A DNA stretch of 64,000 nucleotides from a bacterium A37T11 (GTDB taxonomy: Bacteria; Bacteroidota; Bacteroidia; Sphingobacteriales; Sphingobacteriaceae): the NCBI GenBank assembly GCA_900109895.1, contig FOBR01000010.1, forward strand, positions 1 to 64,000, written 5' to 3'. Below, in pieces: positions 1-64,000 of this stretch. The first letter of the stretch is position 1; each line of letters begins with the position of its first letter. The notes below the pieces were generated by a model. It made no database searches and had not been told where the DNA came from. It worked only from the letters and a program-made list of their open reading frames with translations. The position numbers and the translations under genes were made by a program.

Positions 1-285
1 CTGGACTTCCACTTCAATATGGCTCTATCTGCAGTAAATATTGCTAAGGCTGCCAATTGGCTATCCATACCAAAAGAAGAAAGGGAAGCATTCTCAATGG
101 CTGATATTAAGACAATGAATCACAATGCATTACTATTAGAAACAATTTTTAGCAAGTTTGGTATAAACCCAGACTTACCTAAACCTGCGCAAGCAAGCTT
201 CATCGCCATTAAAAATCAAATGATAATGATGAAAAATCAAAAACATGTCAAAGAACTTATTTTATATGGCACTAAGGCCGCTTAA
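1..285 (+). CDS. IS transposase, C-terminal part (cut by window start)
   Basis: The frame is open from the first base and ends in TAA at 283-285, so only about the last 94 residues are present. The fragment begins LDFHFNMALSAVNIAKAANW and continues with FSMADIKTMNHNALLL. This helical tail resembles the C-terminus of DDE transposases common in Bacteroidota IS elements (IS4-like group), from memory of the family rather than a search. The catalytic DDE core lies outside the window. An ATG at 19 lies inside the frame and is probably not the start. The junction with a truncated receptor gene 60 bases downstream supports a mobile origin. Confidence 0.7.
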   Translation: MDFHFNMALSAVNIAKAANWLSIPKEEREAFSMADIKTMNHNALLLETIFSKFGINPDLPKPAQASFIAIKNQMIMMKNQKHVKELILYGTKAA

Positions 286-312
286 CTATGTGGGTTTTTT
301 AACTAACTATTG

Positions 313-337
313 AAATAAATATTACACTTATTTATTT
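313..337. repeat. AT-only inverted repeat at the IS/receptor junction
   Basis: AAATAAATA at 313-321 is matched by its reverse complement TATTTATTT at 329-337, with a 7-base loop. It could be part of the IS terminal sequence or a weak terminator for the transposase. The pure A/T composition makes chance occurrence plausible. Confidence 0.4.
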
Positions 338-338
338 T

Positions 339-1127
339 AATCAGAATACCAGCGCCACACCGTATGAGCCATCTACGGCAGACAGCAAGTTTACTCCACG
401 CGCCGGGCTGAGCTACTCGTTCACTGCCGATTTTAGTGGATATTTCCTGTATGACCGGTTTTTTCTGCAGAACCCGGGTACTGGTGCTGACGGAAAGGGT
501 TTTGATCCGCTTAATGGAGACAATATAGAGTTTGGGCTTAAGAAAGAATGGTTTGGAGGACGGTGGAATTCGGTGCTGGCTGCATACCGCATTAAAAAGA
601 ACAATGTGCTGGTGACCTCTGATGTGCCTATGGAGGGCGGTGGTTTCTACAGCCGCCAGAGTGGCCAGGCAAATGTAAAGGGCATTGAATTGGATATTCA
701 AGGTGAAATAGCCCCTGGCCTTGGCATCGTGCTTAACTATGCGTATACTGATGCTAAAATAAGTAAGGACAGTGACCCTACAGTGGTCGGCAACCGCCTT
801 CCAGGCACGGCCCGCCATATACAGAATACCTGGCTTAATTACCGTATTCCAACAGGCAAACTGGCCGGCTTAAAAATTTCTGCTGGATACCAATACCAAG
901 TTAAAAGGGTAGCCGGATTGGTGTATGATAAGCAAGAGTACCCATTGGCCGATTATTTCCGGCTGGATGCAGCGCTGGGCTATAGCATAAATCGATTTGA
1001 CATCAACCTGAATGTGAATAACCTGCTTGATAAATACTTGTATGTTGGAGGTAAGTCTGGCAGTTACTATTGGTGGCAGACAGAGCCTGGCCGCAATTTC
1101 AGGCTGGGCTTAGGCTACAGGTTTTAA
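339..1127 (+). pseudogene. TonB-dependent siderophore receptor, 5'-truncated by an IS
   Basis: An open frame running into the IS end encodes about 260 residues of an outer-membrane TonB-dependent receptor beta-barrel. Recognisable pieces are FTPRAGLSYSFTADFSGYF, YRIKKNNVLVTSD, GIELDIQGEIAPGLGIVLNY, NLNVNNLLDKYLY and the final strand ending in aromatic YRF, as expected for an outer-membrane barrel. The best family fit is the ferrichrome/FhuA-like siderophore group. The plug, TonB box, signal peptide and most of the barrel are missing; intact members are usually 700-800 residues. The ATG at 573 is internal and should not be taken as a start. The PepSY gene begins 22 bases downstream, typical of an iron-uptake operon. 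Unless the rest survives left of the IS, this copy should be non-functional. Confidence 0.85.
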
Positions 1128-1149
1128 GCTACTGGATTTAAAATAACCC

Positions 1150-2256
1150 ATGAACCTTAAAAAAGTGATCGGCTGGTTGCATCGGTGGCTCGGACTTTTG
1201 TCCGGGCTACCTGTGTTTATCGTAGCGGTGACCGGTTGTTGCTATGCTTTTCAGGCTGAGATCCAGGAATGGTTGCAGCCCTACCGAAAGGTAGTGCCCG
1301 GGGCTAGTGCTCCCTTGCTGCCCTCACAGATAGGCCGTATAGCTGATAGTCACATGCCTGGCAAGCACATACATGGCATTATTTATGGCAAACCGGATCG
1401 GGCGGTACAGGCGATGTATTGGAAAGACCAGGCGTATTATGACCTGGTTTTTTTAAACCCGTATACAGGCCGGGTTTTGCAAGTTAAAGACATGAAGCAC
1501 AGTTTTTTCCCCTGGATACTGGAAGGGCATGAGTTTCTGTGGCTGCCGCCGGCCATTGGCAGACTTGTGGTGGCCTCGGCAACGCTTATTTTCTTTGTAT
1601 TGCTGCTTAGTGGACTGTACTTGTGGTGGCCTCGCAACAAAGCGGGCAAGAAGCAACGTTTTCGTATTAAGAAGGGTGTGCGGTGGAAGCGCCGGAATTA
1701 TGACCTGCACAACGTGTTGGGATTTTATGTCTTTTCTATTGCGGCCATTCTTGCCTTAAGTGGCTTGTTGTTTGGCTTTGATTGGTTTGTTAATGGTGCT
1801 TATTATGCCTTGTCTGGAGGTCATAAAATGCAGCCCTACTTTGACCCGGGGTCAGATACAACGGCAATGCCTACGGATGATTTGCCCCCGGTAGATAGGG
1901 TATATCTGCAAATGGGTAAGGAATATCCAAAGGCAGAAGTGGTGCAGTTGTATTTTCCCCAAAACAAACGTTCTGCTGTGGATGCGAGTGCAAACCCGGA
2001 TGCCTCCACCTATTGGAAGGTGGACTACCGATATTGGGACCAGCACAGTGGAAAAGAAATACCGTCGCAGCACTTATGGAAACGCCTTAGCCAGGCCAAT
2101 GGAGGAGATTTGCTGATCCGGATGGCTTACGATATCCACGTGGGAGGCATCGCTGGTTTGCCTGGCAAATGCCTGGCTTTTTTTGCCAGCTTGTTAATTG
2201 CTTCGCTTCCCATTACCGGAGCTTTTATCTGGTGGGGTAGGGGAAAGAAACGGTAG
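1150..2256 (+). CDS. PepSY-associated transmembrane protein (PiuB-like)
   Basis: This 368-residue inner-membrane protein has the PepSY_TM layout. It opens with KKVIGWLHRWLGLLSGLPVF and a first membrane helix, followed by a periplasmic loop, helices near residues 130-155 and 190-215, a second large periplasmic region, and a last helix near 345-362 ending in WWGRGKKR. Such proteins sit next to TonB-dependent siderophore receptors and are thought to act in periplasmic iron-siderophore handling or reduction; their biochemistry is not well settled. The gene follows the truncated receptor by 22 bases and was probably cotranscribed with it, so the IS may reduce or redirect its expression. The frame itself is intact. 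Confidence 0.85.
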   Translation: MNLKKVIGWLHRWLGLLSGLPVFIVAVTGCCYAFQAEIQEWLQPYRKVVPGASAPLLPSQIGRIADSHMPGKHIHGIIYGKPDRAVQAMYWKDQAYYDLVFLNPYTGRVLQVKDMKHSFFPWILEGHEFLWLPPAIGRLVVASATLIFFVLLLSGLYLWWPRNKAGKKQRFRIKKGVRWKRRNYDLHNVLGFYVFSIAAILALSGLLFGFDWFVNGAYYALSGGHKMQPYFDPGSDTTAMPTDDLPPVDRVYLQMGKEYPKAEVVQLYFPQNKRSAVDASANPDASTYWKVDYRYWDQHSGKEIPSQHLWKRLSQANGGDLLIRMAYDIHVGGIAGLPGKCLAFFASLLIASLPITGAFIWWGRGKKR

Positions 2257-2266
2257 GGGTGAATTG

Positions 2267-2378
2267 TTATCGTCTCCCGATTTCTTCCAAATTTAAACCC
2301 GTATAGGAAGCCACCTTGTCAATTTGCTCGCCGGATTTCAGCAAGGAATCTATTCTGGTAACGGTGTATGCCGGGGAC
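2267..2378 (-). pseudogene. Possible remnant of a protein C-terminus
   Basis: The minus strand reads about 35 codons without a stop, including RIDSLLKSGEQIDKVASY, before TAA at 2267-2269. The amino acid composition is protein-like, but a stop lies immediately upstream and no start is visible. I do not recognise the family. It may be decayed coding sequence between the iron locus and the oxidoreductase operon, or a chance open stretch. Confidence 0.25.
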
Positions 2379-2426
2379 TATATGTTTTTTATGACCGATA
2401 ATGAGAAAGTATATCTACAAAGATAT

Positions 2427-3446
2427 TCACCACTTCACCGCGATTTTACCAGGTACCAGCCCTAATTTTAAGGCATGATGGGCATCGGCTAATTGTGATA
2501 TAGGGAATACTTGACCATCAAGCGGCCTGAGCTCACCTTCGTTAAATAATTGAATAGATTGCGCCATGCAGGTATGAACTACGTGGGGTTTGTGGTCTGC
2601 CAACCGTAGCATATTGACACCAATGAGCCCATATCCCTCCAGCAGGAAAGGTGCTGGGTGGTAAAGTCCAAACGAAAGCCCGAAGGCTATGAGCTTAAAA
2701 ATATTAGTGGCATTGGTTCCTTGAGAGCCTCCGTAACCGACTACCCGCCCGCCCGGAGCCAGGTTATTCATGCCTTTTCGAATATATGATCCGCCGGCCG
2801 AATCAAATAGGATATCAATACCCCGATAGCCTTCGTATTGCTGGTATTGGTCAAATACGTCACCTTTACTGCGGTTTAGTACCCCATCGGCACCCAGATT
2901 CAGGATAATATGTTCTTTGGTTTCGCTACTGACGATGCCATAAACTATAGCCTTGCGGCGTTTGGCTAACTGCAGGACTAATGACCCGACACCTCCGGCT
3001 GCAGCTGTAATGATGACCCGCTCTCCTTCATAGATGCTGGATACTTCTTCAGCACAGTACCAGGCTGTGGCAGCTTGCGTTGCCAGGGCAAGGGCTATAC
3101 TGGGCTTTGTGTTCTCTGGGATGCCGGCGGCAGCCTGTTGACCGGTTACGGCATATTCGGCATATCCTCCAAAACGGGTCATGGCGGTTACATAGTCGCC
3201 TACTTGGTGCTGGTTTACATCTTTGCCAACAGCCACCACGTGGCCACAAACGTCATAACCCAATACGGATGGGAGGGGAGGAGCATCGCGATATTTTCCT
3301 TGAATGGCCATAATATCGGCATAATTTAGCCCAAAAGCCGTTACTTGAATCAATATTTCGTCATCGCCCGGTTCGGGTCGGGGCAGTTCCCTGATTTCAA
3401 AAGCTCTATCTGCCGGACCTGTACGTACCAACACGGCGGCTTGCAT
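2427..3446 (-). CDS. Zinc-independent MDR oxidoreductase (quinone reductase-like)
   Basis: This 339-residue medium-chain dehydrogenase/reductase has the N-terminal GroES-like fold (GYDVCGHVVAVG near residue 65) and a Rossmann nucleotide site with AAAGGVGSLVLQLAK near residue 150. It lacks the structural zinc cysteine cluster, which places it with the quinone oxidoreductase/VAT1-like branch. The likely reaction is NADPH-dependent reduction of quinones or enones; the substrate cannot be told from sequence. It is the last gene of a minus-strand set and starts 5 bases after the dapA stop, suggesting translational coupling. A specific link to lysine synthesis is not implied. Confidence 0.88.
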   Translation of the reverse strand: MQAAVLVRTGPADRAFEIRELPRPEPGDDEILIQVTAFGLNYADIMAIQGKYRDAPPLPSVLGYDVCGHVVAVGKDVNQHQVGDYVTAMTRFGGYAEYAVTGQQAAAGIPENTKPSIALALATQAATAWYCAEEVSSIYEGERVIITAAAGGVGSLVLQLAKRRKAIVYGIVSSETKEHIILNLGADGVLNRSKGDVFDQYQQYEGYRGIDILFDSAGGSYIRKGMNNLAPGGRVVGYGGSQGTNATNIFKLIAFGLSFGLYHPAPFLLEGYGLIGVNMLRLADHKPHVVHTCMAQSIQLFNEGELRPLDGQVFPISQLADAHHALKLGLVPGKIAVKW

Positions 3447-3451
3447 GTTGG

Positions 3452-4327
3452 CTAGAATTGAGACAGCTCATCAGTGATGAGTTGGCGGGTTTGGGCACTG
3501 ACAGGAACTAAAGGCAGTCGGATGTGATCTTCGCAGATTCCTTTTTGCCGAAGGATTTCTTTAACACCGGCCGGATTGCCTTCTACAAAGCAAAGTTCTG
3601 TAATGCGAAGCAATTGTTGATGCACGGCGCGTGCCTGCAGGTAGTCATTCCCGGTACATAGGTTTGCAAGTCTGCTCACCAAATCTGGAAAGGCATTGCC
3701 CACTACAGATATAATACCCGCAGCCCCCAGGGCCATCATGGGGAGTGTGACAGGGTCATCACCCGATATGAGCAGGAAATCTTGGGGTTTGTCGCGCATG
3801 ATCTTGCTAAACTGATCAAAATTTCCGCAGGCATCTTTGATGGCTACCACATTTTCAAAATCGTTTGCCAACCTGATAGTGGTGTCTGCGCTGATGTTAC
3901 TACCTGTGCGTCCTGGTACATTATATAAAATAACCGGAAGTGGGGATGCTTTAGCTACCTGTGCGTAATGCTGATAGATGCCTTGCTGGGTAGGTTTATT
4001 ATAGTAAGGGCTTACAGACAATACGGCAATATAACCGCTTAGGTCATAGTTTTGCAATTCATGAACCACTTCAGTTGTGTTATTGCCGCCAATGCCGGCA
4101 ACCAATGGGATACGACCGGCTACTTTTGCTGCGGTGTATTTCCAGATGGCCTCTTTTTCCTTTGATGAGAGTGTGGCGCTTTCGCCAGTGGTGCCTAAAG
4201 AAACGAGGTAATGCATACCTCCGCTGATTTGGTGCTCTATGAGCCTGCCCAAGGCATCGAAGTCTACTTCGCCATCAGCGGTAAAAGGGGTGATCAGGGC
4301 AACCCCTGCCCCGTACAGTTGATTCAT
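3452..4327 (-). CDS. dapA: 4-hydroxy-tetrahydrodipicolinate synthase
   Basis: DapA condenses pyruvate with aspartate semialdehyde, the first committed step to diaminopimelate and lysine. The 291-residue TIM barrel is full length. The Schiff-base lysine lies in VAIKDACG (K164), the catalytic tyrosine in ILYNVPGRT (Y135), and the substrate-binding GTTGES motif near residues 45-50. It sits between a JmjC/cupin protein (12-base gap upstream) and an oxidoreductase (5-base gap downstream), so all three are probably one transcript. The product feeds the peptidoglycan precursor pathway whose later genes lie at the right end of the window. Confidence 0.97.
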   Translation of the reverse strand: MNQLYGAGVALITPFTADGEVDFDALGRLIEHQISGGMHYLVSLGTTGESATLSSKEKEAIWKYTAAKVAGRIPLVAGIGGNNTTEVVHELQNYDLSGYIAVLSVSPYYNKPTQQGIYQHYAQVAKASPLPVILYNVPGRTGSNISADTTIRLANDFENVVAIKDACGNFDQFSKIMRDKPQDFLLISGDDPVTLPMMALGAAGIISVVGNAFPDLVSRLANLCTGNDYLQARAVHQQLLRITELCFVEGNPAGVKEILRQKGICEDHIRLPLVPVSAQTRQLITDELSQF

Positions 4328-4339
4328 GTGTTTGAAAGT

Positions 4340-5212
4340 TTAGAGGGCTTTGACTTTTTTAAGGGCGCTTTCAGCGCGTTTATTAGCCTGTTCAATCTTA
4401 TAATGATACCATTTGTCTTTAAATATTTTGCGCATGGTATTGTCAAAATGCCGTGTTATAACCAGGTTGCGGAATCCACGCCACTTATCCATAGGACTCG
4501 ATGGCAATGCGCGTACACTGATAGAATAACCTTCGGTGACATATTGGATATAATGCCACCAACCTGATGGCATATATAAGGTGTCACCGGGATGAATTTC
4601 TGCTTCATAGCCGTCCAACAATTTTAACGCCGGAAATTTTTCGTAATCGGGGTTTTTAATATTGGCGATACTGTGAAAGTTGAAGGGCAGCTTATATAAT
4701 AGCACAGATTGTTCTAAGGGAAATAACCACACGCGCTTGATACCTTTATATTGGGTTATAAATACGTGCGACATATCAATGTCGTAATGATTGCGGGTGC
4801 TTGACCCTTCTCCTCCCCAGAAGATAAATGGCAGCCACTGAAGGACCCGTCCTCCCGTTACATCGTTATAGATAAGATCATGGTTTAGCTCTGGTTTGAT
4901 CTTCATAAGATTGAACAGGAAGATACGCAGGTCTGTAGGGCCTTTTTCAATCAGGTCCAAATATTCACCAAATTTCATCTTGGTAACGGGGGCGCTGGAA
5001 GCCCTGTCATTGGATGAATCTTCTTTCCCATGTAGGGATATCACGGTGTCTCCGGCTATTTCCTTGAAATAATCATAGCTCCATTTTGTAAAAGCTGGAC
5101 TGTCTTTACTAACAAAATCTTCTAATATAACAGGAACTCCCTTGTTTAAATAGTTTGCCGTAAAGTCAGCAACGCTGATTCCGGAGACTCTTTCAGTTTT
5201 TTTTAATTGCAC
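4340..5212 (-). CDS. Cupin-like/JmjC-type Fe(II) 2-oxoglutarate oxygenase
   Basis: This 290-residue protein matches the Cupin_8/JmjC-like family. The iron ligands are visible as HYD in TRNHYDIDMSHVF near residue 145 and a distal histidine in MPSGWWHYIQYV near residue 220. A lysine-rich C-terminus follows. Family members are Fe(II)/2-oxoglutarate-dependent hydroxylases acting on proteins or small molecules; the substrate here is unknown. It is the first gene of the minus-strand operon with dapA and the MDR oxidoreductase, and is divergent from the MarR regulator across 184 bases, so the regulator could act on it. Confidence 0.82.
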   Translation of the reverse strand: MQLKKTERVSGISVADFTANYLNKGVPVILEDFVSKDSPAFTKWSYDYFKEIAGDTVISLHGKEDSSNDRASSAPVTKMKFGEYLDLIEKGPTDLRIFLFNLMKIKPELNHDLIYNDVTGGRVLQWLPFIFWGGEGSSTRNHYDIDMSHVFITQYKGIKRVWLFPLEQSVLLYKLPFNFHSIANIKNPDYEKFPALKLLDGYEAEIHPGDTLYMPSGWWHYIQYVTEGYSISVRALPSSPMDKWRGFRNLVITRHFDNTMRKIFKDKWYHYKIEQANKRAESALKKVKAL

Positions 5213-5339
5213 GACTTAAAAAATTTAGATCAAATAAGCCAATTTACAAACATAGGCAATCTTTGTAAAAAAAACACATTTGTTATTTTCATATCGGGGT
5301 AAAGATACATATTGTAGCTTATATCTTTTTTTTAATAGG

Positions 5340-5371
5340 TTTGTTTTGTTTAAATGTATATGCTAAATTTG
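5340..5371 (+). promoter_or_regulatory. Bacteroidota-type promoter for the marR gene
   Basis: TTTG at 5340-5343 is followed after 20 bases by TAAATTTG at 5364-5371, a full match to the Bacteroidota -33/-7 consensus (TTTG, then TAnnTTTG). The predicted transcript would start near 5378, leaving a leader of about 20 bases before the ATG at 5397. Confidence 0.6.
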
Positions 5372-5384
5372 CTATGCAAGCATA
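5359..5384. promoter_or_regulatory. Candidate MarR operator
   Basis: TATGC-AA-GCATA at 5373-5384 is a perfect palindrome with a 2-base centre, and another TATGC half-site lies at 5359-5363. The elements overlap the predicted -7 box and transcription start of the MarR gene, the usual position for autorepression. Binding is inferred. Confidence 0.4.
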
Positions 5385-5396
5385 ATAAAAAGTGAT

Positions 5397-5828
5397 ATGA
5401 GCGATAATACTGTCGATTACTATTTAAAGACGACTTGGCAGTCAATAGCAAATAAGTATAATCAAATAGCTGCCGAGTACCAAATAACACAGGCTAATGG
5501 ATTTGTGCTGATCAATATACATAGCGATGGTACGCCCGTTTCAAAAATTGCTTCATTACTTGGGGTAAAAACTACAAGTTTGTCCAGAATGCTTAGCAAC
5601 ATGGAAGTGCAGGGTTGGATTTACCGACAAATAGATCCGGATGATAAGCGGTCTGTAAGGGTTTTCCTGACTGATGAAGGTTTAAAAAAACGCGCTTTGG
5701 TAAAAGATGTGGTTCGGCAATTTAGTAATTATTTGGATGAGCATATTAGCAAAACGGAGCGCGTACGCCTCATTAAGTTATTAAAGCGCCTCAATCAGCT
5801 AGCGCTTAACTATAAGCCCGAAGCATAG
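5397..5828 (+). CDS. MarR family transcriptional regulator
   Basis: This 143-residue winged-helix regulator has the family's usual length. Recognisable parts are the helix-turn-helix region (SKIASLLGVKTTSLSRMLSN, residues about 48-67) and the wing signature IDPDDKRSVRVFLTDEG at about 80-96. The ends are helical for dimerisation. MarR proteins generally repress neighbouring genes and release DNA on ligand binding. A palindrome over its own promoter suggests autoregulation; the divergent cupin-dapA operon and the downstream hemA gene are possible targets. The ligand is unknown. Confidence 0.9.
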   Translation: MSDNTVDYYLKTTWQSIANKYNQIAAEYQITQANGFVLINIHSDGTPVSKIASLLGVKTTSLSRMLSNMEVQGWIYRQIDPDDKRSVRVFLTDEGLKKRALVKDVVRQFSNYLDEHISKTERVRLIKLLKRLNQLALNYKPEA

Positions 5829-5882
5829 TGTATTATTTATAAGCATTCTAAATACTTAGATCTTACATGGCTTTTACATGGT

Positions 5883-5918
5883 TTTGACAGTGCCCTCATT
5901 GCTTAAATTGTACTTTTG
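5883..5918 (+). promoter_or_regulatory. Candidate hemA promoter
   Basis: TACTTTTG at 5911-5918 matches the TAnnTTTG -7 box exactly. A TTTG at 5883-5886 lies 24 bases upstream, slightly farther than ideal. Transcription would start near 5925, about 27 bases before the TTG start codon of hemA. Confidence 0.55.
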
Positions 5919-5951
5919 CTCAGTTAATATTTAACGAGGATCGATAGCGTC

Positions 5952-7187
5952 TTGGAAAACCTTAAAGTAATTGCTTTTACTCACCAGCATGTGCAGCTGA
6001 AGGATTTGGGAAATCTGGTTATTTGTAATGAATCGCTGGAAGAACGCTTGTTAAGAGTGAAGAATAATTTCGATATTCCTGAGATATTTTATATTGGCAC
6101 GTGTAATCGTGTAGAATTTGTCTTTTATGGTGCGCATAAACTAACTGCTGATTTTATTAGGGAGTTTATGCATGAGCTAAATTTTTGTGTTCCTGCTGAA
6201 AGGTTGGATAGTTATCTTGGACAGGTAAATACCTATGAGGGCATGGATGCGCTTAATCACTTATTTCGAATGTCATGCTCACTTGAAAGCTTGGTAGTTG
6301 GCGAAAAGGAGATATTGGCGCAGGTAAGAAAAGCTTATGAACGGTGCCGGGCAAGTGGCTTTACCGGTGACTTTATGCGGATGATGATGACGCAGCTGGT
6401 AAAAACGGCTAAAGAGGTTTATACGCATACGAAAATTGCGCGCAATCCGGTATCTGTTGTTTCCTTGGCTTACCGCAAATTGAAGGAATTTAAATTGGAA
6501 GAAAATCCGCGTATCCTTATCATTGGTGCCGGCGAAACTAATCAACATATTGCTAAATATCTGCAAAAACATCAATTTAACAATTTTGTTGTATTTAATC
6601 GCACGCTTTCAAAAGCACAAGCATTGGCTTCCGAATTAAAAGGTAGGGCTTTTGGTTTGGATGAGCTGGCCTCCTACAGAGGTGGTTTTGATATTATCAT
6701 TACCTGTACTGGCGCTACATATCCTGTAATTACCAGTGATGTGTATCAATCTTTGCTTAATGGCGAAACGAACAAGAAAGTGATTCTTGACTTGGCGGTA
6801 CCAAACGATACTGCTGCAAGTGTGCTGGAATCAAATCCGGTATATTATATTCAAGTAGCCGACCTGCAAGCGGTTGCTTCTAAGAATTTGCAGGATAGGT
6901 ACGCTGAGCTTGAAAACGCTAACCTCATTATCCGGGAAAATATCACTGAGTTTTTACCCTTGTTAAAACAACGCCGGGTAGAAGTAGCCATGCGCTGCGT
7001 GCCCGAAAAGGTTAAAGAGATCAAATCTATGGCCCTCAATACGGTTTTTGCTAATGAAGTAAGCTGCTTGGATGCTAACTCACGGGAAGTCCTGGAGAAA
7101 GTGATCAACTATATGGAGAAAAAATACATCAGTGTTCCTATGATCATGGCAAAAGACATCTTAATAAAAAACATCGAATCAGAATAA
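5952..7187 (+). CDS. hemA: Glutamyl-tRNA reductase
   Basis: HemA reduces glutamyl-tRNA to glutamate-1-semialdehyde, the entry step of the C5 tetrapyrrole pathway. At 411 residues it is full length. The nucleophilic cysteine is in YIGTCNRVEF (C51), the NADPH-binding motif IIGAGETNQHI follows near residue 190, and a helical dimerisation domain closes the protein. The start is TTG at 5952, preceded by a purine-rich AACGAGGA; no ATG in this frame gives a proper N-terminus. It heads a run with DUF4271 and hemD. hemC is not in the window. Confidence 0.95.
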   Translation: MENLKVIAFTHQHVQLKDLGNLVICNESLEERLLRVKNNFDIPEIFYIGTCNRVEFVFYGAHKLTADFIREFMHELNFCVPAERLDSYLGQVNTYEGMDALNHLFRMSCSLESLVVGEKEILAQVRKAYERCRASGFTGDFMRMMMTQLVKTAKEVYTHTKIARNPVSVVSLAYRKLKEFKLEENPRILIIGAGETNQHIAKYLQKHQFNNFVVFNRTLSKAQALASELKGRAFGLDELASYRGGFDIIITCTGATYPVITSDVYQSLLNGETNKKVILDLAVPNDTAASVLESNPVYYIQVADLQAVASKNLQDRYAELENANLIIRENITEFLPLLKQRRVEVAMRCVPEKVKEIKSMALNTVFANEVSCLDANSREVLEKVINYMEKKYISVPMIMAKDILIKNIESE

Positions 7188-7221
7188 ATTTGCTTAGGTT
7201 TGCAACTGGTAGGATGTCGCC

Positions 7222-8190
7222 ATGTTGTTTAGAAGCTTAATTTCCATATTTTTTCTTCATTTTGCCTTATCTGCCTCTTCGCAAACTATTCCTGCCCATT
7301 TATTGATGCCGTCAAAAACCGATTCTATTAGGCAGGCAAGGAAACTAACAGAAAAAAGGATACAGGATTCCATTAGCAGAATACAAGATTCTCTGCAGTT
7401 TTTGTGGGTTAAGGCTCCGGACCCAAACAGAACCAATCTTTTCCTGGATAGTTTGCGCGATACGTTGCAGATTAAAGAAGTCAAAGTCTTAAAATGGGCT
7501 CTTAACACCAAAAATGGAATGGTTAGCGATGTAAAAGAGCAAATAAAACCAAAACGTGAGCGGTGGATTCTTTTGGTGATAGGCGGCTTGCTGTTATTTT
7601 TTGCTATTCTTAAACATACGTTTTCTAATGAAGTAATGGCAATTGCGGAAGCATTTTTTAGTAATCGAACGCTCGGCCAGATTAATAAAGAAGACAACTT
7701 GTTTACATCCTGGGCATTTGTATTTCTTTATATATTGTTTGGGTTTACCATTGGCATGTTTATGTTTTTGGCAGGTGCATATTATAAGCCAGGAGTTGGT
7801 GGTCATAGAATAAACGAGTATCTTAGCTATACATTTTTTGTTTTATTGCTTTTTACGCTCAAAATTATCATTACCAGGCTTATCGGCTTTATTTTTGGAA
7901 TACAGCGCCTGGTTCGCGAGTATGTTTCTATTTTATATTTGAGTTATTTTAATGCGGCTTTATTGTTTCTTCCGCTGGTCATGGTATTAAGTTTGGTACC
8001 ACAGAGGCAGATGTATACTTGCCTGTTATTGGCAATGGCCCTTTTTGTTATAATGCTCGTTTTTCAGCTATTCAGGGCCACCAGAAGCATTTTAAATACC
8101 TACCGGTTTTCAAAGTTTTATTTATTTATTTATCTTTGCACCCTCGAAATAGGTCCAGTACTGGTTTTAATCAAGGTACTTGGGGTATAA
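7222..8190 (+). CDS. DUF4271 membrane protein
   Basis: This 322-residue protein has an N-terminal signal-like segment, a hydrophilic region to about residue 110, and then about seven hydrophobic helices (for example WILLVIGGLLLFFAIL and the last at YLFIYLCTLEIGPVLVLIKV). It matches the Bacteroidota DUF4271 family, which regularly precedes hemD. No function is established. It lies between hemA (34 bases) and hemD (15 bases) and is probably cotranscribed, so a link to haem or membrane redox physiology is possible but inferred from context only. Confidence 0.8.
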   Translation: MLFRSLISIFFLHFALSASSQTIPAHLLMPSKTDSIRQARKLTEKRIQDSISRIQDSLQFLWVKAPDPNRTNLFLDSLRDTLQIKEVKVLKWALNTKNGMVSDVKEQIKPKRERWILLVIGGLLLFFAILKHTFSNEVMAIAEAFFSNRTLGQINKEDNLFTSWAFVFLYILFGFTIGMFMFLAGAYYKPGVGGHRINEYLSYTFFVLLLFTLKIIITRLIGFIFGIQRLVREYVSILYLSYFNAALLFLPLVMVLSLVPQRQMYTCLLLAMALFVIMLVFQLFRATRSILNTYRFSKFYLFIYLCTLEIGPVLVLIKVLGV

Positions 8191-8205
8191 CCTAAAAATT
8201 AAAAC

Positions 8206-8973
8206 ATGGAAGTCTCAGACGACAGAGCAAGGAAAGTAAAGAGTATTTTGGTCACATTGCCTAAACCCGAGAATGACAAATCTCCCTATTTTGAACTGGC
8301 AAAAAAGTATAGTTTGAAACTCGATTTTAGGGCTTTTATTCATGTAGATGGAGTGCCCGCACGCGAAGTGCGAAAAGAACGCATTAATCTGGCCGATTTT
8401 ACAGCTGTTATTTTTACCAGCCGAAATGCCGCCGATCATTTTTTTCGAATTTGTGAGGAAATGCGTTATGAGGTTTCTGCTGACATGAAATATTTTTGCC
8501 TGTCAGAAACCATTGCTTTATATCTTCAGAAATACATTCAATACCGGAAAAGAAAAATATTTTTCGGAAAGCAAACCGCAAAAGATCTCGAAGATGTGCT
8601 TAAAAAGCATGCCAATGAAAAATTTTTATATCCCTGCTCAGATGTAGCCAATGAAGAGACGCACAATTGGCTGCAAGAAAATGGTTATAACTTTACTCCG
8701 GCTGTTCTTTTTCGCACGGTAGTAAGCGATCTTTCCGACCTTGCAGATGTATTTTATGATATAATTGTATTTTTCAGTCCGTCCAGTGTACAATCTTTAT
8801 TTGAAAACTTTCCGGATTTTAAGCAGAACTATACCCGCCTGGCGGCTTTTGGACCAACTACCCACCAGGCAATACTGGATAGAGGACTTATACTAGATAT
8901 TGCAGCCCCTACGCCTGAATCACCCAGTATGACCATGGCGGTGGAGCAATATATCAAAAACGTAAATAAATAA
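8206..8973 (+). CDS. hemD: Uroporphyrinogen-III synthase
   Basis: HemD cyclises hydroxymethylbilane with inversion of ring D to uroporphyrinogen III. The 255-residue protein shows the two-lobed HemD layout: ILVTLPKPE near the N-terminus, TAVIFTSRNAADHFF near residues 65-80, VFFSPSSVQSLFENF near 186-200, and the closing AAFGPTTHQAILDRG near 213-227. These match the family's phosphate/propionate-binding turns. The family is weakly conserved, but the hemA neighbourhood makes the assignment solid. An uncommented gap of 156 bases separates it from gldK. Confidence 0.9.
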   Translation: MEVSDDRARKVKSILVTLPKPENDKSPYFELAKKYSLKLDFRAFIHVDGVPAREVRKERINLADFTAVIFTSRNAADHFFRICEEMRYEVSADMKYFCLSETIALYLQKYIQYRKRKIFFGKQTAKDLEDVLKKHANEKFLYPCSDVANEETHNWLQENGYNFTPAVLFRTVVSDLSDLADVFYDIIVFFSPSSVQSLFENFPDFKQNYTRLAAFGPTTHQAILDRGLILDIAAPTPESPSMTMAVEQYIKNVNK

Positions 8974-9129
8974 GATTTTTTCTGAAAAAATATATTTATG
9001 TTTACGCCTGAATTGGATTAACTGCATTTTTTATGGTTAAGATTTGCTTGTTATGGTCTGAAATTTGCTTAATGTATCAAGGTTATTACGACTGGTTGAC
9101 GGTTTGGTCATAAAAAATACATTTACTAA

Positions 9130-10407
9130 ATGAGAAATATATATTTTTTTAGCTTCATTTCCTTGCTTTTGTTGGTGGTTGCCACCAGTGCTGCATTGAA
9201 TAAATGGAGTTTGCAGGCAAGCAGGATTCCTTCGGCACCGGCTGGTATGCATTACATTCCGGGCGGGTCCTTCGTTTTCGGCCAATCAGACCAAGATATT
9301 ACCTTTTCACAAATTGCGCAAAACAGACAAGTGACCGTCTCTCCTTTTTTTATGGATGAAACGGAAGTTAGTAACGAGCAATACCGGGAGTTTGTAAACT
9401 GGGTGCGCGACTCCATCGCCGTAACCAGTTATTTGCAGGATGCTAAATATTTCTTGCCTAAGACGGATAGCGGAAGCAATGAAAAGCTGATCAATTGGAA
9501 GAATGTAAAGCGTATTTGGGGTGATAAGAAAAATAATAATGCGGGTAAGCTGCAGCAAATGTATTATCAGGGTGATGACCGTATCTTCGGCCGCAATGAA
9601 ATAGATGTTCGTTTGTTGCGGTATCATTTTGAATCCTTCAATTATAGGGCTGCGGCTAATTATAAAAACGATCCCACTAAATCAAGAGCCGATTTTATTT
9701 TTAGGGATACCATTAACATTTATCCGGATACATTGGTTTGGTTAGCTGATTTTGCTTACGCTCAAAACGAACCGATGGTTGAAGGTTATTTTTCACATCC
9801 TTCTTTTGATGAATATCCGGTAGTTGGGATAACCTGGCGGCAAGCAAGGGCCTTTGCGGAGTGGCGCAGCAGACAAAAATCCAGAAAAGGAAATAAAAAC
9901 GATTATTACTACCAACTGCCTTCTGAAGCGCAATGGGAATATGCTGCGCGCGGCGGTAAGAATGGTACCATGTATCCGTGGGGAGGGCCCTATACCCGCA
10001 ATGCCGATGGTTGTTTTATGGCCAATTTTAAACCAAGCCGTGGCAGTTATATTGCCAATAGTACGGTTGACGACAAAAAGGGTAAAGGTGGTAAACCCTA
10101 TACGTTAAAAGTTCGGTCATATTATCCCAATGATTTTGGGTTGTATAATATGGCGGGCAACGTGGCTGAATGGACATCATCTGCGTTTAATGAATCGGCT
10201 ACGGCGTTTATGCACGACCTAAACCCCACCTATAGTTATGAGGCTAAACCTGGAGATCCACCAACGCTAAAACGCAAGGTGATAAGGGGTGGATCATGGA
10301 AAGACATTGGTTATTTTCTCCAAAATTCTGCAAGGACATATGAATATCAGGATACGGCCAAGTCCTATATCGGCTTTCGATGTGTGGCATCAGTTGGGGG
10401 GGAGTAA
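9130..10407 (+). CDS. gldK: GldK, type IX secretion/gliding protein (FGE-sulfatase fold)
   Basis: GldK (PorK in Porphyromonas) forms, with GldN, the periplasmic ring of the type IX secretion system under the outer membrane. The 425-residue protein has a hydrophobic N-terminus and then a formylglycine-generating-enzyme-like domain (MHYIPGGSFVFGQSDQD near residue 40, QLPSEAQWEYAARGG near 260, ending VIRGGSWKDIGYF...YIGFRCV). It is first in the gldK-L-M-N set. An oddity: GldK/PorK is normally a lipoprotein, yet the N-terminal segment (LLLLVVATSAALNKW) contains no cysteine, and an in-frame TAA directly before the ATG rules out a longer start. It may instead be anchored by an uncleaved helix. Confidence 0.95.
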   Translation: MRNIYFFSFISLLLLVVATSAALNKWSLQASRIPSAPAGMHYIPGGSFVFGQSDQDITFSQIAQNRQVTVSPFFMDETEVSNEQYREFVNWVRDSIAVTSYLQDAKYFLPKTDSGSNEKLINWKNVKRIWGDKKNNNAGKLQQMYYQGDDRIFGRNEIDVRLLRYHFESFNYRAAANYKNDPTKSRADFIFRDTINIYPDTLVWLADFAYAQNEPMVEGYFSHPSFDEYPVVGITWRQARAFAEWRSRQKSRKGNKNDYYYQLPSEAQWEYAARGGKNGTMYPWGGPYTRNADGCFMANFKPSRGSYIANSTVDDKKGKGGKPYTLKVRSYYPNDFGLYNMAGNVAEWTSSAFNESATAFMHDLNPTYSYEAKPGDPPTLKRKVIRGGSWKDIGYFLQNSARTYEYQDTAKSYIGFRCVASVGGE

Positions 10408-10474
10408 GCGGTAATTGATGGTTAGAATAAATTTTTACAAAATAGAAGTTAAAAATAAAGAATAGTTAAACTGT

Positions 10475-11227
10475 ATGGCTGAGAATAAAAGAAAAAGATT
10501 CGGGGTAAATACTTTTATATCCTGGGGAGCTAGTGTGGTTATTGTGGGCTTAATGGCTAAATTGGAACATTGGGTTTGGGGTGATTGGATGATTATTGTA
10601 GGACTTTGTACAGAGGCAGTGTTATTTTTTGTATTAGGTTTTCAGGCTGAGGACAGCAGCGAGCCAGAAGTGCTCACGGTGGCTTCAGCACCCGTTTCAA
10701 CCGGACATACCGCTGCCTTAGATAAAATGTTACAAGATGCACGTATCAGCCCGGACCTTATAGGTAATTTGGGTGATGGCCTTCGGAGTTTTGGCGATAA
10801 AGTGGCTGCTATTTCCAATGTGTCTGACGCTTCTATTGCTACAAGTCAATTTACAGACAAATTAAAATCTGCTACGAGCGGCTTTGATAAACTGAACAGT
10901 GCTTTTGAAAAGGCATCATCTGACCTGGCTAATATTGGCAATAGTAGTACGGATGCAAAAACTTATCAGGAACAGGTTGGTAAATTAGCCCAAAACCTGC
11001 AACAATTAAATGCAGTTTATGAAACTGAATTGCAACAATCGGATCAGAAATTAAAAGCGATTACGCAGCATTATGACGGCATTGCCACTACGTTAAAGAA
11101 TTTTAATGAATCGGCTACCGATACCCAGCAATTAAAAGAACAACTCAATCATTTAAATAAAAATTTGGCCTCGTTGAATGCTATTTATGGCAATATGTTG
11201 GCTGCTATGAACCAACCACGTGTATAA
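10475..11227 (+). CDS. gldL: GldL, type IX secretion motor inner-membrane protein
   Basis: GldL forms a pentamer around a GldM dimer and acts as the proton-driven stator of the type IX motor. The 250-residue protein has two N-terminal membrane helices (TFISWGASVVIVGLMAKLEH and WMIIVGLCTEAVLFFVLGF) carrying the glutamates expected in the proton path (E in KLEHW and in TEAVL), followed by a long cytoplasmic region rich in coiled coil (residues about 80-245). It lies between gldK (67-base gap) and gldM (46-base gap) in the conserved order. Confidence 0.96.
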   Translation: MAENKRKRFGVNTFISWGASVVIVGLMAKLEHWVWGDWMIIVGLCTEAVLFFVLGFQAEDSSEPEVLTVASAPVSTGHTAALDKMLQDARISPDLIGNLGDGLRSFGDKVAAISNVSDASIATSQFTDKLKSATSGFDKLNSAFEKASSDLANIGNSSTDAKTYQEQVGKLAQNLQQLNAVYETELQQSDQKLKAITQHYDGIATTLKNFNESATDTQQLKEQLNHLNKNLASLNAIYGNMLAAMNQPRV

Positions 11228-11273
11228 TGACATTTGTTAAATAGTCTATACCGTATTAATTTAGTTTCACACG

Positions 11274-12797
11274 ATGGCTGGAAAGAAAGAGACCCCTAGG
11301 CAGAAAATGATCAGCATCCTGTACTTGGTGCTGTTGGGATTGGTTGCATTAAATGTGAGTGATTCTGTTTTAGATGCATTTAAAAATTTGTCGGTGAGCT
11401 TAAATGCTTCAACACAAAATACCCAAACGGGCATTGATAATATGTTTGCTGCCTTTAGGGCTACAAAATTGAAGGATGAACCTGAAAGGGCTAGACCTAT
11501 CCTGAATAAGGCGGAAGAAGCCAGCGCGCTATCCAAACAATTGACAGCATATATTGATTCCCTGCAAACTTTATTGACTAACGAAGGTGGAGGCATTAAA
11601 GAAAGTACTGGCGACCTTGCGAATCGGGATAATTTAAGTGCGAGTATCCGTATCATGCTGAAAGGTGATAAACGGGCAAGTAAATTACGTAAGCTAATCA
11701 ATGAGACCAGGGAAAAATTGGTAACGCTTTCCGGCAATAAAGCAAGTTTTTCGCTGGACGCTCAGGATCCACCGAAAAGGGGAGGGATAAAAAAGTCGTG
11801 GGAGGAAGCCAATTTTGGAGATGGTATACCGCTAACTGCTGCCATCACAGCGTTGGATAAGATCAAAGCCGACGCTAAAAATGCTGAATCAGCCGTGGTA
11901 AAGCAAATACTGGGACAAATGGATGTGGCTGTGGTGAATCTGGATCGATTTTCTGCTGTAGCAGTAGCTCCCTCATCCTATGTGGTGCAAGGCCAGCCCT
12001 ATACTGCGGAGGTATTTTTAACTGCCTACGATTCAAAAACAAATCCTGAGATCGTAGTGGGGGGGACCCCGCTAACTGTCAATGAAGGAAAAGGAGTTTA
12101 TACTGTGAATACATCCAAGGAAGGGGTTTTTAACTGGGTAGGTACCATTCGGGTTAAAGGTACGGATGGTAGCGTAAAAGAGTACCAAACGGCTCCGCAA
12201 ACTTACCAGGTGGCGAGGCCTTCGGCAGTAGTTTCTCCGGATGCGATGAATGTTTTATACATTGGTGTGAACAATCCCTTGTCGGTTTCTGCACCAGGCA
12301 TACCCAAAGAAAGTTTGGTTGTAAGTGGGCAGGGGGTGACTTTGAGTGGCAGCGGTGGTAAATATATGGCCAGGGTGAGCCAAGCTGGCAATGTAAGTGT
12401 AAATGTTTCTGCGAAAATTGGCGACAAAGTACAGTCTTTAAGTTCTACTCAGTTTCGGGTAAAACGTATTCCGGACCCTAAGGCAAAATTTGCCGGTAAA
12501 TCCGGCGGATCGGTGGCCTCTGTGAACATAAAATCACAGAATCGTATCTTTGCTGACCTGGAAGGTTTTGAGTTTGATGCCAAGTTTAACATAACCCGTT
12601 TCAGGATGCTTGTTTATAAGCCCAGGGTAGACCCTATTGGACCTTACCAAACAACTGGAAATACATTTTCACCCCAGATGCTCGCGGCTATTAAGCAGGT
12701 AAGCCCGGGGACAACTGTGGTTTTTAGTAATATTATTGCTGTGGGGCCAGACGGGGTACAGCGTGAACTGGACCCGATGGTATTTTCGGCTAATTAA
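11274..12797 (+). CDS. gldM: GldM, type IX secretion motor shaft
   Basis: GldM spans the periplasm and couples GldL rotation to the GldK/GldN ring. The 507-residue length is typical. It starts with the family motif AGKKETPRQKMISILYLVLL, whose single membrane helix ends in GLVALNVSDSVLDAF. Helical and Ig-like periplasmic domains follow, with a C-terminal domain containing RIFADLEGFEFDAKFNITRF. gldN follows after 9 bases and is likely translationally coupled. Confidence 0.97.
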   Translation: MAGKKETPRQKMISILYLVLLGLVALNVSDSVLDAFKNLSVSLNASTQNTQTGIDNMFAAFRATKLKDEPERARPILNKAEEASALSKQLTAYIDSLQTLLTNEGGGIKESTGDLANRDNLSASIRIMLKGDKRASKLRKLINETREKLVTLSGNKASFSLDAQDPPKRGGIKKSWEEANFGDGIPLTAAITALDKIKADAKNAESAVVKQILGQMDVAVVNLDRFSAVAVAPSSYVVQGQPYTAEVFLTAYDSKTNPEIVVGGTPLTVNEGKGVYTVNTSKEGVFNWVGTIRVKGTDGSVKEYQTAPQTYQVARPSAVVSPDAMNVLYIGVNNPLSVSAPGIPKESLVVSGQGVTLSGSGGKYMARVSQAGNVSVNVSAKIGDKVQSLSSTQFRVKRIPDPKAKFAGKSGGSVASVNIKSQNRIFADLEGFEFDAKFNITRFRMLVYKPRVDPIGPYQTTGNTFSPQMLAAIKQVSPGTTVVFSNIIAVGPDGVQRELDPMVFSAN

Positions 12798-12806
12798 TTT
12801 AGAAAA

Positions 12807-13739
12807 ATGAAAAGGCTCATTGGTTTATTGCTCATTTATCCGCTGTTTTCTTCGCTGTATGCTCAGCAGGAAAATTTGGCTAATAGTACAACTCCTATTA
12901 GTGCTGAAAAACCACCAGTGGATGGTTATTATGATCAGTCAGATATAGAGAACCGTGAAGTGGTGCCTTATGCAAATATTCGTCCTGGCGATGTGATTTA
13001 TAGTAAGCGGATTTGGCGTGAGTTTGATACACGGGAAAAAATGAACACGATCTATGCTTCTCCAAAGTCCAGCCTAATAAATATCCTGATGAATGCGGTG
13101 ATGGCCGGTGAATTGACGGCTTACGACCCAACTCCAACCAAAGAAGACCCAAATGGTGATAGTTTTAAAACGAGGCTTGATCCAAGCCAGATTATGGGTA
13201 GGATGGGTGTAGATAGTGCTTTGGTTGAAGAATACGATAATGAAGGGAATGTTAAAGGCTCACATATGGAATCCCGTGAGTTTGATCCGCAGAAGGTTAT
13301 TCGTTTCCGAATTAAAGAAGATTGGATTCTGGATAAACAGCGCTCTGTTTTTGAACCACGTATCATTGGGATTGCTCCACTAATCACTCCTGATGCTACG
13401 GTTAATGCTGGCGGCGTGCAAGTTGATTCGACCGGAATGGTGAACGAATCTCCATCATCTGCTGTGTCTTCAGATTCTTATCCTGCATTTTGGATTTATT
13501 TCCCAGAAGCCAGGCATATTCTGGTAAATAAGGAGGTCTCAACCCGTAATAATGATGCTACGGGCCTTAGTTTTGATGATGTCTTTATCAAACGTCTGTT
13601 TTCAAGCTACATTGTGAAGGAATCAAACCCTGAGGACCTGCGGGTGCGCGATTATGCGAGCGGTATTGATCGTTTATATGAATCAGAACGTATTAAACAG
13701 TCCCTGCTTGATTATGAACAGGATCTTTGGTCGTATTGA
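12807..13739 (+). CDS. gldN: GldN, type IX secretion ring protein
   Basis: GldN (PorN) associates with GldK in the periplasmic ring. The 310-residue protein has a signal peptide ending near SSLYAQ and the GldN core with VVPYANIRPGDVIYSKRIWR near residues 51-70, RFRIKEDWILDKQ near 169, and IYFPEARHILVNKE near 228. It is the last gene of the gldKLMN set. Its 3' end overlaps the convergent uvrC coding region by 47 bases, and there is no terminator between them. Confidence 0.95.
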   Translation: MKRLIGLLLIYPLFSSLYAQQENLANSTTPISAEKPPVDGYYDQSDIENREVVPYANIRPGDVIYSKRIWREFDTREKMNTIYASPKSSLINILMNAVMAGELTAYDPTPTKEDPNGDSFKTRLDPSQIMGRMGVDSALVEEYDNEGNVKGSHMESREFDPQKVIRFRIKEDWILDKQRSVFEPRIIGIAPLITPDATVNAGGVQVDSTGMVNESPSSAVSSDSYPAFWIYFPEARHILVNKEVSTRNNDATGLSFDDVFIKRLFSSYIVKESNPEDLRVRDYASGIDRLYESERIKQSLLDYEQDLWSY

Positions 13740-15525
13740 AATAGTCTAAAAGGGCTACTGTTTGTTTTTGGTTCAGTACCTTCTTAAGTTCATCGGTACT
13801 GGCATCCTGTATCTTTTTTACTGATTTAAACTCCTTAAGTAGTTTTTGTGCCGTAGTTTTCCCGATGCCTGGAATGTTTTCCAGTTCGGTTTGAAAGGTT
13901 TTGCGGCTACGCTGGTTGCGGTGGAAGGTAATGCCAAACCGGTGTGCTTCGTCTCGCAGTTGCTGGATTATCTTTAGTGTTTCTGATTTTTTATCCAGGT
14001 ATAATGGGTATGGATCATCCGGATAATAGAGTTCTTCCAGCCGCTTGGCAATCCCAATAACAACCAGCTGCTTATCAATACCTAACTTTTGCAGGCTGCT
14101 CATGGCTGAAGACAATTGCCCTTTACCGCCATCAATGATGATGAGTTGAGGAAGCGCCTGCCCTTCGTCAATCATACGGCGGTAACGGCGGAAAACGGCT
14201 TCTTCCATCGTGGCAAAGTCATTGGGTCCAACCACAGTCTTTACGTTGAAATGCCGGTAATCTTTTTTGGAGGGTTTGGCGTCTTTAAATACTACAATGG
14301 CCGAAACCGGGTAATTTCCCTGAATATTGGAGTTGTCAAAACACTCAATATGCCGGGGAAGCTCCTGCATACGGAGGTCTTTTTGCATACGCGCTAGGAT
14401 GCGCTCTGTTTTAACTTCGGGGTTAAGTTTTTCATGCTGATCAAGTCGCTCCCGCTTAAAAAAAATTACATTCTTTTGTGAAAGCTCCAATAGTTTTTTC
14501 TTTTCGCCCATCTTGGGGACCGTAAATTTAATCTGCTCATCGTCTACGTCCATGTCAAATGGTACGATGATCTCTTTGGAGGTACTGTTAAATCGGTCTC
14601 GCAGATCGGAAATTGCTAAGGATAAAAGTTCCTCATCCTGTTCGTCCAGGCGCTTTTTGAGCTCAATGGTCTGTGTCTGGATAATGGTGCCGTTAACGAC
14701 CTTCAGGTAATTGACAAAGGCGTAATTAGCTTCGGAGGCAATACTAAATACGTCTACATTGCTGATAGATGAATTGACCACTGTTGATTTGTTCTGGTAA
14801 CGGTCCAGCAGCTCAAGCTTGTTTTTAAGTTGGTGTGCGTATTCAAAATTAAGGGCTGCTGCCGCTGCTTCCAGTTGGTCCTTCAGCTTACGGATAACTA
14901 CCCCGGTCTTGCCATTGAGAATGTCTTTAATGTCCTCGATGTTGTTCAAATAGTCTGCTTCTGATTGATAGCCCTCACAGGGCCCTTTGCAGTTACCGAT
15001 TTGGTACTCCAGGCAAACTCTAAATTTTCCCTTGGCTATGTTGTCATGGCTTAATGGCAGATTGCAGGTTCGTAAGGGATAAATTTCACGGATGACTTCC
15101 AATATCGCATGCATCATGCCTACTGAAGCATACGGTCCAAAGTACTTGGAGCCATCCTTAACCATTCTCCGGGTCCAATAGATACGTGGGAAAGTTTCAT
15201 TTTTTAACACAATCCATGGGTAGGTCTTATCATCCTTAAGCATGACATTGTACCGCGGCTGGTGTTTTTTAATCAGGCTATTTTCCAATAGCCAAGCGTC
15301 AATCTCAGTGTCAACCAGCGTAAAGGTGATATTGGCTATTTTGCGTACTAATACCTGCGTTTTACTGTTAAGCTGGTTGCTATTAACAAAGTATGACCCT
15401 ACCCGATTCCTGAGATCCTTGGCTTTGCCGATATAAATGAGGGTGCCTTCTGCATCCCAATATTGGTAAACTCCCGGCTTATGCGGTATTTTGGTAAGTG
15501 CCTGTTGATAATTGAACGGTTCCAT
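13693..15525 (-). CDS. uvrC: Excinuclease ABC subunit C
   Basis: UvrC makes both incisions in nucleotide excision repair. At 610 residues it is full length. It has the GIY-YIG nuclease domain at the N-terminus (GVYQYWDAEGTLIYIGKAKD, residues about 18-37), a UvrB-interacting UVR region near 205-240, the RNase H-like second nuclease (IECFDNSNIQG near 400, then LIIIDGGKGQL near 460), and C-terminal helix-hairpin-helix motifs (IPGIGKTTAQKLL). The C-terminal codons overlap gldN antisense by 47 bases. It lies 8 bases downstream of the penicillin-binding protein gene. Confidence 0.97.
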   Translation of the reverse strand: MEPFNYQQALTKIPHKPGVYQYWDAEGTLIYIGKAKDLRNRVGSYFVNSNQLNSKTQVLVRKIANITFTLVDTEIDAWLLENSLIKKHQPRYNVMLKDDKTYPWIVLKNETFPRIYWTRRMVKDGSKYFGPYASVGMMHAILEVIREIYPLRTCNLPLSHDNIAKGKFRVCLEYQIGNCKGPCEGYQSEADYLNNIEDIKDILNGKTGVVIRKLKDQLEAAAAALNFEYAHQLKNKLELLDRYQNKSTVVNSSISNVDVFSIASEANYAFVNYLKVVNGTIIQTQTIELKKRLDEQDEELLSLAISDLRDRFNSTSKEIIVPFDMDVDDEQIKFTVPKMGEKKKLLELSQKNVIFFKRERLDQHEKLNPEVKTERILARMQKDLRMQELPRHIECFDNSNIQGNYPVSAIVVFKDAKPSKKDYRHFNVKTVVGPNDFATMEEAVFRRYRRMIDEGQALPQLIIIDGGKGQLSSAMSSLQKLGIDKQLVVIGIAKRLEELYYPDDPYPLYLDKKSETLKIIQQLRDEAHRFGITFHRNQRSRKTFQTELENIPGIGKTTAQKLLKEFKSVKKIQDASTDELKKVLNQKQTVALLDYFNTTKDPVHNQAGTV

Positions 15526-15533
15526 GCCTGTTA

Positions 15534-17774
15534 TTAAAAACCAAGCCGGTCATCGAGGGGTTTTTCAACCTCATCATTTTGGGGTGAATGATATTTACTG
15601 CAGTCCAATTCTACTTTCAAACCGGCTTTTGGAAGTTCAAAATCACCTTGGGAATAATTCAAAGACTTATCCTTGTAGATTTTTTGCATGTAATATGCGA
15701 AAACTGGGAGTGCTGCATGCGCGCCTTGCCCCTGGGCCGTCGACGCAAAACTAATGGAGCGGTCTTCTGCTCCAGTCCAGACTCCAGTAACCAACTGTGG
15801 GGTAATACCCATAAACCAAGCATCGGCATTACCCTGGGAGGTGCCGGTTTTGCCGCCAATGGGATTGGTGAGTTTGTAACTCCAACGGAGCCGACCTCCT
15901 GAACCGCCATCGACAACGCCTTTTAACATGTCTACCATGACATAAGCCGTTTGCTCACTTAGTACGACCTTTACTTTGGGCTTTTGCTCGTATAATACCA
16001 CCCCATTTTTATCTTCAATTCGCAGTAAATATTGGGGCTGTGTCCACACCCCGTGATTTACAAAAGTGGCGTAAGCACCTACCATGTCATATACTGTCGC
16101 GTCAAAAACACCCAGACAAATAGAAGGATAGGGTGGTACTTCTGTGGTAATACCCATGCGCTTGGTAAGTGCTGCTACAGCTTCAGGTCCTACGCGATTG
16201 ATAAGATCTGCTGTTGCCCAGTTTTGTGAATTTGCTAATGCTTTTTTTAACGTTATGGGTCCTGGGATTGTGCCATCAGATCCTGGTTTCCATCCATCGA
16301 CATCAATAGGCTCATTAGGGACCATAAAACATGGTGAGTAACCATTATCCACCGCCATGGCGTAAGTAAAAGGTTTGGCCGTGGAGCCAGGTTGGCGGGC
16401 ACCCATTTTTACCTGGTCGTATTTATAGTGCTGGAAGTCGATGCCACCTACCCATGCCCTTACATAGCCCGTTTGAGGATCCATTGACATCAGCGCATTC
16501 CGAAGAATGAGTTTATTATATTTTATAGAATCAAGTGGGGTCATGGTGGTATCGATTTGCCCATGCCAACTAAACACATTCATTTTGGTGGGTACATTGA
16601 AATTTTTTCGGATATCTTCGTCTGACATTCCTTCCTGTTTAAGTATCCGGTAGCGGTCAGAACGTTTCATGCCGGATTCCAAAATTCCTTCCTTTCCTTT
16701 AAATGGATCGCGTTGACCCCATTGTTTTATAAATTCCTGTTGTAATAATTTCATCCAATCACGCTGAGCGTCTTCCGCATATTGCTGCATTTTTGAATTA
16801 ATGGTTACATAAATTTTAAGCCCGTCACGGTCCAAGTCATAGGGCGAGTCATCTGCTTTCCTAATGGAAAGGTCTGTAAACGTCTTCCGAATCTCGTTTT
16901 TCATGACTGCACGCAAATATGGTGCTAGTCCTTCGCCATAATTATTGCGGGTAAAACTTAAAACCAGAGGCTTTTTCTGTAATTCAATGGCCTTGTCCTT
17001 ATTAAGAAACCCGGCGTTTGCCATTAAGCCGATTACGGTGTTTCGGCGTGCCAATGACCGCTCAGGATAGCTAACAGGTGAGTACATACCCGGTCCTTTT
17101 AGCATGCCGACTAATACGGCCGCTTGCTCAACAGTAAGTTTTGCGGGGGTCGTTTTAAAATAGGTTCTGGCAGCAGAGTTAATGCCATAGGTATTATAAG
17201 CACCAAAATCAACGGTGTTAAGATACATGGTGATGATTTCATTTTTGGTATAATTACGCTCCAAACGAACGGCCGTGATAAGTTCCTGAAATTTTTGGAT
17301 GATCCGTTTGCCAGGGCTGCGGGCCCTCCCTTCTGAAAATAGGTTTAATGCCAATTGTTGGGTAATGGTGCTGGCACCTTGCTTCCTGCCTATCAGATTG
17401 TAAAAAATAATGGTAAACATGCGTTTAAAATCAATACCTGAATGTTGGAAGAAACGCACATCTTCTGTTGCTATCAGTGCATTGACTAAGTTAGGCGAAA
17501 GCTCATCAAACCGTACGTTTGAACGGTTTTGTACGTAATAAGTACCCAGCACTACGCCATCGTCCGAAATAATCTCTGATGAAAGGTTGCTTTTTGGGTT
17601 CTCCAGATCACGAAAGGAGGGAAGTTTGCCAAACAACCCCAATCCAATGCTGGTAATAAAGAGGGCTATTAGTAGCGTTAAACCGATAAGTGTTTTCCAG
17701 AAACCTTTGGTATAACGGCTAATGTCGTCTTTTGTTAGGGTGTTTTTTAAATTTTTGCTATTCCGCTGCGCCAT
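15534..17774 (-). CDS. Penicillin-binding protein 1A (transglycosylase/transpeptidase)
   Basis: This bifunctional class A PBP polymerises and crosslinks peptidoglycan. The 746-residue protein has one N-terminal membrane helix (about 29-50), a GT51 glycosyltransferase domain with catalytic glutamate in ATEDVRFFQHSGID and the GASTITQQLALNLF motif, and a transpeptidase domain with the active serine in QPGSTAKPF (STAK), SQN as the second motif, and KTG in GGKTGTSQG. It stands between porW/sprE (11-base gap upstream) and uvrC (8 bases downstream), so the three probably share a transcript. Confidence 0.95.
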   Translation of the reverse strand: MAQRNSKNLKNTLTKDDISRYTKGFWKTLIGLTLLIALFITSIGLGLFGKLPSFRDLENPKSNLSSEIISDDGVVLGTYYVQNRSNVRFDELSPNLVNALIATEDVRFFQHSGIDFKRMFTIIFYNLIGRKQGASTITQQLALNLFSEGRARSPGKRIIQKFQELITAVRLERNYTKNEIITMYLNTVDFGAYNTYGINSAARTYFKTTPAKLTVEQAAVLVGMLKGPGMYSPVSYPERSLARRNTVIGLMANAGFLNKDKAIELQKKPLVLSFTRNNYGEGLAPYLRAVMKNEIRKTFTDLSIRKADDSPYDLDRDGLKIYVTINSKMQQYAEDAQRDWMKLLQQEFIKQWGQRDPFKGKEGILESGMKRSDRYRILKQEGMSDEDIRKNFNVPTKMNVFSWHGQIDTTMTPLDSIKYNKLILRNALMSMDPQTGYVRAWVGGIDFQHYKYDQVKMGARQPGSTAKPFTYAMAVDNGYSPCFMVPNEPIDVDGWKPGSDGTIPGPITLKKALANSQNWATADLINRVGPEAVAALTKRMGITTEVPPYPSICLGVFDATVYDMVGAYATFVNHGVWTQPQYLLRIEDKNGVVLYEQKPKVKVVLSEQTAYVMVDMLKGVVDGGSGGRLRWSYKLTNPIGGKTGTSQGNADAWFMGITPQLVTGVWTGAEDRSISFASTAQGQGAHAALPVFAYYMQKIYKDKSLNYSQGDFELPKAGLKVELDCSKYHSPQNDEVEKPLDDRLGF

Positions 17775-17785
17775 TTGTGAAATAC

Positions 17786-20617
17786 TTATTGTTCTTTTAT
17801 TGTTTGCAGATAATCCAGAATCTGATCTTCATCTGTCAGTGTTTCCAGATTGTCTTTTGTGATAATAAACGTTTGGTAAATATCGGCAGGTATCTTCATG
17901 ATATTTTGTAACAAAGGTATGATACGGCTTTCATAAAATTTAACCTCCTGATAATTACCAAAAATTCCGATATATAGGAGTTGCGCGTCCTTATCTATCC
18001 GATAGAGTTGGTGCGTTAGCTTTTTGCCGGCAAACTGTGTACGATTAAACTGTCCAATGCCATATCTTGAAGGCGCCATGTTAACCCGAGGGTTCTCAAC
18101 ATGTATGGCGAAATAGTAGGCGGCTGAATCGGGCAACAACTCTTTATTCCGATAGCTATTTTCGTGCCTATTTTGGGCAATTGCTCCCGTTTTTAAGTTT
18201 TGAGGGCTGAGTGCGCTCTCATTTAAGGATATATTGTTTTGCTTCAGAGTGGATTGTTTAGCACTAATGGTTAATAATTGCCTTGGTCTGGATGGCTTAG
18301 GGCCACGGTTAATAACCAATTCAGGCCATTTTGTCATAGACGGCTCGTCTACGAATTGTTCCCGCGCCGTATCTGATCCATAGAGTACGGGCTGTCTTTG
18401 CCGTAGGCTATCACGATGCGCCTCAATGTAAGCCAAATGTTGTTTTACAAGTGGAACAATGAGCGAATCGGACGGGTAGTGTTCTGCTATTTGCTTTAGC
18501 GATTGCTCAAACGAGGTCAAACTGTCTATACGTCCAGTAGCTAATGCTTGCAAGTAGGCCAATTGGCTAGCAATTCCAGTTCCTTCAGCTGGAATATGCT
18601 GCAAAGCTGAATCCACGCCGCTAATTACAGCTGTATATTTATTTTCGGTATATAGTTCAAAGAGGCGGTTATATGCGGTGCGTAAACCCAATACTTTTTT
18701 ATTTTCCTTTTCAAAATATTGCGGATCCATGAGGATTTGGCTATACCTCGAATCGGGAAATGTACCTAACAACTTTTCTTTGTAGTGCGTTGCTGCTTTC
18801 AGATTGCCTGCTTTTGCATATAATAGGTATAGGTTGTAATATAATTCGGCCTGGTATTTATTATTTGGATAACGCTTTAAAAGTTTTTGATAGGTTTCAA
18901 TAGCCTTTTCTTGGTCATCCAAGTCATCGCGGTAAATATTCCCGGCATTGAATAACGCATCCATAATCCGTTTATCCGAAGCGTCAAATAATTCGGGATT
19001 GTTGGGCAAGTGTCCTGTATAGTAATGCTTTTGTAACAGCGCCTTCCCGGCTGAGTCAGTTGCTAACTCTTCCTGAGATTCAGCATTGGCTGACAATTGT
19101 TTTTCTTCTATACGCTGTTGGGAGGTTTTGTCGCCTGTGCGCCAGTTATCGGCCAAAGGTCGGTTGCCCCAACGCCTTTTGAAGGCAGAAAGTCCTTTGC
19201 TGATGGCATCTGGATTATTGAAATAAAACCGGTTGTCTGTTGCATTGTTTCGCTGCAGCAAAACCTCGTTATTTCTTTCAAGTACATTGTTGTTTTCATT
19301 AGTTGGGCCAGCCTGCTGCTTTTTTTGAAGGTTCAGATAAACTATGTATTCACCAACCAGGCTGTCTATAACCAAATCAGATTGGTTTTTCGGCATACGG
19401 CCTAACCATTGAAGGGTATCTTCTCTTCCTACGATGCGCAATTGGGAGATCAACGTATCAAGGTGTATTACTTTTCTATTTACCATGTCATAGTCCGGAT
19501 AGTCCTTTTGTATAACAGCCGCCGTACTGTCATAATATAACTTGGCCTTCTCATAGGTGCCCTCATCAAAGTAAAGATTGGCCAGCTTTAGGTATGAAAG
19601 GGTCTTTTGGTAATTATTAATGCTTTCCTGTTGCAAGGCCATTTTAAAATAATCTATTCCTGAACTCGGATCGCCGGCCTTGTCATAAACTTCCCCTATT
19701 TGATAGTAAATCTGATCCTTAAACTCCTTGTTTTTATCATCACGGAGCATGTGTTTGAGTAATGCAACTTTGTTTTCAACCGATGGATTTAATGAATCAA
19801 TCAGAAATATGCTATTTAGATTGGCGTGGAAGGCCATTTCATAGGAAACATTGCTACGAGCCACTTTTTTAAAATGTTCGTAAGCTTCGCTAAGTTTGCC
19901 TTCATGAACTAGTAATTGCCCTAATAAATAATGCCAACGCAGTTTATCTGATTTATGATGGCTATTTTCAATGGCTTGAATTAACATGTCTACACCACTG
20001 TTGGTATCACCGGTGCGCAGATAATAGTCTGCTTGTGTGGCAAAGATCAAACTTTTAGATTTTTTTTCGGACTGTAAGCCCATAAAAGCGGTATCAAGAA
20101 CTAAGGAAGCTTCTGAAAGGCTTCCGATCTGGATAAGCGAACGGGCTTTCCACCCTAGTGCAGCCTGCCTGATGATTGGCTTGTTGGCATAGACGCGGGT
20201 GACGTATGTAAAAAATTCAGCTGCGTTATAATAGTTGCCTTTTTCATAATTTGCCCTGCCCGTCAAAAAATAAGCTTGATCGATATATTTGCTTTTTGTT
20301 TTTTCAAGAATGATTCGGTTTGCTTTGCCGATCAATGAATCCATAAGGTGTTCTGAGGACTGAATGCTTTCAGTAGTGGGTTCTTTAAATACGGTTAACT
20401 GTTTTTGGTAATTATCATGGTAGCTGTTTTCCCTGTTATTAACAGCCTGATCAAGAATTAGATTTCCATTATAAAGAATATTATATCTGGTACTCAGATT
20501 TTGCATAAAATCTGTATTCGTACTTTTCTTTTTGGAAAAGCAGCCGCTTAATAATGCGGCCGCGAAAAGGCCTGAATAGCGTACAGAGGTGGGTATAAAT
20601 TTGATAAGGTTTTTCAA
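17786..20617 (-). CDS. porW: PorW/SprE type IX secretion TPR lipoprotein
   Basis: This 943-residue lipoprotein has a clear lipobox (AALLSGC) and then the family's opening NLSTRYNILYNGNLILDQA. Repeated TPR helices fill most of its length (for example YFLTGRANYEKGNYYNAAEFF near 110 and YNLYLLYAKAGNLKAATHY near 597). PorW in Porphyromonas and SprE in Flavobacterium are required for type IX secretion and gliding; PorW is reported to bridge the motor ring to the outer-membrane translocon. The C-terminal region contains another compact domain ending DEDQILDYLQTIKEQ. It lies 4 kb from gldKLMN on the other strand. The ATP synthase operon diverges from it. Confidence 0.9.
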   Translation of the reverse strand: MKNLIKFIPTSVRYSGLFAAALLSGCFSKKKSTNTDFMQNLSTRYNILYNGNLILDQAVNNRENSYHDNYQKQLTVFKEPTTESIQSSEHLMDSLIGKANRIILEKTKSKYIDQAYFLTGRANYEKGNYYNAAEFFTYVTRVYANKPIIRQAALGWKARSLIQIGSLSEASLVLDTAFMGLQSEKKSKSLIFATQADYYLRTGDTNSGVDMLIQAIENSHHKSDKLRWHYLLGQLLVHEGKLSEAYEHFKKVARSNVSYEMAFHANLNSIFLIDSLNPSVENKVALLKHMLRDDKNKEFKDQIYYQIGEVYDKAGDPSSGIDYFKMALQQESINNYQKTLSYLKLANLYFDEGTYEKAKLYYDSTAAVIQKDYPDYDMVNRKVIHLDTLISQLRIVGREDTLQWLGRMPKNQSDLVIDSLVGEYIVYLNLQKKQQAGPTNENNNVLERNNEVLLQRNNATDNRFYFNNPDAISKGLSAFKRRWGNRPLADNWRTGDKTSQQRIEEKQLSANAESQEELATDSAGKALLQKHYYTGHLPNNPELFDASDKRIMDALFNAGNIYRDDLDDQEKAIETYQKLLKRYPNNKYQAELYYNLYLLYAKAGNLKAATHYKEKLLGTFPDSRYSQILMDPQYFEKENKKVLGLRTAYNRLFELYTENKYTAVISGVDSALQHIPAEGTGIASQLAYLQALATGRIDSLTSFEQSLKQIAEHYPSDSLIVPLVKQHLAYIEAHRDSLRQRQPVLYGSDTAREQFVDEPSMTKWPELVINRGPKPSRPRQLLTISAKQSTLKQNNISLNESALSPQNLKTGAIAQNRHENSYRNKELLPDSAAYYFAIHVENPRVNMAPSRYGIGQFNRTQFAGKKLTHQLYRIDKDAQLLYIGIFGNYQEVKFYESRIIPLLQNIMKIPADIYQTFIITKDNLETLTDEDQILDYLQTIKEQ

Positions 20618-20681
20618 TAGTATAAGTATAGTTTAATAAAGAAATATGGCTGTCATCTTCAGATTTCTTCAGTATATTAAA

Positions 20682-20689
20682 TATCTTTG
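20682..20689 (+). promoter_or_regulatory. Candidate ATP synthase operon promoter (-7 box)
   Basis: TATCTTTG matches the TAnnTTTG -7 consensus in the divergent region between porW/sprE and the first ATP synthase operon gene. The -33 element is not clear (a TTTC lies rather close). The leader to the ATG at 20769 would be about 70 bases. Confidence 0.45.
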
Positions 20690-20768
20690 TTGAAACTGAA
20701 AATACCGCGGTGTAAATATACAATACTTTATCTAATTAAAATGAGGCATCCTTATTGTCGGCTAAAGA

Positions 20769-21014
20769 ATGGATCAGGGAGATAAAAAAAAGGATAATAC
20801 CAAGCAGAAATCACCAAAAATGCTGAATGCATACGTCTACTATTCTGGTTTAGGTTTTCAGATGATTGCAGTCATCGGATTGTTTACTTATGCAGGTTAT
20901 CGGTTGGATAAAGGGGCTGGTGGAAATGCCATATTATGGACAGCAATTTTTAGTTTGTTAGGTGTATTCTTCAGTTTATATATGGTTATCAAATCAGTTT
21001 TGAAACGAAAATAG
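20769..21014 (+). CDS. AtpZ/AtpI family membrane protein
   Basis: This 81-residue protein has a lysine-rich N-terminus and two membrane helices (YSGLGFQMIAVIGLFTYAGY and ILWTAIFSLLGVFFSLYMVI) joined by a short polar loop with RLDKG, the AtpI/AtpZ hairpin layout. Proteins of this family lead ATP synthase operons and assist c-ring assembly or cation uptake. Its stop codon directly abuts the ATG of the next gene, indicating coupling. Confidence 0.8.
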   Translation: MDQGDKKKDNTKQKSPKMLNAYVYYSGLGFQMIAVIGLFTYAGYRLDKGAGGNAILWTAIFSLLGVFFSLYMVIKSVLKRK

Positions 21015-21404
21015 ATGGGGATGGGTAAATTTACGCTCCAATATGGGTTCTTTGCTTTAGTATTAGCCTTGCTTGCGCTAGGTTTGCAAATATTCTTTAG
21101 TGAGGCACTGATTATACATGGGTATTTTTGGCTGTTATTTCTTGTAATCGCTGTAGTTACATACCTAGCTTACTTTTTTACCCGTATGGGGGTGTTGAAT
21201 GGGGGCAACGGATCTATTCTTAGCATTATGCTGGGCATTGTATTTAAGTTTTTTTTCTGTTTGATCGTGGTATTGATCATTCTATTGAAATTAACTGAAA
21301 ATCAGCTCGTTTTTGTATGGAATTTTTTTTCGTTGTATTTCTGTTTTTCCCTCTTTGAACTTATTTTTTTGTTACGTATCTTGCGCCACCAAAACAAAAC
21401 GTAA
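21015..21404 (+). CDS. Small four-helix membrane protein of the atp operon
   Basis: This 129-residue protein is almost entirely hydrophobic, with four predicted helices (for example LQYGFFALVLALLALGLQIFF and GIVFKFFFCLIVVLIILLKL). Its position directly after the AtpI-like gene and 14 bases before atpB suggests an assembly role like AtpI, but I do not recognise a named family. A second ATG at 21021 is an alternative start. Confidence 0.7.
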   Translation: MGMGKFTLQYGFFALVLALLALGLQIFFSEALIIHGYFWLLFLVIAVVTYLAYFFTRMGVLNGGNGSILSIMLGIVFKFFFCLIVVLIILLKLTENQLVFVWNFFSLYFCFSLFELIFLLRILRHQNKT

Positions 21405-21418
21405 AAAACTGGGAATAG

Positions 21419-22468
21419 ATGGATTTTAGGCACTTTTTCGATTTAAAAAAAACCTTAATACTTGCGATTTTCGCCGTTTTTGTTAATTTTTCTGAGATTA
21501 GGGCCCAAGATTCTGTTGTTACTAAAAATGAAAAATTTGATCCGACCAAGGCTATCATGGAACATATTGGTGATTCACATGTGTGGCATTTGTGGGGTCA
21601 TACATCCCTTCCGCTTCCAGTAATTTTATTCACAGATAAAGGAATCGAATTATTTTCTTCGGGCGAGTTTCATCACGGTGAGCATGACTACCAAGGCAAA
21701 AACTATACGTATAGGTTGGTAGAAAATCATATAAAAGTAGTTGGAACCGATGGAAACGTGGATGAAAGTGCTTCTGCGCATATCTACGATTTTTCGCTGA
21801 CCAAAAATGTCATTGCGATGTTCCTTTCTGTGATTATACTTGTATTGGTATTTTCATCGGTGGCGGCGGCCTATAAAAAGCGGGAAGGAAAGGCTCCTAA
21901 AGGGTTTCAGTCGCTCATTGAGCCGGTTATTATTTTTGTTCGGGATGATATTGCGCGCCCGAATATTGGCCATAAATATGCACGGTTTATGCCATTCCTG
22001 CTCACTGTATTCTTTTTTATTTGGATCAACAATATCATGGGGCTTATCCCGTTTTTTCCGGGTGGAGCCAATGTAACCGGAAATATTGCTACAACTTTTG
22101 TGCTGGCATCTCTTACGCTAATTGTGGTAAATGTGAATGGTAATAAGGCCTATTGGAAGCATATGCTGGCTCCTGATGTTCCTTGGTGGTTGTACCCTAT
22201 CATGATTCCAGTTGAATTAATTGGAATTATATCAAAGCCATTTGCGTTAATGATCCGTCTTTTTGCGAATATTACGGCAGGTCACATCATTGTTTTGAGC
22301 CTTATTTCACTCATATTTATTTTTAAGACGTTAGCAATTGCTCCGGTTTCGGTAGCATTTGTTATCTTTATGGACGTTTTGGAGTTATTGGTTGCTTTTC
22401 TTCAAGCGTTTATTTTTACGTTATTAACTGCCCTTTTTATTGGTATGGCTGTTGAAGAACATCATTAA
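21419..22468 (+). CDS. atpB: F0F1 ATP synthase subunit a
   Basis: Subunit a forms the proton half-channels against the c-ring. The 349-residue protein is long for the family because of an N-terminal signal-like segment and a histidine-rich periplasmic stretch (HVWHLWGHTSLPLPV, HHGEHDYQGK), a common Bacteroidota extension. The membrane core follows from about residue 130, with the essential arginine in FALMIRLFANITAGHI. atpE follows after 42 bases. Confidence 0.96.
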   Translation: MDFRHFFDLKKTLILAIFAVFVNFSEIRAQDSVVTKNEKFDPTKAIMEHIGDSHVWHLWGHTSLPLPVILFTDKGIELFSSGEFHHGEHDYQGKNYTYRLVENHIKVVGTDGNVDESASAHIYDFSLTKNVIAMFLSVIILVLVFSSVAAAYKKREGKAPKGFQSLIEPVIIFVRDDIARPNIGHKYARFMPFLLTVFFFIWINNIMGLIPFFPGGANVTGNIATTFVLASLTLIVVNVNGNKAYWKHMLAPDVPWWLYPIMIPVELIGIISKPFALMIRLFANITAGHIIVLSLISLIFIFKTLAIAPVSVAFVIFMDVLELLVAFLQAFIFTLLTALFIGMAVEEHH

Positions 22469-22483
22469 ATTGCGAACTATTAA

Positions 22484-22726
<243 letters not shown>

Positions 22727-22735
22727 AGTGAAAGT

Positions 22736-22777
22736 AAAAGGTCCGGATATAACGGTTGGTTTTTTCCGGACCTTTTT
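22736..22777 (+). terminator. Terminator-like hairpin inside the atp operon
   Basis: AAAAGGTCCGGA at 22736-22747 pairs with TCCGGACCTTTTT at 22765-22777 (a GC-rich core of eight pairs plus A-T pairs), ending in a T run. It lies between atpE and atpF. It could end part of the transcripts or protect the atpE 3' end, favouring subunit c, which is needed in many copies. Confidence 0.75.
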
Positions 22778-22825
22778 GTCTTTCGGTATTGTATTTTTAG
22801 TTATTATATAAAATTAGATTAACCC

Positions 22826-23320
22826 ATGGATTTAGTAACTCCGGATATTGGATTAGTTTTTTGGACCACGGTAGCGATACTATTGTTGTTCTTATTATTG
22901 CGTAAACTAGCATGGAAGCCAATTCTTTCTTCAATACATGAACGTGAACGTTCAATTGAAGATGCCCTTGACTCGGCTGAAAAGGCTAAACAGGAAATGT
23001 CTCGCCTGACAAGCGAAAATGAGCAACTGCTGAAGGAGGCACGTGCAGAGCGCGACCTAATTCTTAAGGAAGCCAAAGAACTAAAGGATCACATTATACA
23101 TGATGCAAAAATATTGGCGCAAACTGAAGGGGCTAAATTGATTGAAAAAGCTCGTATAGAAATTAACAATCAAAAGGCCATTGCCATGGCGGAGGTTAGG
23201 GATCAGGTTTCTTCCCTTTCCCTTGAAATTGCCCGCAAGGTATTGGTACGTGAATTTGAAGATCCAATGAAACAGGAAGCTTTGGTTGGACAATTGGTAA
23301 AGGACGTAAAACTCAATTAG
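22826..23320 (+). CDS. atpF: F0F1 ATP synthase subunit b
   Basis: Subunit b is the peripheral stalk. The 164-residue protein has one N-terminal membrane helix (LVFWTTVAILLLFLLLRKLAW) followed by the family's WKPILSSIHERE and a long charged helix for dimerisation and delta-subunit contact. It follows atpE after a 99-base gap holding a hairpin, and atpH begins 28 bases later. Confidence 0.96.
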   Translation: MDLVTPDIGLVFWTTVAILLLFLLLRKLAWKPILSSIHERERSIEDALDSAEKAKQEMSRLTSENEQLLKEARAERDLILKEAKELKDHIIHDAKILAQTEGAKLIEKARIEINNQKAIAMAEVRDQVSSLSLEIARKVLVREFEDPMKQEALVGQLVKDVKLN

Positions 23321-23348
23321 CTGACTGGCTAATTGGCTAATTAATGAT

Positions 23349-23888
23349 ATGTCAGAATTCAAAGTAGCTTCCAGATATGCCAAATCGTTGATCGATCTGG
23401 CTCTTGAACAAAACGCCCTGGAGGATGTAAAGCGGGATATTGAACAGTTTGTTGCAGTTGCTAAGGCGAACACGGAGTTACAGGCAGTTTTAAAAAACCC
23501 GATCATTAAACAGGATAAGAAGCGCAATATCTTACAAGCACTGTTTGGAGCAACAATTCATCCTGCAATCTCTGCATTCTTTACAATCATGGTACGAAAA
23601 GGTCGGGCAGGTATTTTGTATGCCACTGCGCAAGAATTTATCCGTGAATATAATGAGGTTAAAAACATTGTTAAGGCACATGTTACTTCGGCGGAAACTC
23701 TTTCAGATGTCAGCAAGAAGGCAATTGCAGCCTTGGTTAAGCAATACACCGGTGGTGAAGTGATCATTGAAAGCAGCGTTAAACCCGACCTCATTGGTGG
23801 GTTTGTGCTTACAGTGGGAGACCGGCAGGTAGATGCCAGTATTTCCGGCCGCTTAAATAAATTGGAAAAAGCATTAAAAGTATCGTAA
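23349..23888 (+). CDS. atpH: F0F1 ATP synthase subunit delta
   Basis: Subunit delta joins F1 to the peripheral stalk. The 179-residue protein opens with KVASRYAKSLIDLALEQN, the standard family start, has a helical N-terminal domain, and ends with PDLIGGFVLTVGDRQVDASISGRL, the conserved C-terminal signature. It sits between atpF and atpA in the normal order. Confidence 0.95.
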   Translation: MSEFKVASRYAKSLIDLALEQNALEDVKRDIEQFVAVAKANTELQAVLKNPIIKQDKKRNILQALFGATIHPAISAFFTIMVRKGRAGILYATAQEFIREYNEVKNIVKAHVTSAETLSDVSKKAIAALVKQYTGGEVIIESSVKPDLIGGFVLTVGDRQVDASISGRLNKLEKALKVS

Positions 23889-23961
23889 AGATACGCACAG
23901 GCTTGATAGTAGTTATAAATTAAGGGATCGAATTTTATATAAAATATTATAAATAGAAAAG

Positions 23962-25536
23962 ATGGTAGAGGTAAGACCAGATGAAGTTTCGGCAATTCTA
24001 AGGGAGCAATTGTCCGGCTTTAAATCAGCATCCGAACTCGAGGAAGTCGGTACAGTATTGCAGATAGGTGACGGGATAGCACGCATTTATGGCCTGACCC
24101 AAGTTCAGTCAGGTGAATTGGTTGAATTTGATAATGGTTTGCAGGGCATTGTATTGAATCTGGAAGAAGACAATGTGGGGGTAGTTTTACTTGGAGCTTC
24201 TGATGAGATCAAAGAAGGTGATACCATTAAACGTACTGGTAAGATTGCTTCCATCAATGTGGGAGATGGGATGCTGGGTCGTGTAGTGAATACACTTGGC
24301 CAGCCCATTGACGGCAGAGGACCAATTATAGGCACTACTTATGAAATGCCCATTGAACGCAAGGCGCCAGGTGTAATATTCCGCCAGCCGGTTACCGAAC
24401 CGCTGCAAACGGGTATCAAAGCAATTGACGCAATGATTCCTATTGGGCGTGGGCAACGTGAATTGGTGATTGGTGACCGTCAAACAGGGAAAACAGCCGT
24501 TTGTATTGACGCTATTATCAACCAGAAAGAATTTTACGAAGCAGGAAAACCTGTTTATTGTATTTATGTTGCCATCGGTCAGAAAAATTCTACGGTGGCA
24601 AACATTGTGCGTACATTGGAAGAAAATGGCGCAATGGCTTATACTGTTGTCGTAACGGCCTCTGCAGCAGACCCGGCTCCAATGCAATTTTATGCACCAA
24701 TGGCTGGGGCGGCAATTGGCGAATATTTTCGCGATTCAGGCCGTCCGGCATTGATTGTATACGATGATCTTTCAAAACAAGCTGTTGCTTACCGTGAGGT
24801 ATCGTTATTACTGCGCCGTCCACCGGGACGTGAAGCATACCCGGGCGACGTATTTTATCTGCACAGTCGCTTGCTGGAGCGGGCAGCGAAGATCAACAGT
24901 TCTGATGTGATTGCCCGTAATATGAACGACCTTCCTGAATCCATTAAGGGAATTGTAAAAGGAGGGGGCTCTTTAACTGCACTGCCCATTATTGAAACAC
25001 AAGCAGGCGACGTTTCTGCTTACATTCCAACAAATGTGATCTCCATTACCGATGGGCAGATATTTTTGGAATCAAACCTTTTTAATGCCGGTATCCGCCC
25101 CGCAATCAACGTAGGAATCTCCGTATCGCGCGTAGGTGGTAATGCTCAGATCAAATCTATGAAAAAGGTGGCTGGTACTTTAAAGCTTGATCAGGCCCAG
25201 TTCCGCGAGTTGGAAGCTTTCTCTAAATTCGGTTCAGATTTGGATGCAGCCACCAAGGCTGTTATTGACAAAGGTGTACGCAACGTAGAGATCTTAAAAC
25301 AAGGGCAATTTTCACCGGTTGCCGTTGAAAAGCAGGTAGCTATTATATACGCTGGTGTGCGAGGATTGTTCCGTTCCGTACCTGTAAATAAGGTAAAGGA
25401 GTTTGAAACTGAATATTTGGAGCAATTAGAAGTGCGCCACCCAGAAGTACTTGCAGATTTGAAAGCTGGAAAATTTACGGATGAGATTACCGCAATTCTA
25501 GATAAGGTAGCCAAAGAGCTGGCTGGGAAATATTAA
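23962..25536 (+). CDS. atpA: F0F1 ATP synthase subunit alpha
   Basis: The alpha subunit carries the non-catalytic nucleotide sites. At 524 residues it is complete, with the Walker A motif [10 protein letters not shown] near residue 172, the family signature [14 protein letters not shown] near 376, and an intact C-terminal helical domain. The next gene, atpG, starts 5 bases after the stop. Confidence 0.98.
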
Positions 25537-25541
25537 TCGGT

Positions 25542-26426
25542 ATGGCTAATTTAAAAGAAGTAAGAAATCGCATCACGTCTGTCAGTTCTACGCAACAGAT
25601 CACTAAAGCCATGAAAATGGTTTCTGCGGCTAAGTTGAAAAGGGCTACTAATGCCATTGTACAACTACGTCCGTATGCGAATAAGTTAAAGGATATACTG
25701 GTCAATCTTTCTTCTAGCGAAATAGCATCCTCTTCGCCATTCCTTGCTGAGCGTAAACCGCATAAGGTATTATTGGTGGTTGTTACTTCTAATAGAGGTT
25801 TGGCCGGCGCTTTTAATACAAATGTTATTAAGGCTACAAACCAACTGGTAGCTGAAAAGTATGCAGAACAGCATGCTAAAGGCAATGTGAACATTTTGGC
25901 GATCGGTAAAAAAGGTCAGGACTATTATCAACGTCGTAATTATCCGATGGTTGGACAGCACAACGAGTTGTTTACTAATTTAAACTTTGAAAATACTTCA
26001 GCCATTACCCAATCTATTATGGACGGTTTTTTGGCTGGCGACTACGATTGTGTAGAATTGGTATATAACCAATTTAAAAATGCGGTATTGCAGATACTGA
26101 CTACGGAACGGTTACTTCCTGTGAAGGCAGCAGAACCAGGAGAGGTTGCCTCAAAGGGCGATATTGATTATATCTTTGAACCATCCAAAGAAGAAATCGT
26201 AGAGCAACTGATACCAAAATCCATCAAATTACAACTTTATAAGGCCGTTCTTGATTCCCATGCCTCTGAACACGGCGCGCGAATGACTGCGATGGATAAA
26301 GCTACGGACAATGCAGGGGAGCTATTAAAATCATTAAAGCTTTCATATAACCAGGCTAGGCAGGCTGCTATTACTACTGAACTCACTGAAATTGTAAGTG
26401 GGGCAGCTGCATTATCAAATGGATAG
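25542..26426 (+). CDS. atpG: F0F1 ATP synthase subunit gamma
   Basis: Gamma is the rotor shaft. The 294-residue protein opens with LKEVRNRITSVSSTQQITKA and ends with NQARQAAITTELTEIVSGA, both standard for the family. It closes the recognisable ATP synthase set here. Subunits beta (atpD) and epsilon (atpC), which follow gamma in many bacteria, are not in the window; in Bacteroidota they are commonly in a separate locus. Confidence 0.97.
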   Translation: MANLKEVRNRITSVSSTQQITKAMKMVSAAKLKRATNAIVQLRPYANKLKDILVNLSSSEIASSSPFLAERKPHKVLLVVVTSNRGLAGAFNTNVIKATNQLVAEKYAEQHAKGNVNILAIGKKGQDYYQRRNYPMVGQHNELFTNLNFENTSAITQSIMDGFLAGDYDCVELVYNQFKNAVLQILTTERLLPVKAAEPGEVASKGDIDYIFEPSKEEIVEQLIPKSIKLQLYKAVLDSHASEHGARMTAMDKATDNAGELLKSLKLSYNQARQAAITTELTEIVSGAAALSNG

Positions 26427-26462
26427 TTTTTTTTGTATATTAGCCGCAAATTATTCATAAAC

Positions 26463-26681
26463 ATGGCAACGACAGTACAACAACGCGCACCAAAAAAGAC
26501 AGATAATAATGCCAACCAGACACATTATTATGTCACGCTTATTATCGCGGTAGTTATTGGTTTAGCAGGCGTATTTTTCCGGTTCCTGCAAGATTCTTTC
26601 TTGTTCACTTCTATTTCTAACATTCTTTTGATTATAGGAAGTATAATTGGAATTTCTACCGTTTTTAAGATCATGAAATAG
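26463..26681 (+). CDS. Small two-helix membrane protein
   Basis: This 72-residue protein has a polar N-terminus and two membrane helices (YYVTLIIAVVIGLAGVFFRF and FTSISNILLIIGSIIGISTVF). The ATG at 26463 is preferred over an upstream ATG at 26433, which would add residues unlike the rest. It follows atpG by 36 bases and precedes a strong terminator, so it may be the last gene of the operon. I do not recognise a named family. Confidence 0.6.
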   Translation: MATTVQQRAPKKTDNNANQTHYYVTLIIAVVIGLAGVFFRFLQDSFLFTSISNILLIIGSIIGISTVFKIMK

Positions 26682-26702
26682 GGGGTAACACTCTCGTTTA
26701 TT

Positions 26703-26751
26703 AAAAACGTTTAAAGACCTTGGTTTTTTCAAAGGACTTTAAACGTTTTTT
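26703..26751 (+). terminator. Rho-independent terminator ending the atp operon
   Basis: AAAAACGTTTAAAG at 26703-26716 pairs with CTTTAAACGTTTTTT at 26737-26751 across a 20-base loop, with a T run. It lies 22 bases after the small membrane protein gene. Confidence 0.8.
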
Positions 26752-26834
26752 CGTATATATAAATTCGATTAAACCATGTAACAAATTTCGCGTCTAATGG
26801 TTATACAAAAAGATTATTGTCACGATTGATAACA

Positions 26835-27482
26835 ATGAAAAAAATAACTGGATGGATGGTGGTTTGCCTTTTGGTTGCTACATCAGTAATGGCGCAAAAT
26901 GCAGATACGCTTAAACACATAGAAAAATTAGAAATTGCTAAAAAGAAAACCAAGTCATTTTCTGGTGGCCGGGACTCAACCTTGTCCTTAACCATTGATA
27001 CGCTTATTATGAACGACCGTGCACAACTGCAGTTTTTTGGACTGAAGAAGGTAACGCTAAGTGTAGGTTACGCGCAAATTGGTGATCGGGTATATATTTC
27101 AGGAACGGATGGCAAAAATAATGGCAGTCATTTAAAAATCGATATTAATTTTATAAAATTAGGATCTTTATATGTTTTGGTGGGCGGTTATGATGCGAAT
27201 AACGGCACCAAGACCTTTCCAAATGGGAATGGGGGCAACGTTCAGTTGATATATGCAGCCAATGGTATTAAACCTCAAACAGTCGATAAAAAGGCTAAAA
27301 ACTATTTATTGATCGACACCAGAGCCGGTGGCTATCGGGTCAATCCTCAGAGCGACCTTCGGAATATATATAGTCAGATGCGCATGGGAAGTGTTGGACG
27401 TCCGTTAGGGGCACTCCCTCAAGGCCAAATATACTCAGGCTCTCCAGGAATAGACGGTAAAAGTAGTATTGTAAGTAAATAA
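26835..27482 (+). CDS. Uncharacterised exported protein
   Basis: This 215-residue protein has a clear signal peptide (KKITGWMVVCLLVATSVMAQ). The ATG at 26835 is chosen over a TTG at 26817 because it places the signal peptide at the N-terminus. The mature part is glycine- and asparagine-rich and appears beta-rich (KVTLSVGYAQIGDRVYISG, GGYDANNGTKTFPNGNGG). I do not recognise it. It converges on gldB with only 7 bases between, and could be periplasmic or outer-membrane associated. Confidence 0.65.
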   Translation: MKKITGWMVVCLLVATSVMAQNADTLKHIEKLEIAKKKTKSFSGGRDSTLSLTIDTLIMNDRAQLQFFGLKKVTLSVGYAQIGDRVYISGTDGKNNGSHLKIDINFIKLGSLYVLVGGYDANNGTKTFPNGNGGNVQLIYAANGIKPQTVDKKAKNYLLIDTRAGGYRVNPQSDLRNIYSQMRMGSVGRPLGALPQGQIYSGSPGIDGKSSIVSK

Positions 27483-27489
27483 ACTTGGT

Positions 27490-28509
27490 TTAATAGCCCG
27501 ATTCAGTTAATATCCGTTGAGCATTGTGTTCTGAAAGCAGTTTGGGAAGCGTTATTTCAGAGTGTCGGCTCATGAATTTTCGTATGATTTGCCACCCAAG
27601 ATATATGGCTAGTTTAGGAGATGAATTTTTTCCAAACTCAGGTGTAAAGGGCTCTTCTTCCAAATATCGCTGAATGCGTTTATTGTCAGTATCGTAAACC
27701 AGCTTTTCCTCGATAAACCAATTCCACAAAGCATCTTCATGCGCATTTGCCCAGGCTATCTGCTGTGAAGTATAACCAATCTTTAAGCCATCATCAGTAT
27801 CTGCAGGCAACACAAGATCCATTATGTATAGAATTTTTCCACTGTAAATCATTTTTTCAAGCATTGTGCGATCTGCGTCTTGCCGCAGGTAAAGATCCTC
27901 CGTTAAAAATGTTTCTATAACGCGCGGAACAATGTGCTCAGGAGTAAAGCGTTTTGATAAATAAAAAGGGATGCTCTCACGCAAGGCAGGGTAAAATTCA
28001 GATTTGGCACCTAGAAACATGTCCAGGCCAATGCCAATATAATCTTCACCAACGGGTACTTGAACACTGAATCCTGAAAAAAAGCTGATTAGTCGGGGGG
28101 GGCTAACTTCAGGAAAGTAATAATGAAGCAGCTTAAAACTTTGTGTCAACTGTTCTTCATAATACGAAAGATCGGGGAATGTCTTTTTTACGGCAGTACT
28201 TAAGGCTCTAAAATCGGCAGTTTTACTAATGATTCTTAAATTACTAGCTGCAGTTAACGTATCTGCCGGATCCCCTGCTTTCACCATGTAGTTCATAAAA
28301 TCTTTATAAAATAAGCCAAATTGTTTTTGCCATTGCCGGTTTTTGGTTTCTACATTTAAAGGTACAAGGCTGTCAAGGGCCTGGTCAAACCGATCAATCT
28401 TTACCAATAGATTTATATGGCTGATATCTGGTCGCTTTTGGCCATTACAAGCAGCTAACAGCAATATAAAAAAAAAGAGGTAAGTTTGCAAATTGTTAAA
28501 ATAAGACAT
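27490..28509 (-). CDS. gldB: Gliding motility lipoprotein GldB
   Basis: The 339-residue protein has a lipobox (FFILLLAAC) and family features of GldB: IDRFDQALDSL near residue 38, a long middle with YIGIGLDMFLGAKSEFYP near 160-180, and QQIAWANAHEDALWNWFIEEKL near 250-270. GldB is required for gliding in Flavobacterium, though its exact role is unclear; it also occurs in non-gliding Bacteroidota. It is divergent from an outer-membrane barrel protein, and nadE follows that gene. Confidence 0.88.
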   Translation of the reverse strand: MSYFNNLQTYLFFFILLLAACNGQKRPDISHINLLVKIDRFDQALDSLVPLNVETKNRQWQKQFGLFYKDFMNYMVKAGDPADTLTAASNLRIISKTADFRALSTAVKKTFPDLSYYEEQLTQSFKLLHYYFPEVSPPRLISFFSGFSVQVPVGEDYIGIGLDMFLGAKSEFYPALRESIPFYLSKRFTPEHIVPRVIETFLTEDLYLRQDADRTMLEKMIYSGKILYIMDLVLPADTDDGLKIGYTSQQIAWANAHEDALWNWFIEEKLVYDTDNKRIQRYLEEEPFTPEFGKNSSPKLAIYLGWQIIRKFMSRHSEITLPKLLSEHNAQRILTESGY

Positions 28510-28593
28510 TTTTATGGCACGTTATCTGCCACGAAAATACTAAAATTACGGCTAATCAGGGTGGTCCTGAAAATACCCATACCAATAAATGTT

Positions 28594-29223
28594 ATGTCCA
28601 TAAAAATTAGAATCTGCTTAATTATTATTACAGGCTTTTTCATGTTAACTGCCCACGGCCAGAACTATTATCAATCGTCCTATGACTACAAACCAGTATC
28701 CTTTGGAATTACTTTAGCACCTCATATGGATTGGCTGGGATACGGGGATACTGAAGGATATGAAAGTAGTGCCAAATTTGGGTACTCTTATGGTTTAATT
28801 GCTGACTTTGCATTTTCAGAGAACTATTATTTTTCAACGGGGTTAACAATTAATACCATGAACCACGAAGCTGAACATGATGGGGTAAAATCTGAGTATA
28901 GGTTACAGTATGCAGAAATACCCATTGCCCTAAAACTTAAAAGTACCCAACGTTATTTTCGAAGCTATTACGGGCAATTTGGATTTTCGCTTGGCACAAA
29001 GGTAAGTGGTAAAGAAAAGTTATCGGGCGATGATGAACGTCGTTCTCTAGACGCAGACATTTTTCGGTTGGCCCTACAGATAGGTGGAGGTATTGAATGG
29101 CAGCTTGACCATAACTTGCATTTTTTGACCGGCCTCACGTATAACAACGGATTTACAAAGGCTATAAAATCGGGGAGCCCCAAAAACTCTTATTTTGCAT
29201 TGAACTTTGCAATCATGTTTTAA
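28594..29223 (+). CDS. PorT-like outer-membrane beta-barrel protein
   Basis: This 209-residue protein has a signal peptide ending in TAHGQ and alternating aromatic strands typical of an eight-strand OMP_b-brl barrel (VSFGITLAPHMDWLGYGDT, YYFSTGLTINTMNHEAEHDG, FALNFAIMF at the end with a terminal phenylalanine). The ATG at 28594 is favoured because an upstream one at 28486 overlaps gldB and lacks a signal at the N-terminus. It belongs to the broad family that includes PorT, but sequence alone does not show whether it is the type IX component. Confidence 0.75.
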   Translation: MSIKIRICLIIITGFFMLTAHGQNYYQSSYDYKPVSFGITLAPHMDWLGYGDTEGYESSAKFGYSYGLIADFAFSENYYFSTGLTINTMNHEAEHDGVKSEYRLQYAEIPIALKLKSTQRYFRSYYGQFGFSLGTKVSGKEKLSGDDERRSLDADIFRLALQIGGGIEWQLDHNLHFLTGLTYNNGFTKAIKSGSPKNSYFALNFAIMF

Positions 29224-29281
29224 ATAGATTAATTTTTGTGATTATGCCTCATCCATTATTTATCATTCATAATTCATAATT

Positions 29282-30928
29282 ATGATAATAGCGCTCGCAC
29301 AATTAAACTACCACATAGGAAATTTTGAAGGTAATACCGGCAAAATTATAGAAACGATAAATCAGGCTAAGGCGGTTGGGGCTGACCTGGTCGTTTTTGC
29401 CGAATTAGCCATTGGCGGATACCCGGCTAAAGATCTATGGCGTTCTGATGCTTTTATTAAAGATTGTGAAAATGCAATTGTACAAATCGCCGCAGTTTGT
29501 AAAGGAATATGCTGCATAATAGGAGCACCCGTAAGAAGCGGCAAGCAACAAACAAAGCCTTTATATAATGCCGCGCTAATGATGGGTGGTGGAACCGTAC
29601 AACAAGTGGTACATAAAGCGCTCCTTCCGGATTACGACGTGTTTGACGAGGCCCGGTATTTTGAATACGGCAAAGAATTCCATTGCGTGAATGTGGCAGG
29701 TACAAAAATTGCGCTAACCATCTGCGAAGACCTTTGGAGTGTTGCCGAGCCTAGGCTTTATGCATTGAACCCAATGGAAGAATTGGCACGCGAACAGCCG
29801 GATGCCATGATTAATATTGCAGCCTCTCCCTTTTCATATCAAAGTTTTGATAATAGAAGGGCAGTGTTGGAGCAGCACATATGCATCCAATCGATACCCG
29901 CCTTTTATTTGAACCAGATAGGAGGTCATGCCGATATTATCTTTGATGGTCGATCCATGGTCTACAGCAAAGAAGGAGAGTTGTTGGATGTACTCCCAGA
30001 ATTCCAGGAAAGCCTGCGCTACTATGAATTGACAGATCGGTCAGTCAGGGCTCTGCATAAACCAACTTCCTTAAAGCCGCAAGTCCCCCCCATTGCCCTA
30101 ATTCATGGTGCCCTTTTACTGGGTATTCGCGATTATTTTAAAAAATCAGGATTTACGAAAGCTCTTATTGGATTATCTGGAGGTATTGATTCAGCAGTGG
30201 TCGGGGCCCTGGCCTGCGAAGCTCTGGGACCAGAAAATGTTATGATGGTGTTAATGCCATCGCGTTATTCCAGCCAGCATTCCATTGATGATGCGCTTAC
30301 GTTGGTAAATAACACCGGTTGTCTTCATGAAATAGTGCCAATTAACGAGGCTGTGGAAGCCTTTGATCGCTTATTGGAAGGCCCTTTTCAACAGAAAAAA
30401 CCAGACCTTACCGAAGAAAACATACAAGCACGGATACGGGCCGTTATCTTAATGGCCATATCAAATAAACACGGCTATTTTCTTTTAAACACCTCCAATA
30501 AAAGCGAGGCAGCAGTTGGTTACGGTACCCTATACGGAGATATGGCAGGCGCGCTGAGCGTGATTGGTGACGTGTATAAAACTAAGGTTTATGAGCTAGC
30601 CAGATATATTAATCGCGACCGGGAGATCATTCCGGAAAATACGATCATTAAGCCCCCCTCCGCCGAGCTGCGCCCGGATCAAAAAGATAGTGACTCATTA
30701 CCTGAATATAACATATTGGATGAGATACTGCAGCTACACATAGAAAAAGAACAAAGTGCAGAGCAAATTATTACCGCCGGTTTTAGCCCTGACCTGGTAA
30801 TCCGGATATTAAAGCTTGTAAACCGTGCAGAATTTAAACGCTTTCAGGCTCCTCCTGTATTGCGGATATCGCCAAAAGGCTTTGGCGCAGGAAGGGTGAT
30901 GCCGCTTGTAGCTAAATATCCCTTATAA
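29282..30928 (+). CDS. nadE: Glutamine-dependent NAD+ synthase
   Basis: NadE converts nicotinic acid adenine dinucleotide to NAD+ using ammonia from its own glutaminase. The 548-residue protein has an N-terminal CN-hydrolase domain with glutamate in FAELAIGGYP, lysine in HKALLPDYDVFDE and cysteine in LTICEDLW, and a C-terminal synthetase with the ATP P-loop GLSGGIDSAVVGALA near residue 298. Conserved C-terminal KPPSAELRPDQKDSDSLP is present. It ends before a strong hairpin. Confidence 0.97.
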   Translation: MIIALAQLNYHIGNFEGNTGKIIETINQAKAVGADLVVFAELAIGGYPAKDLWRSDAFIKDCENAIVQIAAVCKGICCIIGAPVRSGKQQTKPLYNAALMMGGGTVQQVVHKALLPDYDVFDEARYFEYGKEFHCVNVAGTKIALTICEDLWSVAEPRLYALNPMEELAREQPDAMINIAASPFSYQSFDNRRAVLEQHICIQSIPAFYLNQIGGHADIIFDGRSMVYSKEGELLDVLPEFQESLRYYELTDRSVRALHKPTSLKPQVPPIALIHGALLLGIRDYFKKSGFTKALIGLSGGIDSAVVGALACEALGPENVMMVLMPSRYSSQHSIDDALTLVNNTGCLHEIVPINEAVEAFDRLLEGPFQQKKPDLTEENIQARIRAVILMAISNKHGYFLLNTSNKSEAAVGYGTLYGDMAGALSVIGDVYKTKVYELARYINRDREIIPENTIIKPPSAELRPDQKDSDSLPEYNILDEILQLHIEKEQSAEQIITAGFSPDLVIRILKLVNRAEFKRFQAPPVLRISPKGFGAGRVMPLVAKYPL

Positions 30929-30932
30929 AATA

Positions 30933-30976
30933 AGCCTTGATGGTAGTTGTTCCTAAAAACGACTACCATCAAGGCT
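30933..30976. terminator. Terminator between nadE and the DUF4136 gene
   Basis: AGCCTTGATGGTAGT at 30933-30947 has a perfect 15-base reverse complement at 30962-30976 with a 14-base loop, followed by ATATTTTTC. It lies between two converging genes and could serve both. Confidence 0.75.
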
Positions 30977-31003
30977 ATATTTTTCAAATCAACTCCTTCT
31001 TTT

Positions 31004-31582
31004 TTATTTACGGGCTGCGATGGGATAGGCCTTCATGATGTTTGATACAACACTCGGTAGATCATTGACTGCCTTTTCTGGATTGTCAACTTCACCTGAA
31101 CCACGTCCCTGCCATACAATCTTTCTAGAATTTGCATCAATGGCTTCCAGGATAATGTGCCCGGCACGGTATCTTTCACGCCCAACAGCACCTCCCCAAC
31201 CAAATCCACCTCCCCAACCCCATGGGCTGTATCCCCACCATGGGCTGTATCCCCAACCATAACCTCCCCATCCATAATAAGCGGGTTCATAAAACCGCCT
31301 GCTGGTATTGTTAACAATCGCTTTATAGCGAAATAGGAGTGCTGGATTGTCTTTCGTATAGGTTAGTCCCCTTGCAGCAAGTTCTTTATTGGTGGTTTCA
31401 ATAATATTGTCTTCTGCAATGGCATTATCATAATAAGACTTTGATAATGAGTCAAGCCCCGGCAACCATCCGTAGGTCTTATAATGTGAAAAGTCAGCAT
31501 TTTGACTTTTTGACGTGTAATAATTATACGGTGAACAGGCAATCATTGCCAATAACACCACTAAACCTGATATTCGTTTCAT
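31004..31582 (-). CDS. DUF4136 lipoprotein with Gly/Trp-rich repeats
   Basis: This 192-residue protein has a lipoprotein-like signal peptide (VVLLAMIACSPYNYY). The DUF4136 signature appears as DFSHYKTYGWLPG near residue 30 and LTYTKDNPALLFRYKA near 72-87. A central Gly/Trp/Tyr-rich repeat (WGGYGWGYSPWWGYSPWGWG) lies between these and the closing domain GHIILEAIDANSRKIVWQGR. Function is unknown; the family is widespread in envelope proteins of Bacteroidota. ATG at 31582 is preferred over one at 31597 because the signal peptide then begins MKRISG. Confidence 0.8.
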   Translation of the reverse strand: MKRISGLVVLLAMIACSPYNYYTSKSQNADFSHYKTYGWLPGLDSLSKSYYDNAIAEDNIIETTNKELAARGLTYTKDNPALLFRYKAIVNNTSRRFYEPAYYGWGGYGWGYSPWWGYSPWGWGGGFGWGGAVGRERYRAGHIILEAIDANSRKIVWQGRGSGEVDNPEKAVNDLPSVVSNIMKAYPIAARK

Positions 31583-31668
31583 CAGTTTTTCCTCCATTTA
31601 AATAAATGTATAAAGTTAAAAACTATTTAGATTATTAACAAGCTGATCTCAAATTTGTTACGTTAAAA

Positions 31669-33306
31669 TTATTTAACATTTATGCTTGGGACCAGTTTCC
31701 TCCGGAATAGGATGAGCAGCATGCTAAACAAAGTTCCAAAACAGCCAAAATAAGCTATATAATCGCCTGTACGGACATAAAAGGTAAGTTCCTCGTTTAA
31801 ATTAATATCGGCTTTGATGGCAATTGGCTGCCACCAATTGGTTTTTTGCACTACATCTCCGCGTTGGTTGATGAAGGCTGAAATACCAGTATTGGCAGCG
31901 CGAACTATCCAGCGACGAGTCTCAATGGCGCGCAATTTGGCATAATCGAGGTGCTGGTCTTTACCACTGGTGTTTCCCCACCAACCATCGTTGGTGATCA
32001 CGGCAATAAATTGTGCTCCTTTTTTAATATATAGGCCAACATAAGCGCCCCAGATTGATTCATAACAGATAACAGGGGCAGTACCGATGCCGCTCTGAGA
32101 ATAAAAAACATTCGGTTCTTTTTGTGAGCCATAACCTCCAGTTGTGCCACCAAATGCCGCAAAAAGCGGTTTCATAAATGCAAGGGCTTTCATAAATGGC
32201 ATACGCTCTACTGCGGGTACCAGTTTTGATTTGTGGTAAAACTGTACTTTGCTCGAATTGTCAATTAGTACTGCAGCATTGAAGCTGTCGTAGAACATGC
32301 CTGGCCTCGCTTCACGTGCTGTAGTAGTCTCCGCTTTGGAATAAAGGCGGTAGCTTTCAATTCCAGAGAGAAGGTTGCTGTTTTTATAAGGTGCCAGGAA
32401 TTGAAGGATCTGTTTGTAGGCAGGTGTATTGCGTATTAGGGCTTCATCCACCTGTTCTGAAATGGCTGTTTCAGGCCATATGAAAAATTCGGTGTTTTTT
32501 TGAGCGGCCTTTTTAGATAACCCGATTAGGATTTCTAACTGTCTTTCAGGCGTTATATAGGGATGTAGGCCCGTTGGATCATCATATTTTCCATAGGGAT
32601 CAATGTTTGGTTGTACTACAACTACATTGGCTGGATCTTCCTTTTCCTGATAAGTAAAATAACGGATCAGTGATAGGCCGATGGGGACTATGATAATAGA
32701 CAAAGATGCCAGGGTAAGTTTTAATTTTTTTTGATTGGTTTGTTTCGCGATGAATAGTGAAAATAATAGCCCGTTGCTCAGCCATATCCAAAGGGAACCA
32801 CCATATACACCGGTATACTCATACCACTGCACTAACGGGGTGGAGGCAGCAAAACCATTGCCTAGAGTCATCCAAGGGAAAGAAAGGTCCCAGCTTTGGT
32901 GCAAATATTCATAGCTTATCCAAAAACTGATCAGGCCGGCAAAACTGATTGCAAACGAATAGCGCCTGCGCAGCTGGTAATAAAGCCAAAAAGCCATGGT
33001 CATTAACAGTGCGCCGAGGCTGTATGGTATTAATGTTACCAGTGCTGCTGCATAAACAGGCATGACAGAACTGATCGCGTTGAAGACCCAGTATATGCTG
33101 CATGTGTTCCATAACAAACACGTAAGGCCGGCTACTAAAAATACTTTTTTACCTTTTTTAGCATAGGTGCTTTGAATGATCTGTTCGAGGGCATATAGTA
33201 ATGGAACAAAGGCGGCTAGTAATAGCGGCGAGGTATAAGGGATGGGAGGCCAGGCGAGCACTAGGATAATGGCACTTAATAGTGCCCATTTGAGCGATAG
33301 TTTCAC
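31669..33306 (-). CDS. lnt: Apolipoprotein N-acyltransferase
   Basis: Lnt adds the third acyl chain to lipoproteins in the inner membrane. The 545-residue protein has about six N-terminal membrane helices, a periplasmic CN-hydrolase domain with the catalytic glutamate in FIWPETAIS, lysine in FYHKSKLVPAVERMPF and cysteine in APVICYESIWG, and a final membrane helix. It supports the lipoproteins in this window (PorW/SprE, GldB, DUF4136). It lies 2 bases after the upstream PH/SHOCT-like gene. Confidence 0.95.
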   Translation of the reverse strand: MKLSLKWALLSAIILVLAWPPIPYTSPLLLAAFVPLLYALEQIIQSTYAKKGKKVFLVAGLTCLLWNTCSIYWVFNAISSVMPVYAAALVTLIPYSLGALLMTMAFWLYYQLRRRYSFAISFAGLISFWISYEYLHQSWDLSFPWMTLGNGFAASTPLVQWYEYTGVYGGSLWIWLSNGLLFSLFIAKQTNQKKLKLTLASLSIIIVPIGLSLIRYFTYQEKEDPANVVVVQPNIDPYGKYDDPTGLHPYITPERQLEILIGLSKKAAQKNTEFFIWPETAISEQVDEALIRNTPAYKQILQFLAPYKNSNLLSGIESYRLYSKAETTTAREARPGMFYDSFNAAVLIDNSSKVQFYHKSKLVPAVERMPFMKALAFMKPLFAAFGGTTGGYGSQKEPNVFYSQSGIGTAPVICYESIWGAYVGLYIKKGAQFIAVITNDGWWGNTSGKDQHLDYAKLRAIETRRWIVRAANTGISAFINQRGDVVQKTNWWQPIAIKADINLNEELTFYVRTGDYIAYFGCFGTLFSMLLILFRRKLVPSINVK

Positions 33307-33308
33307 GT

Positions 33309-33965
33309 TTAAAACTGAGATAGCAATTCGTTTTTCTTGGCCTCATACTCACCTTGGGAGATCAACTCTTGTTCAAATAAGGATTTTAGTTTTTTGAGCT
33401 TTTGGGTTAGTTCATCTTCTGGGGTTTTTTCTGGGAGTTCTGGGGTCTTCAGCTGAGGCTCTTCTTCTGGGGATAATGGGCGATCTGCTTTAAAGGACGG
33501 CTCTGCGGGCTCATGTGGTACCTGTATGGGTGTAATACTGACTTTTTTTAGCTCTATTTCTTGTTGACGTTCCAGCTCCCGCTGTTTTTCTAAGGCTTCT
33601 GTAGCTAGTTGATACAGTTTACGGACTTGGATTTTTGGCAGGTAGTCTATGGTTAAGTTTTCTCCGTTGGCAGGTACGACCGTAAATTTTGAACCAATTA
33701 ACTCTTCTTTAAAAGCCACTTCTTTCACCTGCGCCCAGGTAAAAATATCAAAATTAGTGGTTAGACCCAGTTTAGCTGCTTCGCATAAAAATATGCGTTT
33801 ATTGCTGAGCACTATGCAATCAGGAAGCAAGGTGACGCCCAATTTTTTTTGGACTGCAATGTACGTGATGATTTCGCCGGAAGCCAGCATGTCCTGCAGT
33901 TTAGTGAGGGTTTTTTCTACTGTTTTTGGATCCTGCTCCTCGATGATATATTGATCAATATTCAT
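33309..33965 (-). CDS. PH-like and SHOCT domain protein
   Basis: This 218-residue soluble protein has an N-terminal region resembling bacterial PH domains (VTLLPDCIVLSNKRIFL near 46-62 and FDIFTWAQVKEVAFKEEL near 73-90). A charged helix follows with ERQQEIELKK, then a proline/glutamate-rich linker. It closes with the SHOCT motif KLKKLKSLFEQELISQGEYE. Such proteins may bind membranes or oligomerise; function is unknown. It is immediately upstream of lnt, so cotranscription is likely. Confidence 0.7.
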   Translation of the reverse strand: MNIDQYIIEEQDPKTVEKTLTKLQDMLASGEIITYIAVQKKLGVTLLPDCIVLSNKRIFLCEAAKLGLTTNFDIFTWAQVKEVAFKEELIGSKFTVVPANGENLTIDYLPKIQVRKLYQLATEALEKQRELERQQEIELKKVSITPIQVPHEPAEPSFKADRPLSPEEEPQLKTPELPEKTPEDELTQKLKKLKSLFEQELISQGEYEAKKNELLSQF

Positions 33966-34004
33966 ATAACTCCACTATTTTCTGGCGTATTTTAGGGTGC
34001 TAAA

Positions 34005-34670
34005 TTACGAAATTCCTTGTATACAAATGACGAATTCTCCCTTCACAATGTTGTTTTCAAAATATTCTTTTACTACTCCCAAGCTTCCTCGTATGGTTTC
34101 TTCATAAATTTTGCTAATCTCCCTTGAGACTGATGCTAGCCTTTCCTCGCCAAAAACACCGATAAATTCTTCCAATGTTTTTAAAATGCGGTAAGGAGAT
34201 TCATAAAAAATCATAGTGCGGTCTTCGTTTACCAATGATTTTAGCCGGGTTTGCCGACCCTTTTTTACCGGCAAGAATCCTTCGAAGCAAAATCGATCAG
34301 TTGGCAAACCTGATGCAGCCAGTGCAGGTACAAATGCGGTAGGGCCTGGTAGGCAACTTACAGGTAGCCCATTTTTAATAGTTTCCCTAACCAATAAAAA
34401 GCCGGGGTCAGATATAGCGGGTGTACCTGCATCAGAAATGAGAGCTATTGTTTTTCCCTCTTTAAGGAAACGGACGATTTCATTGACAGCTTTGTGTTCA
34501 TTGTGTTGATGATGGGCAAACAATTTTTTATCAATACCAAAATGCTTCAATAAAGGGGCGCTCGTTCGCGTGTCTTCCGCCAAAATAAAATCAACCTCCT
34601 TCAGGATACGAAGGGCCCTGAGGGTAATGTCTTCAAGATTGCCGATCGGGGTTGGAACTAAATATAACAT
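34005..34670 (-). CDS. rsmI: 16S rRNA (cytidine-1402-2'-O)-methyltransferase
   Basis: RsmI methylates the 2'-hydroxyl of C1402 in the ribosomal decoding centre. The 221-residue protein has the tetrapyrrole-methylase fold: LYLVPTPIGNLEDITLRAL at the start, AEDTRTSAPLLKHFGI, then SDAGTPAISDPG for S-adenosylmethionine binding near residue 79, and VSREISKIYEE near 177. It is slightly short (some members carry a C-terminal extension) but typical for Bacteroidota. It is divergent from serS. Confidence 0.95.
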   Translation of the reverse strand: MLYLVPTPIGNLEDITLRALRILKEVDFILAEDTRTSAPLLKHFGIDKKLFAHHQHNEHKAVNEIVRFLKEGKTIALISDAGTPAISDPGFLLVRETIKNGLPVSCLPGPTAFVPALAASGLPTDRFCFEGFLPVKKGRQTRLKSLVNEDRTMIFYESPYRILKTLEEFIGVFGEERLASVSREISKIYEETIRGSLGVVKEYFENNIVKGEFVICIQGIS

Positions 34671-34705
34671 TACGATTTACGATTTACGATTTACGATTTA
34701 CGATT
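34671..34705. repeat. Five tandem TACGATT heptamers
   Basis: The unit TACGATT is repeated five times perfectly from 34671 to 34705, directly upstream of the rsmI start codon. It is followed by a T/C-rich stretch with GCTTTC-type units up to 34800. There are no CRISPR-type spacers. It may be a slippage-prone spacer within the rsmI-serS divergent promoter region. Confidence 0.9.
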
Positions 34706-34768
34706 TTGTGTGGTGTGTACTTCTTCATTCAAATTACAGGCTTCACGCTTATTGCTTCACGCTTTTTT

Positions 34769-34802
34769 TAGCTTTCTGTTTTCTGCTTTCCGCTTTCCGC
34801 TT
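34769..34802. repeat. Degenerate GCTTTC-type repeat tract
   Basis: Units GCTTTCTGTTTT, CTGCTTTCCGC and TTTCCGC are strung together. Very similar T/C-rich sequence appears at 51855-51877 after gap and at 53229-53280 before mraZ, so this looks like a dispersed intergenic repeat type. Confidence 0.6.
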
Positions 34803-34809
34803 ATCTTTG
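34802..34809 (+). promoter_or_regulatory. Candidate serS promoter (-7 box)
   Basis: TATCTTTG matches TAnnTTTG and lies 16 bases before the serS ATG, implying a very short leader. The upstream -33 region would lie in the repetitive GCTTTC tract. Confidence 0.5.
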
Positions 34810-34825
34810 TCCCAAATTTAAAAAT

Positions 34826-36097
34826 ATGTTGCAAGTTAGTTATATCCGCGAAAACAGAGAGAAAGTTTTGGAACGTTTAGGTGTCCGCAACTTCAGCCAG
34901 CTTGGACTGGTCGATGAGATTATTGTTTTGGATGAGGCTAAAAGGTCACTTCAGGTTCGTTCTGAGACGCTTTCGATGGCGGCTAATGCTGCAGCGAAAC
35001 AAATTGGCGAGTTAATGCGACAGGGGGATAAACAGGAAGCTGAACGTGTAAAAGCTGAAAGTTTGCATTTTAAGGAGCAAATAAAAAGCTTAACCGAAGA
35101 TTTGGCCAGGGTAGAGGAGGAGTTGCTACAAAAAGTGGTGTTGTTGCCTAATTTACCCCATGCGTCAGTTCCTGCTGGTACTAGCGCTGATGATAATGTG
35201 GTTGTTTTAGAAAATGGTCAGGTTCCTGAACTTTCGGCTAATGCGCTTCCGCACTGGGAATTGGTAGCAAAATATGACATTATCGACTTTGAACTGGGCA
35301 CAAAGATTACCGGTGCGGGTTTTCCAGTATATAAAGGAAAAGGTGCTCGGCTGCAACGGGCATTGATCAACTTTTTCTTGGACGAAGCTTTTAAAGCGGG
35401 TTATCAGGAGGTACAGCCTCCCATATTGATCAATGAAGCGTCTGGATTTGGAACGGGCCAATTGCCGGATAAAGAGGGACAGATGTATTATATTGGGGAA
35501 GATAAATTATACCTGATCCCAACCGCTGAGGTTCCTGTAACTAACCTTTACAGAGATGTGATTGTCAAAGAAGAGCAGTTACCCATCATGCATACAGCCT
35601 ATACACCTTGTTTTCGCCGGGAAGCGGGATCATACGGCGCGCACGTTCGGGGCTTAAACCGTCTTCACCAGTTTGACAAAGTAGAGCTCGTCCAGATCGT
35701 GCATCCTGAAGGGTCTTATCAGGTATTAGAAGAAATGAGTAGTTATGTACAGACATTACTGCAAAAGCTTGGCTTGCCCTATCGTGTGTTGCGCCTATGT
35801 GGTGGCGATATGGGTTTCACTTCAGCAATGACCTATGATATGGAAACATGGAGTGCTGCCCAGCAACGTTGGTTAGAAGTTTCTTCTGTATCAAATTTTG
35901 AAACCTTCCAAAGCAACCGCCTCAAAGTACGTTTTAAAGGATCCGATGGAAAAATGCAGCTAGCGCACACCCTTAACGGAAGTGCATTGGCGTTGCCTAG
36001 AATCGTTGCTACATTATTAGAAAATAATCAGACGGATCGGGGTATTAAAATTCCAGAGGTATTGGTGGCATATACGGGTTTCGAATGGATTGATTAA
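34826..36097 (+). CDS. serS: Seryl-tRNA synthetase
   Basis: SerRS charges tRNA-Ser. The 423-residue protein has an N-terminal long antiparallel coiled coil (residues about 30-110) that grips the tRNA long arm, and a class II catalytic core with motif 2 in TPCFRREAGSYGAHVRGLNR near residue 258 and motif 3 in LNGSALALPRIVATLLEN near 387. Full length. It converges with fabI across a shared terminator. Confidence 0.97.
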   Translation: MLQVSYIRENREKVLERLGVRNFSQLGLVDEIIVLDEAKRSLQVRSETLSMAANAAAKQIGELMRQGDKQEAERVKAESLHFKEQIKSLTEDLARVEEELLQKVVLLPNLPHASVPAGTSADDNVVVLENGQVPELSANALPHWELVAKYDIIDFELGTKITGAGFPVYKGKGARLQRALINFFLDEAFKAGYQEVQPPILINEASGFGTGQLPDKEGQMYYIGEDKLYLIPTAEVPVTNLYRDVIVKEEQLPIMHTAYTPCFRREAGSYGAHVRGLNRLHQFDKVELVQIVHPEGSYQVLEEMSSYVQTLLQKLGLPYRVLRLCGGDMGFTSAMTYDMETWSAAQQRWLEVSSVSNFETFQSNRLKVRFKGSDGKMQLAHTLNGSALALPRIVATLLENNQTDRGIKIPEVLVAYTGFEWID

Positions 36098-36104
36098 TTA
36101 TTTT

Positions 36105-36155
36105 AAAAAACTGCTAGCCCAGCCGCAGCAGCAGCGTTGGGTTAGCAGTTTTTTT
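36105..36155. terminator. Bidirectional terminator between serS and fabI
   Basis: AAAAAACTGCTAGCCCA from 36105 pairs, with one or two mismatches, with TTGGGTTAGCAGTTTTTTT ending at 36155. The loop is CAG-repeat-like. A-tract and T-tract on the two sides fit function in both directions. Confidence 0.8.
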
Positions 36156-36165
36156 ATGGAGACTA

Positions 36166-36993
36166 CTATTCAGTAATTTCCTTAATATCATATTTATTCA
36201 ACACCTCAGCCGATACCCCCACAGATGAATAACCACCGTCGTGGTAAAGATTCTGCATTGTCACCATGCGTGTAAGGTCAGAAAATAAAGTGATGCAATA
36301 ATCCGCACATTGTTCAGCCGAGGCATTTCCCAGTGGTGACATGGCATCGGCATAATCAAAAAAGTCACCAAACCCCTTAATGCCCGATCCAGCGGTTGTT
36401 TTTGTTGGTGATTGGGAAACGGTATTGATGCGTACCTTTTTATCAACCCCATAATGATAGCCGAAACTGCGTGCAATGGATTCAAGCATCGCCTTGATAT
36501 CGGCCATATCATTATAAAAAGAATAGGTACGCTGTGCAGCAGCATACGTCAGGGCTACTACACTGCCCCATTCACTAATAGCATCCAATTTTTTAGCCAC
36601 GCTAAGCATCTTATGAAAAGACAGGGCTGATACATCTATGCCCTTCTGAAAGAAATCATAATTGGTTTCCGTATAAGGGATGTTTTTACGTACATTTACA
36701 CTCATACCAATAGAGTGCAAAACAAAATCAATTTTACCACCCAAAATTTCTTGCGATTGAATATATAGATTGGTAAGATCTTCTACGCTGGTTGCGTCAG
36801 CAGCAATGATTTGTGAACCGGTTTGTTCTGCCAAACCATTCAATTCACCCATCCGCATGGCGATGGGTGCATTTGTCAAAACAAAAGTAGCACCTTCTTC
36901 GTGAGCCTTTTCTGCTACTTTCCACGCAATGGAACTTGAATTCAATGCTCCTGATATAATTCCTCTTTTCCCTTTTAACAGGTTGTATGCCAT
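36166..36993 (-). CDS. fabI: Enoyl-ACP reductase (FabI type)
   Basis: FabI reduces enoyl-ACP with NADH in the last step of fatty-acid elongation. The 275-residue SDR-like protein has LKGKRGIISGALNSSSIAW at the N-terminus (nucleotide site), VLHSIGMS near residue 95, and the catalytic Y(x6)K in SFYNDMADIKAMLES. It is complete. A 7/8 match to a minus-strand -7 box (TACTTTTA) lies at 37030-37037 upstream. Confidence 0.95.
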   Translation of the reverse strand: MAYNLLKGKRGIISGALNSSSIAWKVAEKAHEEGATFVLTNAPIAMRMGELNGLAEQTGSQIIAADATSVEDLTNLYIQSQEILGGKIDFVLHSIGMSVNVRKNIPYTETNYDFFQKGIDVSALSFHKMLSVAKKLDAISEWGSVVALTYAAAQRTYSFYNDMADIKAMLESIARSFGYHYGVDKKVRINTVSQSPTKTTAGSGIKGFGDFFDYADAMSPLGNASAEQCADYCITLFSDLTRMVTMQNLYHDGGYSSVGVSAEVLNKYDIKEITE

Positions 36994-37065
36994 AATGGGT
37001 TATTTATTTGTTTAAATGTTAAAATTGGGTAAAAGTACAGGTTCTTTGATAAAGTAGCAATTTTA

Positions 37066-38727
37066 TTAAACTTTCAATAATTCACGTGCATGCTGAACTG
37101 CTGCTTCCCCTGGGTTGCTGCCGCTTAGCATCTGTGCGATCTCAGAAACCCGCTCTTCTTTATTCAGCAAATGGATATTCGTTGTCGTTTTACCATTGCT
37201 TTCCAGTTTAAACACACGATAGTGAGCATTGCCCTTGGATGCGATTTGAGGAAGATGGGTAATAGCTAAGACTTGCATATTTCCGGCTAGCCGCTCCATG
37301 ATCTCGCCAACTTTTAATGCAATTTCACCTGAAATACCGGTATCAATTTCGTCAAAAATAATTGTAGGTAATGCCATGGATTTGGCGATCAAAGATTTTA
37401 CAGCCAGCATTAGCCGGGAGAGTTCACCTCCAGAAGCCACTTTGCCGACTGGTTGAGGCGCTACGCCTTTGTTTGCACTAAAAAGAAATGAGATTTCATC
37501 TGCACCAGCAGCTGTTAGTTCTCCTTGAGGCAGTGCCTGTAAATTTATTTTTAATAAACTACCGGGCATTCCTACTTCTGCCAGCAAAGCAGCAACTTCT
37601 TTCTCAATAAAAGGCACAGCTTTCAGCCGCGATTTCCTAAGCGCAAGTGCTAATTTAATACTTTCCGATTTTAGTTTTTCAACTACAGCTTCCAATTTAG
37701 TAATGTTTCCCTCATCTAATGACAATCCACTTAATTTGTCATCCAAACTATATTGTATAGCCAGCAACTCATCTACAGAACTTACACGGTGTTTCTGTTG
37801 AAGATTATATAATAAGTTAAGCCGATTATTTATTTTTTCCAAATGATCTTCATTTAGCAGAACCGACTGTTCAGTATGTGACAATTCATCATTCAAATCA
37901 CGCAGCTCTATGAGGCAGCTTTGCAACCGGACAGACAATTCAGTGGTCTGCGGTAAATACCTTTCTGCAAGCTGTACTTGTTGCAAGGCCTCTTTAAGCA
38001 AGGTAAGTGCACTTGGCTCTTGTCCATCCAGCGCATAGATCGCTACCTGCAAAGCCCTCTTTATCTCTTCGGCATGGATTAGTTGATTTTGTTCGTCCTC
38101 AAGTCCTTGCTGTTCATGCGCAATCAGGCTGGCGGCTAGCAATTCATCCAGCAAAAATTGCTGATAATCTGCTTCGGCCCGGGCTTGCTGCACCTGCTTT
38201 ATCAAGGCATTTAGTTTTGCTATAGAATCCTTCCATTGCCTAAAATTTTGTTGATACTCATCAAAGAGTTTTTGATTTGCCGCTATGGAATCAAGCGTTA
38301 GCAATTGGAAAGCCTGGGTGGCAATTGCAAGTGTTGCTTGTTGTGAATGGATATCGATCAGTTGTTCACCCAGTTGCTTAAGTATCTGCAGATTGACGGG
38401 TGTGTCGTTGATAAACGCTCTTGATTTACCATCTGCGGTCACTTCCCGACGCAATATCGTTTCGTCGGCATAGTCCAGGTCATTGTCCTTAAAAAAATCG
38501 GTTAACCGATAGTTATTTATGGTAAAATACCCTTCAATAATGCACTTCTTGCCTTGGTTAAAAAAGTATTTGCTTTCTGCTCTTTGTCCCAATATGAGGC
38601 CTAGCGCACCTAAAATAATAGATTTTCCAGCACCAGTTTCACCGGTTAGCATATTCAAGCCTTCGGCAAAGCTGATGTCAAGATTGTCAATAAGGGTATA
38701 GTTTTTAATAACAAGCCGGCTTAGCAT
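37066..38727 (-). CDS. recN: DNA repair protein RecN
   Basis: RecN is an SMC-like ATPase acting in double-strand break repair. The 553-residue protein has Walker A in LTGETGAGKSIILGALGLIL near residue 28, a central coiled coil (about 150-370), the ABC signature VASGGELSRLMLAVK near 428, and Walker B in LPTIIFDEIDTGISGE near 450. It follows porD by 22 bases in the same direction. Confidence 0.97.
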   Translation of the reverse strand: MLSRLVIKNYTLIDNLDISFAEGLNMLTGETGAGKSIILGALGLILGQRAESKYFFNQGKKCIIEGYFTINNYRLTDFFKDNDLDYADETILRREVTADGKSRAFINDTPVNLQILKQLGEQLIDIHSQQATLAIATQAFQLLTLDSIAANQKLFDEYQQNFRQWKDSIAKLNALIKQVQQARAEADYQQFLLDELLAASLIAHEQQGLEDEQNQLIHAEEIKRALQVAIYALDGQEPSALTLLKEALQQVQLAERYLPQTTELSVRLQSCLIELRDLNDELSHTEQSVLLNEDHLEKINNRLNLLYNLQQKHRVSSVDELLAIQYSLDDKLSGLSLDEGNITKLEAVVEKLKSESIKLALALRKSRLKAVPFIEKEVAALLAEVGMPGSLLKINLQALPQGELTAAGADEISFLFSANKGVAPQPVGKVASGGELSRLMLAVKSLIAKSMALPTIIFDEIDTGISGEIALKVGEIMERLAGNMQVLAITHLPQIASKGNAHYRVFKLESNGKTTTNIHLLNKEERVSEIAQMLSGSNPGEAAVQHARELLKV

Positions 38728-38749
38728 CTTCTAAAAATTTCCAGGGTAG

Positions 38750-39652
38750 TTATTGGTTTCTAATTGTTTCATATTTATTGGCGTTAGCCGGGTCAGCCTG
38801 CGACAAAATGTTTAGCGCTTTCATACGGTCGGGAGGAGCCATGCCTCCGGTAAGGCCAATAAACTCATCAGCCTTCGCGGTAAAAAAAACTTGGTTAAAC
38901 ATAGCCCCTTGCCCAAACCGATCAACATTTTGCAAACTGGGCAAAAGGTCTAGAATGCTTCTTCGGGCGCTGTTAGGGCTATCAACCATTTTATCCAAAC
39001 AGTTGGCGTAAAAGCTATACATAAAATCACGTAAAGGCTTATATTTCTGATCCAGGAGATTGCTTACCAGCCAAAATCTATTTCGCATACTCTCGATAGA
39101 TTTCCACCCGGTGTTGTTACTGTTTTGTGCATTGTTAACCACAGTTTGTGCCCGGTTGTAATAAAAGGTGCCACCCTCCGGACTAAATGTGTCGGAATCC
39201 ATACCTACTATAATGTATGCATAATAAGCCAGTAATGAGGTAAGATTATTGGTATATTGCTGATCAGAATAGTCCATTGGACTGCCTTCTGTGTATTCGA
39301 AATCAAATTCCTTGTCAGCCATATTTAATACAGGGCTGTTGTACGAAGTATTATAAACGGGGCGGGTAGAAACAATCTGGGCTTCAGCTTTAAAATTGGT
39401 CGAACCATCCCACGACGTAATATTGATCACAAAACTGCAATCTATGCTTTCCTGAGGTTTCAGTTTTTTATCGCTCCATTGCCGGTTGTTTAAAAAATCG
39501 CTAATCGCTTTTTGAAGAACTTCGAGAGCACGTTTATTCGTGTTCTGTACTAGGGGTGACAATACCTGAACACGTGCATTCAAATCTTGGGCCATGGCAG
39601 TTATCACAAACCATGAGCACATTAAAACGGCTAATGTCACTTTTTTCACCAT
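38750..39652 (-). CDS. porD: PorD family (DUF4835) type IX secretion-associated protein
   Basis: The 300-residue protein has a signal peptide (VTLAVLMCSWFVITAMAQDL) and the DUF4835 pattern: LNARVQVLSPLVQNTNKRALE at the start, DFLNNRQW near residue 52, CSFVINITSWDGSTNFKAEAQI near 70, then LLAYYAYIIVGMDSDTFSPEGG. DUF4835 has been named PorD because of its link to type IX secretion in Porphyromonas; the mechanism is not settled. It is periplasmic. It shares a transcript with recN. Confidence 0.82.
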   Translation of the reverse strand: MVKKVTLAVLMCSWFVITAMAQDLNARVQVLSPLVQNTNKRALEVLQKAISDFLNNRQWSDKKLKPQESIDCSFVINITSWDGSTNFKAEAQIVSTRPVYNTSYNSPVLNMADKEFDFEYTEGSPMDYSDQQYTNNLTSLLAYYAYIIVGMDSDTFSPEGGTFYYNRAQTVVNNAQNSNNTGWKSIESMRNRFWLVSNLLDQKYKPLRDFMYSFYANCLDKMVDSPNSARRSILDLLPSLQNVDRFGQGAMFNQVFFTAKADEFIGLTGGMAPPDRMKALNILSQADPANANKYETIRNQ

Positions 39653-39765
39653 AGAAATTCAATAAATTGTAATTATTACTTACAGTATTCAAAGATATGG
39701 ATATTTTGAATTAGTATTGCATGTAATTAGCAATAGTTGCCAAACCACTCTTTTCGTTATCGGTT

Positions 39766-40395
39766 ATGCAAATTCAGGAATATACGCAAATTTTGGAGAA
39801 ATATATGCCGCTACAGGCCGCTCCCTTGATTGCGCGTTGGATACTTGACACCCATTGCTTATTTACCATCAGCAAGCGCCGCAGCTCTAAATTTGGTGAC
39901 TATCGTCCTCCGCACAGGGGCGCAGGTCATCGTATTTCCGTAAACCATAACCTTAACCCCTATACCTTTTTGGTAACAGCAGTTCATGAGTTTGCCCATC
40001 TTAAAACTTGGCAGGAATTCCGAAATCTGGAACGACCTCATGGAGCACCATGGAAAAAGAACTTTAGGCAATTGATGCTTCCATTTTTTGAACGGCAGGT
40101 CTTTCCTGCCGACGTCCAGACTGCAATTACACAATACCTGAATAACCCGACAGCTTCCAGCTGCACAGATTTGGATCTATTTAGGGCTTTGCAGCAATAT
40201 GATAAACCAAAATCCAATGTGCTCTTGGTTGAACAGCTACCTCCGGATACTGTCTTTGTCCTGAAAGATGGTCGTACATTTCGTAAAGGCCCTAAATTGC
40301 GTAAACGCTATAAATGTATGGAAGTAGCCACCAAGCGGGTTTATTTGTTCAGCCCAGTGGCCGAAGTGTATGTCATGACCCCTAAACTTATTTAA
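39766..40395 (+). CDS. SprT-like zinc metalloprotease-domain protein
   Basis: This 209-residue protein has the SprT-like zinc motif HEFAHLKTW (HExxH) near residue 71, preceded by HRISVNHNLNPYTFLVTAVH. A third zinc ligand may lie in RPHGAPWKKNFRQL, as in the family. SprT-like proteins are related to Spartan proteases; bacterial members are largely uncharacterised. Despite the similar name, it is not a gliding Spr protein. The C-terminus (about residues 140-209) has no zinc-ribbon cysteines. Confidence 0.78.
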   Translation: MQIQEYTQILEKYMPLQAAPLIARWILDTHCLFTISKRRSSKFGDYRPPHRGAGHRISVNHNLNPYTFLVTAVHEFAHLKTWQEFRNLERPHGAPWKKNFRQLMLPFFERQVFPADVQTAITQYLNNPTASSCTDLDLFRALQQYDKPKSNVLLVEQLPPDTVFVLKDGRTFRKGPKLRKRYKCMEVATKRVYLFSPVAEVYVMTPKLI

Positions 40396-40417
40396 ATAAT
40401 TTTAAGAAAATAAATAG

Positions 40418-40425
40418 TAAGTTTG
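40418..40425 (+). promoter_or_regulatory. Candidate promoter (-7 box) for the DUF4198 gene
   Basis: TAAGTTTG matches TAnnTTTG and lies 24 bases before the ATG at 40450. The -33 element is not distinct in the AT-rich upstream sequence. Confidence 0.45.
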
Positions 40426-40449
40426 AACACCAAAAAACGTAAAACGTAA

Positions 40450-41265
40450 ATGAAGTTTTGTTATATTTTCATTGCCTGTTTATTGATGACTGCCACCACT
40501 GTTTATTCTCAGGATTGTTCACTGCTGGCTAAAAATTATAAACTTAAAGAAGGAGACACAATCAGCTATCAACTTTATTCAGGAAAAGGCTTAAAGTTAG
40601 AAGAATTGCATGTTGGACATGCCGATTCTATTCGAAATGTGGTCTGTATAAATGGAGGTAAAAAAGTAGATTCTATTGGCAGTGCACGTTTTTCTTCGAT
40701 ACAATTTACTGCAGAAAAACATGGGCAGAACTTTCTCGCCTTTGAATTTACCGGCGAATCGTTAGAAGTGCCCAGCGATGAAATAGGTGCTTTGGTCAAG
40801 ACAAAGAAAACTGCCGCAATAGATTCAGCTACTACGGAAGAAGCGGAAGAAACGGATGAATTTGCGATGGGCACGGAATACATTGCTGCGCCTCATTTTT
40901 CGGTGAAGGCACTTACGTGTACCGAAGGTAATAGTGGAAAATTTTATGAGGCAAAGCTAAATCAGCAATTGGAGATTGTGCTTTCACAAAGCCCCTACAA
41001 ATTGCAATATGGGGATGATTTGACTGGTGCCGTATTGTTTCTGGGTAAACCTATTGCCGGTATTGCCGTAAAGGTGTTCGTGAAAAGTATGGGCGATAAT
41101 GTTTACCAAAATGAATATCACACCGATGATGAAGGCCGATTCTTTTTTAAATTGAACCGTTCGGGTAATTGGCTAATTCAAACGGCCTATGCCCGAGCTT
41201 CCAAAGCGGAAAAAAGTGATTCAGATTATGATTATTGGCAAAGTTCTTTTTCCTTTGGCTTTTAA
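40450..41265 (+). CDS. Exported DUF4198-like protein
   Basis: This 271-residue protein has a signal peptide (FCYIFIACLLMTATTVYSQ) and a C-terminal DUF4198-like beta domain (LGKPIAGIAVKVFVKSMGDN, then HTDDEGRFFFKLNRSGNWLI). DUF4198 proteins are periplasmic and often linked to metal transport; no transporter is adjacent here. An acidic stretch with TTEEAEETDEFAMG lies near residue 135. It converges with the LutB-like gene. Confidence 0.68.
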   Translation: MKFCYIFIACLLMTATTVYSQDCSLLAKNYKLKEGDTISYQLYSGKGLKLEELHVGHADSIRNVVCINGGKKVDSIGSARFSSIQFTAEKHGQNFLAFEFTGESLEVPSDEIGALVKTKKTAAIDSATTEEAEETDEFAMGTEYIAAPHFSVKALTCTEGNSGKFYEAKLNQQLEIVLSQSPYKLQYGDDLTGAVLFLGKPIAGIAVKVFVKSMGDNVYQNEYHTDDEGRFFFKLNRSGNWLIQTAYARASKAEKSDSDYDYWQSSFSFGF

Positions 41266-41301
41266 TAATTAGCGGTAGATTTAGATTACACCAAAAAAAA
41301 A

Positions 41302-42519
41302 TTATACTTTCTTTCTGTATTGTTTACTAAATGATTTTTTTGCTACGTGTGGAAGTTTTCGGTGAGTTCCCCAATGTTTTTTAAAGAACGCACCTATTAA
41401 CCAATTTTTCATTTTTCCGCCCATTAAATCCATCCATAACCGCTTGCTAACCATTTTTGAAAAAATCTTCCAAAACCATTGTTCAGTTTTTGAGCTTAAG
41501 TTTTGCTGCACTGCATCCCGACGGTTCATTAACAACATATGCTGAATGTCAATTTTAACAGGACAAACTTCCGTGCATTTTCCGCAGAGGCTGGAAGCTT
41601 GGCTCAAGTGTATAAATTCCTCCATTCCCTGTTGATGGGGGGTGATCAGCGAGCCTATTGGCCCACCATATGTGGTGCCAAAGGCATTACTTCCAATATG
41701 TTTATATACGGGGCAGGCATTTAAACAGGCACCACAGCGTATGCAGTACAGTCCCTGCCGTTGATCTTTCTGTGCCAGTAAGTCTGTACGGCCATTGTCA
41801 AGTAGAATCACATACATTTCTTCCGGACCGTCCGTTTCGTCCTGTTTACGGGGGCCACTCAAAATACTATTATAAACGGTAAGCTGCTGTCCTGATCCAT
41901 GTGTGGCAAGCAAAGGCCAAAAAATAGCTAGATCTGCAAGCGAAGCGATTAACTTTTCAATACCTGCGATGGCAATGTGTATTCGGGGAAATGTAGTACA
42001 AAACCTTACATTACCTTCATTTTCTGTCAAAGCAATACTCCCAGTATCTGCTATTAAAAAATTAGCGCCAGTAATGCCTGCATCAGCCTGTAGGTATTTT
42101 TCACGAAGAATATCAGACGCTAAAACCTCAATCCTTTGTTCTTGTAAAAATTTATCCACGCCAATTTCTTCCGTAACCATTGATTTTGATTTAACCACAG
42201 TACGGGCATTGGCCTTTTTTAAAATTTTGTTTATTTCATCCCTTGCTTCAGCGGCATCGTTTGCCCAAATTACTTTACCGCCGTTTTTTAAGAAATTTGC
42301 TTCAAAATCTGGAAGTAACTTATCCAGGTTTTCTATGACCTTCCATTTGAGTAAGTGGGCTTTCCGCTTCAGTTGTTCCAGATTAGCAAATCCAGGAAGT
42401 GCGGCCGCTACCGCCTTATTGTATTGGGCTATATTGTAGTCCATGATTTGCCGATGTTCCGGGACAAAAGCCTTTTGGGCACTCGCCGATAAAAACTCTT
42501 CTGAATGTGCTGAACTCAT
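41302..42519 (-). CDS. LutB-like iron-sulfur protein with an apparent internal deletion
   Basis: LutB is the iron-sulfur subunit of the LutABC lactate oxidation complex. The 405-residue protein has the LUD domain (MVTEEIGVDKFL near 115, ITGANFLIADTGSIALTENEG near 149) and two 4Fe-4S clusters (CIRCGACLNACP and CGKCTEVCP). Compared with LutB proteins I know (usually about 455-475 residues), about 55 residues are missing between IEVL and LREKYL (around residue 132-138), the segment that normally starts VETDLGE. The frame stays open. LutA and LutC are not adjacent, so it is an orphan in this window. Confidence 0.85.
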   Translation of the reverse strand: MSSAHSEEFLSASAQKAFVPEHRQIMDYNIAQYNKAVAAALPGFANLEQLKRKAHLLKWKVIENLDKLLPDFEANFLKNGGKVIWANDAAEARDEINKILKKANARTVVKSKSMVTEEIGVDKFLQEQRIEVLASDILREKYLQADAGITGANFLIADTGSIALTENEGNVRFCTTFPRIHIAIAGIEKLIASLADLAIFWPLLATHGSGQQLTVYNSILSGPRKQDETDGPEEMYVILLDNGRTDLLAQKDQRQGLYCIRCGACLNACPVYKHIGSNAFGTTYGGPIGSLITPHQQGMEEFIHLSQASSLCGKCTEVCPVKIDIQHMLLMNRRDAVQQNLSSKTEQWFWKIFSKMVSKRLWMDLMGGKMKNWLIGAFFKKHWGTHRKLPHVAKKSFSKQYRKKV

Positions 42520-42561
42520 AACGGCAAAGATACGATATCACATTAAATAAGCGGTCGTGAA

Positions 42562-45822
<3,261 letters not shown>

Positions 45823-45867
45823 TTAAAAATTGGTAACATTTTGCACGAAGTGCGGTAAAATACTATG

Positions 45868-46467
45868 TTAAGGCCTAATAAATCCAAAGCCAAAGGCAGC
45901 ACCCGCGCCTAAAATTGCACCAGCTCCAACATCCGTTGGGTGATGCACACCTAAGTATAAGCGAGAATAGCCAATTGAGCTTGCCCATAATAATGAAGGC
46001 GCTATAACGTACCATTTTGGATAAGCCCTGGATAAAGCGGTCATGGTGCTAAATGTAGATGAAGTATGACCAGAGGGAAAAGAGTAACCTCCCGATTCAT
46101 ATACTGGTACAAAATTTACATGCGCTTTAAAAGGACGTTTTCGTTTAAATAAGTGTTTTATAACACTATTTAATATGGCAGTTGTTGCAGTACTAGTTGC
46201 TATATATAGGGCGTTCTGACGCATTGCCTTATTATTATCTATTGTTCCCGCCAACAGAAGAGCAGCTGGTACTCCTACATTGACATAATTATTAACATCA
46301 GAAATCGTACGGAAAATTTTCGTCTGGGTAGGTGTGCGGCCTTCAGCTAAATGATTCAGGATTGCCATATCAAATTGGTCAATGCTGCGCTGTGCCATGG
46401 AAACAGGGAGCAACAAGGTCGTTATTCCTGTATAAAGCAGAAAGATTTTACCGATTATATTGGCCAT
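45868..46467 (-). CDS. PAP2-family phosphatase
   Basis: This 199-residue membrane protein has a signal-like first helix and the three PAP2 phosphatase motifs: KHLFKRKRPF (motif 1), YSFPSGHTSS (motif 2, PSGH) and SRLYLGVHHPTDVGAG (motif 3, SRxxxxxHxxxD). PAP2 enzymes dephosphorylate phosphatidic acid, undecaprenyl pyrophosphate or related lipids; the substrate is not clear. A role in recycling the wall carrier lipid is possible. It lies 15 bases downstream of an uncharacterised gene. Confidence 0.88.
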   Translation of the reverse strand: MANIIGKIFLLYTGITTLLLPVSMAQRSIDQFDMAILNHLAEGRTPTQTKIFRTISDVNNYVNVGVPAALLLAGTIDNNKAMRQNALYIATSTATTAILNSVIKHLFKRKRPFKAHVNFVPVYESGGYSFPSGHTSSTFSTMTALSRAYPKWYVIAPSLLWASSIGYSRLYLGVHHPTDVGAGAILGAGAAFGFGFIRP

Positions 46468-46482
46468 ACAAAAACTTTCAGG

Positions 46483-47343
46483 CTAATATTCGTCCATCCT
46501 GGGCGGATAACCTTGAGGCAGCTTACCAAAGACATGAGTGTACGCTTGTATGGTGTCATCAGGTTCCTTGCTTAGCTCTTCTAGAAACGTACTCTCAAAG
46601 CTTTTCTCATCCAATTGACTTAAAAAATCATCTTCTTCCGCATCATAACCACCAGACATTATAAATTTCCGCTTATCTTCATCATTTTCATCCTCGTGAA
46701 ATCCATCATCATCTCCTGCATTGCCGTCCTCAATTTGTTTCAATAATGAAAGCCAGTTAGATCGATAATGCCAATCTAAACCTAATTCCTTTAATTTGCT
46801 AAAGATGAAAATATGAATGGGAAGCAAATCCAGCTCTTTATCTAATATAAGCTGCATGTTTTCCATAACTATATTTTCGTCATCAGGAGTTTCAGGTGAA
46901 TGTAACCGCGTTTTTACAAGCCTTATTAACCATTTAGAAAATTCTGGGGCTTGTCCGGTCTGGTGGTAGTGTCCATCTGCACTTACTAAAATACATGGCT
47001 CCGGAAAAATAATTTCCATGCACACCAACAACGCCGTCAGCGTTGCTGCATAAAGATCTGCAGGTTCAGGGCGGCAATAAGCTTTAATAAACTCTTCTTT
47101 TTTTAACGGTGGAAGACCTTCCATTAAGTCAAAATGGCGGCCGCAAGTTGCATTTACCACACGCCTTTTGTATCGATACCAACGATACAATTGATTGTGT
47201 GATTGATTTTTAATAATATAGTAATAAGTTTCCGGAGCAATTTTCCCCTTAAGTTGCTGTACAAGCTGCGGTATCTTGCGAAGCAAGTCAACCAGAAATT
47301 GCTCTGTGACTTCTTTGGAAAACGGTATAAGCGATTTATCCAT
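46483..47343 (-). CDS. Uncharacterised soluble protein with an acidic tract
   Basis: I do not recognise this 286-residue protein. It lacks a signal or membrane helix. Its first 200 residues look helical (SKEVTEQFLVDLLRKIPQLV at the start, and a histidine-containing ADGHYHQTGQAPEFSKWLIR near 130), followed by an Asp/Glu-rich tract (GDDDGFHEDENDED near residue 220) and a charged tail ending GKLPQGYPPRMDEY. It is upstream of the PAP2 gene on the same strand and divergent from another uncharacterised gene at 47490, with about 146 A/T-rich bases between. Confidence 0.7.
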   Translation of the reverse strand: MDKSLIPFSKEVTEQFLVDLLRKIPQLVQQLKGKIAPETYYYIIKNQSHNQLYRWYRYKRRVVNATCGRHFDLMEGLPPLKKEEFIKAYCRPEPADLYAATLTALLVCMEIIFPEPCILVSADGHYHQTGQAPEFSKWLIRLVKTRLHSPETPDDENIVMENMQLILDKELDLLPIHIFIFSKLKELGLDWHYRSNWLSLLKQIEDGNAGDDDGFHEDENDEDKRKFIMSGGYDAEEDDFLSQLDEKSFESTFLEELSKEPDDTIQAYTHVFGKLPQGYPPRMDEY

Positions 47344-47422
47344 AGCTACTAGCTGTTTTGTACTTAACCATGGCTCAAAGTAGCGAATATTGTTGCATTA
47401 ATCCAAGTTTTTAAACAAAAAG

Positions 47423-47455
47423 TTTAAAAAAATTAAAATAAATGGGTTATTTTTG
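47423..47455 (+). promoter_or_regulatory. Candidate promoter for the 47490 gene
   Basis: TATTTTTG at 47448-47455 is a full match to TAnnTTTG, with TTTA at 47423-47426 and 21 bases between. It lies about 35 bases before the ATG at 47490. Confidence 0.5.
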
Positions 47456-47489
47456 ACTTTTAAAATACTTACTCCGATAGTATATCCTT

Positions 47490-48029
47490 ATGCGTGCAGA
47501 GATTGATCATTATTTTGCCAATGCACTTTCACTACGTAGTGAACTGAAAAAGCTTGACCGTGCAAGAGATTCAAATACAGTTAAGTTCAGGAGTTCCTAT
47601 CGGCGGATGTCCATGTCTTATTATGATCATGAAAAAGTACTGTTGGAAGAAAAACTCCAAGCAGCAGACATGACGGCAAATGATATTGCGAAAGGTTTTG
47701 TAACATTGCTTGACCAGGTTATCCGCCAACTATCTAATAAAAAACAATTCGTTCAAGTAACGAAGGAGGAAAGCAAAATCGAAGCTAAGTATTTTTTGAA
47801 AAGTTTGTATGCTGCCGCCTTAAGTTGTCTCACCACAGACGGCCGAGAAATTTTTCCTGTTAACTGCGAAAAATTGAGGCCTTATCGCCGCAGAATTATC
47901 CGCGAATTGAAAAGAATAAGGAAAAATGCCCGAAAGGTTTACTTTCATAATAAATTACAAGCCCTTCGCTTTTTTGAAAGTTATACCGGCTATGAAGCAA
48001 GTAAAGAGTGGGAAACTATATTTAAATAA
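47490..48029 (+). CDS. Uncharacterised basic helical protein
   Basis: I do not recognise this 179-residue protein. It is soluble, rich in Lys, Arg and aromatic residues, and predicted mostly helical: an N-terminal coil (ANALSLRSELKKLDRARDS) and a basic C-terminal part (RPYRRRIIRELKRIRKNARK). The positive charge could support nucleic-acid or membrane binding, but that is inference. It converges with era with 6 bases between and is divergent from the acidic protein at 46483. Confidence 0.65.
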   Translation: MRAEIDHYFANALSLRSELKKLDRARDSNTVKFRSSYRRMSMSYYDHEKVLLEEKLQAADMTANDIAKGFVTLLDQVIRQLSNKKQFVQVTKEESKIEAKYFLKSLYAAALSCLTTDGREIFPVNCEKLRPYRRRIIRELKRIRKNARKVYFHNKLQALRFFESYTGYEASKEWETIFK

Positions 48030-48035
48030 CCTAGC

Positions 48036-48914
48036 CTAACTTTCATAACCAAAATTTTTAAGGTAATTCTTTTTACTCCGCCAATCGGCAATTACTTTAA
48101 CAAAAATTTCTAAAAACACTTTTTGTTGAAGAAACTCCTCAATATCCTGGCGTGCATACGTTCCTGCTTTTTTAATCATTTCTCCGCCCTTACCAATAAT
48201 GATATTTTTTTGGGAATCTCTTTCAACTACGATCTCAGCACTTATCCGTATAATCTTAGGCTCTTCCTTAAACCCAGTGATAATAACTTCCGTGCTGTAA
48301 GGAATTTCTTTATCATAAAGTTTAAAAATTTTTTCCCGGATGATTTCGGAAACAAAAAAACGCTCCGGTCGATCAGTTAGCGCATCTTTATCATAGAATG
48401 GAGGATGCTCAGGTAATTCATCTATTATAAATTGCATAACGGCAGAAGTATTGTGACCATGCAGGGCAGAAGTGGCAAATATCGCTTTCGGATGTAGGAT
48501 TTCTTCCCAGTAGGTAATCTTAGCTTTTACATCTTCTTCTGATGATTTGTCAATTTTATTAATAACCACCGCAACAGGCGAGGTAGTAACGGCTAGCTTA
48601 CTAATTACATCTTGATCATCATATCGTTCATTAATGTCTGTCACCAGGATTATTATATCCGCATCTATTAAGGATCCCTGAACAAATTTCATCATTGACT
48701 CCTGCAACTCATAGGTGGGTTTGATGACACCTGGAGTGTCCGAAAACACAATTTGATAGTCTGGTTCGTTCACAATCCCAATAATCCGGTGCCGGGTAGT
48801 TTGGGCTTTTGAAGTTACAATAGATATTTTTTCACCAGTTAAGATGTTCATTAGGGTAGATTTACCCGCATTAGGCTTTCCAATGATACTGACAAACCCA
48901 GCTTTGTGTGACAT
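48036..48914 (-). CDS. era: Era GTPase
   Basis: Era is a GTPase needed for 30S ribosome maturation, binding the 3' end of 16S rRNA. The 292-residue protein has G1 GKPNAGKST, G3 DTPG, G4 NKID, and a C-terminal KH domain (VERDSQKNIIIGKGGEMIKK). The ATG at 48914 gives the normal N-terminus SHKAGFVSIIG; an upstream start at 49010 would add about 32 unrelated residues. It is divergent from the initiator tRNA gene. Confidence 0.97.
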   Translation of the reverse strand: MSHKAGFVSIIGKPNAGKSTLMNILTGEKISIVTSKAQTTRHRIIGIVNEPDYQIVFSDTPGVIKPTYELQESMMKFVQGSLIDADIIILVTDINERYDDQDVISKLAVTTSPVAVVINKIDKSSEEDVKAKITYWEEILHPKAIFATSALHGHNTSAVMQFIIDELPEHPPFYDKDALTDRPERFFVSEIIREKIFKLYDKEIPYSTEVIITGFKEEPKIIRISAEIVVERDSQKNIIIGKGGEMIKKAGTYARQDIEEFLQQKVFLEIFVKVIADWRSKKNYLKNFGYES

Positions 48915-48928
48915 TTTTTTGTTTTTTA

Positions 48929-48960
48929 TTTGCACAGCAAAGAAACAAATTATATCTTTG
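48929..48960 (+). promoter_or_regulatory. Promoter for the initiator tRNA gene
   Basis: TTTG at 48929-48932 is followed after 20 bases by TATCTTTG at 48953-48960, a strong match to the Bacteroidota consensus. Transcription would start near 48967, giving a 5' leader of about 60 bases to be trimmed. Confidence 0.65.
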
Positions 48961-49029
48961 CAGTCCAATTCAGAAAGAGAATTATCTGCTTTTCTGCGAT
49001 AGAAAAGCAAAATATAAATAAAAATACAT

Positions 49030-49102
<73 letters not shown>

Positions 49103-49106
49103 CACC

Positions 49107-49135
49107 AGCCGATCAGGAAACCGATCGGCTTTTTT
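49107..49135 (+). terminator. Terminator after the initiator tRNA
   Basis: AGCCGATC at 49107-49114 pairs with GATCGGCT at 49123-49130 across an 8-base loop and is followed by TTTTT. It begins only a few bases after the tRNA 3' end. Confidence 0.85.
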
Positions 49136-49338
49136 GTTGGATAATATTATTTTATCCGGGTCGGGCTTATATCCGCCTAGGCCGTACAGTAGTTCGGGTA
49201 AAATCTCACAAACAAAAATTAAACTTTAATTTTTTATAATCGTAAAAAAATTCTTTATTTGTATATAATAACTTGACAGTTTCTAGGTTATTTTAATAAA
49301 AAATCATAGTTCACAAAGTCAATTACCTGAATTGAGAT

Positions 49339-49749
49339 ATGTCTGCACAGTGGAGTCCTGCAACGGAAGAAAATTTTAGCCATAAGCGGAAAAGAATACC
49401 GCCTAAACCACAAGCACAAGATCCATTTGCCGACAGCAGGCAGGCACTCATTCATGATTTGGAACAACGTTGTGCCATCCTTGAAGAAAGGTATAACAAA
49501 CAGACTGAAAAGTTGGAAAATTTCCATTTACAAATGCAAAAAGCCAAAAGTGAACGAATCCAATTACAAAATAAAATAAAAGGCGTTATTCAACATATTT
49601 CAGCTACAATGGATCAAAGTGCCATACCGGGCGCTGCTATAAAGAATATACCACTTGAACAAGAAGTGGCGGTCCTGAAATGGAAACTAACGGTTATTGA
49701 GAAATATATGAAAGGAATTTTTCCAGAGTTGCTAAATCCGGAAAAATAA
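49339..49749 (+). CDS. Uncharacterised coiled-coil protein
   Basis: This 136-residue soluble protein has a polar N-terminus and a long coiled coil (ALIHDLEQRCAILEERYNKQ through about residue 82), then a short helical end (LKWKLTVIEKYMKGIFPELL). I do not recognise it. It is preceded by 200 bases of AT-rich sequence without a gene and followed closely by the hydrolase pseudogene. Confidence 0.6.
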   Translation: MSAQWSPATEENFSHKRKRIPPKPQAQDPFADSRQALIHDLEQRCAILEERYNKQTEKLENFHLQMQKAKSERIQLQNKIKGVIQHISATMDQSAIPGAAIKNIPLEQEVAVLKWKLTVIEKYMKGIFPELLNPEK

Positions 49750-49792
49750 GATCGAATAAATAATATTCCAAGAAGCGATTGGTGGGGTGATG

Positions 49793-50598
49793 ATGAAAAG
49801 ACGAAAGTTAAGAGTAGAGGATATTAGCATATCCTATATAATTAAAGAAAACAAGCAAGCCGAATACACAATAATTTTTATTCACGGCTTCCCTTTTAAT
49901 AAAAATATGTGGGAAATGCAGTTAACTTCCCTTCCTGATAATATGGCAGCTATTGCTATAGATATTCGAGGTCATGGAAATACCACTACCGGTCACGGTT
50001 TTTTCAGTATTGATGTATTTGCAAGAGATCTGCTGGCCTTTATCCAGAAGCTTGAGATTAGAAAATCCATATTATGCGGCATTTCAATGGGCGGTTACAT
50101 AGCTTTACGTGCATTCGAGATAAATTCTGCCCCATTTGCAGGCCTTATTTTAAGCGATACAAATTCAGTTACCGACGATAACGCTGGTAAACTTAATCGT
50201 TTTGATACCATTCAGTCTTTATTAAAACAAGGCAGGCGAACTTTTTCTCTCAATTTTGTTCAAAATATCTTTACAAAGAAAACCTTAACTGAAAAACTGG
50301 AGGTGGTTGATTAGTTAAAAGCTCCATTCGAAGAAATTCCGAGCGGGATATCTGTGCTACTTTGCTGGCATTACCTTCTCGAACAGATACCACACCAAGC
50401 CTAGCTGATATAAAAGTACCTGTTTTGCTTCTAAGAGGTTCAGAAGATCCAATAACAACTCAGGAACAGGTACAAATTCTTCAAAAAAACCTTCGTAATG
50501 CACAATACCTGGAGATTCCCGAAAGCGGTCATCTTCCCAATCTTGAAAACCCGCTGTTATTTAACCAAGCTTTAAATAATTACCTAGCTAAGTTTTAG
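49793..50598 (+). pseudogene. Alpha/beta hydrolase, broken by a stop and a frameshift
   Basis: The first part encodes an alpha/beta hydrolase with IIFIHGFPFNKNMW (oxyanion region) and the nucleophile elbow LCGISMGGY. It ends at an in-frame TAG at 50312-50314 after KLEVVD. The remaining C-terminal part continues in another frame: RRNSERDICATLLALPSRTD, the acid region LLLRGSEDPIT and the catalytic histidine in PESGHLPNLENP. The alignment of the two parts implies both a nonsense change (probably from CAG) and loss of about one base in the A run at 50317-50320. Two separate lesions favour true decay over a read error. The first-frame start could also be GTG at 49787. Confidence 0.85.
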
Positions 50599-50767
50599 GA
50601 TTTTGTTTGCTGTGTGGTTGCTCACTAAATTTCCTTTTTCGTTCAGGGTTTTTGAGATGGTCTGCTAATGGATCCTGATCTATTTCTGCTTGCTTATCGG
50701 TAACTGCCTGATCATCCTTAACCGGATCTTGTTCAGAATCCAGCGGCTTATATTTTTGTTTGCTCAT
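50588..50767 (-). CDS. Small hydrophilic protein
   Basis: This 59-residue protein is very charged (SKQKYKPLDSEQDPVKDDQ, then KNPERKRKFSEQPHSKQ) and likely disordered. The ATG at 50767 is favoured over one at 50821, whose added residues include a cysteine-rich stretch overlapping the gap promoter. Coding status is plausible but not certain. Its end overlaps the hydrolase pseudogene by 11 bases. Confidence 0.45.
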   Translation of the reverse strand: MSKQKYKPLDSEQDPVKDDQAVTDKQAEIDQDPLADHLKNPERKRKFSEQPHSKQNPKT

Positions 50768-50796
50768 AATTAAATAACAAGTATGGCAATTATATG

Positions 50797-50829
50797 TTTC
50801 AAAAAAGCTCAGGGCATTCATTAACTTTG
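50797..50829 (+). promoter_or_regulatory. Candidate gap promoter
   Basis: TAACTTTG at 50822-50829 fully matches TAnnTTTG, with TTTC at 50797-50800 as a -33 element and 21 bases between. The predicted leader to the ATG at 50853 is about 17 bases. Confidence 0.6.
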
Positions 50830-50852
50830 CCGCCTATATTAAACTAACCCCA

Positions 50853-51854
50853 ATGATCCACGTTGCCATAAATGGTTTTGGACGGATAGGCCGTCATACA
50901 TTAAGGAATTTACTGACCCGTCAACTGGAACATATACAGGTCGTGGCGGTGAATGACCTCACTAATACAGACACGCTAGCCCATTTGTTCAAATACGATT
51001 CTGTACATGGACCATTTATGGGCGATATAGAAGTTAACGGTCAAGAGTTAATTATAAATGGCCACAAAATAACCACCTTTGCTGAACAGGATCCGGCAAA
51101 ATTACCATGGAAAGCATTGGGGGTAGATGTCGTTATTGAATCAACCGGTAAACATACCACAGCAAAAGCGGCCTCAAAGCATTTGGAGGCCGGTGCTAAA
51201 CAAGTAATTATTTCTGCCCCTTCTCCAGATAAAGAGATCCCTACCATTATATTGGGCGTAAACGATGACTTATTGAGTAAACAACTGCCTTTAATATCAA
51301 ATGCGTCCTGTACCACCAATAATGTGGCACCGCTTGTCAAGATCCTGGATGAGAAATGGGGTATAGTTGATGGCTATATTACCACTGTGCATTCCATGAC
51401 TGGAGACCAAAACCTGCACGATGCCCCCCATCGAGACTTACGTAGAGCTAGGGCAGCTTCAGCATCGATCATTCCGACCAGTACTGGTGCTGCCAAGGCA
51501 ATCACTTCTGTATTTCCGCATTTAGAAGGTAAACTGGGTGGTGCCGGCATCAGGGTTCCCGTATTAAATGGTTCACTCACCGATTTTACCTGTATCTTGA
51601 GAGAACGGCCCAGCGTAACGATGATCAATACGGCCTTTAAGTCGGCAGCCGAAAAGGAGCTCAAAGGCATACTTCAATACACCGAAGACCCGATTGTTTC
51701 CGTTGACATTATTAACAGCCCTTATTCATGCGTATTTGATTCGCTGCTAACTTCAGTAGTGGGCGATCTGGTTAAAGTGGTTGGTTGGTATGACAATGAA
51801 TTCGGTTATTCAAATAGGCTGGTTGACCTGCTTGAAAGAAGCTTTCCCCATTAA
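50853..51854 (+). CDS. gap: Glyceraldehyde-3-phosphate dehydrogenase
   Basis: GAPDH oxidises glyceraldehyde-3-phosphate to 1,3-bisphosphoglycerate. The 333-residue protein is complete, with NAD-binding [17 protein letters not shown] at the N-terminus and the catalytic cysteine in [13 protein letters not shown] near residue 151. pgk follows 70 bases later on the same strand, so the two consecutive glycolytic steps are probably coexpressed. Confidence 0.97.
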
Positions 51855-51924
51855 GCTTTCTGCTTTCCACTTTTTATCCTATGTTTGTCCTTGTTTAGAT
51901 AACAGAAAAATAGGAATAATTATA

Positions 51925-53115
51925 ATGAAGACAATTGATGATTTGAACTTTGGTGGTAAAAAAGCACTTATCCGGGTAGATTTTAACGTGCCCATGGATG
52001 AAAACTTTAATATTACAGACGACAACCGCATCCAGGGGGCAGCCCCAACCATTCAAAAAATATTAAAAGACGGTGGCTCTGTAATCCTGATGTCTCATTT
52101 GGGACGGCCAAAAGATGGGCCAACCGATAAATATTCATTAAAACACATTGTCGGCCATTTGTCAGAAGTGTTAGGAGTGGCTGTAGACTTTGCTGATGAC
52201 TGTATTGGGCAACAAGCCAAAGAAAAATCTGCAACACTAAAACCTGGGCAAGTATTGTTATTGGAAAACCTGCGTTTTTATAAAGAAGAAGAAAAAGGTG
52301 ATGAAGGATTTGCACAAAAACTGGCCAGTTTAGGCAGCGTCTACGTTAATGACGCATTTGGTACAGCACATCGTGCCCATGCGTCAACCGCAGTAATTGC
52401 CAAATTTTTTCCTGATGCCAAGTACTTTGGCTATTTAATGGCTGGGGAATTAAGCAATGCTGAAAAAGTGCTAAACCATGCAGAAAGACCTTTTACAGCA
52501 ATAATGGGCGGTGCCAAAGTGTCCGATAAATTAGATTTGATCGAAGCCCTATTAACCAAAGTTGACAACCTGATCATTGGTGGCGGGATGGCTTATACTT
52601 TTGTCAAAGCAAGAGGAGGGGAGATAGGAAATTCGTTAGTAGAATTGGATAAACTCGATTTAGCCAATGAGCTGGTGAAAAAGGCCGATGAAAAAGGCGT
52701 AAACCTAATTTTGCCAACAGATGCACAGATAGCAGATAATTTTGCGGCCGATTCTCCGGCATACGATGGTGCTAACGATACAATCCCAGCGGGAAAAATG
52801 GGGCTTGATATCGGTAAAGAATCGGCAGCCCATTTTGCTGATATCATCAGTGCATCAAAAACCATCTTATGGAACGGACCAATGGGTGTGTTTGAATTCG
52901 ATAAATTTGCCACAGGTACCAAAGAAGTAGCTAATGCCATAGTTGCGGCCACGGAAAGAGGGGCTTTCTCATTGATAGGTGGTGGCGATTCTGCGGCAGC
53001 AATCAGTAAATTTGGAATGACCGAACATGTCAGTTATGTGAGCACTGGCGGCGGCGCTTTATTGGAATACATGGAGGGCAAAGAATTGCCGGGTGTTAAA
53101 GCTATTAATGAATAG
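51925..53115 (+). CDS. pgk: Phosphoglycerate kinase
   Basis: PGK makes ATP from 1,3-bisphosphoglycerate. The 396-residue protein starts [20 protein letters not shown], the usual N-terminus. An earlier in-frame start at 51781 lies within gap and is rejected. Substrate motifs RVDFNVP and MSHLGRP, and C-terminal [17 protein letters not shown], are visible. A terminator follows. Confidence 0.97.
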
Positions 53116-53118
53116 ATT

Positions 53119-53139
53119 TAGCCTGTAAGCTGCAGGCTA
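53119..53139 (+). terminator. Short hairpin after pgk
   Basis: TAGCCTG at 53119-53125 pairs with CAGGCTA at 53133-53139, just after the pgk stop. It lacks a long T run and may stabilise the transcript end ahead of the stronger terminator. Confidence 0.4.
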
Positions 53140-53157
53140 TAAAATTATCCTGCCTAA

Positions 53158-53194
53158 TAAAGAAACCCACTTGCGATAAGCAGGTGGGTTTCTT
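53158..53194 (+). terminator. Terminator of the gap-pgk unit
   Basis: AAAGAAACCCAC from 53159 pairs with GTGGGTTTCTT ending at 53194, with loop TTGCGATAAGCAG. It separates pgk from the dcw cluster. Confidence 0.8.
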
Positions 53195-53305
53195 CGTTTT
53201 GTGTTTTCCACATTCCGAGCGCAGAGAAGATCCCGGCTTTCGGAATCAGCTTTTCGCTTTTCGATATCTGTTTTCCGCTTAAAAAAAATGTTGAAAACTT
53301 TTTTG

Positions 53306-53330
53306 TGGGGGAAAGTGGGAGAAAGTGGAA
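53306..53330 (+). promoter_or_regulatory. mraZ: Candidate MraZ-binding repeats
   Basis: TGGGG at 53306-53310, TGGGA at 53316-53320 and TGGAA at 53326-53330 are separated each time by GAAAG. Direct TGGGN repeats with 5-base spacers are the established MraZ box pattern upstream of mraZ in other bacteria. A TACTTTTA (-7-like, 7/8 match) follows at 53339-53346, so binding would cover the promoter and allow feedback on the cluster. Confidence 0.65.
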
Positions 53331-53374
53331 ACTTTAGCTACTTTTACATTCAATTTATTGGGTAGGTACTATAG

Positions 53375-53839
53375 ATGGAATACTTAATCGGAGAATACGA
53401 AGCAAAGCTTGATACCAAAGGTAGAATGGTGTTGCCGGCCGGTCTCAAAAGGCAATTGCCTGAGGCTGAAAGGGAGGGCTTTATCGTTAACCGTGGTATA
53501 GGTAAGTTTTTAGTGCTGAACACCCGCAAATCATGGGATAAAACCATGCAAAAAATGGCCAAACTAAGCGAATATAACCGAAAGCATGATGAATTTATGC
53601 GTCGCTTTATGCGTGGGTCAACTGAGCTTTTTTTGGATGGTGCCAACCGATTGTTGTTGCCCAAAGGATTGATGGACTATGCAGCCATCAAAACCGATAT
53701 TGTGATAAGCTGCCGCATAAACAAAATAGAGATCTGGGCAAAAGAGGCGTACGAAGCATTATGGGAAAACGAAGAAGATGACCTGGCCCAATTGGCAGAG
53801 GAAGTAATGGGAAGCTTAAAAGATGTTGACGATGAATAA
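53375..53839 (+). CDS. mraZ: Transcriptional regulator MraZ
   Basis: MraZ is a DNA-binding regulator with two SpoVT/AbrB-like halves that controls the dcw cluster. The 154-residue protein has GEYEAKLDTKGRMVLPAGLK near residue 6 and the second copy around TELFLDGANRLLLPKGLMDY near 87. It is first in the cluster, and three TGGnn repeats lie upstream. Its 3' end overlaps rsmH. Confidence 0.95.
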   Translation: MEYLIGEYEAKLDTKGRMVLPAGLKRQLPEAEREGFIVNRGIGKFLVLNTRKSWDKTMQKMAKLSEYNRKHDEFMRRFMRGSTELFLDGANRLLLPKGLMDYAAIKTDIVISCRINKIEIWAKEAYEALWENEEDDLAQLAEEVMGSLKDVDDE

Positions 53840-54737
53840 TCCTTACCACACACCTGTAATGCTTGAAGCCTGTATGCAAGGATTGGCCATTAAATCAGAT
53901 GGACTGTATGTCGATGTCACGTTTGGAGGAGGCGGGCATTCCCGCAGCATCTTAGCTTTAATGGGTGAAAAGGGCCATTTATATGCATTTGATCAAGACC
54001 CTGACGCGCGTAAAAATCTTATTCATGATAACCGATTTACATTTATACAGCAAAACTTTCGCTTTCTTAAAAATAATTTGCGCTTATATGGCCTAAAGCA
54101 TGTTGACGGTATCCTTGCAGACCTGGGTGTTTCATCACATCAGTTTGACCAAGCCGAGCGGGGGTTTTCTACCAGATTTGACGCGAGGCTTGATATGCGG
54201 ATGGATCAATCGGGTGAATTGGATGCCGCAAAGATTGTCAATACATATAACGAGGATGAACTACACCGGATATTTGGCATGTATGGAGAAATCCACAATG
54301 CCCGGACACTGGCAAAAACATTGGTAAAAGCCCGCATAACGGGAACATTAGAAACTGTAGCGACCCTAAAAGACTCCATAAAAGGACTGATGCCAAGGGG
54401 CAAAGAACACAAATACATGGCTCAACTTTTTCAGGCCCTCCGTATTGAAGTGAATGGAGAACTGGATGCATTGCAGACTTTTTTACAACAAAGTGCAGAA
54501 TTGCTAACGCCAGGAGGTAGGTTGGTAATCCTGTCTTACCATTCGTTGGAGGACAGGTTAGTGAAAAACTTTATTGGCAAAGGTAAGTTCAGGGGCGAAG
54601 TAGAGAAAGATTTCTTTGGTAATGAGATTAAACCATTTAAATCTGTAAATCGTAAAGCCATTACCGCATCGGAAGATGAAATTGCAGTTAATAACAGAGC
54701 TAGAAGTGCAAAACTCAGAATAGCAGAAAAAATATGA
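53832..54737 (+). CDS. rsmH: 16S rRNA (cytosine-1402-N4)-methyltransferase
   Basis: RsmH (MraW) methylates N4 of C1402; RsmI, also in this window, methylates the same nucleotide on the ribose. The 301-residue protein has YHTPVMLEACMQGL, the S-adenosylmethionine site VDVTFGGGGHSRSIL, GILADLGVSSHQFD near 95, and SYHSLEDRLVKNF near 236. The start at 53832 overlaps the mraZ stop; 53823 is an alternative. The next gene overlaps by 4 bases. Confidence 0.96.
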   Translation: MNNPYHTPVMLEACMQGLAIKSDGLYVDVTFGGGGHSRSILALMGEKGHLYAFDQDPDARKNLIHDNRFTFIQQNFRFLKNNLRLYGLKHVDGILADLGVSSHQFDQAERGFSTRFDARLDMRMDQSGELDAAKIVNTYNEDELHRIFGMYGEIHNARTLAKTLVKARITGTLETVATLKDSIKGLMPRGKEHKYMAQLFQALRIEVNGELDALQTFLQQSAELLTPGGRLVILSYHSLEDRLVKNFIGKGKFRGEVEKDFFGNEIKPFKSVNRKAITASEDEIAVNNRARSAKLRIAEKI

Positions 54738-55120
54738 ATGAATACAAGGATCCGCTAGAAGAGCGGGAAAATTTGGATGAAATAGAATTAAAAGTTGCAG
54801 AATCACGCAACTTCTTTAAGTCTTTGTTCTCCTCCGAAAATTTTTCCGCACAGAAAGCGACCACCTTTATTCCCTTCTTTGTATTCATGGCCACTTTAGG
54901 AATTGTATATATAGCAAACAGGCATTTGGCCGAAGATAATGTGCGTAAAATAGACGCCGTTGGCCGGGAAGTTAAAGTGCTTAGTTGGGAATATAAAACA
55001 TTAAAGGCCGACCTGATGCAACGCAGTACGCAAACAGAGGTGGCAAAAAGAGTAGATACACTAGGTTTAAAAGAATTGGTTGAACCTCCTAAAAAGCTAA
55101 TTGTTGAAACTGATAAATAA
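54734..55120 (+). CDS. FtsL-like division protein
   Basis: This 128-residue protein has a cytoplasmic N-terminus, one membrane helix (TTFIPFFVFMATLGIVYIAN) and a periplasmic coiled coil (VREVKVLSWEYKTLKAD-like). It has the size and layout of Bacteroidota FtsL-like proteins, which form the FtsQLB-type complex with FtsI and FtsW. Its position between rsmH and ftsI is the ftsL place in the cluster. The start overlaps the rsmH stop in ATGA. Confidence 0.85.
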   Translation: MNEYKDPLEERENLDEIELKVAESRNFFKSLFSSENFSAQKATTFIPFFVFMATLGIVYIANRHLAEDNVRKIDAVGREVKVLSWEYKTLKADLMQRSTQTEVAKRVDTLGLKELVEPPKKLIVETDK

Positions 55121-55176
55121 CAAGTAAAAGGAGTAAAGTAATAAGGCCAGCAAAGGCCTACAATAGCAAAAAAAGT

Positions 55177-57276
55177 ATGAATATCAGGACGGAAATACTA
55201 GTACGGGTGTATTTATCTTTTGGAATTATCGTATTCCTGGCATTTGCTGTGCTTTACAAACTATTTCACTTACAGGTAGCCGAAGGAGCCTCATGGAGAG
55301 CCATGGCCGACAGTCTTTCAACACGCTATATGGATGTTGAAGCCGCCAGAGGTAACATTTTCTCAGTGGATGGCAGCTTGTTAGCCACCTCAGTTCCGGA
55401 ATATGACCTGCGAATGGATCTTCTAGCCTCCGGTATAGAAGACGAAAATATTTTTTACTCAAAGGTTGATAGCCTGGCTGTTAAAATGTCGGCTTATTTC
55501 GGAGATAAATCATCTTCTCAGTACTCTCGGTTACTGAGGCAGGCCAGGGCACACAAAAACAGGTATTTCCTGCTAAAACGAAACGTAAGCTACCAGGAAC
55601 TAAAAATGGTACGGCAGTTTCCAGTATTCAACCTGGGTAAATACAAAGGTGGGCTTATAGCCGAACAAAAAAACAAACGCATACTACCCTTTAAATCTTT
55701 AGCAGCCCGCACTATCGGCTATAAAAATGAAAACGTGCAACCAGTTGGCCTTGAAGGCGCCTATGCAAGCTATATTGATGGTGAACATGGCCGTCGTTTG
55801 GTACAGCGCATTGCCGGAGGGGTTTGGATGCCCGTGAACCGCGAAATAGAAGTGGCCCCAACAGATGGAGCCGATATTATATCAACCATCAATGTAAATA
55901 TGCAGGACGTAATGCAGCGAGCATTAGAAAAGCAATTAATCGCCAGTTCTGCAGAAAACGGTTGTGCCATCTTGATGGAGGTTGCTACCGGTGAGATCAG
56001 GGCAGTTGCAAACCTAACGCGCGTTTCAGATGGTATATATCATGAAAAATTTAATTATGCCATTGCCCAGGCGGCCGACCCCGGGTCCACCTTTAAACTG
56101 GCCTCTTACCTTATTGCCCTTGATGACGGAAAAGTTGATACCAATACCATCGTTGAAACAGGGAATGGTTCTTACCGGCTTTTTGGGCACACCATTCAGG
56201 ACACGCATGAGAATGGCACCATATCCGTAAAAAAGGCATTTGAGGTATCATCCAACGTAGCTGCAGCAAAAGTAATTTATAGTAATTACAAAGATAATCC
56301 ATTGGCTTTTACCAAGCGGCTTTATGAAATGAAACTTAACAAGCCATTGGGCCTCCAAATACCTGGAGAGGCTACACCAGTTGTAAAAAATCCGAGTTAC
56401 AAAAGCTGGAGTGGATTAACATTGCCACAGATGGCCTATGGATATGAAATGAACATTACACCCATGCAAACGCTAACCTTATATAATGCAGTAGCAAATG
56501 GCGGCAAGATGCTGGCCCCCCTGTTCGTAAAAGAAATCAGGAGGCTGGGCAATACCATCGAAACGTTTGGGCCGCGGGTCATGAATCCGCAAATTGCAAA
56601 ACCAGAAACCATTAAGAAACTTCAGGGAATGATGGAGGGCGTAGTCGCTGAGGGCACTGGGAAAATATTAAATAACCCCCTTTATAAAATTGCTGGCAAA
56701 ACGGGTACCGCACAAATAGCCGATGGCGCATCGGGTTACCGTGTTAACCGGGCTTATCAAGCCTCTTTTGCCGGCTATTTTCCGGCAGATAAGCCAAAGT
56801 ATTCCATGATCGTGGTTATTCAGCGGCCTCAAAATGGTTATTACGGTGCTTATGTAGCCGGGCCAGTGTTTAGGGAAGTTGCCGACAGAGTAATGGCCAG
56901 CGATTTTGAAATGTACAGTAATTTTTCAGGAAATAAGTTTGTAGGTAATACCACCATGCCACCGTCTAAACTAGGTTCAAAAACGGCTACCGATTTTATT
57001 TATCAAAAACTCGGAATAAAAGCGTTGTATGCTTCCAATAACGAAATAACACAAAACATTGATACCAACCGAGGGATAACATTTGAGAATACGGGAATTC
57101 CTGAAGACAATAAAATACCCGATGTGCGTGGCATGGGATTAAAAGATGCGATGTACTTGTTGGGTAACTCAGGATTAAAGGTCCATGTATCAGGCATGGG
57201 CAAGGTTGTCAAACAATCCGTAGAACCCGGAAATAAAATTATACAGGGATATCCAATAACCATTGAACTAGAATGA
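55177..57276 (+). CDS. ftsI: Division transpeptidase FtsI (PBP3) with C-terminal PASTA domain
   Basis: FtsI crosslinks septal peptidoglycan with FtsW. The 699-residue protein has one N-terminal membrane helix (FGIIVFLAFAVLYKLFHL), a PBP dimer domain, the transpeptidase with SxxK in ADPGSTFKLASY (near 305), SSN in VSSNVAAAK and KTG in AGKTGTAQIA (near 510), and a C-terminal PASTA domain (PDVRGMGLKDAMYLLGNSGL). The stop overlaps the murE start in ATGA. Confidence 0.96.
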   Translation: MNIRTEILVRVYLSFGIIVFLAFAVLYKLFHLQVAEGASWRAMADSLSTRYMDVEAARGNIFSVDGSLLATSVPEYDLRMDLLASGIEDENIFYSKVDSLAVKMSAYFGDKSSSQYSRLLRQARAHKNRYFLLKRNVSYQELKMVRQFPVFNLGKYKGGLIAEQKNKRILPFKSLAARTIGYKNENVQPVGLEGAYASYIDGEHGRRLVQRIAGGVWMPVNREIEVAPTDGADIISTINVNMQDVMQRALEKQLIASSAENGCAILMEVATGEIRAVANLTRVSDGIYHEKFNYAIAQAADPGSTFKLASYLIALDDGKVDTNTIVETGNGSYRLFGHTIQDTHENGTISVKKAFEVSSNVAAAKVIYSNYKDNPLAFTKRLYEMKLNKPLGLQIPGEATPVVKNPSYKSWSGLTLPQMAYGYEMNITPMQTLTLYNAVANGGKMLAPLFVKEIRRLGNTIETFGPRVMNPQIAKPETIKKLQGMMEGVVAEGTGKILNNPLYKIAGKTGTAQIADGASGYRVNRAYQASFAGYFPADKPKYSMIVVIQRPQNGYYGAYVAGPVFREVADRVMASDFEMYSNFSGNKFVGNTTMPPSKLGSKTATDFIYQKLGIKALYASNNEITQNIDTNRGITFENTGIPEDNKIPDVRGMGLKDAMYLLGNSGLKVHVSGMGKVVKQSVEPGNKIIQGYPITIELE

Positions 57277-58727
57277 AAGCGCTAACCGATATATTATGGG
57301 ATGTCCAAACATTACGGATCATCGGTGACCCTGAAATGGCGATTATGAGCCTATGTTTTGATTCAAGAAAAATAAGGATTGGCGATCTATTTTTTGCCAT
57401 ACGGGGCACAGCCTCAGACGGGCATCAATACATCCAGAATGCAGTTATAGGAGGTGCAGCAGCTATCATCTGCGAGGAACTACCGGAAAATATAGTGGCC
57501 GGTATCACTTATGTGCACGTAGCAGATGCCAGCCTTACCCTTGGAGAAGCTGCTGCTAACTTTTATGGCCGCCCCAGTGACCACCTTTCCCTTGTCGGCG
57601 TTACCGGCACCAATGGAAAAACGACCGTAGCAACACTCCTGTTTAAACTTTTTAGTGGCTTGGGTAATCGGTGCGGGCTTTTATCCACCGTTCAAAACCA
57701 AGTTGTTGATCAAGTCATCCCTGCCACACATACCACGGCCGACCCCATTGCTTTAAACAAGCTGCTCCAAGAAATGGTGGATGCAGGCTGCGATTATTGT
57801 TTTATGGAAGTCAGTTCACACGCCATCGTACAGCAGCGGATAGCAGGCCTGCGATTTGTAGGAGGTATATTTACAAACCTTACCCATGACCATCTCGATT
57901 TTCATAAAACATTTGGCGAATATCTTAAAGCAAAGAAATTATTTTTTGACCAGTTACCTGATACAGCCTTTGCATTGACTAATCTCGATGATAAAAATGG
58001 CATGGTCATGCTTCAGAACACATCCGCCTTTAAAAAGACTTATGCATTAAAAAGCCTGGCCGATTTTAAGGCAAAGATCAAGGAGAGCCATTTTGAAGGC
58101 ATGCTGATGGAAATTGATGCACAGGAAGTGTGGGTTCGATTAGTTGGAAACTTTAACGCCTATAATATATTGGCAGTATATGGCACAGCTGTGCTTTTAG
58201 AACAAGACAGCGCAAAAGTGCTTACCGTACTAAGCCGGCTATCTGGAGCCGAAGGAAGGTTTGAAACACAAATTTCCAGCGAAGGAATTGTAGGAATAGT
58301 TGACTACGCCCATACACCTGATGCGGTACTTAACGTGTTAGAAACAATTCATAAACTGCGTAAGGGTACCGAACAGGTCATTACAGTATTGGGTTGCGGA
58401 GGAGACCGGGACAAAACAAAGCGACCAGAAATGGCCCAGGTAGCACTTAGCCTCAGTGACAAGGTGATTATAACATCCGACAATCCACGCAGTGAAGATC
58501 CGGCACAAATCATTCGCGATATGGAAGCAGGCATCCCTGCTGGCAAAGCAAAAAAAGTTTTCTCCATTACCGATCGTCGGGAAGCAATCAGGGCTGCCTG
58601 TCATTTAGCGCAAGCGGGCGATATAATCTTAGTGGCAGGTAAAGGGCACGAAAAATATCAGGAAATAAAAGGTGTAAAATACCCCTTTGATGATAAAGAA
58701 GTTTTAGCACAAGCATTTAAAGAATAA
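57273..58727 (+). CDS. murE: UDP-MurNAc-tripeptide synthetase
   Basis: MurE adds the third residue (meso-diaminopimelate in Gram-negatives) to the wall precursor. The 484-residue protein has the ATP-binding [18 protein letters not shown] near residue 109, [13 protein letters not shown] near 151, and the DNPRSEDP motif near 410, which fits diaminopimelate specificity. dapA at 3452-4327 makes the precursor of that amino acid. Coupled to ftsI by a 4-base overlap. Confidence 0.96.
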
Positions 58728-58740
58728 TAATTCATCGAAT

Positions 58741-59994
58741 ATGTTATACTATTTTTTTACATGGCTTGAACATCATATACATATACCCGGTGCAGGATTA
58801 TTTCAGTATATTTCCTTTCGGACAGGAATGTCCGTAATTATATCACTGCTAATAACCACAGTATATGGAGGGCGTCTCATCCGCATATTACAACGCAAAC
58901 AAGTAGGCGAATCCATCCGTAACCTGGGGCTCGAAGGGCAGTTACAAAAGCAAGGCACACCCACAATGGGCGGCTTAATTATTCTGGGAGGTATATTGGT
59001 TCCCACCTTGCTTTTCGCCCGGCTGGAGAACATTTACGTAGTATTAATGCTCATAACCACCGTATGGATGGGTGCCATAGGCTTTTTGGACGATTATATA
59101 AAGGTTTTTCGTAAAAATAAGGAAGGACTTGCCGGACGTTTTAAAGTTGTGGGACAAATTGGACTGGGCATTATTATTGCCTGCACCATGTATTTTCATC
59201 CAGCTATTGTGGCCAGGCAGAAGATCTCAGGTCCAGCAGCGGCAACCCCTGACGCTGTAAATGTAATGCTTGTACAACCCGTCAATGGCAAACCTTATTA
59301 TACACAGGATGTAAAATCGTCCAAAACAAATATCCCGTTCTACAAGAACAATGAATTTGACTATGGCAAAGTACTAAAAATATTTGGGCTGAATGGACCC
59401 GTAATAACCTTTATAGTTTTTCTTTCCTTTGTCGTTTTCATCGTAACCGCTGTATCAAACGGTGCAAATATTACAGACGGTATTGACGGGTTGGCCACTG
59501 GAATATCGGCCATTGCCGGTATTACCCTCGCAGTACTGGCTTACGTATCGGGTAATACTATTTTTGCCGAATACCTGAATATAATGTACATTCCCAATTC
59601 GGCCGAGCTAGTAGTTTTTGCCGGAGCCTTTGTAGGCGCTTGCACCGGATTTTTGTGGTATAATGCCTATCCTGCTCAAGTATTTATGGGTGATACAGGT
59701 AGTTTAGCAATTGGTGGCATTATTGCCACATTTGCCATCATGATCCGCAAAGAACTACTTATACCCATATTGTGCGGAGTATTTCTGGTAGAACTTGTTT
59801 CCGTTATACTACAGGTATCTTATTTCAAGTACACCAAAAAGAAATATGGTGAAGGCAGGCGCATATTTTTAATGTCGCCACTACACCATCATTACCAGAA
59901 AAAAGGATACCATGAATCAAAGATCGTAACCCGCTTTTGGATTTTGGGAATTATGCTGGCTATTATCGCGATTGTAACATTAAAAATAAGGTAA
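58741..59994 (+). CDS. mraY: Phospho-MurNAc-pentapeptide transferase
   Basis: MraY makes lipid I on the inner membrane. The 417-residue protein has about ten helices, with motifs [13 protein letters not shown] near 75, [16 protein letters not shown] near 115-130, [15 protein letters not shown] near 240, and [16 protein letters not shown] near 378. It is longer than the roughly 360-residue proteobacterial forms because of a loop near residues 160-210 ([13 protein letters not shown] and following), common in Bacteroidota. Confidence 0.96.
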
Positions 59995-60018
59995 ACACTT
60001 TTAAAAAGCGTATCACAA

Positions 60019-61392
60019 ATGAATAAAACAACCACTTATATTTATCCACAGCAAGGCAGGCTGGTCGTGTTAGGTGCTGGCGAAAGCGGCGTTGGCGCGG
60101 CAGTACTCGCCTTGCAAAAAGGATTTGAAGTGTTTGTTTCAGACAATGGCCCTATCGCAGCTACATATAAAGAGCAACTTACCGAGGCCGGAGTTCCTTT
60201 CGAAGAAAACGGGCATCATGAAAACCATATACTTAATGCAAGCTTGGTAATTAAAAGCCCAGGAATACCAGCCTATGCACCACTAGTAATAAAACTAAAG
60301 ACACAAGGTATTCCGGTGATTGGTGAAATAGAGTTTGCCGCACAATATACCAATGCAAAGCTCATTTGCATCACAGGCTCCAACGGAAAATCCACCACCA
60401 CCATGCTCACCTGGTACATCCTTAACAGAGCAGGCTTAAACGTAGGATTGGCCGGGAATATCGGCAAAAGCTTTGCCCTGCAGGTAGCCAACAACGATTA
60501 TAAATACTACGTACTAGAGATCAGCAGTTTTATGCTGGACGACATGTACCACTTCAGGGCGAATATAGCCGTATTGCTTAATATCACACCCGATCATTTA
60601 GACAGGTATGATCATAAATTAGATAATTATGCCGCTTCCAAGTTTCGCATTATCCGAAATCAGCTTGAAGAAGATATTTTTATCTACTGTCCGGACGATG
60701 AAGAGACGCGTAAACGGCTTGAAGGTCATCCAACCCCTGCAAAAAAACTGCCCTTTACCCAACAAGGCAACGTGAGCGAAGGTGCTTTCTTAAACGAGCA
60801 GAAAGAAATTGAAATTATTTTATCCCAAAAAACAACATTTAAAATGTCAATCTATGATTTAGCCTTGCAAGGCAAACACAATGTGTATAACAGTATGGCC
60901 TCAGGTTTGGTTGCCAAAGTTTTGGAGCTACGAAATGAATCAATACGCGAAAGTATGGGGCAATACAAAAATATTCCCCACCGTCTTGAACACGTAGCCC
61001 GTATCGCCGGTATAGATTATATTAATGATTCCAAAGCCACAAACGTCAATTCAGTATGGTATGCACTTGAAAGCATGCCTGGTCAAGTAGTCCTCATCAT
61101 GGGCGGGGTAGACAAAGGGAATGATTATAACATGCTCACAGATCTGGTTAGGAGCAAGGTACGAGGAATTGTTTGCCTTGGTAAAGATAATAGCCGCATA
61201 CATGCCGCTTTTGAAAATGAAACCTCCGTCATGATCAATACCCTTAGTATGGAAGAGGCCGTTCAGATCGCCTCAAATATTGCCCAAAAAGACGATACAG
61301 TATTGCTGTCGCCAGCGTGTGCCAGTTTTGACCTGTTTAAAAATTACGAAGATCGCGGAGACCAGTTCAAAGCAGCAGTCAGGGAGCTTTGA
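60019..61392 (+). CDS. murD: UDP-MurNAc-alanine:D-glutamate ligase
   Basis: MurD adds D-glutamate to UDP-MurNAc-L-alanine. The 457-residue protein shows an N-terminal Rossmann region (LVVLGAGESGVGAAVLAL), the ATP motif CITGSNGKSTTTMLTWYIL near residue 117, LNITPDHLDRYDHKLDNYA near 191, and NDSKATNVNSVWYALES near 335. It lies 24 bases after mraY. Confidence 0.96.
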   Translation: MNKTTTYIYPQQGRLVVLGAGESGVGAAVLALQKGFEVFVSDNGPIAATYKEQLTEAGVPFEENGHHENHILNASLVIKSPGIPAYAPLVIKLKTQGIPVIGEIEFAAQYTNAKLICITGSNGKSTTTMLTWYILNRAGLNVGLAGNIGKSFALQVANNDYKYYVLEISSFMLDDMYHFRANIAVLLNITPDHLDRYDHKLDNYAASKFRIIRNQLEEDIFIYCPDDEETRKRLEGHPTPAKKLPFTQQGNVSEGAFLNEQKEIEIILSQKTTFKMSIYDLALQGKHNVYNSMASGLVAKVLELRNESIRESMGQYKNIPHRLEHVARIAGIDYINDSKATNVNSVWYALESMPGQVVLIMGGVDKGNDYNMLTDLVRSKVRGIVCLGKDNSRIHAAFENETSVMINTLSMEEAVQIASNIAQKDDTVLLSPACASFDLFKNYEDRGDQFKAAVREL

Positions 61393-61426
61393 ACGTCTCT
61401 AAAACAAAATACACAACACCAAAAAA

Positions 61427-62620
61427 ATGGAAAGAGCACTCAGCAAATTAAAAGGTGACCGGTGGATTTGGATCATAGTGATCATCCTTTCGGTATGGTC
61501 CATGCTAGCCGTATACAGTTCAGTCGGTACCCTGGCATACAAAGAAGGAAAAGGCACCGAAGTGTATCTCATTAAACACACCGCCCTAATCATAGGTGGA
61601 TTCGCGCTGATGTATTTTTCCCATCTATTGGATTATAGGTATTATGCTGGTATCTCAAAAATACTCATGGCCATTACCATTCCGTTGTTGTTATACACCC
61701 TAATCTTTGGGAATACTGTGAATGACGCTAATCGTTGGGTAACAATACCGGTCATAAACCAAACCTTTCAAACCTCCGATCTTGCCAAACTGGCACTGAT
61801 CACATTTCTGGCGCGGATGCTTACCCGAAAACAAACAGAAATAAAGAATGTAAAAAGAGCCTTTTTACCCATCATGGGATCCGTATGCGGTGTTTTTGCG
61901 CTAATTGCACCGGCCAACCTATCAACGGCCCTGATGTTATTTGGCGTCAGTGTCTTACTGTTGATCATTGGTCGTATTAGCATCAAGCAAATTGCCTACG
62001 TTTGTGTTGGCGTTGGCTTTTTGCTCACATTGGTTATCTTTTTTGGACCACGTCGTCAAACCTACATATCGCGGGTACAAACCTTTATGGGCAGTGGCGA
62101 AAAAGAAATAGATCCTGACAAATCGTTTCAGTCCAATCACGCCAAAATAGCCATTGCAACCGGAGGCCTGTTTGGCAAAGGCCCAGGTAATAGCACACAG
62201 CGAAACATGTTGCCCCATCCATACTCAGACTTTATCTTTGCTATTATTATAGAAGAATATGGGGTGGTAGGTGGAGTTACCTTGGTTATAATTTATTTGG
62301 TCTTTATGTATCGTTGCATACGCATCGTTACCCAAAGCCCTAAAGCCTTTGGCGCTTTACTAGCTGCAGGTCTTGGCTTCAGTCTTACACTACAAGCATT
62401 TGCCAATATGGCCGTTGCCGTGGGCTTAGGGCCAGTAACCGGCATACCCTTACCCTTAGTCAGCATGGGAGGTACTTCCATATTATTTACGAGCATAGCA
62501 TTTGGCATTATATTAAGTGTCAGCAGAAATGTAGACGAAGTAAAAAGCTCCACGGCAATGACAAAAGATAAAACAAGCAACGGGAAAGTGATAGTGGGAG
62601 AAATCCCCGAGATGATTTGA
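61427..62620 (+). CDS. ftsW: Septal peptidoglycan polymerase FtsW
   Basis: FtsW is the SEDS-family glycosyltransferase of the division septum, paired with FtsI. The 397-residue protein has about ten membrane helices and SEDS signatures: ANRWVTIPVINQTFQTSDLAK near residue 101-121, KIAIATGGLFGKGPGNSTQR near 240, DFIFAIIIEEYG near 268, and a conserved GIPLPLVSMGGTS near 341. Confidence 0.95.
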   Translation: MERALSKLKGDRWIWIIVIILSVWSMLAVYSSVGTLAYKEGKGTEVYLIKHTALIIGGFALMYFSHLLDYRYYAGISKILMAITIPLLLYTLIFGNTVNDANRWVTIPVINQTFQTSDLAKLALITFLARMLTRKQTEIKNVKRAFLPIMGSVCGVFALIAPANLSTALMLFGVSVLLLIIGRISIKQIAYVCVGVGFLLTLVIFFGPRRQTYISRVQTFMGSGEKEIDPDKSFQSNHAKIAIATGGLFGKGPGNSTQRNMLPHPYSDFIFAIIIEEYGVVGGVTLVIIYLVFMYRCIRIVTQSPKAFGALLAAGLGFSLTLQAFANMAVAVGLGPVTGIPLPLVSMGGTSILFTSIAFGIILSVSRNVDEVKSSTAMTKDKTSNGKVIVGEIPEMI

Positions 62621-62639
62621 GTATAAAAGTAGTGATAAG

Positions 62640-63740
62640 ATGGCAAAACGGGTGATCATAAGCGGAGGCGGCACAGGCGGACATATTTTTCCTGCCGTGG
62701 CCATTGCCAATGCGCTGCAACGAGTGGCTCCAGACACGGAGATCTTGTTTGTGGGCGCAAATGGCCGCATGGAGATGGACAAAGTTCCCGCTGCCGGATA
62801 TAAAATCATAGGCCTGGACATACAAGGCATAAACCGTAATTCATTATGGAAAAACCTGCTGCTACCCTTTAAACTTATGCAAAGTATCTCCCGGGCCCGG
62901 CAAATCATCCGTGATTTTAAGCCCGATGTAGCCGTTGGAGTAGGCGGATACGCCTCCGGCCCGCTTTTAATGGCCGCCGGAAACATGGGAATCCCAACCC
63001 TGATACAAGAACAAAATTCTTACGCAGGTATCACAAACAAACGCCTTGGAAAAAAAGCCAAACGTATCTGCGTAGCTTTTGAGGGCATGGAAGCATTTTT
63101 CCCTGCCGAAAAGATCATGTTTACCGGCAATCCTATCAGGCAAGAATCAGTCGATATCCGTGGAAAAGACTTTGAAGCAAAAGAATTATTAAGTCTTTCT
63201 TCGCAAAAGAAGACCCTATTGGTCACTGGAGGAAGTCTTGGGGCCAGAACTTTAAACAAAAGCATACTGGCCGGCATAGAAAGCTTAAGAGAAGCCAATG
63301 TACAGGTCATTTGGCAATGTGGAAGTTACTATTATGATAACCTCAAAAATTATGAAGCATTAGCCGGAGCAGACCACATTAAGCTAACAGCATTTTTGCA
63401 CCGTATGGATCTGGCCTATGCCGCGGCCGATATCATTATTGCCAGGGCAGGGGCCGGAACCATTGCTGAACTCTGTGCCGTTGGCAAACCAGTTATCCTG
63501 GTACCCTCGCCCAATGTAGCAGAAGACCACCAAACCAAAAATGCCCAAGCGCTGGAGGAGAAAGGAGCAGCCATCGTGGTTAAAGATAATGATGCCAGTG
63601 ACCAGTTAGTTACAACAGCCCTTCAACTTCTTCAGCAAAAAGAAAAAATGAAACAACTTTCACAGCATATCCACCAACTGGCCATCCTCAACGCAGATGA
63701 GGTCATTGCCCGTGAAGTTTTAAAATTAGCCGACAAATGA
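62640..63740 (+). CDS. murG: UDP-GlcNAc:lipid I GlcNAc transferase
   Basis: MurG adds GlcNAc to lipid I, giving lipid II. The 366-residue GT28 protein starts KRVIISGGGTGGHIFPAVAI, has GVGGYASGPLL near residue 101, the second glycine loop LLVTGGSLGARTLNKSI near 197, and the donor site ARAGAGTIAEL near 271. Its stop overlaps the murC start (ATGA). Confidence 0.97.
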   Translation: MAKRVIISGGGTGGHIFPAVAIANALQRVAPDTEILFVGANGRMEMDKVPAAGYKIIGLDIQGINRNSLWKNLLLPFKLMQSISRARQIIRDFKPDVAVGVGGYASGPLLMAAGNMGIPTLIQEQNSYAGITNKRLGKKAKRICVAFEGMEAFFPAEKIMFTGNPIRQESVDIRGKDFEAKELLSLSSQKKTLLVTGGSLGARTLNKSILAGIESLREANVQVIWQCGSYYYDNLKNYEALAGADHIKLTAFLHRMDLAYAAADIIIARAGAGTIAELCAVGKPVILVPSPNVAEDHQTKNAQALEEKGAAIVVKDNDASDQLVTTALQLLQQKEKMKQLSQHIHQLAILNADEVIAREVLKLADK

Positions 63741-64000
63741 AAATTGACCAAATCAAACAGGTATTTCTTTTAGGCATAGGCGGTATCGGGATGAGCGCCC
63801 TGGCAAGGTATTTTGGCCATGCAGGCTGTTTGGTAGCAGGCTATGATAAAACGCGGACTACGCTAACGGATGAACTCGAAAACGAAGGAATTGAGGTATT
63901 TTACACCGATGACGTTACACAAATCCCCAACGTGTTCAAACAAGCTAATGAGCATACCCTGATTATTTATACCCCAGCCGTCCCGAAAGACCTTGCCATA
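63737..64000 (+). CDS. murC: UDP-MurNAc:L-alanine ligase, N-terminal part (cut by window end)
   Basis: The frame begins ATG at 63737, overlapping the murG stop, and runs open to the window end (88 codons). It opens with the MurC nucleotide motif FLLGIGGIGMSALARYF, followed by GYDKTRTTLTDELENEG, and reaches LIIYTPAVPKD at the window edge. Its place after murG agrees. MurC adds L-alanine to UDP-MurNAc, the step before MurD. Confidence 0.95.
   Translation, partial: MKIDQIKQVFLLGIGGIGMSALARYFGHAGCLVAGYDKTRTTLTDELENEGIEVFYTDDVTQIPNVFKQANEHTLIIYTPAVPKDLAI

Follow-up and report, generated by a model that had tools for sequence, protein, structure and literature searches.

The LutB/LldF family (TIGR00273) is represented by lutABC of Bacillus subtilis, to which lldEFG corresponds, and its members carry a LUD domain followed by a 4Fe-4S dicluster with seven invariant cysteines. 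The window, meaning the whole 64,000 nt stretch of the strain A37T11 genome (G000) analysed here, contains a gene of this type whose product lacks part of the LUD domain, and neither lutA nor lutC is found beside it. The question raised by this locus is whether such a protein is still maintained as a LutB, and with what function, or is a gene in the first stage of decay.

Passages of PMC10090944 report a complex of LutA, LutB and LutC, based on crosslinking, co-fractionation and AlphaFold-Multimer, and part of PMC12285252 describes a single lutB change that accompanies lost L-lactate use in Propionibacterium freudenreichii. The precise roles of the three proteins were called unclear in a section of a 2013 paper (PMC3924224).

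Extent of the deletion and assignment of the protein

The window LutB is 405 aa long, compared to 455–477 aa for 109 proteins (103 distinct) of relatives, all from outside the genus of the window organism. By alignment, 53 columns are missing between ...VLASD (residue 136) and ILREKY (residue 137), placing the breakpoint between window bases 42112 and 42111, and the missing piece was 159 nt in all nine relatives measured. The deletion is confirmed as real in the DNA as sequenced. The first-pass annotation had described a loss of about 55 residues, from VETDLGE onward to LREK; the loss itself holds, but its size is 53 residues, and it begins at LGE, directly after E-S/T-D, with the sequence resuming at ILREKY. 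It had also stated that the frame and all iron-sulfur cysteines are kept, and this was borne out: the frame is open, with no stops, and all seven invariant cysteines (259, 262, 265, 269, 312, 315 and 319) are retained. Slippage between direct repeats was considered as the cause of the deletion and is not convincing, as at most 5 nt are common to both breakpoints in nine relatives.

Table 1. Features of the lutB locus and of the LldD-like gene elsewhere in the same genome.
Feature	Position	Strand	Basis or remarks
lutB-like gene	41302..42519	-	405 aa; LUD domain and 4Fe-4S dicluster; 53-codon in-frame deletion
Deletion junction, codons 136 (Asp)/137 (Ile)	42109..42114	-	Alignment; 159 nt missing relative to relatives
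LUD domain (PF02589), without LutB-specific insert	41800..42309	-	PF02589 profile match and alignment with LutC-like protein
First Fe-S cysteine motif (C259, C262, C265, C269)	41713..41745	-	Alignment
Second Fe-S cysteine motif (C312, C315, C319)	41563..41586	-	Alignment
SprT-like gene, locus marker	39766..40395	+	Pfam SprT-like, 22.7 bits, slightly under 25.6 cut-off
LldD-like FMN-dependent 2-hydroxyacid dehydrogenase gene	L172 2630-3787 (G000:C47)		Profile match

The LUD domain lies N-terminal to the dicluster, as membership of LutB/LldF requires, and both the tree and the gene neighbourhood identify the protein as the ortholog of the LutB of relatives. It differs from typical members in lacking the 53-residue insert, in having no adjacent lutA or lutC, and in its TIGR00273 equivalog score (355.1 bits, under the 444.8 cut-off). 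That threshold discriminates poorly here: L039, a full-length relative, narrowly misses it as well (443.1 bits), while L041 lies over it (470.6 bits). Compared to LutC, which is a LUD domain alone (PDB 2G40), the window protein has the same layout in its LUD core, but it is not a LutC: the Fe-S dicluster is present, the protein groups with LutB, and the genome encodes a separate LutC.

The lost segment and the LUD fold

The piece that is absent from the LUD domain of the window LutB corresponds to the LGEYIVQL...PYHIVTPAMH segment of relatives, together with most of the helix that follows. Of the 53 columns lost, 17 (LGE..., PYH.VTPAMHL) do not vary in a set of 58 non-redundant full-length relatives. 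When aligned with LutB, the LutC-like protein of the same genome is missing the same stretch, which marks the segment as an insert in the LUD core that is specific to LutB. Judged from its sequence, the LUD half of the window protein is reduced to a plain LutC-type core, and the iron-sulfur half is intact.

AlphaFold models of the short and full-length forms were of low confidence (mean pLDDT 52.8 and 45.3), which did not suffice to assign the insert to an active site. In a Foldseek search, the short-form model hit 2g40, the crystal structure of LutC (E 4.1e-8); 2g40 is not among the 50 matches listed for the full-length model. Because both models are weak, this likeness serves as support only. 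For both models, Foldseek ranked 9a6l first, which is an integrative model of LutA with LutB. Searching solved structures by sequence, with LutB as query, gave only Fe-S or weak matches; neither these nor the structure searches returned a crystal structure of LutB.

Genomic setting of lutB and its partners

The window lies on C19, one of the 60 contigs of a draft genome of 5.09 Mb that is 97.5% complete. Loci with the same protein come from Pedobacter, Mucilaginibacter, Parapedobacter and similar genera; where the tree labels their family it is Sphingobacteriaceae, to which the window genome presumably belongs too. A SprT-like gene lies downstream of lutB and runs in the opposite direction, both in the window and in 45 of the 80 loci of relatives, and a DUF4198-like gene (271 aa) at the window locus is shared with 16 of the 80, so lutB in the window most likely occupies its ancestral position. 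A GH2 beta-galactosidase gene (42562-45819) precedes lutB on the same strand, with 42 bp between them, and none of the 80 loci has an equivalent; read-through transcription from it into lutB is possible.

The gene had been described as standing alone, without LutA or LutC. This is correct locally but not for the genome, which encodes both partners, neither of them next to lutB. A LutA-like gene lies on contig C12, and the LutC-like gene lies on C31, adjoining what we take to be ftsH. A second full-length lutB accompanied by lutA and lutC had been envisaged elsewhere in the genome, and none was found: the PF02589 profile search returned two genes, the window lutB and the LutC-like gene.

All 23 genomes examined have a LutA match, either on a different contig from the lutB ortholog or at a distance from it, and all 23 have a separate LUD-only (lutC-like) frame of 215–257 aa apart from that ortholog. 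Furthermore, lutA was found in none of 80 loci of relatives searched up to 6 kb on each side of lutB with G000 LutA as query. For this lutB, dispersed partner genes are thus the usual arrangement. Three of the 23 genomes (G003, G012 and G014) carry, in addition, a clustered set of lutA, lutB and lutC-like genes; the window genome has no such set. The LutA proteins of G132, G171 and G235 are divergent, being 47–49% identical to that of G000.

Short and divergent forms in the family

A 75-aa query that covers the segment found a strong match (E < 1e-16) in 286 of the 301 family genomes. The other 15 comprise eight with a short LutB, four with a long but divergent LutB (G132, G152, G171, G235), two with a distant paralog alone (G052, G134) and one in which no LutB was found (G163, 77% complete). 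The eight short forms, a count that would miss any genome also carrying a paralog with the segment, are those of G000 and of seven genomes of one other genus, designated g17 (G187, G190, G214, G220, G238, G241 and G313). A family of naturally short forms had been put forward as a finding that would count against the first-pass reading, and such a second group does exist. No title on a short LutB was found in one open-access library, which is not proof of absence from print.

The g17 short forms (424–426 aa) resemble the window LutB in that the losses overlap and in being the sole LutB among the matches listed. They differ in having lost 34–35 residues rather than 53, in being more diverged, and in their separate place in the tree. 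Six of them lack 35 of the 53 columns, with the same starting column as the window deletion; the seventh (G214) lacks 32 of the 53 plus the two preceding residues. Six of the seven have lost one or several of the invariant cysteines, and in all seven a cysteine newly occupies position 261 and may compensate for a lost neighbour. Changes in the second Fe-S motif also occur in g17 without the deletion: in five divergent full-length forms (L123, L124, L125, L127 and L132), cysteines 312 and 315 are replaced, as is 269 in two of them.

Other irregular lutB genes were observed. Proteins of 480–486 aa with an acidic extra stretch in the same LUD segment occur in g17 (L135, L136 and L137, from G235, G132 and G171), in the genomes that also carry a divergent LutA. 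The gene reads as broken or split in G100 (L134), G164 (L138) and G277 (L142/L133): the frame is interrupted in G100 (TGA counted), and in G164 and in G277 the pieces fall on separate contigs. All of these may be assembly breaks.

A tree of 62 rows, 57 of them from the family (including 44 full-length proteins kept at <86% identity), places the g17 short forms in one clade apart from the window LutB, giving two changes in all. Constraining all short forms to one clade made the tree worse by 36.4 log units, with a p-AU of 0.069, so that one origin is not rejected at the 5% level. A single origin must also explain the full-length g17 forms (G016 and the five divergent ones) next to the short clade. 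At the invariant columns, changes shared by the window LutB and the g17 short forms (2 of 9, P 0.37) are not above chance. Two separate losses, in G000 and in g17, are likely.

The g17 short forms change 21–29 of 134 invariant columns, and dN/dS among them is 0.09–0.19 (dS was calculable for 15 of 21 pairs), compared to 0.035–0.044 among full-length pairs (three of eight computable, with dS near saturation). These ratios suggest that the g17 short forms are under purifying selection, which counts against a reduced function, since a useless protein would show none. They are consistent with the main rival to the reading that we favour, namely a short LutB that works fully as a subunit, the insert being dispensable for LutABC in these organisms and simply trimmed. 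The persistence of short forms in seven g17 genomes fits that explanation, as do, in G000, the retained frame, cysteines and most invariant columns and the presence of LutA and LutC. However, a dispensable insert sits poorly with its 17 invariant columns, with its strong match across nearly the whole family, and with the Fe-S cysteines missing from most g17 short forms; overall, we consider a fully working subunit unlikely, if a serious contender.

Divergence of the window LutB

The set of invariant columns was defined on 103 full-length family proteins reduced to 58 at <90% identity. The window LutB changes 9 of 134 such columns, and each of the 58 relatives changes at most 3 of 137. A further protein, L028 (from G008, of the same family, outside both the 58-protein set and the tree), changes 4 of 134, so that the maximum in any of 59 relatives is 4 of 134; with L028 included in the set, the window count becomes 9 of 130. 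In a smaller set, the window LutB changes 17 of 203 columns, within the leave-one-out range of 4–20 of 207–223, and LutA of G000, used as a control, changes 10 of 134 (leave-one-out range 1–11 of 135–145). Mean identity to six references is 0.658 for LutB of G000 and 0.723 for its LutA, a gap similar to that of the canonical g17 genome G016 (0.673 and 0.743). The excess over the LutA control is mild, and the window LutB thus appears to evolve somewhat faster than LutA without being free-running. Synonymous sites were saturated against each of the seven relatives tried for dN/dS of the window gene.

These results bear on the early pseudogene suggested by the first-pass annotation, in which a recent deletion inactivated lutB and the frame has not yet decayed. 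The number of changed invariant columns lends this idea something, as does the end branch of the window LutB (0.55), the longest of the 57 family rows, where the median of all end branches is 0.14. Against it, there is no stop or frameshift, the cysteines and most invariant columns are intact, the excess is mild by the LutA control, and changes on the long branch are undatable with a comparison set that contains no same-genus relative; a pseudogene is improbable. On the neofunctionalised shorter form, the other reading of the first-pass annotation, the evidence is neutral. An artefact, with the 159 nt dropped in assembly, is very improbable even for a 60-contig draft, given that no word longer than 5 nt is common to both breakpoints (15-nt stretches, nine relatives), that an exact codon multiple is missing, and that overlapping short forms occur in seven other genomes.

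An LldD-like dehydrogenase accompanies altered LutB

Searches with PF01070 (FMN_dh) and PF02652 (lactate permease) covered 20 of the 23 genomes, G132, G171 and G235 being left out. A full-length FMN_dh match was present in all 13 genomes with an altered LutB (G000, seven short, five divergent) and in three of the seven canonical ones, of which a single genome (G016) is from g17. Ignoring shared descent, Fisher p values are 0.007 for the altered forms and 0.026 for the eight short forms alone. The association is a correlation, based on approximately two independent events and found after the groups were known, and the three canonical exceptions have both enzymes.

In G000, the FMN_dh gene directly follows RhaI-like (L-rhamnose isomerase) and rhamnulokinase-like genes, both scoring below curated cut-offs. 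The best NCBIfam model for its product is L-lactate dehydrogenase PRK11197 (291 bits, below the 376 cut-off), and among solved structures the best match is a mandelate dehydrogenase, so the substrate is not certain. Portions of PMC3870299 state that rhamnose catabolism can give L-lactate, and that lldD and lldEFG fall within RhaR regulons of some Actinomycetales and Rhodobacterales. The PF02652 lactate permease was not found in 19 of the 20 genomes, G000 included, and lactate uptake is therefore unproven.

Interpretation of the short LutB

The window protein is the sole LutB of this organism, and the in-frame loss of 159 nt has removed its LutB-specific insert, leaving the LutC-like LUD core and the Fe-S half. 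The reading that we favour, with moderate confidence, is that this LutB is still constrained, with its LUD half cut to a LutC-like core, and that an altered or reduced function of LutABC is tolerated through redundancy. The short protein presumably retains its ability to fold and probably continues to associate with LutA and LutC, and its lactate chemistry may be altered or lost. This loss was probably tolerated because another enzyme, the LldD-type FMN dehydrogenase encoded beside the rhamnose genes, could oxidise L-lactate. The g17 lineage would have taken the same route and drifted further, with changes to the Fe-S cysteines as well.

A more speculative and rather doubtful extension is that loss of the insert, probably on two occasions, turned LutB from a catalytic LUD subunit into an electron carrier or scaffold with a LutC-like fold, with LutABC redirected to another substrate in the lineages whose L-lactate is now handled by LldD-like enzymes.

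We regard this rare, probably parallel shortening as a modest variation on a protein already known and not as a system of a new kind. These natural LutBs, missing just the insert and with their partner genes present, are ready-made variants for probing the role of the insert.
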